From NCBI GenBank assembly GCA_020425125.1, contig JAGQRV010000005.1:54438-118437 (forward strand): a stretch of 64,000 nt of DNA. The letters are read 5' to 3'. Of the stretch, positions 1 to 64,000 are shown one piece after another. The DNA is from Paracoccaceae bacterium. Lineage in GTDB: Bacteria; Pseudomonadota; Alphaproteobacteria; Rhodobacterales; Rhodobacteraceae. Position 1 is the first letter of the stretch. Each line of letters starts with the position of its first letter. The translations under genes were made by a program, and so were the position numbers. The notes under the pieces were generated by a model, which saw only the letters and a program-made list of their open reading frames with translations, was not told the DNA's origin and did no database searches.

Positions 1-1434
1 GGGCTGGCCGAAAGCGCCGATGTTGCAGGCCGCCGCGAGGCGATGTTTTCGGGCGCGCCGATCAATGAGACCGAGGGCCGCGCAGTGCTCCACACCGCGC
101 TGCGCAATCTTCCCGGTTCGGTCGAAGTCGGCGGCGAAGACGTGATGCCCGAGGTGCGGGCGACCTACGACCGGATGGCCGCGTTTTCGGAGGACGTACG
201 TTCGGGGCGCTTCACCGGGCAGGGCGGCAAGATCACCGATGTCGTCAATATCGGCATCGGCGGATCGGACCTTGGTCCGGCCATGGCCGCGATCGCGCTG
301 TCGCCCTATGCCGACGGGCCGCGCACCCATTTCGTCTCGAATGTCGACGGCGCACAGATCGCCGAGACGCTGGCCGGGCTGAACCCGGCGACGACGCTGG
401 TCATCGTCGCCTCGAAGACCTTCACGACCATCGAGACGATGACCAATGCCGAGACCGCGCGGCGCTGGATGGCCGAGACCGTCACGGACCCCGCAGCGCA
501 GTTTGCTGCCGTTTCGACCGCCAAGGACAAGACCGCGGCATTCGGGATCGACGAGTCGCGCGTCTTCGGCTTCGCGGACTGGGTCGGCGGGCGCTATTCC
601 ATGTGGGGCCCGATCGGGCTGTCGCTGATGATCGCGATCGGTTCCGAGAATTTCCGCCGCTTCCTCGATGGCGGGGAGGAGATGGACGCCCATTTCCGGA
701 CCGCCCCCTTCCGCGAGAACATGCCTGTGCTTTTGGCGCTTGTCGGCATTTGGCATCACCAGATCTGCGGGTATCCGTCGCGCGCGGTGCTGCCCTATGA
801 CCAGCGTCTGAGCCGTCTGCCCGCCTATCTCCAGCAACTCGAGATGGAATCGAACGGCAAGCGCGTGGCGATGGACGGGTCCGACCTGCCGCGCGTCTCC
901 GGGCCGATCGTCTGGGGCGAGCCCGGAACCAACGGTCAGCACGCCTTCTACCAGCTGATCCACCAGGGCACCGGCGTCGTGCCCTGCGAATTCATGGTGG
1001 CGGCGCAGGGCCACGAGCCCGATCTCGTGCACCAGCACCGGCTTCTGGTCGCAAACTGCCTGGCCCAGTCCGAGGCATTGCTGCGCGGCCGGTCGCTCGA
1101 TGTGGCCCGCGACATGATGGCTGCCAAGGGCTTGAGCGGCGCCGAACTGGAACGGCAGGCGCGCCACCGGGTGTTCCCGGGTAACCGTCCGTCGACCACG
1201 CTGGCCTATCCGATGCTGACGCCGGAAGTCCTCGGCCAGATCATCGCGCTCTATGAGCACAGGGTCTTCGTGGAGGGCGTGATCCTGGGCATCAACAGCT
1301 TCGATCAGTGGGGTGTCGAACTCGGGAAGGAACTGGCGACGGCGCTCGGTCCCGTGGTCGAAGGCACCGCCGGGACCGAGGGCAAGGACGGATCGACGGC
1401 CGCGCTGGTGGCCTATCTGCGCGCCAAAGGCTGA
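1..1434 (+). CDS. pgi: Glucose-6-phosphate isomerase, 5' end cut by window edge
   Basis: Interconverts glucose-6-phosphate and fructose-6-phosphate in the cytoplasm. The reading frame is open from base 1 with no start needed, so the gene begins upstream; 477 residues are visible of a family length near 530-550. Both family signatures are seen: [11 protein letters not shown] around 592-615 and [10 protein letters not shown] around 1303-1332, the latter carrying the catalytic Lys. The segment EMESNGK near 841 holds the expected catalytic Glu, and [13 protein letters not shown] near 931 the catalytic His. The ATG at 43 is internal: codons before it ([13 protein letters not shown]) match the family. 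The gene converges with gph. Confidence 0.97.
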
Positions 1435-1458
1435 GGCCGCCGATATTCGAAGCCCGGA

Positions 1459-2106
1459 TCAGGCGGCGCGGGACACCCCGGCCGCCAGATCGTCGAAATG
1501 ATCGAAGACGAAGCTGTGGGGGATCGCCTCCACGGCGGTCTTTCGGTAACCCCGTGAATAGAGTGCAAACGGCAGTCCAACCGCCGATGCGGTCTGGCTG
1601 TCGACCTCGCTGTCGCCGACATAGAGACCGCCTGAGGCGCCAAGGTCCTGCAAGGCACGCCGCAGCGGCGCCGGGTCGGGCTTCTTCACGGGCAGCGTGT
1701 CGCCGCAGACCACCGCCCCGAGCCGCCGAGTGAGATCGAAGGCGTCGAGAATCGCCCGCGTCGCGGCCTCGGGCTTGTTTGTGCACAGGCCCAGCCTGTG
1801 CCCGTCCGCGGCCAGCCGGTCGAGTGCGTCGAGCACGCCGGGATAGAGCGCCGTCCGGACCGCCGGGGCGGCATTGTAGTGGCGCAGGAACACCGCAACC
1901 AGTTCGGCTTGGCGTTCATGCGGGCCGCCGACCGCCGCGATCGCGCGCTCGACCAGCTTCGGGACGCCGTTGCCGATGAAGGACCGGGTCTGGTCCAGCG
2001 TCACCGCCGGCAGCCCGGCCTCCGCGAGCATGTTCACCGCCGCCTCGTGCAGATCGGGAGCGCTGTCGATCAGGGTCCCGTCGAGATCGAACACGATTGC
2101 GGTCAT
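1459..2106 (-). CDS. gph: Phosphoglycolate phosphatase (HAD family)
   Basis: Hydrolyses 2-phosphoglycolate to glycolate, a salvage step for by-products of DNA repair or photorespiration. It is a 215-residue HAD-family protein. Motif I is FDLDGTLIDS at residues 4-13, the motif III lysine lies in VKKPDP, and motif IV is GDSEVDS. The ATG at 2106 is preferred over one 4 codons upstream because GGAAGG sits 5 bases before it and because it forms an ATGA overlap with the stop of the upstream thioredoxin-like gene, implying translational coupling. Substrate assignment within the HAD family is by similarity of pattern only; another small phosphate ester is possible. Confidence 0.85.
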   Translation of the reverse strand: MTAIVFDLDGTLIDSAPDLHEAAVNMLAEAGLPAVTLDQTRSFIGNGVPKLVERAIAAVGGPHERQAELVAVFLRHYNAAPAVRTALYPGVLDALDRLAADGHRLGLCTNKPEAATRAILDAFDLTRRLGAVVCGDTLPVKKPDPAPLRRALQDLGASGGLYVGDSEVDSQTASAVGLPFALYSRGYRKTAVEAIPHSFVFDHFDDLAAGVSRAA

Positions 2107-2657
2107 GCGGCCTTCCACTTGATCGAGCAGCCCATGGACGGGATCTGGTCTGCCGGACCCCTGCCGGTCCTCGCCACGCCCATCATCGCCTCGAAGAGGT
2201 CGCGCCGCAGATCGTCCGGGCCGGTTTCGCGCCGCGATGCGTCGAGCCGGCCCCGGTACTGGAGCCCGAGATCCGCATCGAAGCCAAAGAAATCAGGGGT
2301 GCAGGCGGCGTCATAGGCCCGCGCGACCGACTGATCCTCGTCATGCAGGTAGGGAAACGGGAAGCTCCGGTCGCGGGCCATCTTCTTCATGTTCTCGAAA
2401 CTGTCGGCGGGATGCGTCGTGGCGTCATTGGAACAGATCGCCGCGCTTCCGACGCCGTGATCTGCCAGTTCCCGCGCGTCGCGGATGATCCGGTCGATGA
2501 CGGCGAGCACGTAGGGACAATGGTTGCAGATGAAGACGATCAGGGTGCCGTTTGGCCCCCGGATGTCACCGAGCGAATAGGTCCGGCCATCCGTGGCGGG
2601 AAGGGTGAACTCGGGCGCCTTCCAGCCGAAATCGCAGACAGGAGCGGTGGTTGCCAT
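2103..2657 (-). CDS. Thioredoxin-like (AhpC/TSA fold) protein
   Basis: This 184-residue protein has the peroxiredoxin/thioredoxin fold pattern: an N-terminal PEFTLPATDGR strand-turn followed by FICNHCPYV, a CxxC-type active site at about residues 43-46. The CNHCPYV form is typical of a family of cytoplasmic thioredoxin-like proteins of unknown partner. No signal peptide is seen. The ATG at 2657 is chosen because GGAGAGGA lies just upstream; an earlier in-frame ATG at 2717 adds only a poorly conserved stretch. It overlaps gph by 4 bases and is probably co-transcribed with it. The reductant and substrate cannot be told from sequence. Confidence 0.85.
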   Translation of the reverse strand: MATTAPVCDFGWKAPEFTLPATDGRTYSLGDIRGPNGTLIVFICNHCPYVLAVIDRIIRDARELADHGVGSAAICSNDATTHPADSFENMKKMARDRSFPFPYLHDEDQSVARAYDAACTPDFFGFDADLGLQYRGRLDASRRETGPDDLRRDLFEAMMGVARTGRGPADQIPSMGCSIKWKAA

Positions 2658-2783
2658 GGTCCTCTCCGTTGCAGTTGCCACGCGCGACAAGCTAGTGCAC
2701 CGGAAGAGGAGGTGCAAACCGGCCGAAAGTCCCGGTTTGCCTGTGCCCGTGGGCCGGATTTTGCCCCGAAACGGGCGTCAGAC

Positions 2784-3515
2784 TCAGGATGTCGGGGTCA
2801 AGCCCTCGAATACCGGGACGGTGCCGATCCGCTTCTTCAGAAGCGTATCGAGGGCTTCGAGGTCCAGAACCTTCTCCGCGCAATGTGCCTGTCCGAGCCT
2901 GCGGCCCCAGTCCGCGATCTCGGTGTCGCAGGCGCTGTGCCCGACGCTTTCAAGGAACCGCGCGACATAGTCGAGAACGTCCGGCGCGGGATTGCCGGTC
3001 AGAAGCCGCCGCGCATGGTCGAGATCGTCCCGAAGCGCCACCTTGTCGGGTTCTGGCGAAAGCGCCAGGACGGGGCGGGGGCCGCGCGGCCGGGCTTCGG
3101 GCGGCAGCTGCGCGAGGATCGTCTGCTGGAACACGGCGAGCCCGGCGAGCGGCTTCGGCAGAAAACCTTGTGCGCCGGCCTCCAAGGCCAGCGTCTCGCC
3201 ATCGGGCAGCCCGCTTGTGGCGATGACAGGCGCGATCGTGTCCTGAGCGCGCAGTTCGCGGATCAGTTCGCATCCCGAGCCATCCGGCAGGGTCAGGTCG
3301 ACCAGCGTGACCGACGGGCAGTAGGCTGCAAGATGCCGCCGGGCCGAAGCCAGGCAGTCTGCACGCCGGATCCGCGCGCCGCTATGCAGGCACATCTGCC
3401 GGACGGCCTCGGACGCGAACCGGCTGTCCTCCACGACAAGGATGGTGAGACCCAGAAGCGGGCGCATCGGCGTCGGCACCAGCCGGCGCGGAAGCTGTTC
3501 CAATGTGTTGCTCAT
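2784..3515 (-). CDS. Response regulator with N-terminal receiver domain
   Basis: This protein has 243 residues. A receiver domain spans about residues 22-140: acidic pair in VVEDSR, phospho-acceptor Asp in LVDLTLPDGSG, conserved Thr/Ser in ATSG, and Lys in PKPL. The C-terminal 100 residues carry no DNA-binding or enzymatic motif that I recognise; they are helical in character (DKVALRDDLDHARRLL). It may act through protein contacts. No histidine kinase is adjacent, so the partner is unknown. The gene stands alone, with 163 bases between it and the divergent mce. Confidence 0.8.
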   Translation of the reverse strand: MSNTLEQLPRRLVPTPMRPLLGLTILVVEDSRFASEAVRQMCLHSGARIRRADCLASARRHLAAYCPSVTLVDLTLPDGSGCELIRELRAQDTIAPVIATSGLPDGETLALEAGAQGFLPKPLAGLAVFQQTILAQLPPEARPRGPRPVLALSPEPDKVALRDDLDHARRLLTGNPAPDVLDYVARFLESVGHSACDTEIADWGRRLGQAHCAEKVLDLEALDTLLKKRIGTVPVFEGLTPTS

Positions 3516-3678
3516 GAAGGCCTCCGCGGATCGTCGTTCGTGCAGGCAGTTGATTCGCAGGGAATGAATTCCGCGTTAATCTAAACCCTGCGGCGCCCGA
3601 CCGCTTTGCACCGCACGCCATCGCGGGGGATAAGCGCGAAGTTCCGACGCCAGTCACATTCCAGGAGATCGCCCCGCC

Positions 3679-4083
3679 ATGATCGGCCGCCTGAACCACG
3701 TCGCCATTGCCGTTCCCGACCTTGCCGCAGCATCCGCCCAGTATCGCGACGCGCTCGGCGCCAAGGTCGGCGCGCCGCAGGACGAGCCCGACCACGGAGT
3801 CACGGTCGTCTTCATCGAACTGCCGAATACCAAGATCGAACTTCTCTATCCGCTGGGCGAGGACAGCCCGATCAAGGGCTTTCTCGACAAGAATCCGTCC
3901 GGCGGTATCCATCACGTCTGCTACGAGGTGGATGACATCCTTGCCGCGCGCGACCATCTGAAGGAAAAGGGCGCTCGGGTGCTGGGATCCGGCGAGCCGA
4001 AGATCGGCGCCCACGGCAAGCCTGTCCTGTTCCTGCATCCGAAGGACTTCAACGGCTGCCTCGTGGAGCTGGAACAGGTCTGA
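3679..4083 (+). CDS. mce: Methylmalonyl-CoA epimerase
   Basis: Interconverts (R)- and (S)-methylmalonyl-CoA in the propionyl-CoA/ethylmalonyl-CoA pathways. It has 134 residues, the usual family length, and a VOC (glyoxalase-like) fold. Visible metal-ligand segments are RLNHVAIAV near the N-terminus, GGIHHVCYEV in the middle and a terminal LVELEQV. The motif DKNPSGGIHHVCYEV is strongly characteristic of this epimerase. A DUF1467 membrane protein follows 28 bases downstream, an arrangement common in Rhodobacteraceae. Confidence 0.95.
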   Translation: MIGRLNHVAIAVPDLAAASAQYRDALGAKVGAPQDEPDHGVTVVFIELPNTKIELLYPLGEDSPIKGFLDKNPSGGIHHVCYEVDDILAARDHLKEKGARVLGSGEPKIGAHGKPVLFLHPKDFNGCLVELEQV

Positions 4084-4111
4084 GCGCGTCCGAAGTGGGA
4101 GGACAGGAGCC

Positions 4112-4402
4112 ATGAACATCGTCTCGGGACTGGTGCTCTTCTCGATCGTCTGGTTCATGGTCTTCTTCGTGGTCCTGCCGCTCCGCCTCAAGACTCAGGG
4201 CGAGGCCGGCGAGGTGGTGCCGGGCACGCACGAATCCGCCCCGGTCGACCCGCAGATCGGCCGCAAGATGCGCCTGACCACCTGGTGGGCGATCGGGGTC
4301 TGGGCGGTTCTGGCTGCCGTGATCCTGTCCGGCGCGATCACTGTGCGCGACATTGACGTTCTGGGCCATCTCGACCCGCTGCCGGGTCGGGCGTCCGAAT
4401 AA
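4112..4402 (+). CDS. DUF1467 small membrane protein
   Basis: This 96-residue protein has two hydrophobic segments (about residues 3-25 and 58-77) separated by a short hydrophilic loop containing the family-like run PLRLKTQGEAGEVVPGTH. It matches the DUF1467 family found behind mce in alphaproteobacteria; no function is established. A strong Shine-Dalgarno (GGGAGGACAGGAG) precedes the ATG. It is probably co-transcribed with mce. It converges with the EI24/CysZ-like gene, with only 19 bases between the stops. Confidence 0.8.
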   Translation: MNIVSGLVLFSIVWFMVFFVVLPLRLKTQGEAGEVVPGTHESAPVDPQIGRKMRLTTWWAIGVWAVLAAVILSGAITVRDIDVLGHLDPLPGRASE

Positions 4403-4421
4403 GTCCGCACGCGTCGGCTGG

Positions 4422-5120
4422 TCAGGCGGACGCCGCGCCGGTCAGCCGATGGAAGAGATGCGTGAAGGTTGCGGCGCCAATGATCGGCACGACGAGATTG
4501 ATGACTGGGACCGTCAGCGGGACCGCCATCAGGCAGCCTGCCAGCCAGATCTGGCCGGCAAAGCGCCGGCGCAGGCGCTTTGCCTCGGGCTCCTTCACCC
4601 GCCGGATCGCGACGAGCTGGAAATATTCACGGCCGAGCAGGAACCCGTTCAGGGCCCAGAAGATGATCGGCGCGAAGGGCGGGAAGACGAGATAGAGCAC
4701 CAGCGCCAGAAGGTTGGCGAGGATCATCACACCGAGAAACCGCAGCGTGTCCGCCACCGCGTCGAGAAACGGCGCGCGGGGGGCCTGGGGCAGGGACGGA
4801 TAGTGCACCTCCTCCACGGCATCGGCGACCTCGTCGAGGAAAAGCCCGGTGAACGCCGAGGCGACCGGCACCATCAGGAAGACCGAGAGCCCGAGGACCG
4901 CCACGACGGACAATCCCGAGGCGATATCCTGCAGAAAGGTCACCTGGCCGATGAAGGGCAGGGTCAGCGTGTCGGGAACCAGCCAGGCCACCAGCCAGCC
5001 GGTTCCGACCGACGCGCCGAGAAGCAGGGCCAGCGTCAGGCCGAGGCCCAGGAACAGCACCTTCCGAAACCGCGGGTCGCCGATCTGGCCAAGCGCCTTG
5101 CGGATATCGTCGAGGATCAT
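4422..5120 (-). CDS. EI24/CysZ-like integral membrane protein
   Basis: This 232-residue protein has about four to six hydrophobic segments (for example LFLGLGLTLALLLGASVG, VVAVLGLSVFLMVPVASAF, LVLYLVFPPFAPIIFWALNG). The central motif ALNGFLLGREYFQLVAIRR is characteristic of the EI24/CysZ family; CysZ members are sulfate permeases, but no sulfur genes are nearby, so a transport role here is inference. The ATG at 5120 forms an ATGA overlap with the upstream nitroreductase stop and has GAGG before it, so it is preferred to an ATG four codons earlier. Confidence 0.8.
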   Translation of the reverse strand: MILDDIRKALGQIGDPRFRKVLFLGLGLTLALLLGASVGTGWLVAWLVPDTLTLPFIGQVTFLQDIASGLSVVAVLGLSVFLMVPVASAFTGLFLDEVADAVEEVHYPSLPQAPRAPFLDAVADTLRFLGVMILANLLALVLYLVFPPFAPIIFWALNGFLLGREYFQLVAIRRVKEPEAKRLRRRFAGQIWLAGCLMAVPLTVPVINLVVPIIGAATFTHLFHRLTGAASA

Positions 5121-5695
5121 GCCTCGACCCATTCGGTAATGGCCGAAAGGTCGGGACGGGGACGGTCCGGCGGCGGTGAGGATTCGGTGCCGACATGGAT
5201 GATACCGGCGATGCGTTCGTGATCGGCCAGGCCGAGCCCCCGGCGCATGAACTCGCGGTCATGCGAGGCCCATCCCGACAGCCAGTTGGCGCCCCACCCG
5301 GCGGCGAGCGCGGCGTTGAGCAGCGCCAGGCACACGGCGCCTGCGGAGTAGGTCTGTTCGATCGCTGGGATCTTGTCGGAACTCTTTGGTGATTCCACCA
5401 CGACGACGGCACGGCCGGAGCGGTCGAAATGGTCGGCGAGCTTGGCGATCTCTGCCGGGTCGCGGCCCCGGGCTGTGCCGATCTCGGCCACGAGGTCTGC
5501 CAGACGCGCCAGCGCGCCCCTTGAAAGGACAATGAAGCGCCATGGCTCCAGCTTGCCGTGATCCGGCGTACGCGCCGCCGCGGTCAGAATCGGTTCCAGC
5601 TCGGCGCGGTCCGGCCATGGAGACACCAGTGTCGGCGCCGGGCGGGACCGTCGGGTCAGAAGAAATTCGAGCGCGGCGGGGTTCGGGGCGGGCAT
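5117..5695 (-). CDS. Nitroreductase family protein (YdjA-like)
   Basis: This 192-residue FMN-dependent nitroreductase-fold protein would reduce nitro or quinone-like substrates with NAD(P)H. Characteristic segments are LLTRRSRPAPTL near residue 12 (the phosphate-binding RRS), TPDHGKLEPWRFIVL near residue 43, and a late GWGANWLSGW. The TPDHGKLEPWRF segment is typical of the compact YdjA subgroup. The substrate is unknown. Translation is coupled to the downstream membrane protein by a 4-base overlap. Confidence 0.88.
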   Translation of the reverse strand: MPAPNPAALEFLLTRRSRPAPTLVSPWPDRAELEPILTAAARTPDHGKLEPWRFIVLSRGALARLADLVAEIGTARGRDPAEIAKLADHFDRSGRAVVVVESPKSSDKIPAIEQTYSAGAVCLALLNAALAAGWGANWLSGWASHDREFMRRGLGLADHERIAGIIHVGTESSPPPDRPRPDLSAITEWVEA

Positions 5696-5830
5696 GACGC
5701 AACCTCGGCAAGTGCAACGCTGCCGATCTGTGCCATCGGGCCGCGAAGTTCAACCCTCGGCCACGGCAAGGAGGACTTGCGGCCGGCCCCGCCAGGGCGA
5801 TGATGGGCACGGAAGACGGAGCGGGGACAG

Positions 5831-6082
5831 ATGACGGAGAATCCGGCACAGGCCGGCGGAGGCGAGATCGCAGTTCGGGTCACCCCCCGCGCCTCGCGGG
5901 AGCGGATCGAGCCGGACGGTGCAGGATACCGGGTCTATGTCACGGTTCCGCCCGAAGGCGGCAAGGCCAACGACGCGGCGCGCGAGGTTCTCGCCAGGCA
6001 TCTCGGCGTCGCGAAAACGAGGCTGGACCTGGTGCGCGGCGCGAAGAGCCGCAACAAGGTATTCCGCCTGACCCCGGATTGA
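5831..6082 (+). CDS. DUF167 (YggU) family protein
   Basis: This 83-residue protein has the DUF167 pattern: VRVTPRASRERIE near the N-terminus, VYVTVPPEGGKANDAAREVLA in the middle, and RLDLVRGAKSRNKVF near the end. The family is widespread and structurally characterised, but its function is unknown. GGGGACAG precedes the ATG. The next gene downstream is on the opposite strand, with 16 bases between the stops. Confidence 0.9.
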   Translation: MTENPAQAGGGEIAVRVTPRASRERIEPDGAGYRVYVTVPPEGGKANDAAREVLARHLGVAKTRLDLVRGAKSRNKVFRLTPD

Positions 6083-6098
6083 TCATGGCCGGGTCGGC

Positions 6099-6350
6099 TC
6101 AATCCGGGCTTGCGGCTTTTGCGGTGCGCACGCGATAGACACCTTCAGGAAGGTCGAGGGCCGCGGCCAGATCGCGGATCTGCTCCATAGTGAAGGTGAT
6201 CCGGATCGTGTCCTCTCGCCGGGGATCGTATTGCTCGACCGTCACGCAGTCGTCGAAGGCGCAGACGGTGATGTCTTCCGTCAGCGCGCCGGACCGGTCA
6301 TCGACCAGCGTGATCACGGTGGCGTCGAATTCGTGCTCGATCGAGAACAT
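6099..6350 (-). CDS. Small hypothetical protein
   Basis: This 83-residue acidic protein is not recognised. Alternating hydrophobic and polar residues (FDATVITLVDD, DCVTVEQYDP, DTIRITFTM) suggest a small beta-rich fold with a C-terminal helix (MEQIRDLAAALDLPEG). There is no signal peptide or membrane segment. The ATG at 6350 is preferred to an in-frame GTG at 6359, because GGGAG lies 8 bases upstream of the ATG. It is monocistronic. Confidence 0.6.
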   Translation of the reverse strand: MFSIEHEFDATVITLVDDRSGALTEDITVCAFDDCVTVEQYDPRREDTIRITFTMEQIRDLAAALDLPEGVYRVRTAKAASPD

Positions 6351-6572
6351 GGCACACACTCCCAGGACAGCTTGAGGGGCAGGCTAGGGCCTTTGAGAGA
6401 CCTGCGCCAGAGCGGCGGCATCCTTGCGCCCTGTCCCGTGGGCGCTCCGACGCCCGTCATCACGGAGGTTTGCCGTTGCGTCCTTCCGGAATATGTCAAG
6501 TGTTCCCAGTCATGTTGCCGATGCGGAGTTCGCCCCGGCCGGGGCCGAAGCCGATTCTGCGCAGGAGGTTGA

Positions 6573-7280
6573 ATGAAATATCTCGGGGCGTTTCTCGTCG
6601 CGACGGCGGTTCTGTCCGGGTGCGCCGTTCAGACCGGGCCGGTGCAGCAGCCGCTGCCCGCAGGACCCGTGGTTCAGGCCTCGCGGGCGCCGTCGGGGCC
6701 GGTCAGCTTCGCGGCCGTCGCCCGACGGGTGGAACCGGTGGCCGAGCAGGTTTGCCGCAAGCAGCGGACCGTGCGCAACTGCGACTTCCTCATCGTGCTC
6801 GACCGCCGCACGAACGTTCCTCCCAATGCCTTCCAGACACTCGACAACAGCGGCCGGCCGGTTCTCATCGTGACCGCTCCGCTACTCCGCCAGATGCGGA
6901 ACAATGACGAACTGGCCTTCGTCCTTGGACACGAGGCGGCCCACCATATCGAAAGCCACCTCCCCAAGACGCAGCAGAGTGCGATCCTGGGCGCGGTCCT
7001 GATCGGAACCGTGGCGGAGCTTGGCGGCGCCGGCCCCGCGACCATCGAGGCGGCCCAGAACATTGGTGCCTCCGTCGGGTCGCGCACATTCTCGAAACAG
7101 TTCGAGCTTGAGGCCGACGCCCTGGGTACGGTGATCGCCTGGGAAGCCGGGTACGACCCGGTGCGCGGTGCGGACTTCTTCGCCCGCATCCCCGACCCGG
7201 GCAACCAGTTTCTGGGCAGCCATCCGCCGAATGCCGAACGCCAGCAGGTCGTTCGCAGCGTCGCGCGCCGACTCGGCTAG
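6573..7280 (+). CDS. M48-family metalloprotease, lipoprotein
   Basis: This 235-residue zinc peptidase probably acts in the periplasm or at the outer membrane. The N-terminus is a lipoprotein signal with lipobox LSGC (Cys17). The zinc motif HEAAH is at residues 120-124 and the third ligand Glu lies in FELEADALGT. The family (BepA/LoiP-like without TPR repeats) degrades misfolded envelope proteins; the precise role here is inference. AGGAGG precedes the ATG. It stands alone. Confidence 0.9.
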   Translation: MKYLGAFLVATAVLSGCAVQTGPVQQPLPAGPVVQASRAPSGPVSFAAVARRVEPVAEQVCRKQRTVRNCDFLIVLDRRTNVPPNAFQTLDNSGRPVLIVTAPLLRQMRNNDELAFVLGHEAAHHIESHLPKTQQSAILGAVLIGTVAELGGAGPATIEAAQNIGASVGSRTFSKQFELEADALGTVIAWEAGYDPVRGADFFARIPDPGNQFLGSHPPNAERQQVVRSVARRLG

Positions 7281-7398
7281 CCCGTCGGTGCCGGATGAAC
7301 AGACTTTCCATGCCCGGTGCCTTGACCCAGATCAACGACATGCGCGGGTCCGTGCTGTCACGTGTCGCTTCTGAAGGGGAGAAGCATCGGAGAATTCC

Positions 7399-7683
7399 AT
7401 GTCCTGTCACGGCCCGAAACCGCTGGGCGATGCCGTCACGCATTACTGGCTCGCGCTCAACATGGCGAAGGCCGTCGGCGTCGACCTCGTGGCCGAGATG
7501 GAGGCCGGGCGGCTCGCCGCCGGTGAATGGGCAGAACTCGTGCACCGCTGCCGTGGCTGCGACTGGCAGCGCGCGGATGGCGGGTGTGGACGCTGGCTCG
7601 AATTTCAGATCCCCGGTGACGCCGCCGTTCCCGGCGCCTGCGTCAACCGTGAAACCTTCGAAGGACTGCTGGCGGCCGAGTGA
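7399..7683 (+). CDS. Small Cys-rich protein, DUF6455-like
   Basis: This 94-residue protein has a conserved-looking cysteine pattern: C3 near the N-terminus, then CRGCDW, GGCGRW and a late ACVN. It resembles the DUF6455 family of Rhodobacteraceae, whose function is unknown. The spacing of Cys residues would suit metal or Fe-S binding, but this is inference. No signal peptide is visible. It converges with cutA, leaving 22 bases between the stops. Confidence 0.65.
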   Translation: MSCHGPKPLGDAVTHYWLALNMAKAVGVDLVAEMEAGRLAAGEWAELVHRCRGCDWQRADGGCGRWLEFQIPGDAAVPGACVNRETFEGLLAAE

Positions 7684-7705
7684 GGGCCGCGGCCATCAGG
7701 GCCGA

Positions 7706-8020
7706 TCAGCCGATCTCCGCCCGCACCCAGTCGGCCGCAACCTGATCGCGGGCGACGCTCCACCAGGTGATCGACGGAGTGTCGTAGGGGTGGAGCGCAT
7801 GGATCAGCGTGCAGAATTCTTCGATCTTTCCGACCAGCGTCGTTGCCTCGAGCACGAATTCGGTGGTTTCGTGGACCGCGCCCTTCCAGCGATAGATGCT
7901 GGTCACGGGCCCTGCGACATTGACTGCTGCGGCCAGCCGCTGCTCGACCGCTTGTCGGCCGATCCCCAGTGCGGTTTCCGCGTCAGGACACCCGCAGCGT
8001 AGGCGGACGAGACCGGTCAT
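7706..8020 (-). CDS. cutA: CutA1 divalent-cation tolerance protein
   Basis: This 104-residue protein has the CutA1 pattern: ARRLVEERLAA-like QAVEQRLAAAVNV, then SIYRWKGAV, then ALHPYDTPSITWW, which is the family hallmark. CutA1 forms a stable trimer related to PII; copper tolerance was proposed in E. coli, but the physiological role is unsettled. The ATG at 8020 is chosen because AGGGGAA precedes it and because upstream in-frame codons do not resemble CutA. It is monocistronic on the minus strand. Confidence 0.93.
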   Translation of the reverse strand: MTGLVRLRCGCPDAETALGIGRQAVEQRLAAAVNVAGPVTSIYRWKGAVHETTEFVLEATTLVGKIEEFCTLIHALHPYDTPSITWWSVARDQVAADWVRAEIG

Positions 8021-8416
8021 TTCGCTGTTCCCCTGGCATGGAATGAAATGATGTCGTGTCCGGCGGCGGAGGCCGCCTGGACAGGCGTTCTCGCATGCCC
8101 TGTCTTGTCTGTGCTTCGCCGATCTCGCCGGATTCGGCGGCGCGCCGCAAGAGTGCATTCCCCCCGGTCGGGAAGCGCTGCAATCTTGAAGGGTGGCCGT
8201 CCGTATGCCTCTGACCGGCACCCTCTGCAACCGGAAGTCACGATGTTTCGGCCCGCCGGGGCGAGAATAGCTGGCGCACCGCCAATTCCGCGACAATGAT
8301 GGGTCGTGCCATGGCTTCCGCGGATCCTGTGCCAAGACGGGACCATGGACAGGGGTAATCCGGTCCCGGCACCCGAAATCAGGCCGGGCCAGGATTGAAA
8401 ACGAGGGAGACCATCC
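8021..8416. other. Intergenic region with one hairpin
   Basis: This 396-base gap between divergent cutA and the symporter has no convincing gene. It contains a bulged inverted repeat at 8329-8372 (GTGCC then GGGACC pairing with GGTCCC then GGCAC), 45 bases upstream of the symporter start, which could be a leader structure. I see no known riboswitch consensus. Confidence 0.4.
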
Positions 8417-9772
8417 ATGGAGACCGCAACCGCCATTCTATCTGCCATCAACGGCTTTGTCTGGGGGCCGCCGATGCTGATCCTGATCCTCGGCACTGGC
8501 CTTCTGCTGCAGGTCCGGCTCAAGATGATGCCGATCCGCCGCATCCCGACGGGCTTCAAGATGGTCTGGGACGGGCGAACCCCTGCCGCAGATGCCGAGG
8601 GGGAGATCAGCCCCTATGCCGCGCTCATGACTGCGCTGGCCGCGACCGTCGGGACCGGCAACATCGCCGGCGTTGCCACGGCAATCGCGCTGGGAGGGCC
8701 GGGTGCGGTGTTCTGGATGTGGATCACCGCTTTCGTCGGGATGGCGACGAAATATTCCGAGGTGCTGCTGGCCGTGCAGTATCGCGAGGTTGACGACCGC
8801 GGCGAACATGTCGGCGGACCGATGTACGCGATCAAGAATGGGCTGGGGCAGAACTGGCGCTGGCTGGGCACGGCCTTCGCCATCTTCGGTGGCCTCGCCG
8901 GATTCGGGATCGGCAACATGGTGCAGTCGAACAGCATCGCGCATGCGGTGCATGAAAGCTTCGGGATGCCGTTCTGGATCTCGGGTGTCGTGCTGGCCGT
9001 GCTGACCGGCCTGGTGCTTCTCGGCGGGATCAAGCGGATCGGCGCGGTGGCCGAAAAGCTCGTTCCGGCAATGTGCATCGGCTACATCGTCGTGGCGCTT
9101 CTGGTCCTCGTGATCTATGCGGGCGCGCTGCCCGGCGCGCTGGCGATGATCGTGACCCACGCCTTTTCCACGACCGCGGCCGGTGGCGGATTTGCCGGGG
9201 CCACCATCATGATGGCGATGCGCTATGGCGTGGCCCGCGGCGTGTTCTCGAACGAAGCCGGTCTGGGAACCGCCGGGATCGCCCAGGCAGCGGGCCAGTC
9301 GATGAACGCCGCGCAGTCGGGCCTGATCGGGATGATGGGAACCTTCATCGACACGCTCATCGTCTGCACCATGACCGCGCTGGTCATAATCGTGACGGGG
9401 GTCTGGGATAGCGGCACGTCCGGCGCTGCGCTGACCGCGAATGCCTATGACGCGGCGTTGCCCGGCTTCGGCCAGTACTTCCTGGCCATCGCGCTGACCA
9501 TCTTCGCCTTCACGACCATCCTCGGGTGGGCCTATTATGGCGAGAAGTGCTGGGAGTTCCTGATCGGCACGTCGGTCGAGAAACCCTACCGCGTGCTGTG
9601 GACGATCTTCGTTCTGATCGGTGCCGTGTCGCAACTCGACTTCGTCTGGCTCGTGGCCGACACGCTGAACGCCTTCATGGCCTTCCCGAACCTGATCTCG
9701 CTGGTCGCGCTCTCGCCGATCGTGGTGAAGGTCACCAATGACTACTTTGCCGGAAAGATGGCGAAAGTCTGA
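8417..9772 (+). CDS. Sodium:alanine/glycine symporter (AGCS family)
   Basis: This 451-residue integral membrane protein with about 10-11 hydrophobic segments imports alanine or glycine with sodium. The family signature ATVGTGNIAGVATAI lies at about residues 78-92, followed by WMWITAFVGMATKYSEVLLAV and, in the second half, GVFSNEAGLGTAGIAQAA. These motifs are specific to AGCS transporters. Alanine versus glycine preference cannot be decided here. GAGGGAGACC precedes the ATG. A hairpin at 9787-9813 separates it from convergent rimO. Confidence 0.95.
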   Translation: METATAILSAINGFVWGPPMLILILGTGLLLQVRLKMMPIRRIPTGFKMVWDGRTPAADAEGEISPYAALMTALAATVGTGNIAGVATAIALGGPGAVFWMWITAFVGMATKYSEVLLAVQYREVDDRGEHVGGPMYAIKNGLGQNWRWLGTAFAIFGGLAGFGIGNMVQSNSIAHAVHESFGMPFWISGVVLAVLTGLVLLGGIKRIGAVAEKLVPAMCIGYIVVALLVLVIYAGALPGALAMIVTHAFSTTAAGGGFAGATIMMAMRYGVARGVFSNEAGLGTAGIAQAAGQSMNAAQSGLIGMMGTFIDTLIVCTMTALVIIVTGVWDSGTSGAALTANAYDAALPGFGQYFLAIALTIFAFTTILGWAYYGEKCWEFLIGTSVEKPYRVLWTIFVLIGAVSQLDFVWLVADTLNAFMAFPNLISLVALSPIVVKVTNDYFAGKMAKV

Positions 9773-9786
9773 TCCGGACCGCTGCC

Positions 9787-9813
9787 GAGCCGCGCCCCAT
9801 GACGGCGCGGCTC
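9787..9813. terminator. GC-rich hairpin between convergent genes
   Basis: A perfect 10-bp stem (GAGCCGCGCC pairing with GGCGCGGCTC) with a 7-base loop lies between the symporter stop and the rimO stop. There is no clear T-tract on either side, so it may be a weak or Rho-assisted bidirectional terminator. Confidence 0.5.
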
Positions 9814-11203
9814 AGTTCCTGACCGGGCGTCCCCAGAGATCGTAATCGTCCGCCTCCTCGACCGTGACGGTCAGGACGTCGCCCGGTTTCAGGCCGGCGA
9901 AATCCTCGTCGACATAGAGGTTTCCGTCGATTTCGGGCGCATCGCCCCTTGTGCGGCAGGTGGCCGCTTCGTCGTCCACCTCGTCGACGATCACCTCGAC
10001 CTGCGTGCCGACCTTGGCGCCGAGCTTTGCTGCCGAAATGGCCTGCGCGCGGGCCATGAAGCGATGCCAGCGGTCATCCTTCACCTCCTCCGGCACATGG
10101 TCGGGCAGATCGTTGGCACGGGCGCCCTTGACGTTCTCGTAGCGGAAGCAGCCGACCCGGTCGAGCTGCGCCTCGTCGAGCCAGTCGAGGAGCGTCTGGA
10201 ACTCCTCCTCGGTCTCGCCCGGATAACCGACGATGAAGGTCGAGCGGAGGGTGATGTCGGGGCAGGTCGCGCGCCATGCGGCAATCTCGTCCAGGGTTTT
10301 CGCCGCAGCGGCGGGGCGGGCCATTCGCTTCAGCGTGTCGGGATGAGCGTGCTGGAAGGGGATATCGAGATAGGGCAGCACGCCCCCCTTTCCGGCGCTG
10401 AATGCAGCCATCAGCGGCACTAGATCGCGGACATGGGGGTAGGGGTAGACATAGTGCAGACGCACCCAGACCCCCAGCCTGCCAAGGTTCCGCGCGAGGT
10501 CCGTAATGTGGGCCCGGTGGCCGCGCTCGGTCGCATGCTTCAGGTCCAGCCCGTAGGCCGAGGTGTCCTGACTGATGACCAGAAGCTCGCGCACCCCGGC
10601 ATCGACCAGGCGCTCGGCCTCGCGGATCACCGCATGGGCCGGGCGCGACTGGAGCCGTCCCCGCATGTCCGGGATGACGCAGAAGCGGCAGCGGTGATTG
10701 CAGCCTTCGGAAATCTTGAGGTAGCTGTAATGCCGCGGCGTCAGCGTGACTGCCTGGGCCGGGAGAAGATCGACGAACGGATCCGGCTTCGGTGGTACGG
10801 CCGCGTGCACGGCATCGACGACCTGTTCGTATTGATGCGGCCCGGTGACGGCGAGCACGCTTGGATGCGCGCCGGTGATATAGTCGGGTTCGGCGCCGAG
10901 ACAGCCGGTGACGATGACGCGGCCATTTGCCGTCAGCGCTTCGCCGATTGCGTCCAGGCTTTCGGCCTTGGCCGAGTCGAGGAAGCCGCAGGTATTCACG
11001 ATCACCGCATCGGCCCCCGCGTAGTCCGGCGAAATCGCGTAGCCTTCGGCGCGGAGCCGGGTCAGGATGCGCTCGCTGTCCACCAGCGCCTTGGGGCAAC
11101 CAAGGCTGACCATCCCGATCCGTGGCTGGCCGGGGCGGGGGGCATCGCCGATCACCGGCTTCGGGGCCAGGTCGGGGCGCAACTCGGGCGGGTTTGCGGT
11201 CAT
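9812..11203 (-). CDS. rimO: Ribosomal protein S12 methylthiotransferase RimO
   Basis: Adds a methylthio group to a conserved Asp of ribosomal protein S12 using two [4Fe-4S] clusters. It has 463 residues. The N-terminal MTTase domain has its three cysteines in [20 protein letters not shown] and TGCLGAEP. The radical-SAM domain has CNHRCRFC (CxxxCxxC) near residue 163. The C-terminal TRAM domain follows ([20 protein letters not shown]). Spacing and the RGRLQSR segment fit RimO rather than MiaB. It is monocistronic. Confidence 0.95.
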
Positions 11204-11262
11204 GACGGGCCTCTATAGGGAAACCCGGGCGCTGGCGCAATCCGAAGCCGTGCGGTCCCGAC

Positions 11263-12081
11263 TCAATCGGACTTCACCGCCACGAAACGCAGACGGACAT
11301 AGTCGGCCCACCATTGGCCGGTCTCGTCCCTGAGAGGCGTCAGCAGCACTTCCGCGTCGGCGCGAATGGCCGGCCTCTCGGCCTCCGGGACTGCTGCCAG
11401 GTAGGGTGCGGCGAAAGTCTCGAGCCATCCGGCGATTCCAGTGGGAAGCGGCGTTGGCCTTGGGATCAGGGCAATCTCTGCGACCCGGAAGCCAGCCGCC
11501 TCCAGCCGGACGGATTGCGCTTCGGGCCGGGGGAAATCCCACGGGCCCGGGTCCGGGCAGGGATGGCCCCGCGCAGCAAGTGCGCCCCGGAGCGCCGTGA
11601 CCACGGCGGCGACGTTACCGAATCCTCCTTGTTCGGCAACGAACCGGCCTCCGGGACGCAGCGACGCCTGGACATTTCGAAGAACCTGGGCCGGCTCGCG
11701 CATCCAGTGGAGCGCGGCATTCGAGAAGACGGCATCGAACGCCGCTTCACCGAACGGGTCGTGGGCGTCCCGTTCCAGAACCGTGAGGCCCCGTGCCCGC
11801 GCCGCGGCGGCCATCGACGGATCGGGCTCCAGTCCGACGACCTCGGCTCCGGATTGCGCCAGTCGGGCCGTCAACGCGCCGTCGCCGCAGCCGAGATCAA
11901 GGATCCGCTCGTCGCCGCGCGGGTCGAGCAGATCCACCAGCGGTCCGCCCAGTTCGGAAACGAACCCCGCGTGGTGCGCGTAGCCCTGGGCAGACCAGGA
12001 CTGACCGGCTGCGGGGTGCGCCTGATCCCGGAGCGGCGCGGCGGGCCGGTCATCGTTCCGCCCCTGGCCAGGTGTCGCCAT
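11263..12081 (-). CDS. Class I SAM-dependent methyltransferase
   Basis: This 272-residue protein has a Rossmann-type methyltransferase domain: motif I ILDLGCGDGALTARL at about residue 60, GLEPDPSM at the end of strand 2, and NAALHWM at motif IV. The NAALHWMREP segment resembles trans-aconitate methyltransferase relatives, but the substrate is not clear. AGGAG lies 8 bases before the ATG at 12081. The first 35 residues are proline- and charge-rich and probably disordered. It is monocistronic and divergent from the VPLP-CTERM gene. Confidence 0.85.
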   Translation of the reverse strand: MATPGQGRNDDRPAAPLRDQAHPAAGQSWSAQGYAHHAGFVSELGGPLVDLLDPRGDERILDLGCGDGALTARLAQSGAEVVGLEPDPSMAAAARARGLTVLERDAHDPFGEAAFDAVFSNAALHWMREPAQVLRNVQASLRPGGRFVAEQGGFGNVAAVVTALRGALAARGHPCPDPGPWDFPRPEAQSVRLEAAGFRVAEIALIPRPTPLPTGIAGWLETFAAPYLAAVPEAERPAIRADAEVLLTPLRDETGQWWADYVRLRFVAVKSD

Positions 12082-12141
12082 CGATCGGTCTCCTCGTGCG
12101 GGACAGACGGAAGAACCCCGGCGTGTCCCGGATGATACAAG

Positions 12142-12170
12142 TTTACCAATACGTCAACTTTATCTATTTT
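12142..12170 (+). promoter_or_regulatory. Candidate sigma70-like promoter
   Basis: In an unusually AT-rich stretch for this genome, TTTACC (12142-12147) and TATTTT (12165-12170) are separated by 17 bases. It would drive the downstream surface protein starting at 12232. Confidence 0.35.
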
Positions 12171-12231
12171 TCGCCTTCCGGATGAACTACATAAGGTTGA
12201 GCGAATACAACTATTGCGGAATTGACTCACG

Positions 12232-13254
12232 ATGAACACGAAGTCCCTCTTCTGCGCCGTCGGCGCGGTGGCGATGGCCTTCTTCGTGTCCGCCACCGCC
12301 GCGCCGCTGGACCAGCCAGCTATAGTCCGGTCGGCGGCCGGACCTGTTCACGAGCATCCTCTTGTCCCGGCCACCTGGGCGTCAAGTCCGATGGCGGATC
12401 TGGGCGAGACGGCGATGTGGGATCCGACCGGCACCGGATGCATCGACGGTGGACGCTGGGAGGATCCGTATCCGGCCGGCAAGGGCGACATCCGTCCGCC
12501 GCCATTCTGCGTGGCGCGGCCATGCCTGCGCATCATGACGCCGACGGAACTCGCCCGCGATGTGTTCGGACGGGCGCTGAAGCCGGAGGAATGGTTCGTC
12601 TATCTGTACCGCTACTGGGCGACCTGCGTCCTGGATGGCGCCGATCCCTTGGATCCGGTGCTCAGTGCGCGAAACTTCGACACGCTGCTGGGCATGGATC
12701 CGGGCGACGGTGCGCTCGACGTCATGTTCCTTGACTCTGCCGGAGGCTCCCTACCGGTGCCGCAGACGACCAGTCTGCCGCCATTGCAGGTGGTTCAGGG
12801 CTCGCCCTACCCGGCATGGAACTATGCGTATCCGGCACCGCAATTCGGGTGGTTTCCGTTCTTCGGTGCCGGAGGAGGCTCAGGCGGGACGAGCCAGGCG
12901 TCGGGCGGATTGGGGCATCCTTCGGGTGGCGGCGGGCATCCACCCGTCGTGCCTGTCGGCACGGCGCCCCAGCCCACACCCGGGCAGCCCTCGACGCCCC
13001 ATACGGGTGGCGGGCAGCACCACAAACCCTCCGGCGGCCCGCACCCCGGCGGATCGCCCGGGCCTCAGCCGAACCCGCCATTCAATCCCGGCACCCCGTC
13101 GGGCGGCCAGCCGCCGGTTTCGGCCGTGCCGCTTCCCTCGTCCGTGATCCTGCTGATTGCCGCACTGGCCGCCTTGGGCCTTCCGGGACTCCTGCGTCTT
13201 CGACGCGCCTTCGGGCACGATCCGGCATCGGGATCCCCCGGCGCGTCAGGCTAG
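12232..13254 (+). CDS. Exported protein with VPLP-type C-terminal sorting signal
   Basis: This 340-residue protein has an N-terminal signal peptide (residues 1-23, cut near ATA-AP). Residues 25-200 form a domain with several Cys and Trp that I do not recognise. Residues 215-305 are a Gly/Pro/His-rich low-complexity linker. The C-terminus is a tripartite sorting signal: AVPLPSS, a hydrophobic segment (VILLIAALAALGLPGLL), then RLRR, as in VPLPA-CTERM (PEP-CTERM-like) proteins processed by exosortases. Unusually, about 17 residues follow the basic cluster. It is likely a surface or biofilm-matrix protein; function is unknown. The region just upstream is AT-rich. Confidence 0.75.
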   Translation: MNTKSLFCAVGAVAMAFFVSATAAPLDQPAIVRSAAGPVHEHPLVPATWASSPMADLGETAMWDPTGTGCIDGGRWEDPYPAGKGDIRPPPFCVARPCLRIMTPTELARDVFGRALKPEEWFVYLYRYWATCVLDGADPLDPVLSARNFDTLLGMDPGDGALDVMFLDSAGGSLPVPQTTSLPPLQVVQGSPYPAWNYAYPAPQFGWFPFFGAGGGSGGTSQASGGLGHPSGGGGHPPVVPVGTAPQPTPGQPSTPHTGGGQHHKPSGGPHPGGSPGPQPNPPFNPGTPSGGQPPVSAVPLPSSVILLIAALAALGLPGLLRLRRAFGHDPASGSPGASG

Positions 13255-13313
13255 GCCCCGCCCGCTCTCACGGTGCAGAAGGCACGGCCACAAATCCGAG
13301 GCGCCCGGCCCGT

Positions 13314-13892
13314 TCAGCGGCGCCGGTCGCGACGCGAACTCATCGGCTGGAACGCCACGCCCACATGGGCCTCGCAATAGGGCTTTCCCTGTTCCACGGG
13401 CAGGCCGCAGAACCAGAAATCCGGCGTGGCCGGGTCGCCGATCGGCCATTTGCAAGTCCGCTCGGACAGTTCCATGAGGCTGAGCCGGCGCGCCTTCTTC
13501 TCGACCTCGCGCTGCGATGCCAGGGCCTCGGGACTGATCTCGTTCGTGGAGGGCTGCGGCGGCAATGGCTGGCCGGCGGGCACGATGGCCTTCCGGGCCG
13601 GAACGGCGGTCTTCTGGACCGGCGCGGCAGGCTGGGGTTCTTCCATCTCTTCGGAAGGCTCGGGCGGGGAACCGGCAGCGGCGCTTTCAATCTGCGAGAA
13701 ATCGTCGAACTTTCCGTCCTCGGGCAGTGGCGACCCGGATTCCGGAGCCCGGTTCGACAATCCCAGACGGTGCACCTTGCCGATCACCGCGTTGCGGGTC
13801 ACGCCACCCAGTTCCTTTGCGATCTGGCTGGCACTCTGACCGTCGGCCCACATCTTCTTCAGCGTCTCGACGCGTTCTTCGGTCCAGGACAT
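13314..13892 (-). CDS. gcrA: GcrA cell cycle regulator
   Basis: This is a transcription factor that binds sigma70 and methylated GANTC promoters to activate cell-cycle genes in alphaproteobacteria. The N-terminus is the GcrA hallmark: SWTEERVETLKKMWADG, then SASQIAKELGGVTRNAVIGK at about residues 20-40. A Pro/Ala-rich linker separates it from the C-terminal CKWPIGDP...FCG segment and CEAH. It has 192 residues. A candidate promoter lies at 13970-13997. In the dcw context downstream it may influence division genes, but that is inference. Confidence 0.95.
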   Translation of the reverse strand: MSWTEERVETLKKMWADGQSASQIAKELGGVTRNAVIGKVHRLGLSNRAPESGSPLPEDGKFDDFSQIESAAAGSPPEPSEEMEEPQPAAPVQKTAVPARKAIVPAGQPLPPQPSTNEISPEALASQREVEKKARRLSLMELSERTCKWPIGDPATPDFWFCGLPVEQGKPYCEAHVGVAFQPMSSRRDRRR

Positions 13893-13969
13893 GGTTCACC
13901 TTCGGAGTGAGTGATGATCGAAGCGGCGCGGCTGCGCCGGGTCGCAAGGGCAATCTCTGGCAGACCCCT

Positions 13970-13997
13970 ATCTTAGTCACCGGAGCAGGGGATACAA
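13970..13997 (-). promoter_or_regulatory. Candidate gcrA promoter
   Basis: On the minus strand TTGTAT (13997-13992) and TAAGAT (13975-13970) are separated by 16 bases. The implied start site lies about 70 bases upstream of the gcrA ATG. Confidence 0.4.
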
Positions 13998-14098
13998 GGC
14001 GCTCCTCCGACAAGATCGCCCGGCCCGTCGGTGAATACGGCTGCTGCCGCCGCGCCGGGATCTGCTGGAAGTCCCGTAGCGGGCCGCGCGTCGGCGGA

Positions 14099-14890
14099 TC
14101 AGGCGCGGTGGGCGGCCGAGGCCAGTTCGGCGACGAATTCGAGGATCTCTCCGACAGGACGGTGGTCCTCGATCCGTTTCACGATCGCCGACCCCACCAC
14201 CGCGCCGTCGGCGACACCGGCGATGGCCTCCGCCGTCTCCTGGCTCCGCACGCCAAAGCCGACGACCACCGGCAGGTCGGTCTTGGCCTTGATCCGCGCC
14301 ACCTCCGGCGCCACGTCGGCGGCCTGCGCCGCGGCAGCGCCGGTGATACCGGTGATCGAGACGTAGTAGACGAAGCCCGATGTGTTCTGCAGGACCTTCG
14401 GCAGCCGCTTGTCGTCCGTCGTGGGTGTTGCGAGACGGATGAAGTTGAGCCCCGCTGCCTGGGCCGGCAGGCACAGCTCCTCATCCTCTTCGGGCGGCAG
14501 ATCCACCACGATCAGCCCGTCGATCCCGACCTCGCGCGCCTGGTCGAGGAACTTCGGCACGCCGCGGGAATAGATCGGGTTGTAATAGCCCATCATGACA
14601 ATCGGGGTCTCGTCGTCGGTCTCGCGGAAGCTCCGCACCATGGCAAGGGTCTTGTCCAGCGTCTGCCCGCCCGCAAGCGCCCGCTGCCCGGCGAGTTGAA
14701 TCACCGGGCCATCGGCCATCGGGTCGGTGAACGGCATGCCCAGTTCGATGATGTCGACTCCGGCGCCGGGCAGGCCTTTCACCAGGGCAAGCGAAGTCTC
14801 GTAATCCGGATCGCCCGCCATCACGTAGGCGACGAAGGCCTTGCGCCCTTCCGCCCTCAACGCCGCGAACTTGCGATCGATCCGTGTCAT
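14099..14890 (-). CDS. trpA: Tryptophan synthase alpha chain
   Basis: Cleaves indole-3-glycerol phosphate to indole and glyceraldehyde-3-phosphate, passing indole to TrpB. It has 263 residues and a TIM barrel. The catalytic Glu is in [17 protein letters not shown], which also holds the catalytic Asp. [24 protein letters not shown] and GSAIVKRIE are the phosphate-binding segments. The ATG at 14890 is chosen because GGGGGA precedes it and the protein starts MTRIDRKF as in homologues. No other trp gene is in the window. Confidence 0.96.
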
Positions 14891-14957
14891 GTCGTCCCCC
14901 GCCTTGCGCCCGCCTCCTGTGGCGGAACGGCCCGGAAAGATCAAGGCGGCGCGGGGA

Positions 14958-15377
14958 TCAGCCGCCCATCTGCTTCGGCCCCGACATGATCATCCAATGC
15001 GTGCCGAACTTGTCGCGGAGCATGCCGAACCCTTCGGCGAAGAACGTCTCGCTCCAGCCCATGATCTCGTGCCCGCCCTCCCTGAGCCGGTTGAAGATGC
15101 GCTGTCCGTGGTCGAGGTCCGGCACCATGTGGCTGATGCTGACCGCCTTCTGCGGATCGCCCTCCTCGCCGGGTGGAAAATCCGAAGCCATCAGGATCCG
15201 ACCGCCCAGGGTCAGCGTCGAATGCATCACGCGGTTGCTGTCGGCCATCGGCGGCGGCGCCTCCGGCATCTCGGAATAGCGCATCATGAACAGGTCGTCG
15301 GCGCCGAAGATGTCGGCATACCATTCCATCGCCGCCGCGCAGTCGCCCTGGAAATGCAGGTAGGGATCGAAGCTCAT
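14958..15377 (-). CDS. VOC-superfamily protein (PhnB-like)
   Basis: This 139-residue protein has the PhnB/3-demethylubiquinone-methyltransferase-like VOC pattern: [20 protein letters not shown] at the N-terminus, [10 protein letters not shown], then [16 protein letters not shown] at the C-terminus. Function is unknown. GGGAGGA precedes the ATG at 15377. It is a paralogue of the protein at 16170-16586; the two flank the SDR gene on the same strand. Confidence 0.85.
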
Positions 15378-15450
15378 CCGTGGTCCTCCCGAAACCGCCG
15401 CCGGGACCGTCCCGGGGCGCAGCCGCACGCGCCGACCTGGTCGTTCCGGG

Positions 15451-16116
15451 TCAGGCGCCGTCGAAGATGATCTCGCCGGTCCAGTCGCTGCGTGGCGCTT
15501 CGTGCGCCTGCCAGAACCGCTCGGCGATCCGGTCGGGCGCAAATCGGGTATCCGGGGCGATGGCGCCGTTCACCGTGATCGTGGCGAAATTGATCCCGAT
15601 GTCGTGAAGCGCCGGCGCCGTGGCAAGGGCCAACCCGCGCATCGCCGATTTTCCCGCGGTAAGGGCCGGAGAGGCCCGGCCGTTCTGCGGCCGAAGCGCA
15701 AGGCCGCCGCCGGTCCAGAGTACGGTGCCGCCGTCTCCGCGCATCGCCGGCAGAACCGCCTGGGTCGCGGCGAGCGCAGAGGTGGCGCAGATGCGCAGTT
15801 GCAGGTCGAGGATCTCGGGGTCGAGATCCGGCGCCTCGGCAGGAACCCACTGGCTGACATTGTAGATCAGCACGCGCGGTGGCCCAAAGGTCTCGGCCGC
15901 GGCCATGACCGCACGGCGGATGCTGGCGAAATCGGTGACGTCGGCCGAAAATCCTTCGGCGCGGCCGCCAGCGGCCCGAATCTCGCGCGCCAGCCCATCA
16001 AGGCGCCGCGCGTCGCGGGCAACTGCCGCAACGTCAAACCCGCCGCGTGCAAACCTCCTTGCCAGGGCCGCCCCAAGCCCAGGTCCGGCGCCGATCACGA
16101 TTGCCAGTCCCGCCAT
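15451..16116 (-). CDS. SDR-fold protein lacking the catalytic Ser and Tyr
   Basis: This 221-residue protein is a short-chain dehydrogenase/reductase by fold: GAGPGLGAALA at residues 9-19 (dinucleotide-binding glycine motif), SADVTD at 58-63 and a YNVSQW segment at 85-90 in place of NNAG. The usual catalytic Tyr of YxxxK is Leu152 here (ALTAGK), with only Lys156 kept, and the usual Ser is absent (TVLWTGGG). It may bind a nucleotide without normal reductase chemistry, or use another mechanism. Neighbours are two VOC paralogues on the same strand. Confidence 0.8.
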   Translation of the reverse strand: MAGLAIVIGAGPGLGAALARRFARGGFDVAAVARDARRLDGLAREIRAAGGRAEGFSADVTDFASIRRAVMAAAETFGPPRVLIYNVSQWVPAEAPDLDPEILDLQLRICATSALAATQAVLPAMRGDGGTVLWTGGGLALRPQNGRASPALTAGKSAMRGLALATAPALHDIGINFATITVNGAIAPDTRFAPDRIAERFWQAHEAPRSDWTGEIIFDGA

Positions 16117-16169
16117 TTCTCCCCCGAAATGCTCGCGCTCTCTGCGTTCTAGTGCCCAGCCTTACCGAT

Positions 16170-16586
16170 TCAATCCGGCAATTCGTCGGTCGTGACCATC
16201 CAGCGGATGCCGAAGCGGTCGCGGAGCATGCCGAAACCGGGTGACCAGAAGGTTCTGCCATATTTCAGGTGAACCTCGCCGCCATCGGCAAGGGCATCGA
16301 AGACACGGCCGCCCTCTTCGACCGTGGGCAGCGATACCGCGACCGACACGCCCTGCATGTCCGGGGTCCCGCCCATGATGTCATCGGCTCCCATGAGTTG
16401 CCCCCGATCGAACTCGATTGCCGAATGCATGATCCAGTCGGCCTTGCCGGTCGGCACGTCGAACTCGCCCGGCGGCACGTCCGAACAGGACATGAGCTGG
16501 GTGATCCTTCCACCCAGCGTTTCGGCGTAAAAGGTCATCGCTTCCCGGCAGGCGCCGCGGAAGAAGAGATAGGGTGTGGGGGTCAC
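16170..16586 (-). CDS. VOC-superfamily protein (PhnB-like), second copy
   Basis: This 138-residue protein is paralogous to the one at 14958-15377: YLFFRGACREAMTFYAETLGG, WIMHSAIEFD and SPGFGMLRDRFGIRWMV align segment by segment. The start is a GTG at 16586, chosen because AAGGGAG precedes it and the sequence then begins like the paralogue; the earlier ATG at 16781 would overlap the divergent MoaD-like gene. Function is unknown. Confidence 0.82.
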   Translation of the reverse strand: MTPTPYLFFRGACREAMTFYAETLGGRITQLMSCSDVPPGEFDVPTGKADWIMHSAIEFDRGQLMGADDIMGGTPDMQGVSVAVSLPTVEEGGRVFDALADGGEVHLKYGRTFWSPGFGMLRDRFGIRWMVTTDELPD

Positions 16587-16707
16587 GGTGCGCTCCCTTC
16601 TGGTCCGGGCCGATCCTGCCACGACTCGGCGAGGTCCCAAAGCGCCACGCGAGATGATTGCGTCAGGGGCGGGATTCGGCACAAGCTGTGCGGCGAGGGG
16701 GACCGCG

Positions 16708-16977
16708 ATGCCGCGCATTCGCTTCACGTCCAATCTGGCACGCCATCTTGCCGCGCCCGAGCTGACGGCCGAGGGCGGCACCGTGCGTGAAGCGCTTGAC
16801 GACGCGCTGGCGGATGAGGCGCTGCTGCGCTCCTACGTTCTCGACGAGCAAGGCCGGCTGCGCCGCCACGTCACGATCTTCTTGGACGGGGCAATGATCA
16901 CCGACAGGCGCGGGCTCAGCGACGCTGTCACCCGGGATACCGAGATCTACGTCCTTCAGGCGCTTTCAGGAGGCTGA
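16708..16977 (+). CDS. MoaD/ThiS-like beta-grasp protein
   Basis: This 89-residue protein has a ubiquitin-like sulfur-carrier pattern: MPRIRFTSNLARHL, then GGTVREALDDALA, then RRHVTIFLDGAMI and a C-terminal LQALSGG ending in Gly-Gly, the usual site of thiocarboxylate formation. No molybdopterin or thiazole genes are nearby; instead a BNR-repeat protein follows 3 bases after its stop, so the pair is surely co-translated. GAGGGGGA precedes the ATG at 16708, which is favoured over earlier ATGs with non-homologous residues. Confidence 0.85.
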   Translation: MPRIRFTSNLARHLAAPELTAEGGTVREALDDALADEALLRSYVLDEQGRLRRHVTIFLDGAMITDRRGLSDAVTRDTEIYVLQALSGG

Positions 16978-16980
16978 CCC

Positions 16981-18057
16981 ATGCCATCCATCGACGTCGC
17001 GACCCGCAAGGGCCTGTTCCGGATCGAGAAGGCCGATGAAGGCTGGACGGTCGTCACGCCGCCTGCATTTCTGGGAGAACCGGTTTCTGCGATTCTGACC
17101 GACCCCAGGGACGGAACCCGATACGCGGCGCTTCGCCTGGGGCATTTCGGCTGCCGCCTGCATCGTTCCGGGGATGGCGGCGCAAGCTGGCAGGAAGTGC
17201 CCGCGCCGGCCTATCCCAAGTCGGATGCCGAGGATGCGCCGGCACTCGACATGATCTGGGAACTGGTGCCGGGCGGCGCGGACCAGCCGGGCCTGATCTG
17301 GGCGGGAACGCTGCCGGGCGGGCTGTTCGTCAGCCGTGACCGGGGAGACAGCTGGGATCTGGTGACGAGCCTCTGGGAGAAGCCGGAGCGGGCACGCTGG
17401 TTCGGCGGCGGCTACGACCATCCGGGGATCCATTCGATCCTTGTCGATCCCCGCGACAGCCGGCGGCTGGCGCTCGGCATCTCCTGCGGCGGGGTCTGGC
17501 TGAGCGAGGATGGCGGTGAAAGCTGGACGCAGGGCGGGCAAGGTCTGCGCGCCGATTTCCTGCCGCCCGACCAGGCCACCGACCCGGTCAGCCAGGATCC
17601 GCACCGGCTCTCCGCCTGCGCAGCCCGTCCGGAGCGGATCTGGTGCCAGCATCACAACGGTATCTTCGTGTCATCCGATGGCGGCGCGACCTTCGTCGAG
17701 ATCGCAGGCGTGAAGCCGGCCCATTTCGGCTTTGCGGTCGCGGCGCATCCGATCGACCCGGACACGGCCTGGTTCGTGCCGGGGGTGAAGGACGAATGCC
17801 GGGTACCGGTTGACGGGCAGCTGGTGGTGACCCGGACCCGGGACGGCGGCGCCGGGTTCGACGCGCTCTCCGGAGGATTGCCGGGCACGCCCTGCTATGA
17901 CCTGATCTATCGCCACGCGCTGGCGGTGGATGCCTCCGGCGACGTGCTGGCGATGGGCTCCACGACCGGCAACCTCTGGGTGTCGGAATCGGCGGGGACC
18001 GAATGGGAACTTGTCAGCGCGCATCTGCCGCCGGTTCACGCCGTCGCCTTCGTCTGA
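16981..18057 (+). CDS. BNR/VPS10-type beta-propeller protein
   Basis: This 358-residue protein has repeated Asp-box motifs: SGDGGASWQE near residue 63, SRDRGDSWDL near 120, SEDGGESWTQ near 176 and SSDGGATFVE near 231, typical of sialidase/VPS10-like beta-propellers. No signal peptide is visible, so it appears cytoplasmic. The family is often labelled exo-alpha-sialidase, but the catalytic residues of true sialidases are not evident. GGAGG within the end of the MoaD-like gene serves as ribosome binding site, tying the two together. Function is unknown. Confidence 0.8.
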   Translation: MPSIDVATRKGLFRIEKADEGWTVVTPPAFLGEPVSAILTDPRDGTRYAALRLGHFGCRLHRSGDGGASWQEVPAPAYPKSDAEDAPALDMIWELVPGGADQPGLIWAGTLPGGLFVSRDRGDSWDLVTSLWEKPERARWFGGGYDHPGIHSILVDPRDSRRLALGISCGGVWLSEDGGESWTQGGQGLRADFLPPDQATDPVSQDPHRLSACAARPERIWCQHHNGIFVSSDGGATFVEIAGVKPAHFGFAVAAHPIDPDTAWFVPGVKDECRVPVDGQLVVTRTRDGGAGFDALSGGLPGTPCYDLIYRHALAVDASGDVLAMGSTTGNLWVSESAGTEWELVSAHLPPVHAVAFV

Positions 18058-18068
18058 GGCAAGCGGGC

Positions 18069-18578
18069 TCAATGCGCCCCGGCCATTTCGGCCAGACGGG
18101 TGACGGTGTTCATGTTGCGTGCCGTGCCCGCTTTCGCGGCCGGGATGACGAGCTTGGAGCGCCCCATGCCGTCGGGATACTGGACGAAGATTTCCCGGTC
18201 TCCGACGGCCATGCGTTCGTTCGTGGCGCCGCGGACCTGCGCAAGCGCGTCTGCGGGTGGAGAGGTGTGCAGAAAGATCGCATAGGTGTGCTTCGGTTCG
18301 GCTGCGTGGAACGGATTGGCGGCGAGAATCGCCTGCATCTCGGCTGCACTGCGCACGAAGACCGGAAGCGGCGCTCCCATATGGGCGGCCAGACGCGGCT
18401 CCAGCGCGGCGCGGAGGTCCTTCTCGTCAAGGTCGGTTGTCAGCACCACGTTGCCGGAGGCGATGTAAGTCCGGACGTCGCTGCATCCGGCCTCGCGGCA
18501 CAGTTCCTTGAGATCTGCCATGGCGAGCTTGCCGGTGCCGCCGACATTCACCGCCCTCAGAAGCACGACCTGGCGCAT
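18069..18578 (-). CDS. DUF1697 family protein
   Basis: This 169-residue protein has the DUF1697 hallmarks: VVLLRAVNVGGTGKLAMADLK at the start, YIASGNVVL near residue 38, and KAGTARNMNTVTRLAEMA at the end. The family is widespread in bacteria and without known function. It converges with the BNR-repeat gene, with 11 bases between the stops. Confidence 0.92.
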   Translation of the reverse strand: MRQVVLLRAVNVGGTGKLAMADLKELCREAGCSDVRTYIASGNVVLTTDLDEKDLRAALEPRLAAHMGAPLPVFVRSAAEMQAILAANPFHAAEPKHTYAIFLHTSPPADALAQVRGATNERMAVGDREIFVQYPDGMGRSKLVIPAAKAGTARNMNTVTRLAEMAGAH

Positions 18579-18712
18579 TCGGATCTGTCCTTTCCCGACT
18601 CCGGGATCCTAGGGGCAACAGCGCCGCCGCGTCCAGCCGGGCGGGTCTTGACCCCGGCCGTGGCCGGCCCCTACATGCGCGCGCATTTCGGATACGCGGC
18701 GCGGAGGCGGAC

Positions 18713-19810
18713 ATGGGCTTCAAGGTGGGGATCGTCGGGCTGCCCAACGTGGGCAAGTCGACCCTGTTCAACGCGCTGACGCGCACCGCTGCGGCGCAGG
18801 CTGCCAATTTCCCGTTCTGCACCATCGAGCCCAATGTGGGCGAAGTGGCCGTGCCCGACGCGCGTCTGGACAAGCTCGCGCAGATCGCCGGCTCGCGCCA
18901 GATCATCCCGACGCGGATGACCTTCGTGGATATCGCCGGGCTGGTGAAGGGCGCATCGAAGGGGGAGGGGCTGGGCAACCAGTTCCTGGCCAATATCCGC
19001 GAGGTCGATGCCATCGCCCATGTCCTGCGCTGCTTCGAGGATGACGACGTCACCCATGTGGCCGGCGCGGTCGATCCGGTGGCCGATGCCGAGACGATCG
19101 AGACCGAGCTGATGATCGCCGATATGGAGAGCATCGAGCGGCGGCTGCAGAACATCTCGCGGAAGGTGCGCGGCGGCGACAAGGAGGCGGTGGCGCAGGA
19201 GCGGCTGCTGAAGCTGGCGCTTGGCGCGCTGGAGGACGGGCGGCCCGCCCGTTCCGTCGCGGTCGATGCCGAGGATGCGCGGGCCTGGCGGATGCTGCAG
19301 CTTCTGACCGCCAAGCCGGTGCTTTATGTCTGCAACGTGGACGAAGGCGCCGCCGCGACGGGCAATGCGTTTTCCGAACGGGTCCGGGACATGGCCGAAA
19401 AGGACGGTGCGGCGAGCGTCGTCATCTCGGCCGCCATAGAGGAAGAGATCAGCCAGCTTCCTGACGACGAAGCCCAGGTTTTCCTTGAGGAAATGGGCCT
19501 GCACGAGGCCGGGCTCGACCGTCTGATCAATGCCGGCTACCGGCTTCTCAAGCTCGAGACCTACTTCACCGTCGGCCCGAAGGAGGCCCGCGCCTGGACC
19601 ATCCCCATCGGCACCCTTGCGCCGCAGGCCGCCGGCGTCATCCACGGCGATTTCGAGCGCGGCTTCATCCGGGCCGAGACGATCTCGTACGGCGACTTCG
19701 TCGGGCTCGGCGGCGAGCAGGCTGCGAAGGAGGCCGGGAAGATGCGGGTGGAGGGCAAGACCTACCGGGTACAGGATGGCGACGTGCTGCACTTCCTGTT
19801 CAATGCGTGA
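18713..19810 (+). CDS. ychF: Redox-regulated ATPase YchF
   Basis: This is an Obg-family NTPase that prefers ATP and binds ribosomes; it is linked to oxidative stress responses. It has 365 residues. G1 is GLPNVGKST at residues 8-16, G3 is DIAGLVKGAS, and the NKxD motif is replaced by NVDE (CNVDEGA), the known reason for ATP preference in this family. A coiled coil (SIERRLQNISRKV) and a C-terminal TGS domain (ARAWTIPIGTLAPQAAGVIH) are seen. It is monocistronic. A TCGGA array lies just behind its stop. Confidence 0.97.
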   Translation: MGFKVGIVGLPNVGKSTLFNALTRTAAAQAANFPFCTIEPNVGEVAVPDARLDKLAQIAGSRQIIPTRMTFVDIAGLVKGASKGEGLGNQFLANIREVDAIAHVLRCFEDDDVTHVAGAVDPVADAETIETELMIADMESIERRLQNISRKVRGGDKEAVAQERLLKLALGALEDGRPARSVAVDAEDARAWRMLQLLTAKPVLYVCNVDEGAAATGNAFSERVRDMAEKDGAASVVISAAIEEEISQLPDDEAQVFLEEMGLHEAGLDRLINAGYRLLKLETYFTVGPKEARAWTIPIGTLAPQAAGVIHGDFERGFIRAETISYGDFVGLGGEQAAKEAGKMRVEGKTYRVQDGDVLHFLFNA

Positions 19811-20132
19811 CCGCGCAAGCGTCTGAAAACGCGCGTAATCACCGTCGGAATTTCATCGGACTTCCATCGGAATTGCATCGGACCGGACTGCGGCCGGACA
19901 ACCGGCGGCCTGTCCCCGGATCTGCGAGCCCTGGTCGATTTGGCGACCTGGCGGATTTGCCTACGACGATGCTCGGGGCGGTTTACCAATCCCGTTGAAC
20001 TGGCCGCCGATTGCACGGTCGGTCGTCCGGATTGGTGGACGCAAGTCGGCGGACGCAGCTATCGTGCCGCTGCGGTTGACGCGACAAGTCAACCGGTGGT
20101 TCTGGAAGGCTGTTTCCTGGGAGGTCTTTGAC
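19811..20132. other. Intergenic region with TCGGA array
   Basis: This 322-base gap after ychF has no credible gene. Its first 75 bases carry the 11-bp periodic TCGGA array described separately. The rest (19884-20120) is ordinary GC-rich sequence with scattered CCGGAC words; no promoter is convincing. The ribosome binding site of the next gene (GGGAGG) is at 20119-20124. Confidence 0.5.
19845..19882 (+). repeat. TCGGA array, 4 units of 11 bp
   Basis: TCGGA occurs at 19845, 19856, 19867 and 19878, exactly 11 bp apart, with partly conserved spacers (ATTTCA, CTTCCA, ATTGCA). The segment 19856-19883 (28 bp) is identical to the reverse complement of 59056-59083. It could be a multi-site protein-binding array or a repeat element; the family is not recognised. 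Confidence 0.8.
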
Positions 20133-21869
20133 ATGGCAGTCGAATTTCAATCAACCCGTACCGGCGTGATGCAGCTTTGGATGCGCCGCCTTCTGCGCGG
20201 CACTCGGGGCGCAATCCTGGCGATGGCTGCGTTTCTCTTCCTGGCGGCGCAGGCGGTGGCCGCGCCGAAGGAAGCCGATCTGCGCGCATTCGTCGAAACC
20301 AGTCTCGGGCCCGGTCTGTCGCTTCAGGATCTTCGCTACAAGGTGTTCTCGGATTCCTCTGGACAGGGCCGCGTGAGCGTCGCCGGAAGCCTGAAGGCCA
20401 CGGAGCCGAGATACCGGTCCGAACAGGTCCAGAATGCCCGGTTTCGCGCCGAACTTCAGGCGCTGGGGATGTCGGACGCGCAGATCCTGCGCTATGGCAA
20501 GGCGACGGGCGTCAGCGGCGACTGGGGGCAGATCAAGGTCTTCATGGAACAGGCGGTCGCGGTGGGGACGAGCATTCCTTTCAAGGCCGAGATCGTCTTT
20601 CTGGAAACCGTCGACGGCTTTGACTTGCGGGGAAATCTTGTCTTCGACGTCTGCTGCACGCCCTTGTCCGCACTGAATCCCCAGACCGAGATTCCCTATG
20701 ACGGCGATGTCTATCGGCAATACGTTCTGGCCATGCAGGGTTGGTTGCAGCACGAGAGGGAGATTGTCCCGGCAGCCGTGCTTCAGGTGTTCGGAGGGTT
20801 CCGTGAGGGCGCAATCCTGCTGGAGGACGGGCGCGCCGTTGCCGTGATGGAGCCGTTCGACCCGTCCGCCATTGGCTGGAGAATCGAGAGCCGCCTGAAC
20901 GGATTTGGCCGCTACCGCGACACCTACGTTGCCGAGGCAGAAACACGGATTCGTCCGTTGGACGGCAGCGCCAGAAAGATCGCCTGGTCCGATCTGATCC
21001 CCGGGGAATCCGCCCCGATCACGGTCCGGATGGGGATCGATTTCTTCACGCCGAACGACAGCCTGGCCTGCGTCTCGCTTGGTTTCAAGAACGGCGGAAC
21101 CGCAGCATCCTGCTTCCAGGACGGGGCCTTTTCGCGGCCGGATGGCCAATATGGCGGGATCCTGGACAACGAGCGCCAGGTCTATTACGCGCTTCGGCCC
21201 GGATCGCCCGATGCGGCGGTGGAGGCGGTGGTCGCCGAACAGCGCGCCGCGGAGCAGGCGGCAGCCGAAGCCGCCGCGGCACGCGCCGCCGAAGCTCAGG
21301 CGCATCAGTCGGTCCTTGAAGGAGACTGGATGCTTCCCGGCTACGATGCGCATACGATCACGATCGACGGCCTCATTGCCGTTCTGACCACCGCAGGCCC
21401 CGGCTGGCTGCCGGCAGGGTCCGAGATCCTGAGGATCGAAAGCTTCGACGGCGTCACGCTGACCGGCCAGATCAGCGACAACCGCGGCGGGTTTCAGCCC
21501 GCCACGGCGCGGCTGGACGGGAACCGCCTGGATTTTGAAAGCGGCGGAATGCGGTGGCAATGGGTCCGGAGACAGACGCCCGAGCAGATCCCGATGGTGA
21601 TTTCCGCGCTGGATGGGCAATGGGAAAGCACCAGCAGGGCCGGCTTCGTCGTCGAAATGGACAACGGCGTTGGCACCATCCTGTCCGGCGGATTTGCTTC
21701 GGTGCCGGACGGCATCGACCTCATCCGTCTCGACACGATCGACGGCAACACCTTTCGCGGGCGGCAGCGCTTCAGCGACGGCAATTGGCACGAGGTCGTG
21801 GTGTCGGCGGATTCTGTGCTGATGAAATTCGCGGGTGGCGGGTACAGCTGGGAGTATCGGCGCCAATAG
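20133..21869 (+). CDS. Exported protein with C-terminal tandem domain repeat
   Basis: This 578-residue protein is not recognised. After an N-terminal hydrophobic export segment (about residues 24-48, ending AAQAVAAP) comes a unique region to residue 365, an Ala/Glu-rich helix (about 370-392), then two copies of an 86-residue domain at 395-480 and 493-578. Both copies follow the pattern L-[ED]-G-x-W, an [FI]DG-x-T-x-x-G turn, and end in W-x-[WY]-x-R-R. Cys residues at about 179-180 may form a disulfide. The ATG at 20133 has GGGAGG before it. It lies between the TCGGA array and hisA. The location is probably periplasmic; function is unknown. Confidence 0.7.
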   Translation: MAVEFQSTRTGVMQLWMRRLLRGTRGAILAMAAFLFLAAQAVAAPKEADLRAFVETSLGPGLSLQDLRYKVFSDSSGQGRVSVAGSLKATEPRYRSEQVQNARFRAELQALGMSDAQILRYGKATGVSGDWGQIKVFMEQAVAVGTSIPFKAEIVFLETVDGFDLRGNLVFDVCCTPLSALNPQTEIPYDGDVYRQYVLAMQGWLQHEREIVPAAVLQVFGGFREGAILLEDGRAVAVMEPFDPSAIGWRIESRLNGFGRYRDTYVAEAETRIRPLDGSARKIAWSDLIPGESAPITVRMGIDFFTPNDSLACVSLGFKNGGTAASCFQDGAFSRPDGQYGGILDNERQVYYALRPGSPDAAVEAVVAEQRAAEQAAAEAAAARAAEAQAHQSVLEGDWMLPGYDAHTITIDGLIAVLTTAGPGWLPAGSEILRIESFDGVTLTGQISDNRGGFQPATARLDGNRLDFESGGMRWQWVRRQTPEQIPMVISALDGQWESTSRAGFVVEMDNGVGTILSGGFASVPDGIDLIRLDTIDGNTFRGRQRFSDGNWHEVVVSADSVLMKFAGGGYSWEYRRQ

Positions 21870-21902
21870 GCGGCGCGCACCGGTGATTTCCGTCGGTCGG
21901 CC

Positions 21903-22619
21903 TCAGGCCAGGGCGCGGAGGGCGGCGGCGAGGTCGAGCTTGCCGTCGTAGAGCGCGCGGCCCGAGATCGCGCCGGCCACCACGCCGGTATCGCGCAGCG
22001 CGATCAGGTCGGCCAGGCTGCTGACGCCGCCCGAGGCGATCACCGGCACCTCGACATGGCGGGCGAGCGCCGCGGTGGCGCCGATATTCGGCCCGCCCAT
22101 CGCCCCGTCACGATCGATGTCGGTGTAGATGATGGCGGCGATACCGGCATCCTCGAAGCGCTTCGCGAGTTCGGTGACGAGAATCTCGGTCTCCTCGGCC
22201 CAGCCGCGGGTGGCGACGTGGCCGTTGCGGGCGTCGAGGCCGATGGCGACCTGGTGCGGGAAGGTCCGCGCCGCCTCGCGCACGAAGGCGGGATTTTCTA
22301 CTGCTGCCGTGCCGAGGATCACCCGCGCGATCCCCTTGTCGAGCCACATCCCGGCCGTCTTCAGGTCGCGGATGCCGCCGCCGAGCTGGACCGGGACGTC
22401 GGTCGCGGCAAGGATCGCCTCGACCGCGGCGCCGTTCACCGGGTGCCCTTCGAAGGCGCCGTTGAGATCGACGAGGTGCAGCCAGGCGCAGCCGGCATCC
22501 TGAAAGGCGCGGGCCTGGGCTGCGGGGTCGTCGCTGAACACGGTGGCCCGGTCCATCTCGCCCCTCAGCAGACGCACGCACTGTCCGTCCTTCAAGTCGA
22601 TTGCGGGATAGAGGATCAT
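21903..22619 (-). CDS. hisA: Phosphoribosylformimino-AICAR ribotide isomerase HisA
   Basis: Catalyses the fourth step of histidine synthesis (ProFAR to PRFAR isomerisation). It has 238 residues and a beta/alpha barrel. The catalytic Asp pair lies in [14 protein letters not shown] (Asp8) and IYTDIDRDG (Asp in strand 5). The phosphate-binding loops are QLGGGIRD and IASGGVSS. Its usual partner hisF is not adjacent; the neighbour downstream is an unrelated gene on the other strand, and hisB-hisH lie 2 kb away. Confidence 0.96.
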
Positions 22620-22875
22620 CGCTGCCGGTCCTGTCGCTGCCGGTGCGGGGTCTGCCACGGACGCGCCGCCTTGCCAAGGACCCGCGTGGCGGCGGCGGGC
22701 CGCAACTCCGCGCTTGCGCGCGGCCCGCCTTGGTGGCGTCATGCCCGTGAGGATCGGGAGGGGCGAGACGAGCCCGCCGAAGACGCGGCCCGCTCGTGCG
22801 GGCGGGGCGGAGGGATACCGCCGCCGGGTCTGGGCGGCCGCCGCCTGTCGCGACCCCGTGCGCAGGGAGGCAGCG

Positions 22876-23862
22876 ATGGCATCGCATCTGCACGATAGCT
22901 TCAGCCTTGTCCGCACCGCCCGACTCTGGGTGGCGACATCCGGCCTCGTCCTGGCCTCGTCCCTGGCGCAGGGCCAGGAGAGTGCGCCGCTGGTGGCGGA
23001 TCACGCGGCGCTCGACGTCCATACCCATGTCGCGAGTCAGGTGCTGACCGACCTCTTCACCGGGGGCGGCACGCCCAATGTCGGCGCCGACGACCTCGTC
23101 GCGCGGCTCGACGAGGCCCATGTCGACCGGGCGGTCATTCTGTCGGCGGGGTATTTCGGCAAGACCGTGGGCCTCGTCGACGACGTGAACATGCGCCAGG
23201 AGAACGATTTCGTCGCGGCCGAGATCGCCCGCTATCCCGACCGGCTGATCGGGTTCTGCGGCATCAACCCGCTCTATCCCGGTGCGCCTGCCGAGGTCGA
23301 CCGCTGTCTGGATCTGCCGGGCATGGCGGGCGTCAAGCTGCACCTCGAGGGCTCGGGCGTGGAGCTGACGATCCCGGAGGACGCGGCGGCGCTGGGCGCG
23401 GTCTTCGACCGGATCGCCGCGCGCGACGCGCCGGTGATGATCCATGTGTCGGGGCCGACCGGGCTGCCGCTTGAGGGCGCCGGCTTCGACGCCCTGGGCC
23501 AGATCCTGAACGCGCATCCGTCGGTGCGCGTGGCCCATGCCCATTGCGCCGGCAATACCGACGACGACAGTATCGACCTCTGGCTGCGGGTCGGGCAGTC
23601 CGGCTACAACCCCGAGACCTCGTTCGTCGATGTCAGCGCCTGCCTCGGTTACTATGCCGACGCGCCGATGGCGCAGCGCGAACTGATGGTCTGGCGGCTG
23701 CGGAAATGGGGGATCGGCCATGTCCTGTTCGGCAGCGACTACTTCGCCTTCTTCGGGGACACGCCGCAGGAGACGCTGGAGATCCTGACGAAGTTTCCGT
23801 TCACGCAAGCGGAACTCGACACCATCCTGTCGAACGACGGCAGCGCCTGGCTGGGGCGATAG
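22876..23862 (+). CDS. Exported amidohydrolase-family protein
   Basis: This 328-residue metal-dependent hydrolase has the COG2159 (amidohydrolase_2) pattern. It carries an N-terminal signal segment ([20 protein letters not shown]). LDVHTHVAS supplies the first two His ligands, MIHVSGPTG and VAHAHCAGN further His, and [12 protein letters not shown] the conserved Asp. The fold often decarboxylates or hydrolyses aromatic acids; the substrate is unknown. GGGAGG lies just before the ATG at 22876. It sits divergently between hisA and glsA, interrupting the histidine cluster. Confidence 0.82.
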
Positions 23863-23884
23863 CGGCGCGGCGCGGAAGCCGCGC

Positions 23885-24808
23885 TCAATGGCGTCCGCTG
23901 AAGACCGACCAGCCGGTGCCGCGGGCGAGGATTTCGGCGGCGTCGGTGCCGAGCTGGGAATTGCCCCGCGCGTTCAGTCCCGGCGACCAGAGCGCGATCG
24001 AGGCGCGGCCCGGCGCGATCATCAGGATGCCGCCGCCGACGCCGCTCTTGCCCGGAAGGCCGACCTTGAAGGCGAAATCGCCCGACGCGTCGTAATGGCC
24101 GCACATCATCATCATGGCGCAGATCCGCCGCACCCGCTCGACCGAGATCAGCCGCGGCTGGCCCGGCGCGTTGGTCAGGAACATCCCTGCGCGGGCCAGC
24201 TGGACGCAGGTCATCTCGACCGCGCATTGGTGGAAGTAGGTGCCGAGCGCGCGTTCGGGGCTGTTCCGCAGGTTGCCGAAGCCGCGCATGAAATGCGCGA
24301 GCGCGAAGTTGCGGTCGCCGGTCGCGGCCTCGGACTGGGCCACGGCCTTGTTAATGTGGATGTCGGTGTCGTTTGCCGCGAGGCGGATGAAGCGCAGCAG
24401 TTCGCCCAGGATCTCCTTCGGCTCGTAGCCTTCCAGGATGGCGTCGGTGACCGCGATGGCGCCCGCATTGATGAAGGGATTGCGGGGCCGGCCGTGCTCC
24501 TGTTCGAGCTGGACGATGGAGTTGAACGGATTGCCCGAGGGTTCGCGGCCCACGCGCCGCCAGAGCTGGTCGCCGAGGCGGCCGAGCGCGATGGCGAGGG
24601 TGAAGACCTTCGAGATCGACTGGATCGAGAACGGCGTCCCGGCATCGCCCGCGGACAGGACGGACCCGTCGGGCAGCGCGACGGCGATGCCGAACTGTTT
24701 CGGGTCGATGCGGGCGAGCTGCGGGATGTAGTCGGCGACCTTGCCGCGGTCGGCGCGGGTGGCCATTTCCGCCGCGATCTGATCGAGAATGTCCTGAAGC
24801 TCTGCCAT
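23885..24808 (-). CDS. glsA: Glutaminase
   Basis: Hydrolyses glutamine to glutamate and ammonia. It has 307 residues, the usual length for the serine-dependent glutaminase family. The catalytic Ser-Lys pair is in [12 protein letters not shown] near residue 65, followed by [27 protein letters not shown] and, in the C-terminal half, [12 protein letters not shown]. It starts 10 bases after the hisH stop, with GAGGG as ribosome binding site, so it is very likely in one transcript with hisB-hisH; that context is unusual. Confidence 0.95.
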
Positions 24809-24818
24809 CCGTCCGCCC

Positions 24819-25457
24819 TCAGGGCGCCCAGGTCAGGAAATTGGCGATCATCCTGAGGCCCGGCGCCTGGCTTTTCTCGGGATGGAACTGCAGACCGACC
24901 ACGTTGTCGCGCGCGACGATCGCGGTCACCTCGCCGCCGTAATCCACATGGGCGAGGCGCTCTGCCGGATCGGCCACGCGGAACTGGTAGGAATGGACGA
25001 AATAGGCGTGGTCGCCGGTGGCGATGCCGTCGAGGACCGGGTGCGACCGGTCGATGACAAGGTCGTTCCAGCCCATATGAGGCACCTTCAGCGCCGGATC
25101 TTCGGGCGCAATGCGGACCACTTCACCGCCGATCCAGCCAAGCCCGCGCGTGTCCTGATATTCGCGCCCCCAGGTGGCGAGAAGCTGCATCCCGACGCAG
25201 ATGCCGAGGAACGGCACGCCGCGCCGGATGACCGCATCCTCGAGCGCCTCCAGCATTCCGGCATATCCGGCGAGCCCCTTCATGCAGGCGGGAAAGGCGC
25301 CGTCGCCCGGAAGCACGATGCGCGTGGCCCGCGCCACTGCTTCGGGATCCGAAGTGACGACGACCGTGCCGCCCCCCGTTTCGCGCGCCATGCGCTGGAA
25401 CGCCTTCTCGGCCGAATGGAGGTTGCCGGACTGGTAGTCGATGAGGACCGTGGTCAT
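24819..25457 (-). CDS. hisH: Imidazole glycerol phosphate synthase, glutaminase subunit HisH
   Basis: Releases ammonia from glutamine for HisF in histidine synthesis. It has 212 residues and is a class I glutamine amidotransferase. The nucleophile Cys is in [12 protein letters not shown], the oxyanion segment in [10 protein letters not shown], and the His/Glu of the triad in [12 protein letters not shown]. The N-terminus [13 protein letters not shown] is typical. Its HisF partner is not in the window. It lies between hisB and glsA in one operon. Confidence 0.96.
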
Positions 25458-25482
25458 CGGCGCGCTCCGCCGGGCTGTCCGC

Positions 25483-26070
25483 TCACAGCGTGCCCTTGGT
25501 CGACGGGACGGCGTCGCCCTTGCGCGGGTCGATCTCCAGCGCGTCGCGCAGCGCCCGCGCGACCGCCTTGAACGCCGCCTCGGCGATGTGGTGGCTGTTC
25601 AGCCCGCTTTGCCGCGTCACGTGAAGGGTGATACCGCCGTGGGTCGACAGCGCCTGGAAGAATTCCCGCACCAGTTCGGTATCGAAACTGCCGATCTTCG
25701 GCGTCGGGAAATCGACCTGCCAGACCAGATAGGGCCGCCCCGAAAGGTCGAGCGCCGCCTGCACCAGCGTGTCGTCCATCGGCAGCAGGCAGGCGCCGTA
25801 GCGCCGGATGCCCCGCTTGTCGCCGACCGCGCGGCTCAGCGCCTGACCGATGGCGATCCCGGTATCCTCGACCGTGTGGTGGTCATCGACCTGCAGGTCG
25901 CCCTTCGCCCGAACGTCGAGATCGATCAGCGCATGACGCGCGAGCTGATCGAGCATGTGGTCGAAGAAACCCACACCCGTCGCGATGTCGTAGGAGCCGG
26001 TTCCGTCGAGATTGAGCGCGACGGCGATGTCGGTTTCGGCCGTGGTGCGGGTGACGCTGGCGGTGCGCAT
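25483..26070 (-). CDS. hisB: Imidazoleglycerol-phosphate dehydratase HisB
   Basis: Dehydrates imidazoleglycerol phosphate to imidazole acetol phosphate. It is a 195-residue, single-function form without the phosphatase domain. The manganese-binding motifs are [22 protein letters not shown] and [13 protein letters not shown]. The ATG at 26070 (MRTASVTR) matches homologues and has AAAGG upstream. It is the first gene of hisB-hisH-glsA and divergent from the dienelactone-hydrolase-like gene. Confidence 0.96.
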
Positions 26071-26194
26071 GGGCTGGGCCTTTCGCAGATTGCGAAGGCC
26101 GTATAGCCGGGGGGGCCGCGCGAGGAAAGGGGCGCTGGTTCCGCAGCGCGCCAGTGCTAGTGTTGCCCAATGGGATGACGACGGGGAGGAAGGA

Positions 26195-26944
26195 ATGAAC
26201 CGCGTGCTCTGGGCAGGGATCCTGGCTTTGCTGGCTGCACCGGCTGCGGCCGGCATTGTCGGCGAGGCGGTCGACTATGAGGTCGGCGGCGAGACGTTCG
26301 AGGGCTATCTGGCGCGCAACACCGACCTGCCCCAGACCCGCGGGCTGGTGGTGATCGTGCACGACTGGGACGGGCTGACGGACTACGAGAAGCTGAGGGC
26401 GGACATGCTGGCCGCGGCCGGCTACACGGCCTTTGCCGTGGACGTCTACGGCAAGGAGGCGAAACCGAGCTCGGTCGAGGAGTACCAGAAGCTCTCGGGC
26501 GCGCTATTCGCCGACCGGCCGCTGTTCCGCGAGCGCCTGATGGGCAGTCTGGCGGCGGCGCAGAAGGCGGCCGGAGCGTCGGGGAAGACGGTGGTGATCG
26601 GCTATTGCTTCGGTGGCGGCGGCGCCCTTGAGATGGCCCGGGCCGGCGCCGACGTCGCCGGGTTCGTAAGCTTCCACGGCGCGCTGACGACGCCCGAGGG
26701 AGAGGATTACAGCCAGACCAAGGCGCCGGTCCTGCTGCTGCACGGGGCGGCCGATCCCTATTTCGGGATGCCGGTGCTGGCGGCTGCCATCGACGAGATG
26801 CAGTCCGCGGGCGTGCCGATGGATGCCGAGGTGTTCGGCGGCGCCCGGCACAGCTTCACCGTCTGGGGCTCGTCCGACTACGATCTCGACGCCGACACAC
26901 GGTCGTGGTCCGCGTTGCAGGACTTTCTTCGCGATCGGCTCTGA
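26195..26944 (+). CDS. Exported dienelactone hydrolase-like protein
   Basis: This 249-residue alpha/beta hydrolase carries a signal peptide ([20 protein letters not shown]). The nucleophile Cys lies in [11 protein letters not shown] near residue 135, the Asp in HGAADPYFG and the His in [11 protein letters not shown], completing the dienelactone-hydrolase triad. The secreted form is less common than the cytoplasmic enzyme; the substrate is unknown. GGGGAGGAAGGA precedes the ATG. A strong hairpin follows. Confidence 0.87.
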
Positions 26945-26954
26945 CGGTCGGACG

Positions 26955-26982
26955 GGGAGGGGGCGCCGGGGCGCCCCCTCCC
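26955..26982. terminator. Strong bidirectional hairpin terminator
   Basis: A perfect 13-bp stem (GGGAGGGGGCGCC with GGCGCCCCCTCCC) with a 2-base loop fills the gap between two convergent genes. It lacks a T-tract but is very stable. Confidence 0.6.
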
Positions 26983-27825
26983 TCAGGCGATCTTCGCCCT
27001 GTATTCCTCGACGATCTCGTCGGCGATCACCTCGAACCCGGTCAGGACATGGCTGCCGAAGGTGTGTGTCAGCGGCACGTCCGCGGCGTCGCGTCCGCGC
27101 GCGACGAGGATGCGGCCGATCCGGCGTTCGTTGTTGCGCGGATCGAAGGTCCACCACTGCCCGTCGAGCCAGACTTCCATCCAGGCGGCGTAATCCTGCG
27201 GTGCATAGGGCGGCGGCAGGCCGATATCGGTGATGTATCCGGTGCAGTAGCGCGCCGGAATATTGAGACAGCGGCAGAGCGTGATCGCCAGGTGGGTGTA
27301 GTCGCGGCAGACCCCGACCCGTTCGGCATTGGCCTCGGCCGCGGTCCTCGTGGCGCGGGCCTGCATGTAGTCGAAGCGCAGATGCGTATGCACGTAGTCG
27401 CAGATCGCCTGCACCCGCGACCAGCCGGGACGGACATGCTGGAACCGGTGCCAGGCTTCCTCGGACAGCAGGTCGGTTTCGCAATAGCGGCTGCCAAGGA
27501 GGAATTGCAGCGTGTCCGCGGGCAGCCACTCGACCGGCCATTCGCGCGCATCCGGCGCCAGCGGATCGAGGCGGCCGTCATCGTTGACGACTGCGCCGGT
27601 GGTGAGCCGGAACAGACCCGCCGGGGCGACCATGCGGCTGCAGCGGTTGCCGAAGCCGTCGAGGTAGCTTTCGATCGGCACGGCGGGCGAGGTCGTCAGC
27701 CGTTCGGGACCTGCCAGCCGCCCGGCCTGCGACGGATGCACGCTGAGCAGGGCGATCATCGGTGTCGGGGCGGGCAGCTGATACGTGAGCGTGGCGCCTA
27801 TTCTGATCTGCAATCGAACCTCCAT
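26983..27825 (-). CDS. Transglutaminase-like protein
   Basis: This 280-residue protein has an N-terminal beta domain and a transglutaminase core with the nucleophile Cys in ERVGVCRDYTHLAI near residue 172. The segment DYAAWMEVWLDGQWWTFDPRNN contains the Asp of the triad, but the usual His (as in HAW) is Ala here. It may be inactive or use a substitute; related proteobacterial proteins also vary at this position. It is cytoplasmic with no signal. A role in peptide hydrolysis is possible. Confidence 0.82.
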   Translation of the reverse strand: MEVRLQIRIGATLTYQLPAPTPMIALLSVHPSQAGRLAGPERLTTSPAVPIESYLDGFGNRCSRMVAPAGLFRLTTGAVVNDDGRLDPLAPDAREWPVEWLPADTLQFLLGSRYCETDLLSEEAWHRFQHVRPGWSRVQAICDYVHTHLRFDYMQARATRTAAEANAERVGVCRDYTHLAITLCRCLNIPARYCTGYITDIGLPPPYAPQDYAAWMEVWLDGQWWTFDPRNNERRIGRILVARGRDAADVPLTHTFGSHVLTGFEVIADEIVEEYRAKIA

Positions 27826-27984
27826 CGGGCCATCTGCTGTGACCGCTATTCAACAGACGTGGCGACGTGCGGTTCCCCGGGCAAGTGGCCCGACGCAGCG
27901 TAATGTGGAAATCGGCAAGGAGCGCCGGGTTTCCGTTTGTGTCTTGTCAGGACACGCACCGGCGCCCGGTCAACCTGATCTTCC

Positions 27985-28059
27985 TGGAGCGGGCGATGAG
28001 ATTCGAACTCACGACCCTTACCTTGGCAAGGTAATGCTCTACCCCTGAGCTACGCCCGC
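27985..28059 (-). tRNA. tRNA-Gly (GCC), copy 2
   Basis: The 75-nt cloverleaf has an encoded CCA end. Acceptor GCGGGCG pairs with CGCCCGC, D-arm GCTC/GAGC, anticodon stem TTACC/GGTAA with loop TTGCCAA (anticodon GCC), and T-arm GTGAG/CTCAT with loop TTCGAAT. It is identical to the copy exactly 100 bp upstream on the same strand. Confidence 0.98.
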
Positions 28060-28084
28060 AACCGGAAGTTCCTTCTTCCCTCTC

Positions 28085-28159
28085 TGGAGCGGGCGATGAG
28101 ATTCGAACTCACGACCCTTACCTTGGCAAGGTAATGCTCTACCCCTGAGCTACGCCCGC
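28085..28159 (-). tRNA. tRNA-Gly (GCC), copy 1
   Basis: The 75-nt cloverleaf is identical in sequence to the copy at 27985-28059, with anticodon GCC and encoded CCA. It is the promoter-proximal copy; a 25-base spacer separates the two, so they are likely one transcript. Anticodon position is 28124-28126. Confidence 0.98.
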
Positions 28160-28180
28160 ATCCCGGAGAGTGGAGGTGCA

Positions 28181-28207
28181 GATATAAAGTCTTCTCCACG
28201 ACCGCAA
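28181..28207 (-). promoter_or_regulatory. Candidate promoter of the tRNA-Gly pair
   Basis: On the minus strand TTGCGG (28207-28202) and TATATC (28186-28181) are 15 bases apart, in a locally AT-rich patch ending about 20 bases before the first tRNA. The short spacer lowers confidence. Confidence 0.35.
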
Positions 28208-28332
28208 GGGGGAAATTTGGCGACCCGGAAGGGAACTTCCCTCAGCGGCCAAACCGTGCCAGTGTGATCCTTACCTTACGTGATCTTGCCGAAACGACGG
28301 CGGTCGCAGCGCAATCAGCGAGGAATCCGCAC

Positions 28333-28656
28333 ATGAAAGGACTGTGCCTCTTTCTGGGGAGCGTTCTGGTCGCCGCGTCCTGCACGTCGTCGACGGCGCC
28401 GGTGGCGGGACAGGGCCCAACCTCGCAGGTGCGGGTGACCGACGCGACCCGCGTCGCCGACTGTCAGTTCGTCAACTCGATCACCGAAAGCTACCATTCC
28501 GGCCTGCTCTTTGCCGGCACCGGGCTGAAGCAGGCCCAGAACGAGGTTCTGGTGGAGGCAGGAAGGCAGGGCGCCACCGATGTGGTGTGGAATTCGCTGA
28601 ATTCCGGCGGCGTGGTGCAGTCGGCGACCGCATCGGCCTATCGCTGCCCCTCCTGA
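28333..28656 (+). CDS. Small DUF4156-like lipoprotein
   Basis: This 107-residue protein starts MKGLCLFLGSVLVAASCTSS, a lipoprotein signal with lipobox VAASC (Cys17). The mature part has two cysteines (DCQFV and the terminal YRCPS) likely to form a disulfide, and the pattern ADCQFVNSI..GATDVVWNSL resembles the DUF4156 outer-membrane lipoprotein family. GAGGAA precedes the ATG. It is monocistronic. Function is unknown. Confidence 0.75.
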   Translation: MKGLCLFLGSVLVAASCTSSTAPVAGQGPTSQVRVTDATRVADCQFVNSITESYHSGLLFAGTGLKQAQNEVLVEAGRQGATDVVWNSLNSGGVVQSATASAYRCPS

Positions 28657-28728
28657 GACGGCGCGACCGGCTGCCGCGCGGACGGCCGCCCGCATGGCGT
28701 CGCGCACCGGTCCTGACGGCCAGCCGGC

Positions 28729-29538
28729 TCACGCCGCCGCGCGCGATGCCGCAGCGGCGAGGCGTTGCCAGAGGTCGCGGAGCGTTGCGCTGTCGAGGAC
28801 CAGTCCGAAATCGTCGGCCAGCGTGGCGGCAAAGGCGCCCAGTCCATCGATTTCGGAGCCGTCGCCGTCGCGATTGAACTGACGGTCGAACAGGCTGACG
28901 CGGCCGGTTCCGGTGACGCGGTTCAGCATCAGGTGGTGCGGAAAGGGGGACGCGTCCCAGCGGGCGCAGAGCACGTTTGCGGCGACGATGTCGGGAGCCG
29001 TGACGGCCACATCGTCAAAGCCCCAGAGCGAGAGCCAGTCGTCGCCGTCGCGGCGTTCCAGCACCTGTTCGCCGGTCGCGGCGTCGGCGCGCAGCCGATA
29101 GGTTCCCAGCGGGGTTTCGACCGCTGCCGGATTGCCGAGGCGAAGCGGTGCGGCCGGTCCGGGACCGCCGAAGCCGGTATCGGTGAGCCACGCGCCGTCG
29201 TCCAGCGTGACGACATGGGCGAGGTGCGCGCGGGGGCCGCCGGTGGGGGCGCCCATGCGGACACGGCCCAGCACCTGGCGTGCGGGATAGCCGAGCGCGG
29301 CCAGCGCAGTGCCATAGAGCAGCGCATGTTCGATGCACCAGCCGCCGCGACCGTCCTGCACCAGCTTGCGCCACAGCGCGCCGGGGTCGAGATCGGGCAC
29401 GCGGCCGAGGTAGGCGTCGATGTTCTCGAACGCGATCGCGGTCTGATGCGCCATCTGAAGCGCGGCAAGGCCGGCGGGCGACACCGGCAGCGGGACGTGG
29501 GAAATACGGGCGAGATAGCGGTCGAGATCGAAGGACAT
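28729..29538 (-). CDS. Arylamine N-acetyltransferase
   Basis: Transfers acetyl from acetyl-CoA to arylamines or hydrazines. It has 269 residues. The catalytic triad is complete: Cys in GRGGWCIEHALLYG near residue 69, His in RAHLAHVV and Asp in WLTDTGFGG. The N-terminal LDRYLARIS and FENIDAYLGR are typical. GGAG lies before the ATG at 29538, which is chosen over one eight codons upstream. It is divergent from the LysR gene, its possible regulator. Confidence 0.93.
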   Translation of the reverse strand: MSFDLDRYLARISHVPLPVSPAGLAALQMAHQTAIAFENIDAYLGRVPDLDPGALWRKLVQDGRGGWCIEHALLYGTALAALGYPARQVLGRVRMGAPTGGPRAHLAHVVTLDDGAWLTDTGFGGPGPAAPLRLGNPAAVETPLGTYRLRADAATGEQVLERRDGDDWLSLWGFDDVAVTAPDIVAANVLCARWDASPFPHHLMLNRVTGTGRVSLFDRQFNRDGDGSEIDGLGAFAATLADDFGLVLDSATLRDLWQRLAAAASRAAA

Positions 29539-29670
29539 GGCAGGCTCCGAAAGGGGGATCACGTGCGCGACAGGACCCGATTGACGGGGCGCGGTCCATC
29601 CGCGATCCTGCAGTGTGCCATCCGTTTCCGGATGGGTGCGGCGGGCGGGCTCTGCCGGGTCGGAGGGACG

Positions 29671-30531
29671 ATGGGGGCGGTTGCGACGCTGGGCTGGGAC
29701 GAGCTGCGGGATCTGCTCGCGGTGGTGGAAGCTGGAAGCCTGTCTGCGGCGGCGCGGGCGCTGGGGGTGAGCCAGTCAACCATGTCGCGGCGGATGGCGG
29801 CGATCGAGGCGCGCGGCCTCGCCCTGTTTGCGGACGGCGCCGGGCCCGAGCTGACGCCGCTCGGGCGCGAGCTGGTCGCGACCGCGGTCGAGATGCGGGC
29901 GGCGTTTTCGCGGGCGGAAGAGGCGCTGGGCGCGGCGCCGCCTCCGGTGCATGTGGCGGCCTGCGAGGTGACCGCCCGCCTGTTCGTTGCCGACCTGATC
30001 CCCGACTGGTCGCGCGAGGCCGCGGGCGGCGTCGATCTGGCCGTGCATGACGATCTCTTTGCGCTGAAGCCCGGCAGTTTCGACGTGATGGTGTCGCCTT
30101 TCGATGCGCCGCCGCCGGCGCCGGCGGTCCGGCTCGGTGCGCTCGACTGGGCGCTCTTTGCGGCGCCGGACTATCTGGCCGCGCGCGGCATGCCCGGTGC
30201 CGGACGCGGACTGGCGGGGCACAGGGTGATCGGCGCCTCGGGGTCGCTGGTCCGGTTCGGGGTCTATGACTGGCTGGCAGGGCTGGGCGGCGAAACCGTG
30301 CTCCGGGCGTCAAGTCCGCTGGCGCATCTCGAAGCCTGCGCGCGCGGTCAGGGGATCGCGCTGCTACCCCGGCAGCTCGCCGCGGACGATCCGCGGCTGC
30401 TCGAGGTCGCGCTTGCGGCGCCGGGGCCATCGGAGGTGTGGATGGTGCCGGTTCCCGACCGGGCCAGCCTGCCGAGGGTCGCGGCCTTCCTGCGCTGGGT
30501 GGCGCGGCGGGTGCGGCGATCCGGCCCCTGA
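29671..30531 (+). CDS. LysR-family transcriptional regulator
   Basis: This 286-residue protein has an N-terminal winged helix-turn-helix (residues 9-65) with ELRDLLAVVEAGSLSAAARAL and GVSQSTMSRRMAAIE, and a C-terminal effector-binding region. GGAGGGACG precedes the ATG at 29671. It is divergent from the arylamine N-acetyltransferase gene 132 bases away, the classic LysR arrangement, so that gene is a plausible target. The inducer is unknown. Confidence 0.9.
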   Translation: MGAVATLGWDELRDLLAVVEAGSLSAAARALGVSQSTMSRRMAAIEARGLALFADGAGPELTPLGRELVATAVEMRAAFSRAEEALGAAPPPVHVAACEVTARLFVADLIPDWSREAAGGVDLAVHDDLFALKPGSFDVMVSPFDAPPPAPAVRLGALDWALFAAPDYLAARGMPGAGRGLAGHRVIGASGSLVRFGVYDWLAGLGGETVLRASSPLAHLEACARGQGIALLPRQLAADDPRLLEVALAAPGPSEVWMVPVPDRASLPRVAAFLRWVARRVRRSGP

Positions 30532-30759
30532 TCGCGGGCCTCGGCGCCACATTTCCCCGGTTGCCGTATTTGACGACGCCGATCCAGGTCCCGTCCTCAT
30601 GCGCGCGTCGTGGCCGGTCCCACCCTCTGCCCAGACGCGTATCCGGCGCACGATCCGCGCGCGGCAGAGGCCGAAGCCAGTCCAGCCTTGCAGATGCGCA
30701 AATGGTCTGAGGTTCGAGAGACCCACGGCCCACCGGAGATACGGCGGGCCGGCCCGCGG

Positions 30760-33700
30760 TCATTCCATTTCGACGAGCAAATCCTTGGCGTCGATCTGGG
30801 CGCCGGGCTGGACATGGATCGCCTTGATCTTGCCGTCGCGGTCGGCGGTCAGGCCGGTTTCCATCTTCATTGCCTCGATCGTCAGCAGCAGATCGCCCTT
30901 CTTGACCTCGCCTCCGGCTGTCGCCGCGACGCTGGCGACGATCCCCGGCATCGGCGCACCGATATGATTGGGGTTGGACGGGTCGGCCTTGGGCGGTGCC
31001 GCCTTCGCGCCCGTCGCGCTGCGGTCGGGGACACGGATCACCCGCGGCTGGCCGTTGAGCTCGAAGAAGACCCGGATCTGGCCGTCCTCCTGTGTCTCGC
31101 CGATCGCCTGCAGCCGGATCTCCAGCGTCTTGCCGGGGTCGATCTCGGCCGAGATCGATTCGCCCGGTTCCATGCCGTAGAAGAAGACCGGGGTCGGCAG
31201 CGTCCGGACCGGGCCGTAGATCGCGTGCCGCTCCGTGTAGTCCGAAAAGACCTTGGGATACATGAGGTATCCGTTCAGATCCTCGTCGTCGATCTTCTCG
31301 TCGAACTTCTTTTCGAGCTCGGCGCGCTTGGCCTCCAGATCGACCGGCGGCAGCGTCGCGCCGGCGCGTTCGGTCAGGGGTTTCTCACCCCTCAGGATCT
31401 TCTTCTGCAGCGCCTCGGGCCAGCCGCCCGGCGGATGGCCGAGATTGCCCTTCATCATGTCGACAACGCTGTCGGGGAAGGACACGTCCTTGTCCGGGTT
31501 CTCCACATCTGCGCGGGTCAGGCCCTGCGCGACCATCATCAGCGCCATGTCGCCCACCACCTTCGAGGACGGCGTCACCTTCACGATGTCGCCGAACATC
31601 TGGTTCACCTCGGCGTACATGTGAGCGACCTCGTGCCAGCGCTCGTCGAGCCCCATAGACTTGGCCTGCGCCTTGAGGTTGGTGAACTGCCCGCCGGGCA
31701 TCTCATGCAGGTAGACCTCGGAGGCCGGCGCCTGCATGCCGGATTCGAAGGCCGCATAATAGTCGCGGACGGATTCCCAGTAGTCGCTGATCGCGCGGAT
31801 CGCCTCGATATCAAGCCCGGTGTCGCGGTCGGTATGACGCAGCGCCTCGACGATGGAGCCGAGCGTCGGCTGCGACGTGTTCCCGGAAAGCGCGTCCATC
31901 GCTCCGTCGGCCACGTCCACGCCGGCCTCGGCCGCGGCCAGGATGGTGGCGCCGCCCAGGCCAGAGGTGTCGTGGGTGTGGAAATGGATCGGCAGCCCGA
32001 CCTCGTCCTTCAGGGCCTTGAAGAGGACCCGGGCGGCGGCGGGCTTCAGGAGCCCCGCCATGTCCTTGAGGCCGAGGATGTGTGCGCCTGCCGCCTTCAG
32101 TTCCTTGCCCATGGCGACGTAGTATTTCAGGTCGTACTTGGCACGCTCCGGATTCAGGATGTCGCCGGTATAGCAGATCGCGGCCTCGCAGACCTTGTTC
32201 GCCCCGACCACCGCGTCCATCGCGACGCGCATGTTCTCGACCCAGTTGAGGCTGTCGAAGACGCGGAAGACGTCGACGCCGGTCTCGGCGGCCTGCTTCA
32301 CGAAGAACTGTACCACGTTGTCGGGGTAGTTGGTGTAGCCGACCCCGTTCGAGGCGCGCAGAAGCATCTGGGTCATGATGTTCGGCATCGCCTTCCTGAG
32401 GTCGCGCAGGCGCTGCCAGGGGCATTCCTGCAGGAAGCGGTAGGCCACGTCGAAGGTGGCGCCGCCCCAGCATTCCACCGAGAAGAGCTGCGGCAGGTTC
32501 GCGGCATAGGCGGGCGCGACCCGGATCATGTCGATGGAGCGCATGCGGGTCGCCAGAAGCGACTGATGTCCGTCCCTCATGGCGGTGTCGGTCAGCAGGA
32601 GCGGCTTTTGCGCGGCCAGCCAGTCGGCGACGGCCTGGGGCCCCTTCTCCTCCAGCAGGGTCCGGGTGCCGGGCGCAGGATCGCGCAGCACCTTGGGCGG
32701 CTTCGGATCGGCAATCTCCGCCGGGCGCTGGGTGCCCTTGGTCTCGGGATGCCCGTTCACCGACACGTCGGCGATGTAGGTGAGGATCTTGGTCGCCCGG
32801 TCGCGCCGGGTGCGGAACTGGAACAGGTCCGGCGTCGTGTCGATGAACTTCGTCGTGTACTGGTTGTTCAGGAAGGTCGGGTGCTTCAGCAGGTTGATGA
32901 CGAAGTCGATATTGGTCGAGACGCCGCGGATGCGGAATTCCCTGAGCGCCCGGTCCATCCGGGCGATTGCGGCCTCGGGGGTCGGTGCCCAGGCGGTGAC
33001 CTTCTCCAGCAGGGAATCGTAGTAGCGGGTGATCACCGCGCCGGAATAGGCGGTGCCGCCATCCAGCCGGATACCCATGCCGGTGGCGCCGCGATAGGCG
33101 GTGATGCGGCCGTAATCGGGAATGAAATTGTTCTGCGGATCTTCGGTGGTGATCCGGCATTGCAGCGCATGGCCCGACAGCGTCACGTCCGACTGGCTGG
33201 CGGCGCCGGTCGCCTCGGCCAGCGTCTTGCCCTCGGTGATCAGGATCTGCGCGCGGACGATGTCGATGCCGGTGACCTCTTCGGTCACGGTGTGTTCGAC
33301 CTGGACGCGGGGATTGACCTCGATGAAGTAGAAGGCGCCGGAGTCCATGTCCATCAGGAACTCGACGGTGCCGGCGCAAGTGTAGCCCACATGGGCGCAG
33401 ATCTTGCGGCCCAGCTCGCACAGCTCCTCGCGCTGCTCCTGGCTCAGATACGGGGCGGGCGCACGCTCCACGACCTTCTGGTTGCGCCGCTGGACCGAAC
33501 AATCGCGTTCCCACAGATGATAGATGTGCCCGTACTGGTCGCCGAGGATCTGCACCTCGACGTGACGGGCGCGCAGGATCATCTTCTCCAGATAGCCCTC
33601 GCCGTTGCCGAAGGCCGCTTCGGCCTCACGGCGGCCGGCGCGGACCTTTTCGGCCAGTTCCTCCGGCCCCTCGATCGGACGCATGCCGCGTCCACCGCCG

Positions 33701-34194
33701 CCCCAGGACGCCTTGAGCATCAGCGGATAGCCGATCTCGCCGGCCTGGCGGCGGATCTCGTCCATGTCGTCGCCGAGCACTTCCGTCGCCGGGATCACCG
33801 GTACGCCCGCCTCGATCGCGACGCGCCGGGCGCTGGCCTTGTCGCCGAGCGCGCGCATCGTCTCGGCCTTGGGGCCGATGAAGGCGATGCCGGCAGCCTC
33901 GCAGGCATCGACGAAATGCGGGTTTTCCGAAAGGAGTCCGTAGCCCGGGTGGATCGCGTCGGCGCCCGCCGCCTTGGCCACGCGGATCATCTCGTCGATC
34001 GACAGGTAGGCTGCCACCGGGCCCATGCCCTCGCCGATCAGATAGGCTTCGTCGGCCTTGAACCGGTGCAGGCTGAGTTTGTCCTCGGCGGCGTAGACCG
34101 CCACGGTGCGCTTGCCCAGCTCGTTCGCGGCGCGCATCACACGGATCGCGATCTCGCCACGGTTGGCGATCAGAAGCTTCTTGAACTCGGTCAT
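30760..34194 (-). CDS. pyc: Pyruvate carboxylase
   Basis: Carboxylates pyruvate to oxaloacetate, using biotin and ATP, to replenish the TCA cycle. It has 1144 residues, the full single-chain length. In order: a biotin carboxylase domain (about 1-450, with ATP-grasp loop SWGGGGRGMR and EVNPRVQVEHTVTE), a carboxyltransferase domain (about 540-830, with TDTAMRDGHQSLLATR and the metal/substrate segments HFHTHDTSG), a linker/allosteric domain, and a C-terminal biotin carrier with EAMKMETG, the biotinylated Lys near residue 1110. It is monocistronic. Confidence 0.98.
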   Translation of the reverse strand: MTEFKKLLIANRGEIAIRVMRAANELGKRTVAVYAAEDKLSLHRFKADEAYLIGEGMGPVAAYLSIDEMIRVAKAAGADAIHPGYGLLSENPHFVDACEAAGIAFIGPKAETMRALGDKASARRVAIEAGVPVIPATEVLGDDMDEIRRQAGEIGYPLMLKASWGGGGRGMRPIEGPEELAEKVRAGRREAEAAFGNGEGYLEKMILRARHVEVQILGDQYGHIYHLWERDCSVQRRNQKVVERAPAPYLSQEQREELCELGRKICAHVGYTCAGTVEFLMDMDSGAFYFIEVNPRVQVEHTVTEEVTGIDIVRAQILITEGKTLAEATGAASQSDVTLSGHALQCRITTEDPQNNFIPDYGRITAYRGATGMGIRLDGGTAYSGAVITRYYDSLLEKVTAWAPTPEAAIARMDRALREFRIRGVSTNIDFVINLLKHPTFLNNQYTTKFIDTTPDLFQFRTRRDRATKILTYIADVSVNGHPETKGTQRPAEIADPKPPKVLRDPAPGTRTLLEEKGPQAVADWLAAQKPLLLTDTAMRDGHQSLLATRMRSIDMIRVAPAYAANLPQLFSVECWGGATFDVAYRFLQECPWQRLRDLRKAMPNIMTQMLLRASNGVGYTNYPDNVVQFFVKQAAETGVDVFRVFDSLNWVENMRVAMDAVVGANKVCEAAICYTGDILNPERAKYDLKYYVAMGKELKAAGAHILGLKDMAGLLKPAAARVLFKALKDEVGLPIHFHTHDTSGLGGATILAAAEAGVDVADGAMDALSGNTSQPTLGSIVEALRHTDRDTGLDIEAIRAISDYWESVRDYYAAFESGMQAPASEVYLHEMPGGQFTNLKAQAKSMGLDERWHEVAHMYAEVNQMFGDIVKVTPSSKVVGDMALMMVAQGLTRADVENPDKDVSFPDSVVDMMKGNLGHPPGGWPEALQKKILRGEKPLTERAGATLPPVDLEAKRAELEKKFDEKIDDEDLNGYLMYPKVFSDYTERHAIYGPVRTLPTPVFFYGMEPGESISAEIDPGKTLEIRLQAIGETQEDGQIRVFFELNGQPRVIRVPDRSATGAKAAPPKADPSNPNHIGAPMPGIVASVAATAGGEVKKGDLLLTIEAMKMETGLTADRDGKIKAIHVQPGAQIDAKDLLVEME

Positions 34195-34383
34195 TCCCCG
34201 TCATCCCCTGTCTGTCCCGCGTCGCGGGACCCCGCGTGCCGGGTGTAGACGCTCGGTCAGGGGGCTACAACTCGATGTGTTGGCGCTAAAGACCCGCGCA
34301 TGCCCGTCCGGCCCGCATCTGCCTGATCATTGGGCACCGAGTGTGCCGCGGCGGCGCCCGGTTCATCCCGGAAAGCGTGCCGG

Positions 34384-34758
34384 TCAGTTGAGTCGCGGGT
34401 CCCGGCTGGTCCGATGCGCGGTGCGTTCCCGTTCGAGGATGCCGGCCGCGTCGATCTCGGCCAGCGGCGTCGTATCGGTCCGGTCGATCTCGCCTTCGGC
34501 GATGAGCGCCAGATAGCGCGCGCAGCAGACCCGGAGGAACGAGGTGAAGTTGCCCAGGTCGTGATCGGCGTCGATCGACTCGTAGTAGAGCTTGGTGATC
34601 AGCTGGTTCACGGTCATGCCGTCGCGACGGCCGATTTCCTCCAGAAGTTCCCAGAAGAAATTCTCCATCCGCACGCTGGTCGCCATGCCGTCGATCCGCA
34701 GGGACTTGGTCCGGCTGACCCAATGCGCGGGATCGGCATTGATGAAGAGCTGGCACAT
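34384..34758 (-). CDS. Ribbon-helix-helix domain protein
   Basis: This 124-residue protein belongs to the small ribbon-helix-helix family (PF13467-like): TKSLRIDGMATSVRMENFFWELLEEI then DGMTVNQLITKLYYE. The strand SVRM with the following helices is the DNA-binding unit. Homologues are common in alphaproteobacteria; targets are unknown. The C-terminal 40 residues are charged and probably flexible. GGGAGGAGGA lies just before the ATG. It is monocistronic, behind the DJ-1/PfpI gene on the same strand. Confidence 0.85.
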   Translation of the reverse strand: MCQLFINADPAHWVSRTKSLRIDGMATSVRMENFFWELLEEIGRRDGMTVNQLITKLYYESIDADHDLGNFTSFLRVCCARYLALIAEGEIDRTDTTPLAEIDAAGILERERTAHRTSRDPRLN

Positions 34759-34825
34759 GTCGGGTCCTCCTCCCTGCGGTGTGTCGCGGTCGTGCGGGGC
34801 CGCCGGGCGGCCCCCGGTGACGGCC

Positions 34826-35410
34826 TCAGGCGGCCTTGCCGACGCTGGCCTTTGCGAGCAGCGCCATGAACTGCATCAGCCAGGCAGGATGTGCCGGCCA
34901 GGCGGGCGCGGTGACGAGATTGCCATCTGTCACGGCGTCTGTCACCTCGATCGCGGCGTAGGACCCGCCCGCTGAGGCCACTTCCGGCGCGCAGGCCGGG
35001 TAGGCCGAGCAGCGCCGCCCCTTGAGCACCCCGGCCGCGGCCAGGAGCTGGGCGCCGTGGCAGATTGCGGCGACCGGTTTGCCGGCATCGAAGAAGTGCC
35101 GCACATGGGCCAGCACGGTCTCGTCCAGGCGCAGATATTCCGGTGCGCGACCGCCAGGGATGACCAGCGCGTCATAGGCGTCCGGGGCAACCTCGTCGAA
35201 CGTGGCGTTCAGCGCAAAATTGTGTCCGGGCTTTTCCGTGTAGGTCTGGTCGCCCTCGAAATCGTGGATCGCGGTCTTCACCGTCTGGCCCTTGGTCTTG
35301 CCGGGACAGACCGCATCGACCTCGTGCCCGCAGGCCATGAGCGTCTGGAACGGCACCATCGTTTCGTAGTCTTCGGTGAAGTCGCCGGTGATCATCAGGA
35401 TCTTGGCCAT
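34826..35410 (-). CDS. DJ-1/PfpI family protein
   Basis: This 194-residue protein has the DJ-1/PfpI fold: [14 protein letters not shown] at the start, [14 protein letters not shown] in the middle, and the nucleophile elbow Cys in [15 protein letters not shown]. Members act as glyoxalase III-like hydrolases, chaperones or peptidases; the activity here cannot be told. GAGGAGGACGAG precedes the ATG. The ribbon-helix-helix gene lies 67 bases downstream and may be co-transcribed. Confidence 0.9.
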
Positions 35411-35523
35411 CTCGTCCTCCTCTGACAGTGACAGGTGGACTATAGCGCTGCTCTGAGCGGTCCGGGTGTTATCCCGTTACCGCAGCGAACACGTTTGACC
35501 GAGCCGGCCGTGAGGCGCGGCGT

Positions 35524-37053
35524 TCACCCGCGGTCGGTGGCGATCCGTCCGGCGAGCGGGATCTCCTCCAGCCGCAGCGCCAGGACGAATCCGACCGCTC
35601 CCAGCGCTGCCACGATCCAGAAGATCGGCTGCATCGCGACGACCACGGCGGCGGCGACGGCTGCCTGCTGAGCCGGCGCCAGCGCGGCCATCTGAGCCGG
35701 GCCGATCTCGATCCCGCCGGAAAGCGCCACCTCCGAGCCCGCAAGCAGCGCTGCCATCCTGCTGGCGAACAGCGCGCCGAACGCGGCGACGCCCAGCGAT
35801 CCGCCGACCTGTCGGAACATCACACCCGCCGCGGTGGCGGTGCCAAGCTGCTTGCGCGGCACCGCATTCTGAACAGCGGTGGTGATGACGGGAAAGTTGC
35901 ACCCCATCCCGACCCCGAGGAAGGCGAGCGACAGGGCAAACGCGATCGGCCCGGTTTCGGTGCCAAGCCGCGACAGCAGGATCCCGGCCACCGCTAGCAC
36001 CCCGGTTCCGATCAGGGTCAGCAACCGATAGCGTCCGGTGCTGCGCATGTAGCGGCCGGACAGGTTCGCGGCGGCCAGGATGCCCAGCGTCATCGGGATC
36101 AGCTGCAGCCCCGAAAGGGTGGGCGAGGCGCCCTTGGCGATCTGCAGGTAGATCGGCAGAAAGGTGAGTGCGCCGAACATCGCCGCTCCGGCCACGAAGC
36201 CGATTGCCGAAGTGTTGCGGAAGACGTTCAGCCTGAAGAGGGACGGCGGCAGGATCGGCTCGGACGCGTGGCGCTCGATGCGGAAGAACAGCGCCCCGCC
36301 AAGCACCGTCAGGGCGATAAGGCCGAGTGCCGCGGGAGAGCTCCAGGCGAAGGACCGTCCGCCGAGGCTGGTCACCAGCGTCAGGGCGGCCAGCGCGACC
36401 GTGAGGGTTGCGGCGCCCGCCCAGTCGATCCGGTGCTGATGGTGCGGCGTGAAATGCGGGAAGCTGAGTGTGAAGCCGATCACCGCGAGCAGTCCGAACG
36501 GCAGGTTGATGAAAAAGATCCAGTGCCAGCTGGCCACCTCGACGAACCATCCGCCGATCAGCGGGCCAAGCAGCGAGGCGATGGAGAAGACGACGGCGAA
36601 CAGTCCCTGGATCTTGCCTCTCTCGCGTGGCGGAATCACGTCGCCCACCACGGCAAGCGCGAGCACGAAGAGACCGCCACCGCCCAGTCCCTGAATCGCC
36701 CGGGCGACGATGAGGTGCAGCATCGACCCGGCCAGCCCGCACAGCGTGGAGCCCAGCAGGAACAGTCCGACCGAGACATAGACCATGCTGCGCCGGCCGT
36801 AGAGGTCGCCGAGCTTGCCGTAGAGCGGCGCCGATACGGTCGAGGCCAGCACATAGGCCGTGACCACCCACGACAGATGATCGAGGCCGCCGAGGTCGGC
36901 CACGATGGTCGGCAGCGCGGTGGCGACGATGGTCTGGTCCATTGCCGCCAGAAGCAGCAGCACCCCGATCGAGGCGATCACCATGCGGGGCGACCCGACG
37001 GCCGCCTGGGCCGGCGAGTCGGAGGGATGCGGATCTGGTGCGGCGTCGTTCAT
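35524..37053 (-). CDS. MFS multidrug efflux transporter, DHA2 (14-TM) type
   Basis: This 509-residue integral membrane protein has about 14 hydrophobic segments, typical of EmrB/QacA drug:proton antiporters. The N-terminal motif D-like AAMDQTIVATALPTI and motif A (SAPLYGKLGDLYGRR) are present, as is motif C-like VLALAVVGDVIPPRERG. The divergent MarR regulator shares its promoter region, which implies repression relieved by a drug or phenolic ligand. Substrates are unknown. Confidence 0.93.
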   Translation of the reverse strand: MNDAAPDPHPSDSPAQAAVGSPRMVIASIGVLLLLAAMDQTIVATALPTIVADLGGLDHLSWVVTAYVLASTVSAPLYGKLGDLYGRRSMVYVSVGLFLLGSTLCGLAGSMLHLIVARAIQGLGGGGLFVLALAVVGDVIPPRERGKIQGLFAVVFSIASLLGPLIGGWFVEVASWHWIFFINLPFGLLAVIGFTLSFPHFTPHHQHRIDWAGAATLTVALAALTLVTSLGGRSFAWSSPAALGLIALTVLGGALFFRIERHASEPILPPSLFRLNVFRNTSAIGFVAGAAMFGALTFLPIYLQIAKGASPTLSGLQLIPMTLGILAAANLSGRYMRSTGRYRLLTLIGTGVLAVAGILLSRLGTETGPIAFALSLAFLGVGMGCNFPVITTAVQNAVPRKQLGTATAAGVMFRQVGGSLGVAAFGALFASRMAALLAGSEVALSGGIEIGPAQMAALAPAQQAAVAAAVVVAMQPIFWIVAALGAVGFVLALRLEEIPLAGRIATDRG

Positions 37054-37109
37054 GGCAGGCTCGGGAAGACTCGGCGGGGCGGCATTCCGTGATGCCTAGG
37101 CCGCGGCAA

Positions 37110-37138
37110 ATTATATGTCAATGGCACATAAATGATAT
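37110..37138 (-). promoter_or_regulatory. MFS transporter promoter
   Basis: On the minus strand a perfect TATAAT (37115-37110) lies 17 bases from ATATCA (37138-37133). The weak -35 falls inside the palindrome TGATATTATCA, consistent with repressor control. Confidence 0.45.
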
Positions 37139-37154
37139 TATCATGTAATTGACA
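37114..37154. promoter_or_regulatory. MarR-type operator region with nested palindromes
   Basis: In an AT-rich patch between the divergent genes lie three inverted repeats: TATGT/ACATA (37114-37130), the perfect palindrome TGATATTATCA (37133-37143), and TGTCAAT/ATTGACA (37116-37122 and 37148-37154). They overlap or abut both promoters, as expected for MarR binding. Confidence 0.6.
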
Positions 37155-37177
37155 GGCGCACGGGAACCGGCTATCGC
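37149..37177 (+). promoter_or_regulatory. MarR gene promoter
   Basis: A perfect TTGACA (37149-37154) is followed after 17 bases by TATCGC (37172-37177). The expected start site, about 37184, coincides with the ATG, so the mRNA may be leaderless; no Shine-Dalgarno is seen. Confidence 0.5.
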
Positions 37178-37183
37178 CCGCAT

Positions 37184-37771
37184 ATGTCCGCACCGACCAG
37201 CCCGTTCCCGCCACGCTACGCCGCGGGCGTCCTTGACCGTCTCGCGCGCGAGGGCGTTCCCGGTGACGTCGCCGCGGCACTGCTCGAACTCGATTCGGCG
37301 CTGTTCCAGTGGTTGCGCATGGCGATGAAGGGGGAAGGGCCGGGCAAGCTGGTGGCCGAACTCGGCTTGGGATTGGAGCCGTCCCAATTCTTCGCGCTCA
37401 CCGCCCTGACCCGGATCGAATGCGGTATCGGCCGTGCGGGACCCGAAGCGCCGACCGTGGGTCTTCTGGCGGAGGAAATGGCGATCGACCCGTCCCGGGC
37501 AAGCCGGATCGCCGCCGATCTGATCGGCCAGGGGTTTCTGGTCCGCGAGGCCGACCAGAGCGACGGCCGGAAGACGATCCTGCGGCCGACCGAGAAAGCA
37601 CTTTCGGCCATGGCTGCCTTCCGGGACCTGAAATGGACGCGCTTCCTGGAGATCTTCCGCGGCTGGGACGAGGCGGACATCACCGCCTTCGCCGGGCTCT
37701 TCGGCCGCTATCTCGACGGTGCGCGCCGGGTCTACGGGCTGGGACCCGGCGCGGACAGCCCGCAGGCGTGA
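37184..37771 (+). CDS. MarR-family transcriptional regulator
   Basis: This 195-residue protein has a winged helix-turn-helix in the region of residues 60-135 (VGLLAEEMAIDPSRASRIAADL then GFLVREADQSDGRKTILRPT, the MarR wing with its DxR motif). It is divergent from the 14-TM efflux transporter and presumably represses it and itself through the palindromes between them. No ribosome binding site precedes the ATG, which suggests leaderless translation. Confidence 0.92.
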   Translation: MSAPTSPFPPRYAAGVLDRLAREGVPGDVAAALLELDSALFQWLRMAMKGEGPGKLVAELGLGLEPSQFFALTALTRIECGIGRAGPEAPTVGLLAEEMAIDPSRASRIAADLIGQGFLVREADQSDGRKTILRPTEKALSAMAAFRDLKWTRFLEIFRGWDEADITAFAGLFGRYLDGARRVYGLGPGADSPQA

Positions 37772-37824
37772 ACATTCATGGAACGCATCTTTTCTCCGTG
37801 CGGGCTTTACCCTAGTGTCAGGCC

Positions 37825-40191
37825 ATGTCCGGTTACGATGACAGTGATGCCTTCATGGAAGCGCCGGTGCCGCTCTCGGTGCGCGCGATGGCGGCTCGGT
37901 CCGCCCCGTATCTCGATGGGCTGAACCCCGAACAACGCCGCGCGGTGGAAACACTGGACGGGCCGGTGCTGATGCTGGCCGGCGCCGGAACCGGGAAGAC
38001 CCGCGCCCTGACAGCGCGAATCGCCCATCTTCTGAGCACCGGCCGGGCGCGCCCGAACGAGGTCCTGGCGGTCACCTTCACCAACAAGGCCGCGCGCGAG
38101 ATGAGGAGCCGCGTCGGGCAGTTCCTTGGCGAGGCGGTCGAGGGGATGCCCTGGCTCGGGACCTTCCACGCCATTAACGTGAAGCTCCTGCGCCGCCATG
38201 CCGAGCTGGTCGACCTCAAGTCGAACTTCACCATTCTCGACACCGACGACCAGATCCGGCTGCTGAAACAGGTGATCGCCGGCCGCAACATCGACGAGAA
38301 GCGCTGGCCGGCGCGGCAGCTTTCGGGCCTGATCGACCACTGGAAGAACCGCGCCTGGACACCCGAGAAGGTCCCCGCCGCCGAAGCCAGCGGGTTCAAC
38401 AACCGCGGCACCGAGCTTTATGCCGACTATCAGACCCGCCTGCGCGAGCTGAACGCGGTGGATTTCGGTGACCTGCTGCTGCACATGGTCACGATCTTCC
38501 AGGCCCATGCGGACGTGCTGGCACAGTACCAGCGCTGGTTCCGCTTCATCCTCGTGGACGAATACCAGGACACCAACGTCGCCCAGTATCTGTGGCTGCG
38601 CCTGCTTGCGGCAGGACACAGGAACATTTGCTGCGTCGGCGACGACGACCAGTCGATCTATGGCTGGCGCGGTGCCGAGGTGGGCAACATCCTGCGCTTC
38701 GAGAAGGACTTTCCCGGCGCCGCGGTGATCCGGCTGGAGCAGAACTACCGCTCCACCCCGCATATCCTGGCCGCCGCGTCCGGAGTGATCTCGGCCAATC
38801 GCGGACGGCTCGGCAAGACACTCTGGACCGATGCCGAGGAGGGCACGAAGGTCCGCCTGATCGGCCATTGGGACGGAGAGGAGGAAGCCCGCTGGATCGG
38901 CGAGGAACTGGACGCGATGAGCCGGGGCACCCGCGGGATGCGCCCGTTCGCGTTGGACGAATGCGCCATTCTCGTCCGGGCCAGCCACCAGATGCGCGCC
39001 TTCGAGGACCGTTTCCTGACCATCGGCCTGCCCTATCGGGTGATCGGCGGCCCGCGGTTCTACGAGCGGATGGAGATCCGCGATGCGATGGCCTATTTCC
39101 GCCTGGCCGTCAGCCCGACGGACGACCTTGCCTTCGAGCGGGTGGTGAACACGCCCAAACGCGGACTTGGCGACAAGGCGCAGCAGAACATCCAGCGTGC
39201 AGCCCGCGAGGCGGGGCTGAGCCTGGTAGAGGGCGCCAGGCACCTGATCGATGCCGGCGGGATCGGCGGCAAGGGCAAGGCGGAACTGACCCGGCTGCTG
39301 GTTTCGCTTGGCCGCTGGCACGGCGAGGTTCTGGATCCCGGCCACAATCACATTGCCCTGGCCGAGCGGATCCTCGACGAGTCCGGCTACACCGGAATGT
39401 GGCAGAACGACAAGACGCCCGAAGCGGCCGGGCGGCTCGAAAACCTGAAGGAACTGGTAAAGGCGCTGGAAGGCTTCGAGAACCTCCAGGGCTTTCTGGA
39501 GCATGTCGCGCTGATCATGGACAACGAAGCCGAAGATGGCGGCCCAAAGGTCTCCATCATGACGCTCCATGCCGCCAAGGGACTCGAGTTTCCGGCCGTC
39601 TTCCTGCCGGGCTGGGAGGATGGACTGTTTCCGTCGCAGCGGTCGATGGACGAGAGCGGCGCCGCCGGGCTCGAGGAAGAACGCCGGCTGGCCTATGTCG
39701 GGATCACCCGCGCGGAGGAGGTCTGCACGATCTCTTTCGCCGCCAATCGGCGGGTCTTCGGGCAATGGCAAAGCCAGCTGCCGTCGCGCTTCATCGACGA
39801 ATTGCCGGAGGCCCATGTCGACGTGCTGACGCCTCCGGGCCTCTATGGCGGCGGCTATGGGGCGGCGGCGCGCAGCACCGGCCCGACGAACATCGAGGAA
39901 GCGGCGGCCGCAGCCAATGTCTACAACTCTCCCGGCTGGCGGCGGCTGCAGGCGCGCAGCGGCCAGCACGGGCTGTCGCAGCCTCGCGAATCGCGCGCAC
40001 CGGCCGTCGACAGCCAGGCGATCAGCGGCTTTTCTCCCGGCGACCGGGTATTCCATCAGAAATTTGGCTACGGCACGGTAGAATCGGTGGAAGGCGACAA
40101 GCTTGGGATCGCGTTCGACAAGGCCGGCACCAAACATATTGTTGCGCGGTTTGTTGCCGATGCATCGGCCACGGACGACTTGCCATTCTGA
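37825..40191 (+). CDS. uvrD: ATP-dependent DNA helicase UvrD/PcrA
   Basis: This is a 3'-5' superfamily 1 helicase for nucleotide excision and mismatch repair. It has 788 residues. Motif I is LAGAGTGKTRALTAR near residue 51, motif II LVDEYQDTN, motif III GDDDQSIYGWRGAE, motif IV LEQNYRST, motif V TLHAAKGLEFPAVFLP and motif VI RLAYVGITRAEE. The C-terminal GDRVFHQKFGYGTVESVEG is the UvrD/PcrA Tudor-like domain that binds RNA polymerase or UvrB. It is monocistronic; the ribosome binding site is weak. Confidence 0.96.
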   Translation: MSGYDDSDAFMEAPVPLSVRAMAARSAPYLDGLNPEQRRAVETLDGPVLMLAGAGTGKTRALTARIAHLLSTGRARPNEVLAVTFTNKAAREMRSRVGQFLGEAVEGMPWLGTFHAINVKLLRRHAELVDLKSNFTILDTDDQIRLLKQVIAGRNIDEKRWPARQLSGLIDHWKNRAWTPEKVPAAEASGFNNRGTELYADYQTRLRELNAVDFGDLLLHMVTIFQAHADVLAQYQRWFRFILVDEYQDTNVAQYLWLRLLAAGHRNICCVGDDDQSIYGWRGAEVGNILRFEKDFPGAAVIRLEQNYRSTPHILAAASGVISANRGRLGKTLWTDAEEGTKVRLIGHWDGEEEARWIGEELDAMSRGTRGMRPFALDECAILVRASHQMRAFEDRFLTIGLPYRVIGGPRFYERMEIRDAMAYFRLAVSPTDDLAFERVVNTPKRGLGDKAQQNIQRAAREAGLSLVEGARHLIDAGGIGGKGKAELTRLLVSLGRWHGEVLDPGHNHIALAERILDESGYTGMWQNDKTPEAAGRLENLKELVKALEGFENLQGFLEHVALIMDNEAEDGGPKVSIMTLHAAKGLEFPAVFLPGWEDGLFPSQRSMDESGAAGLEEERRLAYVGITRAEEVCTISFAANRRVFGQWQSQLPSRFIDELPEAHVDVLTPPGLYGGGYGAAARSTGPTNIEEAAAAANVYNSPGWRRLQARSGQHGLSQPRESRAPAVDSQAISGFSPGDRVFHQKFGYGTVESVEGDKLGIAFDKAGTKHIVARFVADASATDDLPF

Positions 40192-40289
40192 TCCCGGCAA
40201 TTTTCGTGCGTGACGGGAGGTCGAATCCTTGACTGCCGTCTGGCAACAGTCACAATCGTTCGCTATGCGTCATTCGAACCCGTAACGAT

Positions 40290-40724
40290 ATGCCGCATGG
40301 GGGGGTGAACGTGAAGTATTTGATCGCCGAAGACGATCCGAACCTGCGTTTCCTGTGGCACACGCTTCTGACCAGACACGGCCATGATGTCACCGAGACG
40401 TCGTCGGCCGATCAGGCGCGCGCGGCCCTTGAGGAGGACGTCTTCGACGTCATGCTTCTCGACCTCTATCTGGGGCGGGCCAGCGGGTTCAGTCTCGTCC
40501 GCCTCGCAGAGCGCCTGAACCCCGGCTGTAAGGTCATCATCGTCGCCGGTGCGGCGGAGCTGTCCGATCGGGAAATCCGGACCTCCGCGCGCTCCGTCGT
40601 GTCGGTGCATCGCAAGCCGGTGGATATCGAGGATCTGCTCGATGTCTGCGGGCGCATCGACCGGGGCAGCCCACTGCGCCGCCGTGTCGACCTCGACCGC
40701 AGCGAAGCGATTCCCCCGAGCTGA
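40290..40724 (+). CDS. Receiver-only response regulator
   Basis: This protein of about 137-144 residues has a single receiver domain: acidic pair in LIAEDDPNLRF, phospho-acceptor Asp in VMLLDLYLG, and Lys in HRKPVDIEDL. No output domain exists, so it likely acts through protein contact. The ATG at 40290 lacks a ribosome binding site; a GTG at 40311 with GGGGGG 6 bases upstream, giving VKYLIAEDD, is a better start. No kinase is near. Confidence 0.8.
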   Translation: MPHGGVNVKYLIAEDDPNLRFLWHTLLTRHGHDVTETSSADQARAALEEDVFDVMLLDLYLGRASGFSLVRLAERLNPGCKVIIVAGAAELSDREIRTSARSVVSVHRKPVDIEDLLDVCGRIDRGSPLRRRVDLDRSEAIPPS

Positions 40725-40950
40725 ACCTGGCGTCCGCCGATCGTCCTTTCGAGGCCTGACCGGACCCGAATCCCGCCGTCTGCCCGCCATGTTCGGTTAC
40801 CTCGGCGTCCGTCCGGGATGCCGCGAAGTGGCGCGATTCATCGTTGAATTGCTGCGGCGCGGCGTAAATTTACTTTTTGTTAGGAAATAAAGTGACAACC
40901 CGCGCGGCGGGAATCCCCGCAGTGTCCGGGGGTGAATTTGGCATAAGGAC

Positions 40951-40993
40951 AAAAAAAGACGGCGACACCAGGGAGGAGGAGGGTGCCGCCGTC
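40951..40993 (-). terminator. Rho-independent terminator of the small RNA
   Basis: A 12-bp stem (minus-strand GACGGCGGCACC with GGUGUCGCCGUC) is followed directly by U7 (40957-40951). The same hairpin exposes the anti-SD loop, so terminator and functional element coincide. Confidence 0.85.
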
Positions 40994-41040
40994 AGAAACA
41001 GAAAACCCAGGGAGGAGGAGGGGCTTTCTGAGCTGTGAAA
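40951..41040 (-). ncRNA. CcsR/cuckoo-type small RNA with two anti-SD loops
   Basis: Read on the minus strand, two hairpins follow each other. The first (41030-40999) has a 10-bp stem and the second (40993-40958) a 12-bp stem, each with one G-U pair. Both have the identical 12-base loop CUCCUCCUCCCU, which contains CCUCCUCCC, complementary to Shine-Dalgarno sequences. Seven U residues follow the second stem. This is the architecture of the alphaproteobacterial cuckoo RNAs (CcsR1-4 of Rhodobacter sphaeroides, stress-induced). Unlike those, no DUF1127 gene precedes it. The 5' end is uncertain. Confidence 0.8.
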
Positions 41041-41185
41041 CTGCTTCAATCGAAAGATGCCACCGCCTTGCATCGATTGCATTTCCGGATCGCCGCACTT
41101 GTTAACCGATGCCGGGGCACCGACCCTGTTACTTGGCGGTCCGTCGATACTCTGACGGGTCATCATTAATCTGTCGTCTGAACTA

Positions 41186-41213
41186 AACATAGCACGATGC
41201 TGCACCTGCACAA
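41186..41213 (-). promoter_or_regulatory. Candidate promoter of the small RNA
   Basis: On the minus strand TTGTGC (41213-41208) and TATGTT (41191-41186) are 16 bases apart; the CTTG core would also suit an RpoH-type sigma factor. The implied start near 41179 gives a primary transcript of about 230 bases. Confidence 0.4.
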
Positions 41214-41345
41214 GCAAAAACCTGCGCAAAGCTGCCATGCAGAAAGTGCATGGGTTGGTCCGGTTGCGGGGCTGCCGGCGCGACGGCAGGATGAGGCATT
41301 CCGGCAACCCGCCGGGGCTGGAGAAGTGCGAAGAGCGAGGCGCAG

Positions 41346-42431
41346 ATGGCGGTAGAAAGAGATCAGGTATTGGCGGCCCTGTCTGGAATTGCCGTCCCGG
41401 GAGGCGGCGATCTGGTTGGGGACGATCTGGTGCGGGCGCTCTCGATCAGCGAGGGCAATGTGCAGTTCGTGATCGAGGCCCCCTCGTCCGAGGCGGCACG
41501 GAAGATGGAGCCGGTCCGCAAGGCTGCAGAGGCGGCGGTGGCGGCCCTACCTGGGGTTGCTCGGGTCACGGTGGCACTGACCGCGCATAGCGGCGGCGCG
41601 GCCCGCGCGGCCTCCGGGGCCGAGCCGCCGGGACTGAAGTTCGGCCGGCATCCGACACCGCCGAAGGGGCCGCAGCGCCTGCCCGGCATCGGCCGTATCC
41701 TGGCCATCGGTTCGGGGAAGGGCGGTGTCGGAAAGTCCACGCTGGCGGCCAACCTGGCGGTGGCGCTGGCGAGGGCGGGGCGGCGGGTCGGACTGCTCGA
41801 TGCCGATTTCTACGGGCCGAGCCAGCCGCGGATGATGGGGGTCTCGGCACGGCCGGCCTCGCCGGACGGCAAGGAAATCGTGCCGCTCCACGCCCATGGC
41901 GTCACGGTCATGTCGATCGGACTGATGGTGGAGCCCGAGCAGGCACTGGTCTGGCGTGGGCCGATGCTGATGGGGGCGCTGCAACAGATGCTGGGGCAGG
42001 TTGCCTGGGGCGAGTTGGACGATCTGCTTATCGACATGCCGCCGGGCACGGGCGACGTGCAGCTGACGCTGTGCCAGCGTTACGAACTGGCCGGGGCGCT
42101 CGTCGTGTCGACGCCGCAGGATGTGGCCCTCATGGACGCCCGCCGCGCCATCGACATGTTCCGCCGCCTCGATACGCCGGTTCTGGGCCTGATCGAGAAC
42201 ATGAGCACCCATATCTGCCCGCGCTGCGGCTATGAGGATGCCGTCTTCGGTCATGGCGGAGTGGAGGCGGAGGCGGCCAGGCTCGGGATTCCCTTCCTCG
42301 GCGCCCTGCCGCTCAATCTCGAGATTCGTCTGTCCGGCGATGGCGGGACGCCGATCGCCGCGACCGACGGCCCGCTGGCCGCCCCGTTCCAGGCTTTGGC
42401 GCAGCGCCTTCTGGCGGACGCGCCGGCCTGA
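41346..42431 (+). CDS. Mrp/ApbC (NBP35-type) Fe-S cluster carrier ATPase
   Basis: This 361-residue P-loop ATPase binds and transfers [4Fe-4S] clusters. An N-terminal DUF59/MIP18-like domain (residues 1-80, with EAAVAALPGVARVTVALTA) precedes the deviant Walker A GSGKGGVGKST near residue 123. DADFYGPSQPRMMG, DMPPGTGDVQLTL and the cluster-binding CPRCGYE (CxxC) near residue 290 are hallmarks. GAGCGAGG precedes the ATG. It lies between the small RNA locus and the mraZ leader. Confidence 0.95.
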   Translation: MAVERDQVLAALSGIAVPGGGDLVGDDLVRALSISEGNVQFVIEAPSSEAARKMEPVRKAAEAAVAALPGVARVTVALTAHSGGAARAASGAEPPGLKFGRHPTPPKGPQRLPGIGRILAIGSGKGGVGKSTLAANLAVALARAGRRVGLLDADFYGPSQPRMMGVSARPASPDGKEIVPLHAHGVTVMSIGLMVEPEQALVWRGPMLMGALQQMLGQVAWGELDDLLIDMPPGTGDVQLTLCQRYELAGALVVSTPQDVALMDARRAIDMFRRLDTPVLGLIENMSTHICPRCGYEDAVFGHGGVEAEAARLGIPFLGALPLNLEIRLSGDGGTPIAATDGPLAAPFQALAQRLLADAPA

Positions 42432-42651
42432 GCCTGCATCCGGCCCGTCGCCGGCTGGGATTTCACGGAACTTCGCCCGAAAATGGCCGTCCGTGTGGCC
42501 GGCCTGCACACCTTTTCCAATGCTTGTGCAGCATTCCTGAAGCGGCCTCGTAGGGAGCCCTTCACGATCTGGTGAATCCTTCGCGACCGGCCACCTCATC
42601 TGGTTGCTGCTCTGCGGCGTTAACCAAGGTTTCCGCTAGGCCCGTGACAAG

Positions 42652-42687
42652 TCCCACAAAATTCCCATGAAGTACCATATTTTCCCT
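42652..42687 (-). promoter_or_regulatory. Candidate MraZ boxes
   Basis: Read on the minus strand, TGGGA occurs at 42656-42652 and 42667-42663, followed by TGGTA (42677-42673) and AGGGA (42687-42683), at spacings of 11, 10 and 10 bp. MraZ is known to bind tandem TGGGN boxes of about 10-bp period upstream of its own gene. It is likely autoregulation of the dcw cluster. Confidence 0.5.
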
Positions 42688-42875
42688 TGATTTGGGTCGA
42701 GACTCATGGCACCCATTGTTCACGGAGAAACGATGACGGCTCCAACGAGGGCCAAACAAAAAAACGGCAGGTTCATACAGGCATATCGCTTTCCCCGAAC
42801 AGAAGAAGTTCCGCCGCGCGCCAGAGCAGTCCCCCAAAGACAGGCGCGCAGGCGGGCCCCCTCAGAGGGACATGG

Positions 42876-42917
42876 AAGCGGCGGATTGGGCGGTGGCAGC
42901 GGCTTGATCCGCCGCTT
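42876..42917 (+). terminator. Hairpin in mraZ leader (UpsM-like terminator/attenuator)
   Basis: A perfect 11-bp stem (AAGCGGCGGAT with ATCCGCCGCTT, 20-base loop) ends 32 bases before the mraZ start and is followed by only a short T run (TTTC). By position it matches the premature termination site that releases UpsM in Rhodobacter. Confidence 0.55.
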
Positions 42918-42949
42918 TCACGTCCGGAAAGGGCATCGGGGCCAGGGCA

Positions 42950-43459
42950 GTGGCGCGGCGGTTCAGGGGCGAGCACAGCCAGAAGATCGACGGCAAGGGC
43001 CGCCTGTCGATCCCTGCCGGATTCCGCCGGGTGATCGAGTTGTCGGATCCCGACTGGGTTGAAGGCAAGCCTGCCACGCTGATCATCGTCTACGGTAACG
43101 AGCGGCGGCAATTCCTCGAATGCTACACCGTCGAGGCGATCAACGAGATCGACGAGGCGATCGGCCGGATGCCCCGCGGCTCGGACGCGCGCCGGGCGAT
43201 GGAAGATTTCATCTACGCCAAGTCGGAAGAGGTGCAGGTCGACAGCAGCGGACGGCTCGTGCTGCCGAAGAAGCTTCGCGACAAGATCGGGCTCTCAGCC
43301 GACGAGATGGTCTATTACAAGGCGGCCGGCGACACCTTCCAGATCTGGAAGGAAGCGACCTACGAAGCCGTGCATTCCGCCAATATCGACCGCGTCTACG
43401 ACGCCTTGCCGGACGGGGCCGATCCGCTCATCATCCTCGATCAGTTCCGCGAGAGTTAG
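42950..43459 (+). CDS. mraZ: Transcriptional regulator MraZ
   Basis: This is the first gene of the dcw cluster, a DNA-binding repressor of the cluster in other bacteria. It has 169 residues with two SpoVT/AbrB-like repeats: [16 protein letters not shown] near residue 12 and [16 protein letters not shown] near residue 97, each with the conserved DxxGR. The start is GTG at 42950, giving (M)[10 protein letters not shown] as in homologues; the ribosome binding site is weak (CAGGG). rsmH begins 1 base after its stop. Confidence 0.95.
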
Positions 43460-43460
43460 G

Positions 43461-44450
43461 ATGATGTGCCCGGTGCCCCCGATCCGCCCGCCGCATGTGC
43501 CGGTTCTGCTCGGGCCGCTTCTGGCTGCCGTGGCGCCCGTCTCGCGCACCTGGGTCGACGGCACGTTCGGCGCCGGCGGCTATGCTCTGGGGCTTCTCGA
43601 TGCCGGGGCCGAGCGGGTCATCGGCATCGACCGCGATCCGTCGGCAATAGCCATGGCAGCGCCGCTCGCGGCCGAACTGGGCGCGCGGCTGACCCTGGTG
43701 CACGGAGATTTTGCCGAACTCGACCAGCATGCCGGCGGTGCGGTGGCGGGGGTCGTCCTCGATCTGGGCGTCTCGTCGATGCAGCTCGATCAGGCGCAGC
43801 GCGGCTTTTCGTTTCTGCGCGACGGACCGCTCGACATGCGCATGACGCAGGAGGGACCGTCGGCTGCGGATCTGGTGAACGGCGCCAGCGAGACGCTTCT
43901 CGCCGACATCCTGTTCCACTATGGCGAGGAGCGCGCGGCCCGGCGGATCGCGCGGGCCATCCTGCGCGCCCGGGCCGACGCCCCGATCGAGACCACCGGT
44001 GCCCTTGCCGGGATCGTCGAATCCTGCCTGCCCCGCGCGAAGCCGGGGCAGAGCCACCCGGCGACGCGGAGTTTCCAGGCGCTGCGCATCGCCGTGAATG
44101 ACGAATACGGCCAGCTCGCCCGGGGACTTGCGGCGGCGGAACGGGCGCTGGAGCCCGGCGGCGCGCTTGCTGTGGTCACCTTTCATTCCGGCGAGGACCG
44201 GGTGGTCAAGCGGTTCCTTCAGGCGCGCTCCGGACGCGGCGGCCGGGCGAACCGCTATGCGCCCGAAGCCGAGACCGAGGCGCCGCGCTTCGATCGGGTG
44301 GCGCCCGCGGTGACGCCGGATGCGCAGGAACTGGCTGCCAATCCGCGGGCACGGTCCGCGCGTCTCAGGGTGGCCCGGCGCACCGCCGCGCCGGCGGGAG
44401 AGGTCGACCTGCGGACCCTGGGACTTCCGCGGCTTGTGTTGGAGACGTAG
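43461..44450 (+). CDS. rsmH: 16S rRNA (cytosine1402-N4)-methyltransferase RsmH
   Basis: Methylates C1402 in the ribosomal decoding centre. It has 329 residues. PPHVPVLL at the N-terminus, the SAM-binding [14 protein letters not shown] near residue 32, [13 protein letters not shown] and [15 protein letters not shown] are family hallmarks. It lies between mraZ and ftsL as usual; ftsL starts 2 bases after its stop. Confidence 0.97.
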
Positions 44451-44452
44451 TG

Positions 44453-44923
44453 ATGCGTGTGTTCTTCGGTCTGCTGCTCGGTGCGACGGTGCTCGCACTC
44501 GCCTTCTGGGCCTATCAGGAGAATTACCGGACCCGCGAAGTCCTGGCCGAAACGCGGGCGATGCAATCCGAGATCGGCCACCTGCGCGAGCAACTCGGCG
44601 TGTTGAAGGCCGAATGGGCCTACCTCAACCGCCCCGACCGCCTGCGCGAACTCGCCGATCTCAATTTCGCCCGGCTGGGCCTCTTGCCGATGACGCCGAA
44701 CCAGTTCGGCAAGGTGTCCGAGATTGCCTATCCGCCGCCGCCGGTCGCCGATGTGGAAACCGTCGAGATCGATGCCATGCCGGCCTTGCCCAACGCCACC
44801 ACCGAGGATGGGCTGCCGCCGCCGAAACCGGCGGCTCCGACGATTCTGGCCGCGCCCGCCGGCGGGCTGCCGGAAGATCCCATAGCGACGCTGCCGATCG
44901 AGGAAGGGGCAGACAATGAGTGA
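44453..44923 (+). CDS. ftsL: Cell division protein FtsL
   Basis: This is a small bitopic divisome protein that works with FtsB and FtsQ and activates FtsWI. It has 156 residues with one N-terminal membrane segment (FFGLLLGATVLALAFWAY, about 4-21) and a periplasmic coiled coil (LAETRAMQSEIGHLREQLGVLKAEW region, 30-55). The C-terminal 80 residues are a Pro/Ala-rich tail, longer than in E. coli. The ATG at 44453 has GGAG 8 bases upstream; a GTG at 44450 is an alternative. Its end overlaps ftsI by 8 bases. Confidence 0.88.
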   Translation: MRVFFGLLLGATVLALAFWAYQENYRTREVLAETRAMQSEIGHLREQLGVLKAEWAYLNRPDRLRELADLNFARLGLLPMTPNQFGKVSEIAYPPPPVADVETVEIDAMPALPNATTEDGLPPPKPAAPTILAAPAGGLPEDPIATLPIEEGADNE

Positions 44924-46709
44924 ACCCCGCCGGCCCCTGCGCCCGCTCGCCCCGGTCCTGCGTGCCCGCGAGCGCGGCGAGAACCCGGACCTGATCGAGC
45001 GCGAGAACCGCGCCCGCCGCAGCGACGCGCTGCGCGACCGCCTCAGGCGCCAGGCCGAAGGCCGGCTGCTGGTCCTCAGTGTCTTCTTCATCGCGGCCTT
45101 CGCGGCGGTCGGCGTGCGCATGGGCACGCTGGCGACCTCGGTGCCGGTCGAACCGACGCGGCTGGGTGGTGGCAGCCAGATCACCAGCGCCCGCGCCGAC
45201 ATCGTCGACCGCAACGGCCGCCTCATGGCGACCAACCTCGTCACCCAGGCACTCTATGCCCACCCGCAGGAGATGGTCGACATCCCCGGCGCCGTGGCCC
45301 AGCTCGCCGCGATCTTCCCGGATATCGATGCCGCCGCACTCGAAGCGCGGCTGGAGGACAAGAACCGGAAATTCGTCTGGATCCGCAAGACATTGTCGCC
45401 TGAGGAGATTCAGGCCGTCTACGATATCGGCGATCCCGGACTGCTGTTTGCCAGCCGCGACATGCGGATCTACCCCAACGGCCATCTCGCGGCACATGTG
45501 CTGGGCGGGGCGAGCTTCGGCACCGAGGGCGTGAACGCCGCCGAGGTGATCGGCGTCGCCGGGATCGAGAAGGCGTTCGACGACCGGCTGCGGGACCCGG
45601 CGGAACTGGACAAGCCGCTGCAGCTTTCGATCGACGTTACCGTCCAGTCCGCCGTGACCGAAGTGCTGGAAGGCGGTATGCATCTGATGCACGCCAAGGG
45701 CGCCAGCGCCGTCATCATGGACGTGCATTCGGGCGAGATCATCTCCATGGTTTCGCTGCCGGATTTCGATCCGAACGACCGGCCGCAGCCACTGACCACG
45801 GGGGACCAGTCGGACAGCCCGCTCTTCAACCGCGCGGTCCAGGGGGTCTACGAGCTTGGGTCGGTGTTCAAGATCCTCACCGTTTCGGCGGCGCTCGACG
45901 AAGGCGTGGTCAATGTCAACACGGTGGTCAACACCCAGAGCCCGATGCGCTGGGGGCGGTTCAAGATCAGCGACTTCCACAATTACGGGCCGTCGCTAAG
46001 CGTGCGCAACGTGATCGTGAAATCGTCGAACGTCGGCACGGCGCATATTGCGCAGATGCTGGGCGGGCCGCGCCAGAAAGCGTTCCTGGAAAGTCTGGGT
46101 CTGTTCGAGCCGACACCTGTCGAGCTGTTCGAGGCGCCCTCGGGCCGGCCGCTGCTGCCCGGCAAGTGGGGCGAGATCCAGTCGATGACGATCTCCTATG
46201 GCCACGGCATGAGTACGAGTCCGGTGCATCTCGCCAGCGCCTATTCCTCGCTGGTGAACGGGGGCACGCTGGTCAAGCCGACTCTGCTGAAGCAATCGGG
46301 CTGGACGCTCGGCCCGCAGGTGATCAAGCCTGAAACCTCCGCGACGGTGCGCAGCCTCTTGCGCGACGTGGTGGTCAAGGGGACCGCCACGTTCGGCAAC
46401 GTGCCGGGCTACGATGTCGGCGGCAAGACCGGTTCGGCCGACAAGCCGAGGCCGAACGGCGGCTACTACCGCGACAAGGTATTGGCGACCTTCGCCGGCA
46501 CCTTCCCGGCGCATGACCCGAAATACGTCTTCGTGGTTTCGCTCGACGAGGGCTACGAGATCGTCAACGGTCAGGCATTCCGCACGGCCGGCTGGACCGC
46601 CGTTCCCGTCACTGCCGAGATCATCCGGCGCATCGCGCCGCTTCTCGGCCTTCCGCCCGAGATTGAACCTGCATCGGCGGATGGGGTACGGGAAGCGAGG
46701 CGCGGCTGA
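44916..46709 (+). CDS. ftsI: Septal peptidoglycan transpeptidase FtsI (PBP3)
   Basis: Cross-links septal peptidoglycan in complex with FtsW. It has 597 residues: a basic cytoplasmic N-terminus, one membrane segment (LLVLSVFFIAAFAAVGVRM, about 51-69), a non-catalytic domain, then the transpeptidase with SVFK (SxxK nucleophile, in YELGSVFKI), SSN (in IVKSSNVGT) and KTG (in GGKTGSADK). It overlaps ftsL by 8 bases and is followed by murE after 11 bases. Confidence 0.97.
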   Translation: MSEPRRPLRPLAPVLRARERGENPDLIERENRARRSDALRDRLRRQAEGRLLVLSVFFIAAFAAVGVRMGTLATSVPVEPTRLGGGSQITSARADIVDRNGRLMATNLVTQALYAHPQEMVDIPGAVAQLAAIFPDIDAAALEARLEDKNRKFVWIRKTLSPEEIQAVYDIGDPGLLFASRDMRIYPNGHLAAHVLGGASFGTEGVNAAEVIGVAGIEKAFDDRLRDPAELDKPLQLSIDVTVQSAVTEVLEGGMHLMHAKGASAVIMDVHSGEIISMVSLPDFDPNDRPQPLTTGDQSDSPLFNRAVQGVYELGSVFKILTVSAALDEGVVNVNTVVNTQSPMRWGRFKISDFHNYGPSLSVRNVIVKSSNVGTAHIAQMLGGPRQKAFLESLGLFEPTPVELFEAPSGRPLLPGKWGEIQSMTISYGHGMSTSPVHLASAYSSLVNGGTLVKPTLLKQSGWTLGPQVIKPETSATVRSLLRDVVVKGTATFGNVPGYDVGGKTGSADKPRPNGGYYRDKVLATFAGTFPAHDPKYVFVVSLDEGYEIVNGQAFRTAGWTAVPVTAEIIRRIAPLLGLPPEIEPASADGVREARRG

Positions 46710-46720
46710 AAGGGCGGGGC

Positions 46721-48211
46721 ATGGACACGGATCAGGCGATACGGACACTGGCCGAACTCGGCCTTCATGCGCAGGGCGGGCGCGAAGCGCGGATCACCGG
46801 GCTCAGCGTCGACAGCCGCACCGTCCGTCCGGGCCATCTGTTCGCCGCACTGCCGGGCTCCAGGGTGCATGGCTCCGAGTTCATCCCCGCCGCACTCGGA
46901 AAGGGGGCGGGCGCGGTCCTGACCGACCGCACCGGCGCCCAGGCGGCTGCCGGTGCGTTGGCCGAGGCCGGCGTGCCGGTCGTCATCGCCGAGGATCCGC
47001 GCCAGGCGCTCGCCTTCGCCGCAGCGCTCTGGTACGGGGGACAGCCGGAAACCGCGGTTGCAGTGACAGGCACCAACGGCAAGACCTCGGTCGCCACCTT
47101 CGCGCGCCAGATCTGGACGCTGCTCGGCCGTGAGGCGGCCAACCTGGGCACCACCGGCATCGAAGGCGCCTACGAGGCGCCGCTGGCCCATACCACGCCC
47201 GATCCGATCACGCTCCACCGCCATCTTGCCGCCATGGCCAAGGCCGGGGTCACCCACCTGGCGATGGAGGCCTCGTCCCACGGGCTCGACCAGAAGCGTC
47301 TCGATGGGGTGCGGCTGGCGGCGGCGGGCTTCACCACGTTCAGTCAGGACCACCTCGACTATCATCACGATTTCGACGCCTATTTCGCCGCCAAGGCGGG
47401 CCTCTTCGACCGGGTGCTCGGCGAAGACGGGATTGTCGTCGCCAATCTCGACGACCCGAAGGGCGCCGAGGTGGCCGAACGGGCACGGGCGCGCGGTCAG
47501 GAGGTCATCGGCATCGGCCGACAGGACAGCGCCACGCTCAGGATCGACAGTCAGCGCTTCGATGCCACCGGGCAGGAACTGCGATTTTCCTGGCAGGGTC
47601 AGCCGCGGCAGATGCGGCTCGACCTGATCGGCGGTTTCCAGGCCCAGAACGTGCTGGTGGCGGCAGGACTGGTAATCGCGGCTGGCGAGGATCCCGATGA
47701 CGTGTTCGCCGCGCTGCCCCGGCTCAGCACCGTGCGCGGGCGGATGCAGCACGTAGCGACGCGGTCGAACGGCGCCACGGTCTTCGTCGACTATGCCCAT
47801 ACGCCGGATGCCGTCGCGACGGCCTGCCGGGCGCTGCGCCCGCATGTGATGGGACGGCTGGTTCTGGTTCTTGGCGCGGGTGGCGATCGCGACAGAGGCA
47901 AGCGCGTGCTGATGGGGCGCGCCGCGGCCGAAACCGCCGACGAGGTCATCGTGACCGACGACAATCCCCGCAGCGAGGATCCGGCCGCGATCCGTGCGAT
48001 GGTCCTGGAAGGCTGCCCCGAAGCGATCGAGGTCGGCGACCGGGCCGAGGCGATCCTGAGGGGGGTCGACGCGCTCGGACCCGGCGACGCGCTGCTGATC
48101 GCCGGCAAGGGCCACGAGACCGGCCAGACCATCGGCGACAGCGTCTTTCCCTTCGACGACGCCGAACAGGCGAGCGTGGCCGTCGCAGCGCTTGAAGGGC
48201 GGCCGACATGA
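46721..48211 (+). CDS. murE: UDP-MurNAc-tripeptide synthetase MurE
   Basis: Adds meso-diaminopimelate (expected in Gram-negatives) to UDP-MurNAc-L-Ala-D-Glu. It has 496 residues and three Mur-ligase domains: SRTVRPGHLFAAL at the N-terminus, ATP loop VTGTNGKTSVATF near residue 113, MEASSHGLDQKR, VDYAHTPDA, and the DAP-selective DDNPRSEDP near residue 410. AAAGGGCGGGG precedes the ATG. Its stop overlaps the murF start (ATGA). Confidence 0.97.
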   Translation: MDTDQAIRTLAELGLHAQGGREARITGLSVDSRTVRPGHLFAALPGSRVHGSEFIPAALGKGAGAVLTDRTGAQAAAGALAEAGVPVVIAEDPRQALAFAAALWYGGQPETAVAVTGTNGKTSVATFARQIWTLLGREAANLGTTGIEGAYEAPLAHTTPDPITLHRHLAAMAKAGVTHLAMEASSHGLDQKRLDGVRLAAAGFTTFSQDHLDYHHDFDAYFAAKAGLFDRVLGEDGIVVANLDDPKGAEVAERARARGQEVIGIGRQDSATLRIDSQRFDATGQELRFSWQGQPRQMRLDLIGGFQAQNVLVAAGLVIAAGEDPDDVFAALPRLSTVRGRMQHVATRSNGATVFVDYAHTPDAVATACRALRPHVMGRLVLVLGAGGDRDRGKRVLMGRAAAETADEVIVTDDNPRSEDPAAIRAMVLEGCPEAIEVGDRAEAILRGVDALGPGDALLIAGKGHETGQTIGDSVFPFDDAEQASVAVAALEGRPT

Positions 48212-49638
48212 GCGTGCTCTGGAATGCCGCTGACGCTGCGCGGGCGACCGGCGGCACGGCACAGGGCGACTGGGCGGCGACGGGGTTGTCCATCGATACC
48301 CGCAGCCTGCAGCCGGGCGAGATGTTCGTCGCCCTGAAGGACCGCCGCGACGGCCACGATTTCGTCGCCGATGCGCTGGACAGGGGGGCCGCGGCAGCGA
48401 TGGTGTCGCGGATCCCCGATGGGGTTGCGGCGGACGCACCGCTGCTCGTGGTCGAAGATGTCCAGGCGGCGCTCGAAGCGCTCGGCCGGGCGGCGCGGGC
48501 GCGGCTGGCGGGCAAGGTCGTCGCAGTGACCGGCTCGGTCGGCAAGACGTCAACCAAGGAGATGCTGCGGGCGGCGTTGGCGCCGCTCGGCTCCGTGCAT
48601 GCCGCCGAGAAGAGCTTCAACAATCATTGGGGGGTGCCGTTGACGCTGGCGCGCTGCCCGGCGACGGCGGATGTCGCGGTCATCGAGATCGGCATGAATC
48701 ACCCGGGCGAGATCGCGCCCCTGGCCGCGATCGCACGGCCCGACGTGGCGCTGGTGACGATTGTCGCCCCGGCGCATCTGGAGGCATTTCCGGACGGACT
48801 CGACGGCATTGCCCACGAGAAGGCGACAATCTTCTCGGGTCTCGCGGATGGCGGAACAGCGGTGCTGAACGCCGACCTGCCGACCTCGGCGATCTTGCGT
48901 GCGGGAGCATCCAAGGCGGCGCATGTGATCGGCTTCGGCCATTCCGAAGACGCCCAGGCCCGGGTTACCGACCTCTTGGTCGGGTCGGACGAAACCCATT
49001 TCGTGTTCCGCTTTGCCGGAGTCAACGTGCCGGTGCGTCTGGCGACGCCGGGGCGCCATTTCGCAACCAATGCCGCCGGGGCGCTGGCGGCCGTGGCCGC
49101 ACTTGGCGGCGATCTCCATGCCGCCGCCGCGGGCCTTGCGTCGTGGCGGCCGCCGGGGGGGCGTGGTACGCGCGAGACCGTGGCGGCGCCGGATGGTGCG
49201 TTCGCGCTCATCGACGACGCCTATAACGCCAACCCGGCCTCGCTCGGAGCGGCGCTCGACGTGCTGGCCGCAAGCCGTCCGGCCGGCGGGCGGCGGATCG
49301 CAATTCTCGGCGACATGCTGGAACTTGGCCCGGACGAAGCCCGGCTGCATGCTGCAATCGCCGATCATCCGGCGATGGCACTGGTCGACCGGGTGCACTG
49401 CGCGGGACCGCGGATGCGCCATCTGCACGACGCGCTGCCCGCGGCAAAGCGCGGCCGCTGGGCCGAGACCGCCGCGGCACTGGCCGAGGAGGCCGCCGCC
49501 CTCGCCGGTCCGGGCGATGTCGTACTGGTGAAGGGCTCCTTCGGATCGCGGGTGTCCATGGTGGTTGACGCCCTGCGCTGCCTGGGGCGCGACACGGCGC
49601 GAGAGATGCAGGATTCCCGCGAATGCTCTACTGGCTGA
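48208..49638 (+). CDS. murF: UDP-MurNAc-pentapeptide synthetase MurF
   Basis: Adds D-Ala-D-Ala to the UDP-MurNAc-tripeptide. It has 476 residues. [15 protein letters not shown]-type N-terminus ([18 protein letters not shown]), ATP loop [13 protein letters not shown] near residue 112, [23 protein letters not shown] and [10 protein letters not shown] are family marks. It is tied to murE by a 4-base overlap and to mraY by a 16-base overlap. Confidence 0.97.
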
Positions 49639-50708
49639 CCGACCTGTCGGATGGCGGCGACATCTTCAACCTGTTCCGCTACATCACCTTCCGCGCCGGC
49701 GGCGCCTTCTTCACCGCGCTGCTCTTCGGCTTCCTGTTCGGCCGCCCGCTGATCGACCTGCTCCGCAAGCGCCAGCGCCGGGGCCAGCCGATCCGCGAGG
49801 ACGGGCCGGAAAGCCATCTCAAGACCAAGGCCGGCACCCCGACGATGGGGGGCGTCCTGATCCTCGGCGCGCTGCTGGTCGCCACGCTGCTCTGGGCGCG
49901 GCTCGACACGCCCTTCATCTGGATGGCGCTCTTCGTCACCGCGGGCTTCGGGCTGATCGGCTTCGCCGACGATTACGCCAAGGTCTCGAAACAGAACCAC
50001 AAGGGCGTTCCGGGCCGGGTGCGGCTGGCCGCGGGCTTCGCCATCGCCGCGATCGCCGGGGCCTGGGCGATGTGGTTCCAGCCGGCCGACCTGACCGGCA
50101 ACCTCGCGGTTCCCTTCTTCAAGAACGTGCTGCTGCATCTGGGCCTGTTCTTCATCCCCTTCGCGATGCTGGTGATCGTCGGCTCGGCCAATGCGGTGAA
50201 CCTGACCGACGGGCTCGACGGGCTCGCCATCATGCCGGTGATGATCGCGGCCTCGGCGCTCGGGGTGATCGCTTATGCGGTCGGGAACGTGAAATTCGCC
50301 GACTATCTCGACGTGCACTATGTGCCGCATACCGGCGAGTTGATCGTCTTCGTCGCCGGGCTGGTGGGCGGCGGCCTGGGCTTTCTGTGGTACAACGCGC
50401 CGCCTGCGGCTGTCTTCATGGGCGATACCGGATCGCTCGCGCTCGGCGGCGCGCTCGGCGCGATCGCGGTGGCAACCAAGCACGAGATCGTGCTGGCGAT
50501 CGTCGGTGGGCTCTTCGTGGTCGAGGCACTGAGCGTGATCATCCAGGTCGCCTATTTCAAGCGGACCGGGCGGCGGGTCTTCCTGATGGCGCCGATCCAC
50601 CACCATTTCGAGAAGAAGGGCTGGCAGGAACCGCAGATCGTGATCCGGTTCTGGATCATCTCGCTGATCCTGGCGCTGATCGGGATGGCGACGCTGAAGC
50701 TGCGCTGA
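49623..50708 (+). CDS. mraY: Phospho-MurNAc-pentapeptide translocase MraY
   Basis: Makes lipid I by transferring phospho-MurNAc-pentapeptide to undecaprenyl phosphate in the inner membrane. It has 361 residues and about ten membrane segments. The catalytic acidic pair is in [33 protein letters not shown] and the HHHFEKKG histidine motif ([10 protein letters not shown]) are hallmarks. It overlaps murF by 16 bases. A 189-base gap follows before murD, longer than elsewhere in the cluster. Confidence 0.98.
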
Positions 50709-50897
50709 GTCCGCGCGGGATCCGCCACCGGCTTCAGCCAGGCGGAGGCGCGCGTGCCGCGCGCCGCGCGATTCTCCCCATCCCCGCCTCCGGCGCGGAC
50801 GGGGCCCGCCGCCGATTGCGGCGGAGTTCCCGGTGCTTCTGGACCTGGTGCAAGGGGCGTGCGATGGAACCGCCGCGATGAACGGGAGAGACTGCAC

Positions 50898-52307
50898 ATG
50901 ATAACGGTGCGCGGGTTCGAGGGCCGGAAGGTGGCGGTACTGGGGCTCGGCCGGTCGGGTCTGACCGCGGCGCGGGCACTGGTAGCCGGCGGCGCGGAGC
51001 CGCTGGTCTGGGACGACGGCGCCGAGGGCCGGGCGAAGGCCGCGGCGGAAGGTTTCACCCTGCGCGATCTCAGCCGCGACGGCGCCTTTCGCGACATTGC
51101 CTGCCTCGTCGTCTCGCCGGGTATCCCCCATCTCTACCCGGCGCCGAATCCGGCGATCCGCGCCGCGCTGGAGGCGGGCGTTCCGGTCGACAACGATATC
51201 GGGCTCTTCTTCCGCTCGCTCGCAACCTCCGAGTGGGACGGCTACGACGCCGTTCCCCGGGTTGCCGCGGTCACCGGGTCGAACGGCAAGTCCACCACGT
51301 CGGCGCTGATTCATCATTGCCTCACGGCAGCGGGGCGGCCGTCCCAGCTGGCGGGCAATATCGGCCGGGGCGTGCTGGACATCGACCCGCCCGGCGACGG
51401 CGGCTTCGTGGTGCTGGAACTGTCCTCGTACCAGACCGAGTTGGCCCGCGCCCTGACCCCGGACGTCGCCGTCTTCACCAATCTCTCGCCCGACCATCTT
51501 GACCGCCATGGCGGGCCCGGAGGCTATTTCGCGGCCAAGCGCCGGCTGTTCGCCGAAGGCGGGCCGGACCGCGCGGTGGTCGGCGTGGACGAGGTCGAGG
51601 GGCTCTATCTTGCCGACCAGTTGGGCGAGGGGCCCGAGGACCAGCGGGTGATCCGTGTGTCGGTGACCCGCAGGCTGAGCGGCTTCGCCTGGTCGGTCCA
51701 TGCCAACAAGGGCTTCCTGTCCGAGACGCGGAAGGGCAGCCAAGTCGCGTCGATCGACCTTCGCGGCATCCGCGGCCTGCCCGGGCGCCACAACCACCAG
51801 AATGCCTGCGCCGCCTACGGGGCGCTGCGCGCCTTCGGCCTAGCCCCGCGCGAGATCGAGGCCGGATTCCACAGCTTCGAAGGGCTGGCCCACCGCAGCC
51901 AGATCATCGCCGAACGGGGCGGTGTCACCTTCGTCAACGACAGCAAGGCCACCAACGTGGACAGCGCCGCCCAGGCGCTGCGCGCCTTTCCGAAGATCCG
52001 CTGGATCGCCGGGGGGCTGGGCAAGGACGGCGGCATCGCCGCGCTGGCGCCCGATCTGGCCGGGGTGGTGAAGGCCTATCTGATCGGCCACTCGGCCCGC
52101 GACTTCGCGCTTCAGCTCGGCGAGACGCCCCACGAGATCTGCGAGACGCTGGAGCGCGCGGTGATCCGCGCCGCGGCCGAGGCCCAGCCGGGCGAAACGG
52201 TGCTGCTGGCCCCGGCGGCGGCCAGCTTCGACCAGTTCCCGAATTTCGAGAAGCGCGGCGAGGCCTTCGTGGCGGCGGTCGGACGCCTAATCTCGCGGAC
52301 TGCGTGA
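50898..52307 (+). CDS. murD: UDP-MurNAc-L-alanine:D-glutamate ligase MurD
   Basis: Adds D-glutamate to UDP-MurNAc-L-Ala. It has 469 residues. [17 protein letters not shown] at the N-terminus, [11 protein letters not shown] loop [13 protein letters not shown] near residue 135, [21 protein letters not shown] and [11 protein letters not shown] are family motifs. The ATG at 50898 has GGGAGAG upstream. A hairpin follows its stop within 10 bases, and a non-dcw gene intervenes before ftsW. Confidence 0.97.
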
Positions 52308-52315
52308 CGGGCACA

Positions 52316-52341
52316 CCGGCGCCCGGCAGGATCGGCGCCGG
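52316..52341 (+). terminator. Hairpin behind murD
   Basis: A perfect 8-bp stem (CCGGCGCC with GGCGCCGG, 10-base loop) begins 9 bases after the murD stop. It has no T-tract. It may terminate or stabilise the upstream dcw transcript. Confidence 0.45.
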
Positions 52342-52504
52342 GTCAGCGCAATTTCTGCCTGCGGCGCGCAGGGACCGCGCGGTTGCGCTTTGGAGTTCGG
52401 GCGCGGTCATGGTAGGGTTGATCTCCACACTGCGGCGTCAGCGAAAGGCGGCCGACTGTGTCTCCCCAAAGTGCGCGGCGCCGCCCTTTCGACGGGAGCG
52501 AAAG

Positions 52505-53170
52505 ATGATGACCTCTGACTCTCAATCGTTGCGACGGCTATCGATTGCGGCAGTTGTGATCCTGATCGGAAATGTCCCAATACACGCCTCCGCGGCCGAC
52601 GATGCCTGGATCGCTGCGGCGATTGCGGATGCGTCGCGGGCTGCTCCGCCCGCGGTGACCGCCGATGCGACGATCTTCGGCTGGACCGGCAGCGGTGAGC
52701 TCGCGCTCGCCCGCTACGGCCCCGGCCCGTATACCTGCATCGCCAGCGGTGCCTTCTCGCTTCGGCTCGGCAAGCCCGCCCTGCCATTCGCCGATCCGAT
52801 GTGTCTCGACCAGAACGCGTGGTCGTTCATCCAGGCGCTCTGGTCCGGACGGAAGGACAAGCCGCTGCCCATGGCGCCGGGGCTGGTCTGGATGCTGGCC
52901 GGAATGAACGTCACCAAGAGTGCGGTGGACATCGGCGCAAGCACGATCGCGACGACGTCCGGGACCGCCGACACCGACGTCATTCAGATGACGCCGCATA
53001 TCATGATCATGCCGCTGCCCTTCGACGAGTCGGTGGCAGGGCTCACCACCAGGTACAACCTCGAAAATCCGCTTGACGCCTGGATCATGGCCGCAGGGCA
53101 GCCACACGAACATCTGATGGTCCATTTTTCGCCCCGGGACACGGCGGCGATGATGGGGACTGACCAATAG
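52505..53170 (+). CDS. Exported hypothetical protein inside the dcw cluster
   Basis: This 221-residue protein is not recognised. It has a signal peptide (about residues 1-33, with LSIAAVVILIGNVPIHASAAD). The mature part has two Cys (TCIAS, MCLDQ) and a Met/Pro-rich C-terminal half (QMTPHIMIMPLPFDES, MAAGQPHEHLMVHFSP). GGGAGCG precedes the tandem ATG pair at 52505/52508. It lies between murD and ftsW on the same strand but is set off by gaps of 197 and 204 bases, so it looks like an insertion. A periplasmic location is likely. Confidence 0.65.
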   Translation: MMTSDSQSLRRLSIAAVVILIGNVPIHASAADDAWIAAAIADASRAAPPAVTADATIFGWTGSGELALARYGPGPYTCIASGAFSLRLGKPALPFADPMCLDQNAWSFIQALWSGRKDKPLPMAPGLVWMLAGMNVTKSAVDIGASTIATTSGTADTDVIQMTPHIMIMPLPFDESVAGLTTRYNLENPLDAWIMAAGQPHEHLMVHFSPRDTAAMMGTDQ

Positions 53171-53374
53171 GCGGAGCCGACCTGGCCCGAGCGACGCTGG
53201 CACGCCAGCCGAATCCGGGGTGCGCGTCCGGGATGTGCGAAGCGGGGATCCCGCGGCCACGGCGCCGGCGGGATCACCGCCCGCTTGCTTTCGCTGGCGC
53301 AGCGAGGCCGGATGCTGTAGGATTCAGCAAAAGCCCCGGAAAAAGGGGCCGAGCAGACAGTACAGGCAGACCCC

Positions 53375-54541
53375 ATGACTGAGATGGTCCATGGCGCCGT
53401 TCCCGTCACCATCGGGGAACCGCTCCTTCCGAAATGGTGGCGCACCATTGACCGGTGGTCGCTTCTCTGCGTTCTCGCACTGGCCGGGATCGGGCTGCTG
53501 CTCGGGCTTGCCGCCTCGCCGCCGCTGGCCGAGCGCAACGGGCTCGAGCCCTTCTACTATGTGGAGCGGCAGGCCGCCTTCGGCGTGATCGCCTTCGTCG
53601 CACTGCTGGCCTGTTCGATGATGTCGCCACAGCAGGTCCGCCGCATCGGCGTGGTGGGCTTTGCCATCGCCTTCGTCGCGCTCGTCCTCTTGCCGGTCTT
53701 CGGCACCAATTTCGGCAAGGGCGCGATCCGCTGGTATTCGCTCGGCTTCGGCAGCGTCCAGCCTTCGGAATTCCTCAAGCCATTCTACGTTGTCCTTGCC
53801 GGCTGGCTGATGGCGGCCGGGCAGGAGGTCAACGGCCCGCCGGGCAAGGCGCTGTCCGGACTGGTGGCGACCATCGTCGTGACCATCCTGGCGCTGCAGC
53901 CCGATTTCGGCCAGGCCTGCCTGATCCTGTTCGCCTGGGGCGTGATGTATTTCGTCGCCGGCGCGCCGATGGCGCTGCTGGTCGTCGTCGCCGGCCTGAC
54001 CGTGGCCGGCGGGCTGGCCGCCTATAACGGCTCGGAACATTTCGCGCGGCGGATCGACGGCTATCTTTCGGCCGATATCGATCCCACAACCCAGATCGGC
54101 TATGCCGCGGACGCGATCCGAGAGGGCGGCATCTTCGGCGTCGGCGTCGGCGAGGGCGAGGTGAAGTCCTACCTGCCCGATGCGCATACCGATTTCATCA
54201 TTGCCGTTGCTGCCGAGGAATACGGGCTGGTGCTCGTCCTCGTCATCATCGTGCTCTATGCCACGATCACGCTCCGCTCTCTGCTGCGGCTCCTGCGTGA
54301 ACGGGATCCCTTCGTGCGCTACTCGGGAACCGGGCTGGCTTGCGTTCTCGGCATGCAGGCGATGATCAACATGGGGGTGGCGGTTCGGTTGCTGCCGACC
54401 AAGGGAATGACGCTGCCTTTCGTGTCCTATGGCGGTTCCTCAGTGATCGCGGCGGGCATCGGCGTGGGGATGCTGCTCGCGCTGACCCGGACCCGTCCGC
54501 AGGGACGCATGGCCGATCTGATCCGGCGGCCCGCCCGCTGA
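53375..54541 (+). CDS. ftsW: Septal peptidoglycan glycosyltransferase FtsW
   Basis: Polymerises lipid II at the septum together with FtsI. It is a 388-residue SEDS protein with about ten membrane segments. [29 protein letters not shown] and [20 protein letters not shown] are SEDS/FtsW motifs, and the conserved catalytic-type Asp lies in the periplasmic loop [16 protein letters not shown]. murG starts 1 base after its stop. Confidence 0.97.
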
Positions 54542-54542
54542 G

Positions 54543-55655
54543 ATGGCGCCGCCGCTTCTGGTCATCGCTGCCGGAGGGACCGGCGGGCACATGTTCCCTG
54601 CCCAGGCGCTTGCCGAGGCGATGCTCAGGCGCGGCTGGCAGGTCAAGCTGTCGACCGACGAACGCGGCGCGCGCTATGCCGGGGGTTTCCCAAAGGCAGT
54701 GGCGGTCGAGACGGTGCGCTCCGCCACCTTTGCCCGCGGCGGGCGGCTCGACCGGCTTCGCGTGCCGCTGCGCATTGCCCGCGGGGTGCTGTCCGCCGCG
54801 CTCGAGATGCGCCGCGACCGCCCCTCCGTGGTGGTCGGCTTCGGCGGCTATCCCTCGATCCCGGCGCTCGCGGCGGCCTGGCTGCTGCGCCTGCCTCGGA
54901 TGATCCACGAACAGAACGGCATTCTCGGCAAGGTCAACACGGTCTTCGCCCCGCGCGTCGACGCAGTGGCCTGCGGTACCTGGCCGACCGTCCTTCCCGA
55001 AGGCGTCTACGGCACCTTCACCGGCAACCCGGTGCGCGGCGCGGTCGCGGCGCGGGCCGGCGCCCCCTACATTCCGCCCGGTGACTACCCGATGCGGCTT
55101 CTGGTGATCGGCGGCAGCCAGGGCGCCCGGATCCTCTCCGATGTCGTGCCCGAGGCGATCGCGATGTTGCCCGAAGCGATCGGCGAACGCCTCGCCGTGT
55201 CGCACCAGGCCCGCGAGGAAGACCGCGCCCGCGTCACGGCCTTCTATGCCGAGGCCGGCATCAAGGCCGAGGTGAAACCGTTCTTCACCGACCTTCCGGC
55301 GCGGATGGCGGATGCGCAGCTGGTGATCTCGCGCGCCGGCGCCTCCTCCATCGCCGATCTCACCGTCATCGGCCGCCCGGCGATCCTGATCCCCTTCGCC
55401 GCCGCCGCCGCCGACCACCAGACCGCCAATGCCCGCGGCCTCGTCGCGGCCGAGGCGGCGATCCTGATCCCCGAAAGCAGGCTGAATTCCGCGACTCTGG
55501 CCGATCATATCGCGGCGATCCTGCAACACCCCGAGGCTGCCGAACGCATGGCGGCTGGCGCGCTCGACCAGGGCAGGCCAGATGCCACGGACCGCCTTGT
55601 GGCCATGGTTGAGCAATTGGCAAGAACAAGCAGTCAAAAGAAGGCAGGCAGATGA
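54543..55655 (+). CDS. murG: Lipid II synthase MurG
   Basis: Adds GlcNAc to lipid I at the inner face of the membrane. It is a 370-residue GT-B glycosyltransferase. [18 protein letters not shown] is the N-terminal G-loop, [14 protein letters not shown] and [11 protein letters not shown] follow, then [30 protein letters not shown] and [14 protein letters not shown] in the nucleotide-sugar-binding half. Its stop overlaps the murC start (ATGA). Confidence 0.97.
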
Positions 55656-57082
55656 AGCACTGGGAAGCGCGCATGAACGCGGCAACGAAACTCCCCCTCG
55701 AACTCGGACCGATCCACTTCGTCGGCATCGGCGGGATCGGCATGTCCGGCATCGCCGAGGTGCTGCTGAACCACGGCTACCAGGTGCAGGGCTCGGACCT
55801 GAAGGCCTCGCCGATCACCGACCGCCTTGCCAAGCTCGGCGCCCGCATCTCGATCGGCCAGAAGGCCGAGAACCTCGATGCGGCCGAGGTCGTCGTGATT
55901 TCCTCGGCGATCAAGTCCGGCAACCCCGAACTCGACGAAGCCCGCCGCCGCGGCCTGCCCATCGTCCGCCGCGCCGAAATGCTGGCTGAACTGATGCGGC
56001 TGCGCTCGAACATCGCCGTCGCCGGCACCCACGGCAAGACGACGACGACGACGCTGGTCGCCACGCTGCTCGATGCCGGAGGGGTGGACCCGACCGTGAT
56101 CAACGGCGGCATCATCCACGCTTACGGCTCCAACGCCCGGATCGGGCAGGGCGAATGGATGGTGGTGGAGGCCGACGAATCCGACGGCACCTTCACCCGC
56201 CTTCCCGCCACCATCGCCATCGTGACCAACATCGACCCCGAGCATATGGAGCACTGGGGTTCGATCGAGAAGCTGCGCGACGGCTTCTACGAATTCGTCT
56301 CCCGCATCCCGTTCTACGGCCTCGCCGTGCTCTGCACCGACCACCCGGAAGTGCAGGCGCTGGTCGGCCGCCTGAACGACCGGCGGGTCCGCACCTTCGG
56401 CTTCAATGCCCAGGCCGACGTCCGCGCCGTCAACCTGCGCTACGAGAATGACAGCGCGCATTTCGACATCGCCATCCGCGGCGAGGATGCGCTGATCGAG
56501 GATTGCACCCTGCCGATGCCGGGCGACCACAACGTGTCGAACGCGCTGGCCGCCGTCGCCGTCGCCCGCCATCTCGGCATCAAGCGCGAGGAAATCCGGA
56601 CCGCGCTGGCGAATTTCAAGGGCGTGAACCGGCGCTTCACCAAGGTCGCAGAGGTGAACGGCATCACCATCATCGACGATTACGGCCATCACCCGGTGGA
56701 GATCGCCGCGGTCCTGAAGGCCGCGCGCCAAGCCACCAAGGGCCGGGTGATCGCGGTGCACCAGCCGCACCGCTACAGCCGCCTCCACAATCTCTTCGAC
56801 GATTTCTGCACCTGCTTCAACGACGCCGACGTGGTCGGCATCGCGGAGGTCTATGCCGCGGGCGAGGACCCGATCCCCGGCGCCACGCGCGAGGGGCTGG
56901 TCGCCGGCCTGATCCAGCACGGCCACCGCCACGCCCGCGAGGTCCTCAGCGAGGACGATCTCGAACGCCTCGTCCGCGAGCAGGCCCGCCCTGGCGACAT
57001 GGTCGTCTGCCTCGGCGCCGGCACGATCTCGACCTGGGCCCACGGCCTTCCCGACCGGCTGAAGGTCGCCGAGAAGGTCTGA
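55652..57082 (+). CDS. murC: UDP-MurNAc:L-alanine ligase MurC
   Basis: Adds L-alanine to UDP-MurNAc, the first step of the stem peptide. It has 476 residues. [17 protein letters not shown] at the N-terminus, ATP loop [13 protein letters not shown] near residue 125, [26 protein letters not shown] and [10 protein letters not shown] are hallmarks. The ATG at 55652 overlaps the murG stop; an ATG at 55673 (MNAATKLP) with GGGAAG upstream may be the true start. A hairpin follows the gene. Confidence 0.96.
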
Positions 57083-57094
57083 GCCCGGACGAAG

Positions 57095-57122
57095 CGGTCC
57101 CGATGCGGATGCACCGGGACCG
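57095..57122. terminator. Hairpin between murC and the inverted DUF1254 gene
   Basis: A perfect 8-bp stem (CGGTCCCG with CGGGACCG, 12-base loop) begins 12 bases after the murC stop, between convergent genes. It probably ends the upstream dcw transcript. Confidence 0.55.
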
Positions 57123-57152
57123 AACTTTCGGCTGACAGTGCTGAGCGCGTGC

Positions 57153-58751
57153 TCAGTTCACGACCTCGATCTCTCCGGGCTGCCACTTTTTGTCGTAGAA
57201 CGGCTCCAGCGCACCGTAGAGCCGCAGGATCGCGTTCCAGGTCTGCCCCGGAACGGTTTGCACCCAGTTGGATGCCTTGCCTGCCGGCGCCTTCGGCCCG
57301 AACCAGATGTCGATCGAGCCGTCGTCGTTGACCATCAGGTCCTTCTGCTGGCTGGAGACCGACGGGTGGACCTGGTCGGTCTGGATCATCGACCGCGTCT
57401 GGTTCGAATAGAGGATCACCGACCAGAAATCCTTGACCGGCACGTCCTTGGGCAGATGCAGGCGATAGGACTTGCCGCCGTCCAGCGCCGCGCCGTCCTT
57501 GTCGTGGGCTGTCCACAGGTACTGCGAGCCCTTGCCGATCAGCTTCTCCTCCATCGCCGGGGTGACACCCGTGGCGAGGAAGAAGAAGAAGTTGGCACCG
57601 TCGAGGTCGTTCACGCCGGGCTGCGACTGGAACTTGTAGCCGCCGACGAAGGCGACCTGCCACTGGCTGTCCTCGTAGACGAAGAAGTCCTTGTCGCGGC
57701 TGTGGTAGACGATGGTCCGCGCGGTCGCGTCGCCGACTGCCGCGGCTTCGGTCAGGATCTTCTTCATCCGCTCGTCGGGGGCGAAGGGCTTGCCGTGCTC
57801 GATGCCGATCGAGGCGAAGAAGCCCGCGGTGACGGGATCGAGCGACTCCGCAGGCTCCTCCTGCACCACCTGGTCGAGCATCTCCCAGAACTCGAAGCCT
57901 GACGGACCCACGGTGTTGAAATAGCCCTTCGAGGAGAGATCGACATAGGTCATCTCCTCCTTCTCGCTGCCGAGCGGATAGAAGTAGGTGTGCGCCTTCA
58001 CGAGGTCGATGCCCGGCTTCGGGTCGCCGTCGACGAGGAAGCTCCGCCAGGGGATCCAGAGGTTGTAGGTCGGCGAATGCACGACCTCGACGAAGTCGCC
58101 CTCCGGCACGTCGCCCGTCCAGCCCGGCGGCAGGAACAGGTACTTGCCGCCCTCGCCCTTGTCGGCGCCGGTGATGCCGACGTCGATGACCCAGTGGTAC
58201 CACATGTCGTCGACCGCCCCGAGCACCTTTGGCGGCACCTCGACGACCAGCGGCCCGTCCTTCAGGTCGAGCCAGGACCAGGAATAGACGGTGTTGTCGT
58301 TCGCAGTCAGGAAGATCTGTTCGGGCGTCACCAGTTGCTCGAACATCGGCACGGTGCGGTTGACGGGTCCGAGCGGGCGGATGGCGTTGCGGTTCGCCGC
58401 CTGGTTTACCGGCGGCAGCGCCAGAAGGTAGGACTGCACCGCCCGCTGGAAATCCAGGTTGTCATAGATGGTCTTGGCCGTCGCCTCGTCCGGATAGCCG
58501 TAGTCGAACTTCAGCGTACCAAGGCGGGTCTCGACGCTGTCGGGTGCGGCGACGCCCGGCGGCATGGGGGTTTCGAACTTGTAGCCGTCTGCATGACCGG
58601 GTCCGGTCGACAGGACCGTCACGGAGGCCAGCACGAGGAACGCGGTTCGCTGCTTCATCAGGTTAATGGGAAGGCTCGGAAACGAAAATCGGTCGCGACG
58701 GATCGCGAACAGTCGGCTGAGGCCATCCGCGGGCCGATGTGAGGCAGACAT
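57153..58751 (-). CDS. Exported DUF1254/DUF1214 domain protein
   Basis: This 532-residue protein has an N-terminal export signal with a long basic region before the hydrophobic core (AFLVLASVTVLSTGPGHA, about residues 36-53). The DUF1254 domain (YDNLDFQRAVQSYLLALP, NDNTVYSWSWLDLKDGPLVVEVP) precedes DUF1214 (DGGKSYRLHLPKDVPVKDFW, FWSVILYSNQTRSMI, DIWFGPKAPAGK). The family function is unknown; the location is likely periplasmic. The ATG at 58751 has AGGAG 8 bases upstream, whereas one at 58658 has none. It is inverted relative to the dcw genes around it. Confidence 0.88.
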   Translation of the reverse strand: MSASHRPADGLSRLFAIRRDRFSFPSLPINLMKQRTAFLVLASVTVLSTGPGHADGYKFETPMPPGVAAPDSVETRLGTLKFDYGYPDEATAKTIYDNLDFQRAVQSYLLALPPVNQAANRNAIRPLGPVNRTVPMFEQLVTPEQIFLTANDNTVYSWSWLDLKDGPLVVEVPPKVLGAVDDMWYHWVIDVGITGADKGEGGKYLFLPPGWTGDVPEGDFVEVVHSPTYNLWIPWRSFLVDGDPKPGIDLVKAHTYFYPLGSEKEEMTYVDLSSKGYFNTVGPSGFEFWEMLDQVVQEEPAESLDPVTAGFFASIGIEHGKPFAPDERMKKILTEAAAVGDATARTIVYHSRDKDFFVYEDSQWQVAFVGGYKFQSQPGVNDLDGANFFFFLATGVTPAMEEKLIGKGSQYLWTAHDKDGAALDGGKSYRLHLPKDVPVKDFWSVILYSNQTRSMIQTDQVHPSVSSQQKDLMVNDDGSIDIWFGPKAPAGKASNWVQTVPGQTWNAILRLYGALEPFYDKKWQPGEIEVVN

Positions 58752-59071
58752 GAAATCACTCCTGACGTCTGTTGGACGCCGGACCGAACTGGCCGGCGCC
58801 GGCACGATTGCCGTCCGGTTGCTTGCGGGGGCGGGATGGAAGAGCCGGACGAGATGGACTCTTCATTAGCCGAGGTCCGGGCGCCAGACTTATCTTTCCG
58901 TGCCAGGTCCGGGGCATCTCGAAGACGTGTGGCAGGCCGGGCGTCGCCGAGTCGCCTGGCGCTTGCGGCGGGGTTCGGAGCCGGTGAAGCCCCCAAGGGA
59001 CCGGGACAACATGTGCCGAGGCGGCTGTTCGTTGCCTTGATCCTGTCCGAAAAAAGTCCGATGCAATTCCG
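58752..59071. other. Divergent intergenic region before murB
   Basis: This 320-base gap separates the inverted DUF1254 gene from murB and must hold promoters for both. Its right end carries the TCGGA array. I see no convincing sigma70 match and no additional gene. Confidence 0.45.
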
Positions 59072-59094
59072 ATGGAAGTCCGACGTCTTTCCGA
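59046..59094 (-). repeat. TCGGA array, 5 units of 11 bp, across the murB start
   Basis: On the plus strand TCCGA occurs at 59046, 59057, 59068, 59079 and 59090, exactly 11 bp apart. The segment 59056-59083 is identical, in reverse orientation, to 19856-19883. The murB ATG (59072) lies inside the array. Confidence 0.82.
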
Positions 59095-59962
59095 TCTCAC
59101 CTGGCTTCGTGTCGGCGGTCCGGCCGAGCGGTTCGCGCAGCCTGCGAGCCTGCACGAGCTGCGCCAGCTTCTCGCTGAAACGCCGCCGGAAATTCCGGTC
59201 TTTCCGATGGGGGTGGGGTCGAACCTGATCGTCCGCGACGGCGGCATAAGGGGCCTCGTGATCCGGCTGGGGCGGGGGTTCAACCACCTGGAGATCGACG
59301 GCGATCTGGTCACCGCCGGGGCGGCGATGCTGGATGCGCATGTGGCGCGGAAGGCCGCCGAGGCCGGGCGCGATCTCTCCTTTCTCAGGACCATCCCGGG
59401 TGCGATCGGCGGGGCGGTGCGGATGAATGCCGGCTGCTACGGCAGCTATGTTGCGGATCATTTCGTGTCCGCTCAAGCGGTTACGCGCGAGGGCGAGGTG
59501 GTTACCCTGACCCCGGACGACCTGAATTTCCGCTACCGACAGACCGATCTGCCCGATGGCTGGGTCATCGTGGAGGCGACCTTCCGCGCAGCCAAGGGCG
59601 ACCCCGAAGTGCTTGCCGCGAAGATGGCGGACCAGCTCGCCAGGCGCGACGCGACCCAGCCCACGAAGGAACGCACCGCGGGTTCGACCTTCCGCAACCC
59701 GGCCGGATTCTCCTCGACCGGGCGCGCCGACGACACCCATGAGTTGAAGGCCTGGAAGCTGATCGACGAGGCCGGGTTGCGCGGCTTTTCGCTTGGCGGC
59801 GCCCAGATGTCCCCCAAGCACCCGAACTTCCTTGTCAACACCGGCGGCGCCACGGCGGCAGATCTGGAAGCTTTGGGCGAACTGGTGCGAAAAAAGGTTT
59901 TCGAAACCAGCGGTGTGGCACTAGAGTGGGAAATCATGCGGGTCGGCGAACCGGGGCAATAA
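59072..59962 (+). CDS. murB: UDP-N-acetylenolpyruvoylglucosamine reductase MurB
   Basis: Reduces the enolpyruvyl group to form UDP-MurNAc, using FAD and NADPH. It has 296 residues. [15 protein letters not shown] at the N-terminus, [18 protein letters not shown] (FAD), [19 protein letters not shown], the proton-donor segment [10 protein letters not shown], and a C-terminal [11 protein letters not shown] are hallmarks. The start is doubtful: no Shine-Dalgarno is seen, the ATG sits inside the TCGGA array, and the N-terminus is about 10 residues shorter than usual. The frame stays open upstream. Confidence 0.95.
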
Positions 59963-60045
59963 CCGGACGTCACCCGAACCATCCGGGAAAACCCGGAGGA
60001 TCGAGCAGGCAAGGGCCGCAGGGCCCGGGAAATTGAGGCAGGATC

Positions 60046-60981
60046 GTGTCGTCAAGCACAGATCCCTTGGTCGCCGTCCTGATGGGCGGGCCATCGGCGG
60101 AGCGTGAAGTGTCGCTCAGCTCGGGTCGCGAATGCGCGAATGCGCTTCGGGCGGCGGGTTTCCGTGTGGTCGAGATCGACGCGGGCCGCGACCTTCCCGA
60201 CAGGCTCCGCGAGTGCCGGGCCGACATTGCCTTCAACGCGCTCCATGGCCGGTGGGGCGAAGACGGCGTGGTGCAGGGCCTGCTGGAATGGCTGGGCATC
60301 CCCTATACCCATTCCGGTGTGCTCGCCTCGGCGCTCGCCATGGACAAGACCTGTTCCAAGCTTGCCTATCGCGAGGCGGGGTTGCCGGTCCTCCCGAGCG
60401 GCATCTTTTCCGCCGACGAGGTGCGCGCGCGTCACGTCATGGATCCGCCCTATGTGGTGAAACCGAACAACGAAGGCTCCTCCGTCGGCGTCTACCTCGT
60501 GCACGAGGAGGCCAACGGCCCGCCGCAACTCGACCCCGACATGCCGTCTCTGGTGATGGTCGAACGCTTCGCGCCCGGGCGCGAACTGACGACCGCCGTC
60601 CTTGGTGCCGGGGTGGGCGGGCCGGAGGACCGGGCGCTTACTGTCACCGACATCGTGACCGACGGCTGGTACGACTACGACGCCAAGTACCGCCCCGGCG
60701 GTTCACGCCACATCCTTCCTGCCGAGATCCCCCAGACGGTTTTCGACGCCTGCCTCGACTATGCCGTCCGGGCACACCGGGCGCTTGGATGCCGGGGCGT
60801 TTCGCGGACCGATTTCCGCTGGGACCCCGATCGGGGACGGGACGGATTGATCATTCTCGAAACCAATACCCAGCCCGGCATGACGCCGACCTCGCTGGCC
60901 CCTGAGCAGGCGGCCCATGCGGGGATCGACTTCCCGACGCTCTGCCGCTGGATGGTGGAGGACGCCTCATGCGGACGCTGA
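60046..60981 (+). CDS. ddl: D-alanine--D-alanine ligase
   Basis: Makes the D-Ala-D-Ala dipeptide used by MurF. It is a 311-residue ATP-grasp enzyme. [16 protein letters not shown] at the N-terminus, [15 protein letters not shown], the ATP loop [12 protein letters not shown] and the C-terminal [20 protein letters not shown] with metal-binding residues are hallmarks. The start is GTG at 60046. Its 3' end overlaps ftsQ by 13 bases. Confidence 0.96.
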
Positions 60982-61859
60982 CCCGCCCCCGCCGGCGCTA
61001 CGGCCACGATCCGGCGCCGAGCCGGACGGCCTATCGGCTCACACGGTTCTGGCTTTCGCCTTGGCTGCGCTGGACGGTGACAACGGTCCTGCCGGTCTGC
61101 GCGCTGACCGGTGCGGTGGGGTTCTGGCTGATGCAGCCGGCACAGCAGCAGCGGATCGTCGCCGGGGCCACCCAGATCCGCGCCTCGGTGGAAGCGCGCC
61201 CGGAATTCCAGATCCGCCAGATGGCAATTACCGGGGCATCGCCGGTGCTGGCCGAAACCATCCGGCAGCGCATCGGGCTCGATTTCCCGGTCAGTTGGTT
61301 CCATCTCGACACGCACGAGATCCACGACACTGTCGCGGCGCTCGACGCCGTCGCCGATGCGCGGGTCACGGTGGAACTCGGCGGTGCGCTGCATATCGAC
61401 GTTCGCGAACGCGAGCCGGTGGTGCTGTGGCGCCATGACGGCGCGCTTGAGATGCTGGACGCCACCGGACACCGCATCGCCTACATCGACCGTCGCGACG
61501 GGCTGTCCTTTCTGCCGCTGGTCACCGGCGACGGCGCCGACGCCGCGGTGCCGGAGGCCCTGGCATTGTTCGACGCCGGGAAGCCGATCATGAAGCGTGT
61601 CCGCGCGCTGATGCGGCAGGGCGCCCGTCGGTGGGACGTGGTTCTGGACCGCGGACAGGTCATCGAGCTGCCCGAGACCGAACCGGTGTCTGCATTGGAG
61701 CGCGTGCTCGCGATGCAGGACTCGACCGGCCTGCTGACCCGGGACGTGGCCATCGTCGACATTCGCGATCCGGCCCGCCTCACCGTCCGGCTGGGCCCGG
61801 CAGCGGCCGAAAACCTCGAGACGACGCGCAGTTTTGGTAAGGGAATAGTGAGCCAATGA
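60969..61859 (+). CDS. ftsQ: Cell division protein FtsQ
   Basis: This is a bitopic divisome protein that joins FtsL/FtsB and downstream factors. It has 296 residues with a basic cytoplasmic tail, one membrane segment ([19 protein letters not shown], about 37-55), a POTRA domain starting at [19 protein letters not shown] and the FtsQ domain with [17 protein letters not shown]. It overlaps ddl by 13 bases and ftsA by 4 bases, so the three are co-translated. Confidence 0.95.
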
Positions 61860-63187
61860 TCGAGCTCTTCGAGATCCAGCGGGCGATGCGCCAGATGCGC
61901 AAGGCCGCGATGCAACGTGGCGTTGTGGCGATCCTGGATATCGGGACCTCCAAAGCCACCTGTCTGGTGCTGCGCTTCGACGGCGGCGAACTGCCGTCGG
62001 GCGACGGTGTCGGGCCGATGGCCGGGCAGTCGCAGTTCCGCATCATCGGAGCGGCAACGACCCGGGCGCGGGGAATGCGCCATGGCGAGATCGAGGTCAT
62101 GGCCGAGACCGAGCGCGCGGTGCGGACCGTCGTTCAGGCGGCACAGAAGATGGCCCAGGTCCGTGTCGACCACGCCATCGTCAGTTTCTCAGGTGCCGGC
62201 CCGCGCTCCTACGGTCTCTCGGGCGAGATCGAGGTCTCGGGATCGGAAGTCTCTGAAAGCGACATCGCCGCGGTCCTTGCGAGCTGCGAGACGCCCGATA
62301 TCGGCACGCACCGGACGGTGCTTCATGCGCAGCCGGTCAACTTCATTCTGGACCACCGTTCGGGTCTTGCCGATCCGCGCGGCCAGATCGGCAACCGGCT
62401 GGCGACCGACCTGCACATGCTGTCGGTGGACCGGGCCGCCGTGCAGAACATCCTTCATTGCATCAAGCGCTGCGACCTGGAACTGGCCGGGCTGGCCTCG
62501 TCGGCCTATGTCGGCGGCATTTCGGCGCTGGTCGAGGACGAACAGAAGATCGGCGCCGCCTGCATCGACCTCGGCGCCGGCACGTCGGGGCTGTCGATCT
62601 TCCTGCGCGGCCACATGATCTATGCGGACACGGTACGGATCGGCGGTCATCACGTGACCCAGGACATCTCCAAGGGGCTCGGCATCCCGCTGGCGCTGGC
62701 CGAACGGATCAAGACGCTCCACGGCGGGCTCGTCGCCACCGGACGCGATGACCGGGACATGATCGAGCTGAAGGGCGAGACCGGCGACTGGGAGCACGAC
62801 CGGCGCGAGATCTCGCGCAGCGAGCTGATCGGCATCATGCGGCCCCGTGTCGAGGAAATTCTCGAAGAGGTCCGCGGTCGGCTTGACGCGGCGGGATTCG
62901 ATTCGCTGCCGAGCCAGAAGATCGTGCTGACGGGCGGGGCGAGTCAGGTGCCCGGCCTGGCGCATCTCGCCACCCGCATTCTCGGCCAGCAGGTGCGGCT
63001 GGGCCGACCGCTCCGGGTGCAGGGGCTGCCCCAGGCCGCGACGGGCCCGGCCTTCTCGGCAGCGGTGGGTCTTTGCCTCTTTGCGGCCCATCCACAGGAC
63101 GAATGTTGGGATTTCAACATCGAGGATCACCGCTATCCGGCGCGCTCTTTGCGCCGTGCCGTGCGCTGGTTCCGGGAGAATTGGTAG
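61856..63187 (+). CDS. ftsA: Cell division protein FtsA
   Basis: This is an actin-like protein that anchors FtsZ to the membrane. It has 443 residues. The phosphate-1 loop is AILDIGTSKATCLVLR near residue 25, the 1C subdomain holds the RSYGLSGEIEVSG segment, phosphate-2 is AACIDLGAGTSGLSIFL and the adenosine segment is IVLTGGASQVPGL. The C-terminus ends RAVRWFRENW, an amphipathic helix suited to membrane binding. Its start overlaps the ftsQ stop (ATGA). Confidence 0.97.
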   Translation: MIELFEIQRAMRQMRKAAMQRGVVAILDIGTSKATCLVLRFDGGELPSGDGVGPMAGQSQFRIIGAATTRARGMRHGEIEVMAETERAVRTVVQAAQKMAQVRVDHAIVSFSGAGPRSYGLSGEIEVSGSEVSESDIAAVLASCETPDIGTHRTVLHAQPVNFILDHRSGLADPRGQIGNRLATDLHMLSVDRAAVQNILHCIKRCDLELAGLASSAYVGGISALVEDEQKIGAACIDLGAGTSGLSIFLRGHMIYADTVRIGGHHVTQDISKGLGIPLALAERIKTLHGGLVATGRDDRDMIELKGETGDWEHDRREISRSELIGIMRPRVEEILEEVRGRLDAAGFDSLPSQKIVLTGGASQVPGLAHLATRILGQQVRLGRPLRVQGLPQAATGPAFSAAVGLCLFAAHPQDECWDFNIEDHRYPARSLRRAVRWFRENW

Positions 63188-63268
63188 GATTTCGCTGAAA
63201 CAAGCCGAAATCTTGTGTATTTTTGAGCGGGCACGCAGATTTGCGCGTGACCCGCGGCCTTGTCGTCG

Positions 63269-63304
63269 CTAGACTTCGAACAATAACTAGACTTCGAACA
63301 ATAA
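63269..63304. repeat. Perfect 18-bp tandem duplication upstream of ftsZ
   Basis: CTAGACTTCGAACAATAA occurs twice head to tail, at 63269-63286 and 63287-63304, ending 49 bases before the ftsZ start. Each unit contains the 6-bp palindrome TTCGAA. It may be an operator pair, a doubled promoter element or a recent duplication. Confidence 0.85.
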
Positions 63305-63353
63305 GCAGCGTGCGGACGCAAAGACCGCACAGGACATACAGGCGGAACCAGAG

Positions 63354-64000
63354 ATGACGTTGAACCTGAAGATTCCCGCGCAAGAAGATCTGCGCCCGAA
63401 AATCACCGTGTTCGGGGTCGGCGGCGCCGGCGGCAATGCGGTCAACAACATGATCGAGAAGCAGCTCGATGGTGTCGAGTTTGTCGTCGCGAATACCGAT
63501 GCACAAGCCCTTGCGCAAAGCCGGGCGGCAGCCAAGGTGCAGATGGGCATAAAAGCCACAGAAGGCCTGGGTGCCGGTGCGCGGCCCGCGGTCGGGGCGG
63601 CGGCGGCCGAGGAATCGATCGAACAGATCGTCGATCACCTCGTCGGCAGCCACATGTGCTTCATCACCGCCGGGATGGGAGGCGGCACCGGAACCGGTGC
63701 GGCGCCGATCATCGCCCAGGCGGCCCGCGAACTGGGCGTGCTGACGGTCGGCGTGGTCACGAAGCCCTTCCACTTCGAGGGCGCCAAGCGGATGCGCAAG
63801 GCCGAGGAAGGCGTCGAGAACCTTCAGAAGGTCGTCGACACGCTGATCATCATCCCGAACCAGAACCTGTTCCGCCTGGCGAACGAGAAGACGACCTTCA
63901 CCGAGGCGTTCTCGCTTGCGGACGACGTCCTGTATCAGGGCGTCAAGGGGGTGACCGACCTGATGGTGCGGCCCGGCCTCATCAACCTCGATTTCGCCGA
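63354..64000 (+). CDS. ftsZ: Cell division protein FtsZ, 3' end cut by window edge
   Basis: This is the tubulin-like GTPase that forms the Z ring. The first 215 residues are visible. After [20 protein letters not shown] come [13 protein letters not shown], the tubulin signature [10 protein letters not shown] near residue 105, and the [18 protein letters not shown] and [16 protein letters not shown] segments. The frame is open to the window end. It is separated from ftsA by 166 bases that hold the 18-bp duplication and a 7-bp AT-rich inverted repeat (GATTTCG/CGAAATC at 63188-63212). Confidence 0.98.

Follow-up and report, generated by a model that had tools for sequence, protein, structure and literature searches.

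Why would a double hairpin that the earlier note likened to the cuckoo/CcsR RNAs of alphaproteobacteria stand alone between a response-regulator gene and mrp, without the DUF1127 gene usually found upstream, and what would drive its expression? The locus in question lies on the minus strand of the window, the 64,000-nt stretch of DNA analyzed here, from a marine Paracoccaceae bacterium. RNA folding of 40951-41030 bears out the two adjacent hairpins on which the likeness had been built. Hairpin 1 (40999..41030, minus strand), which is also recovered in the alignment to the CcsR1 model, has a 10-bp stem and carries the loop CUCCUCCUCCCU at 41020-41009. After a spacer of 5 nt, hairpin 2 (40951..40993 including its U tract, minus strand) has a 12-bp stem (40993-40958) that encloses the same 12-base loop at 40981-40970, on a stem of different sequence. 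Seven U residues (U7, 40957-40951) lie directly 3' of hairpin 2, which is an intrinsic terminator, as had been claimed. A terminator scan called none at the locus, since it was limited to loops of 3-8 nt and the 12-nt loop falls outside that range. The 94-nt stretch folds to -35.9 kcal/mol, against -18.1 ± 2.8 for dinucleotide shuffles (z = -6.35, with 0 of 200 shuffles as low); for the whole RNA including its leader, z was -1.36, i.e., not clearly better folded than shuffles. The stems also covary. In an alignment of 24 family copies (23 distinct rows), standard pairs make up 95.6% of the paired cells, two-sided changes were seen at 10 of the 13 pairs, and covariation scored 0.413 versus 0.200 ± 0.019 in shuffles (0 of 500 as high), the consensus structure having been taken from the same alignment, which favors the structure. 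A fourth measure, the number of further pair types, was weaker, with 22 of 500 shuffles as high.

To which family does this RNA belong? No Rfam family reached its gathering score at the locus. In the Rfam scan suggested by the earlier note, which we ran under a lax threshold, the best match was CcsR1 (RF02791; 50.4 bits, E = 4.1e-11), accompanied by ar14 (RF02344; 43.8 bits, E = 1.7e-6), both below their gathering cut-offs of 65.3 and 58.8, respectively. Across 61 genomes, CcsR1 matched at E ≤ 0.01 in 32 and above its cut-off in two; the genome from which the window comes has two CcsR1 matches, one at the window locus and one on contig C23. Two traits of cuckoo/CcsR RNAs are found here, namely hairpins with identical CCUCCUCCC loops on diverged stems and a conserved chromosomal place in the bacterial family (79 of 80 mrp loci, same strand). 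The DUF1127 gene that precedes the units in the CIN1 type is missing at the window locus and present at C23 in the same genome. Together with the CcsR1 E-value, the identical loops and the synteny uphold the cuckoo/CcsR layout, and we conclude that the predicted sRNA is a CcsR/cuckoo-type anti-Shine-Dalgarno RNA, in the form of an orphan single unit. It resembles CcsR1-4/ccaF1 of Rhodobacter sphaeroides, a member of the same bacterial family, in its double hairpin with CCUCCUCCC loops and in that the mrp-side locus of relatives consists of DUF1127 plus 1 to 8 such units, but it differs in having one unit, no DUF1127 in front, its own candidate promoter, and an Rfam score below the cut-off. Like NfeR1/alpha-r14 of Sinorhizobium meliloti (RF02344), it would stand on its own, has identical anti-SD loops, and carries a TGCA-N6-GCAT box near -65 (as described in part in PMC10746234), but NfeR1 has three anti-SD hairpins where the window sRNA has two, which also separates it from the ar14 type.

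The flanks of the locus are as the earlier note described them. On the plus strand, mrp (41346..42431; a NUBPL/ApbC-type P-loop NTPase, PF10609/PF01883), identified by Pfam and synteny, is the divergent flank and the family landmark of the locus. The convergent flank is a gene for a response-regulator receiver protein (PF00072; 40290..40724), beyond which, on the side opposite mrp, lies a UvrD/PcrA-type helicase gene (37825..40191), both also on the plus strand and both supported by Pfam and tblastn. Elsewhere in the window, two tandem tRNA-Gly(GCC) genes occupy the minus strand at 27985-28159. We gathered 80 named loci by similarity to the window's Mrp protein rather than by the RNA; by most titles they are from Rhodobacteraceae. 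They were searched with a covariance model built from 24 copies, and those seed copies match by construction; the model was not drawn from the 80 loci, although some of these, e.g., L018/L049 and L009/L059, represent one place listed under two names. Cuckoo units were found at 79 of the 80 mrp loci; the 231 matches (E ≤ 0.01) lie without exception on the opposite strand to mrp. In the sole miss, L125, the sequence begins 190 bases before mrp, at a contig edge. The arrays lie more than 1 kb from mrp in L069, L091, L101, L116, and L121, and in L091 a unit was found before the DUF1127 gene. The helicase gene is inside the fetched stretch in 53 of the 80 loci, and the response-regulator gene is a neighbor of the locus in four relatives from the genus and at 3 of the 80 loci, one of these three being M. 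roseus once more. With units on one and the same strand at 79 of 80 Rhodobacteraceae mrp loci, the mrp-side place is usual for the family rather than odd, which corrects the earlier reading on this point. A further unit with its own promoter box lies between mrp and the DUF1127 gene in a Roseobacter metagenome-assembled genome (MAG; L119:3690-3771).

What does set the locus apart is the protein gene. A DUF1127 frame on the same strand as the units was found in 74 of the 80 mrp loci and is missing in L049 (M. roseus), L051, L081, L093, L117, and the cut L125; the profile was iterated on the same frames that it later scored, so that its E-values are flattering. In the window, no DUF1127 frame was found at E ≤ 0.01 between 37001 and 42500. 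The reported absence of the gene thus stands for the immediate neighborhood, but not for the genome, which has seven DUF1127 matches, one of them directly upstream of the second cuckoo unit, on C23. Within the genus, all six genomes covered on the mrp or the helicase side (the window's, G002, G003, G004, G005, and G006) have units there without a DUF1127 frame, with mrp lying outside the fetched 1.5 kb in G002. Genome G001, which is 74% complete, gave no CcsR match at E ≤ 0.01. We conclude that the window locus is the family's normal mrp-side site, reduced to one unit without the protein gene. No DUF1127 frame was found either at the sites of second units in G002, G004, G005, and G006. In G004 (M. 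roseus) and G006 this second orphan unit is syntenic (L134:2607-2754 and L133:3326-3476) and has the same -35 box about 65 nt before it; the second units of G002 and G005 (L132, L135) and the G003 unit L016 show no clear -35 box, the best scoring 7, 7, and 6 of 10 positions. In L014 (G013), a stretch of roughly 2 kb contains four DUF1127 frames along with several cuckoo units.

How would an orphan unit be transcribed? An E. coli-type sigma-70 scan called no promoter at the sRNA locus, and the candidate promoter therefore rests on conservation across species. All elements are on the minus strand, and their distances are relative to a start near 41179 that was estimated from the -10. The -10-like element CTATGTT (41186..41192) has similar counterparts in many relatives, with weak column-wise conservation. 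Upstream of it, a -35-like TTG overlaps a TGCA-N6-GCAT box (TTG-TGCAGGTGCAGCAT, 41197..41213). Next come a VtlR-like box, TGCATGGCAGCTTTG, at about -62 to -48 (41227..41241), which agrees at 13 of 15 positions with the Brucella VtlR motif read in reverse complement, and a second TGCA-N6-GCAT box, TGCACTTTCTGCAT, at about -71 to -58 (41237..41250), which has the form and nearly the position of the LsrB site of S. meliloti nfeR1. An LsrB-type box thus lies at about -70 to -50 from the estimated start. The predicted 5' leader is about 145 nt long (41031..41179), with 144 nt separating the estimated start from the first unit. Its length elsewhere in the genus is 44-51 nt in G002, G004, and G006, 111 in G005, and 145 and 109 in G003, so that there is no conserved reading frame in it. 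A coding reading, based on minus-strand ORFs through the hairpins, was dropped on the strength of this variation (44-145 nt) and of the leader in the window, in which no DUF1127 remnant was found.

We compared the upstream regions of the 80 loci, taken from the mrp start to DUF1127, or as 350 nt where there was no DUF1127. TTGTGC-N4-GCA occurs in 68 of them. The VtlR-binding motif published for Brucella, CAATGCAGCCATGCA (PMC12595884, consulted in part), is matched in reverse complement at 12 or more of 15 positions in 72 of 80 regions and at 13 or more in 53; among 1600 first-order Markov shuffles, 12 was reached in 0.8% and 13 in none, and the reversed motif scored at most 10. In all 68 regions with TTGTGC-N4-GCA, its best match precedes TTGTGC by 27 or 28 nt. 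Over this 15-nt box, information content averages 1.63 bits per position; the preceding 15 nt, into which the next box partly extends, have 0.93, and the following 15 nt have 0.46. TGCA-N6-GCAT is present in 69 of 80 regions versus 2.9% of 4000 shuffles, at two fixed places: of 68 regions, 48 have it 36-37 nt before the TTG and 38 have it over the -35. Both copies are present in the window (41250-41237 and 41210-41197). Conservation of these boxes (68, 72, and 69 of 80) bears out the proposal that the sRNA has its own candidate promoter, despite the blank sigma-70 scan. Two other patterns were uninformative: strict CTTG-N17/18-CYATNT is found in 0 of 80 regions, and CTGC-N3-GCAGC-N-TTGC with one mismatch gave 22 genome matches versus 14 for its control.

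Where else does this promoter occur? Exact TTGTGC-N4-GCAGCA is found three times in the window's genome, against 0.46 expected from base composition: before the window sRNA, before the DUF1127-cuckoo pair on C23, and before a DUF1127 gene on C26. Only exact matches carry signal, because with up to one mismatch there are 36 matches versus 46 for the control pattern. The exact box is absent before five of the seven DUF1127 genes, and at C23 and C26 the VtlR motif is matched at 10 and 11 of 15 positions, near chance, leaving the -35 box as the shared element. A composite promoter pattern searched in 61 genomes gave 13 matches, spread over 12 genomes, and the control gave none; 11 of the 13 are at cuckoo loci, one is before a DUF1127 gene (L239), and one, in G056, is outside both classes. 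With its gap of 20-24, the pattern covers the 28-nt spacing only and misses the 27-nt class, so that 12 of 61 genomes is a lower bound. In the genome with L239 (G016), the DUF1127 gene with the composite promoter is on contig C8 and the cuckoo array on contig C1.

Could the promoter and the lone unit be read in other ways? The core CTTGTG-N16-CTATGT is intermediate between the RpoD form CTTGAC-N17-CTATAT and the RpoH1 form CTTGAA-N16-CCTATAT as quoted in part of PMC8844928, and the TTG...CTATGTT core could be readable by RpoD or RpoH. In R. sphaeroides the published promoter of the ccaF1-CcsR locus depends on RpoHI/RpoHII (excerpts of PMC10253847), and ordinary CcsR regulation would mean such a stress promoter here, with the TGCA/GCAT boxes bound by another factor or by none. 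The TTG...TAT of the window does fit the RpoHI/RpoHII consensus of TTG at -35 and TAT at -12 (PMC10673084, in part), and CCCCATGTT stands at the -10 of several relatives, e.g., L053, L085, and L089. We nevertheless hold this reading to be unlikely, for it does not account for boxes at a fixed spacing, resembling published LsrB sites, at most of the 80 loci; moreover, the choice of sigma factor and an LTTR activator are compatible.

That the upstream box is instead a PhaR site, which would link the sRNA to polyhydroxybutyrate storage, strikes us as quite improbable. The window carries CTGC-ATG-GCAG, an instance of the PhaR consensus, CTGC-N3-GCAG; CTGC-N3/4-GCAG occurs in 53 of 80 upstream regions, and one of the three phasin genes in the window's genome (L272) has two CTGC-N3-GCAG boxes upstream. 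However, neither TTGTGC-N4-GCA nor TGCA-N6-GCAT occurs in any of the three phasin upstream regions, and the exact TTGTGC-N4-GCAGCA of this genome is confined to DUF1127/cuckoo promoters. Least probable of all, and in our view very unlikely, is a functionless relic, i.e., a unit and promoter left over after the loss of ccaF1. A single unit at the window locus and a DUF1127-bearing copy elsewhere (C23) are what a relic would leave behind, but the loops are perfect and identical, and the terminator and promoter boxes are intact both in the window and in relatives from its genus, even though the leaders of those relatives differ in length and sequence. The second orphan units of G004 and G006 likewise keep the -35 box, although those of G002 and G005 do not.

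Control by an LsrB/VtlR-type regulator presupposes that the genome encodes one. In Rhizobiales, lsrB and trxB share an operon (PMC11975290, in part), and we therefore took as the query a LysR-type protein of G037 whose gene immediately follows trxB. At E ≤ 1e-60, it had a match in 35 of 41 genomes; the 25 genomes from the window's family have exactly one each, 48-54% identical to the query, and that of G012 is interrupted by one in-frame stop. The one in the window's genome (G000:C41:77609-78475, the same as L209:2113-3006) is 50% identical to the trxB-adjacent LTTR, with the next paralogue at 33%. A tree of 21 proteins places it among the trxB-adjacent proteins (support 96/98) and away from eight paralogues encoded in the same genome, and its best PDB match is A. 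tumefaciens LsrB (9HH1, E = 7e-70; next 3e-27). The window's genome thus encodes an LsrB-type regulator. trxB adjoins the LTTR gene in 8 of 8 loci of other families and in none of six window-family places examined, with 1.5 to 2.5 kb of flank. LsrB has been called unique to Rhizobiales from a tree of selected species (PMC11975290, in the part consulted); the 25 of 25 result, as a sequence match, speaks against such a restriction.

What is known of these regulators fits the promoter described above. According to parts of two reports, LsrB of S. meliloti activates the cuckoo-type NfeR1 through TGCA-N6-GCAT at -72 to -60 (PMC10746234), and VtlR of Brucella controls DUF1127 genes and AbcR2 (PMC12595884). 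The window's system resembles the LsrB/VtlR regulon of Brucella, Agrobacterium, and Sinorhizobium in having sRNAs and DUF1127 genes under one candidate regulator, matching promoter boxes, and an encoded LTTR that falls in the same clade, but the regulon has been described for Rhizobiales in the sources consulted, and the candidate regulator gene in the window's genome is not beside trxB. We lean toward LsrB-type control of the window sRNA; repression would likewise be consistent with a box that covers the -35.

On balance, we consider it likely that the locus encodes an orphan NfeR1-like sRNA on an inherited ccaF1 promoter, probably controlled by LsrB. In the ancestor, a single promoter on the mrp side would have served ccaF1 (DUF1127) and the cuckoo units downstream of it. 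The DUF1127 gene would have been lost here in the window's genus, or split off to another locus, placing the promoter directly before one double hairpin. Transcription would start near 41179 from the TTG...CTATGTT core, probably activated by a LysR regulator of the LsrB/VtlR group from the TGCA-N6-GCAT box near -65, with the second box over the -35, and would yield a roughly 230-nt RNA ending at its own terminator. With such a start of its own, the sRNA would be independent of a ccaF1 transcript, and that it is expressed at all is very probable. The two redundant CUCCUCCUCCCU loops would base-pair with ribosome-binding sites of the GGGAGGAGG type in mRNAs for metabolism and transport, reducing translation of these mRNAs. 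By analogy with NfeR1 and CcsR, silencing through loop pairing is highly likely: in the portions of the literature consulted, NfeR1 loops silence ntrB at the translation start, with redundant aSD motifs (PMC10746234), and CcsR RNAs have the FlhR mRNA as a target and an effect on the pyruvate dehydrogenase complex (PMC8307010). Maturation of CcsR from the ccaF1 transcript involves CcaF1 and RNase E (PMC10253847 and PMC8625941, in part), and CcaF1-like proteins could still act on the window sRNA in trans.

Candidate partners are available. The genome has 39 GGGAGGAG-N3-11-ATG sites versus 6 for the reversed pattern, which is as expected for Shine-Dalgarno sites generally and would show only that partner sequences exist. 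We fetched 30 of the 39 sites, with some products cut to 330 residues, and 10 of the 30 were annotated by Pfam; these ten, chosen by eye and serving as leads only, are carbon-metabolism, cytochrome, and transport genes. They encode a PQQ alcohol dehydrogenase, TctC, a SoxA-type cytochrome, an ABC ATPase, malic enzyme, a sugar-type binding protein, DctP, triosephosphate isomerase, a class II aldolase, and a nucleotidyl transferase.

The sRNA itself extends a known family; the regulator link is a new, testable claim. A full-text search, outside of which the 2015 cuckoo, 2015 CcsR, and 2021 CcaF1 papers fall, returned no link in print between CcaF1/CcsR and LsrB/VtlR or between LsrB and Rhodobacter, and in PMC12501420 LsrB appears only in the reference list. 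More broadly, an LsrB/VtlR-type regulator may govern cuckoo RNAs and DUF1127 genes as one regulon across Rhodobacteraceae and Rhizobiales, the sRNA part repeatedly breaking free of DUF1127 while keeping the promoter, a proposal that we see as evenly balanced between right and wrong. The sRNA stands apart from DUF1127 in the window's genus, Yoonia litorea, a Cognatishimia MAG, and the extra unit of the Roseobacter MAG. If the regulon is common to both groups, the wiring would be older than the split between the orders of Rhodobacteraceae and Rhizobiales. The promoter boxes join two literatures, on Rhodobacter CcsR and on rhizobial LsrB/VtlR, and put a name to a candidate activator of the CcsR/ccaF1 locus; in the sources consulted, transcription of that locus is tied to RpoHI/RpoHII. 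The orphan copy, for its part, offers a way to examine the sRNA separately from the DUF1127 RNA-binding protein that helps its maturation in R. sphaeroides.
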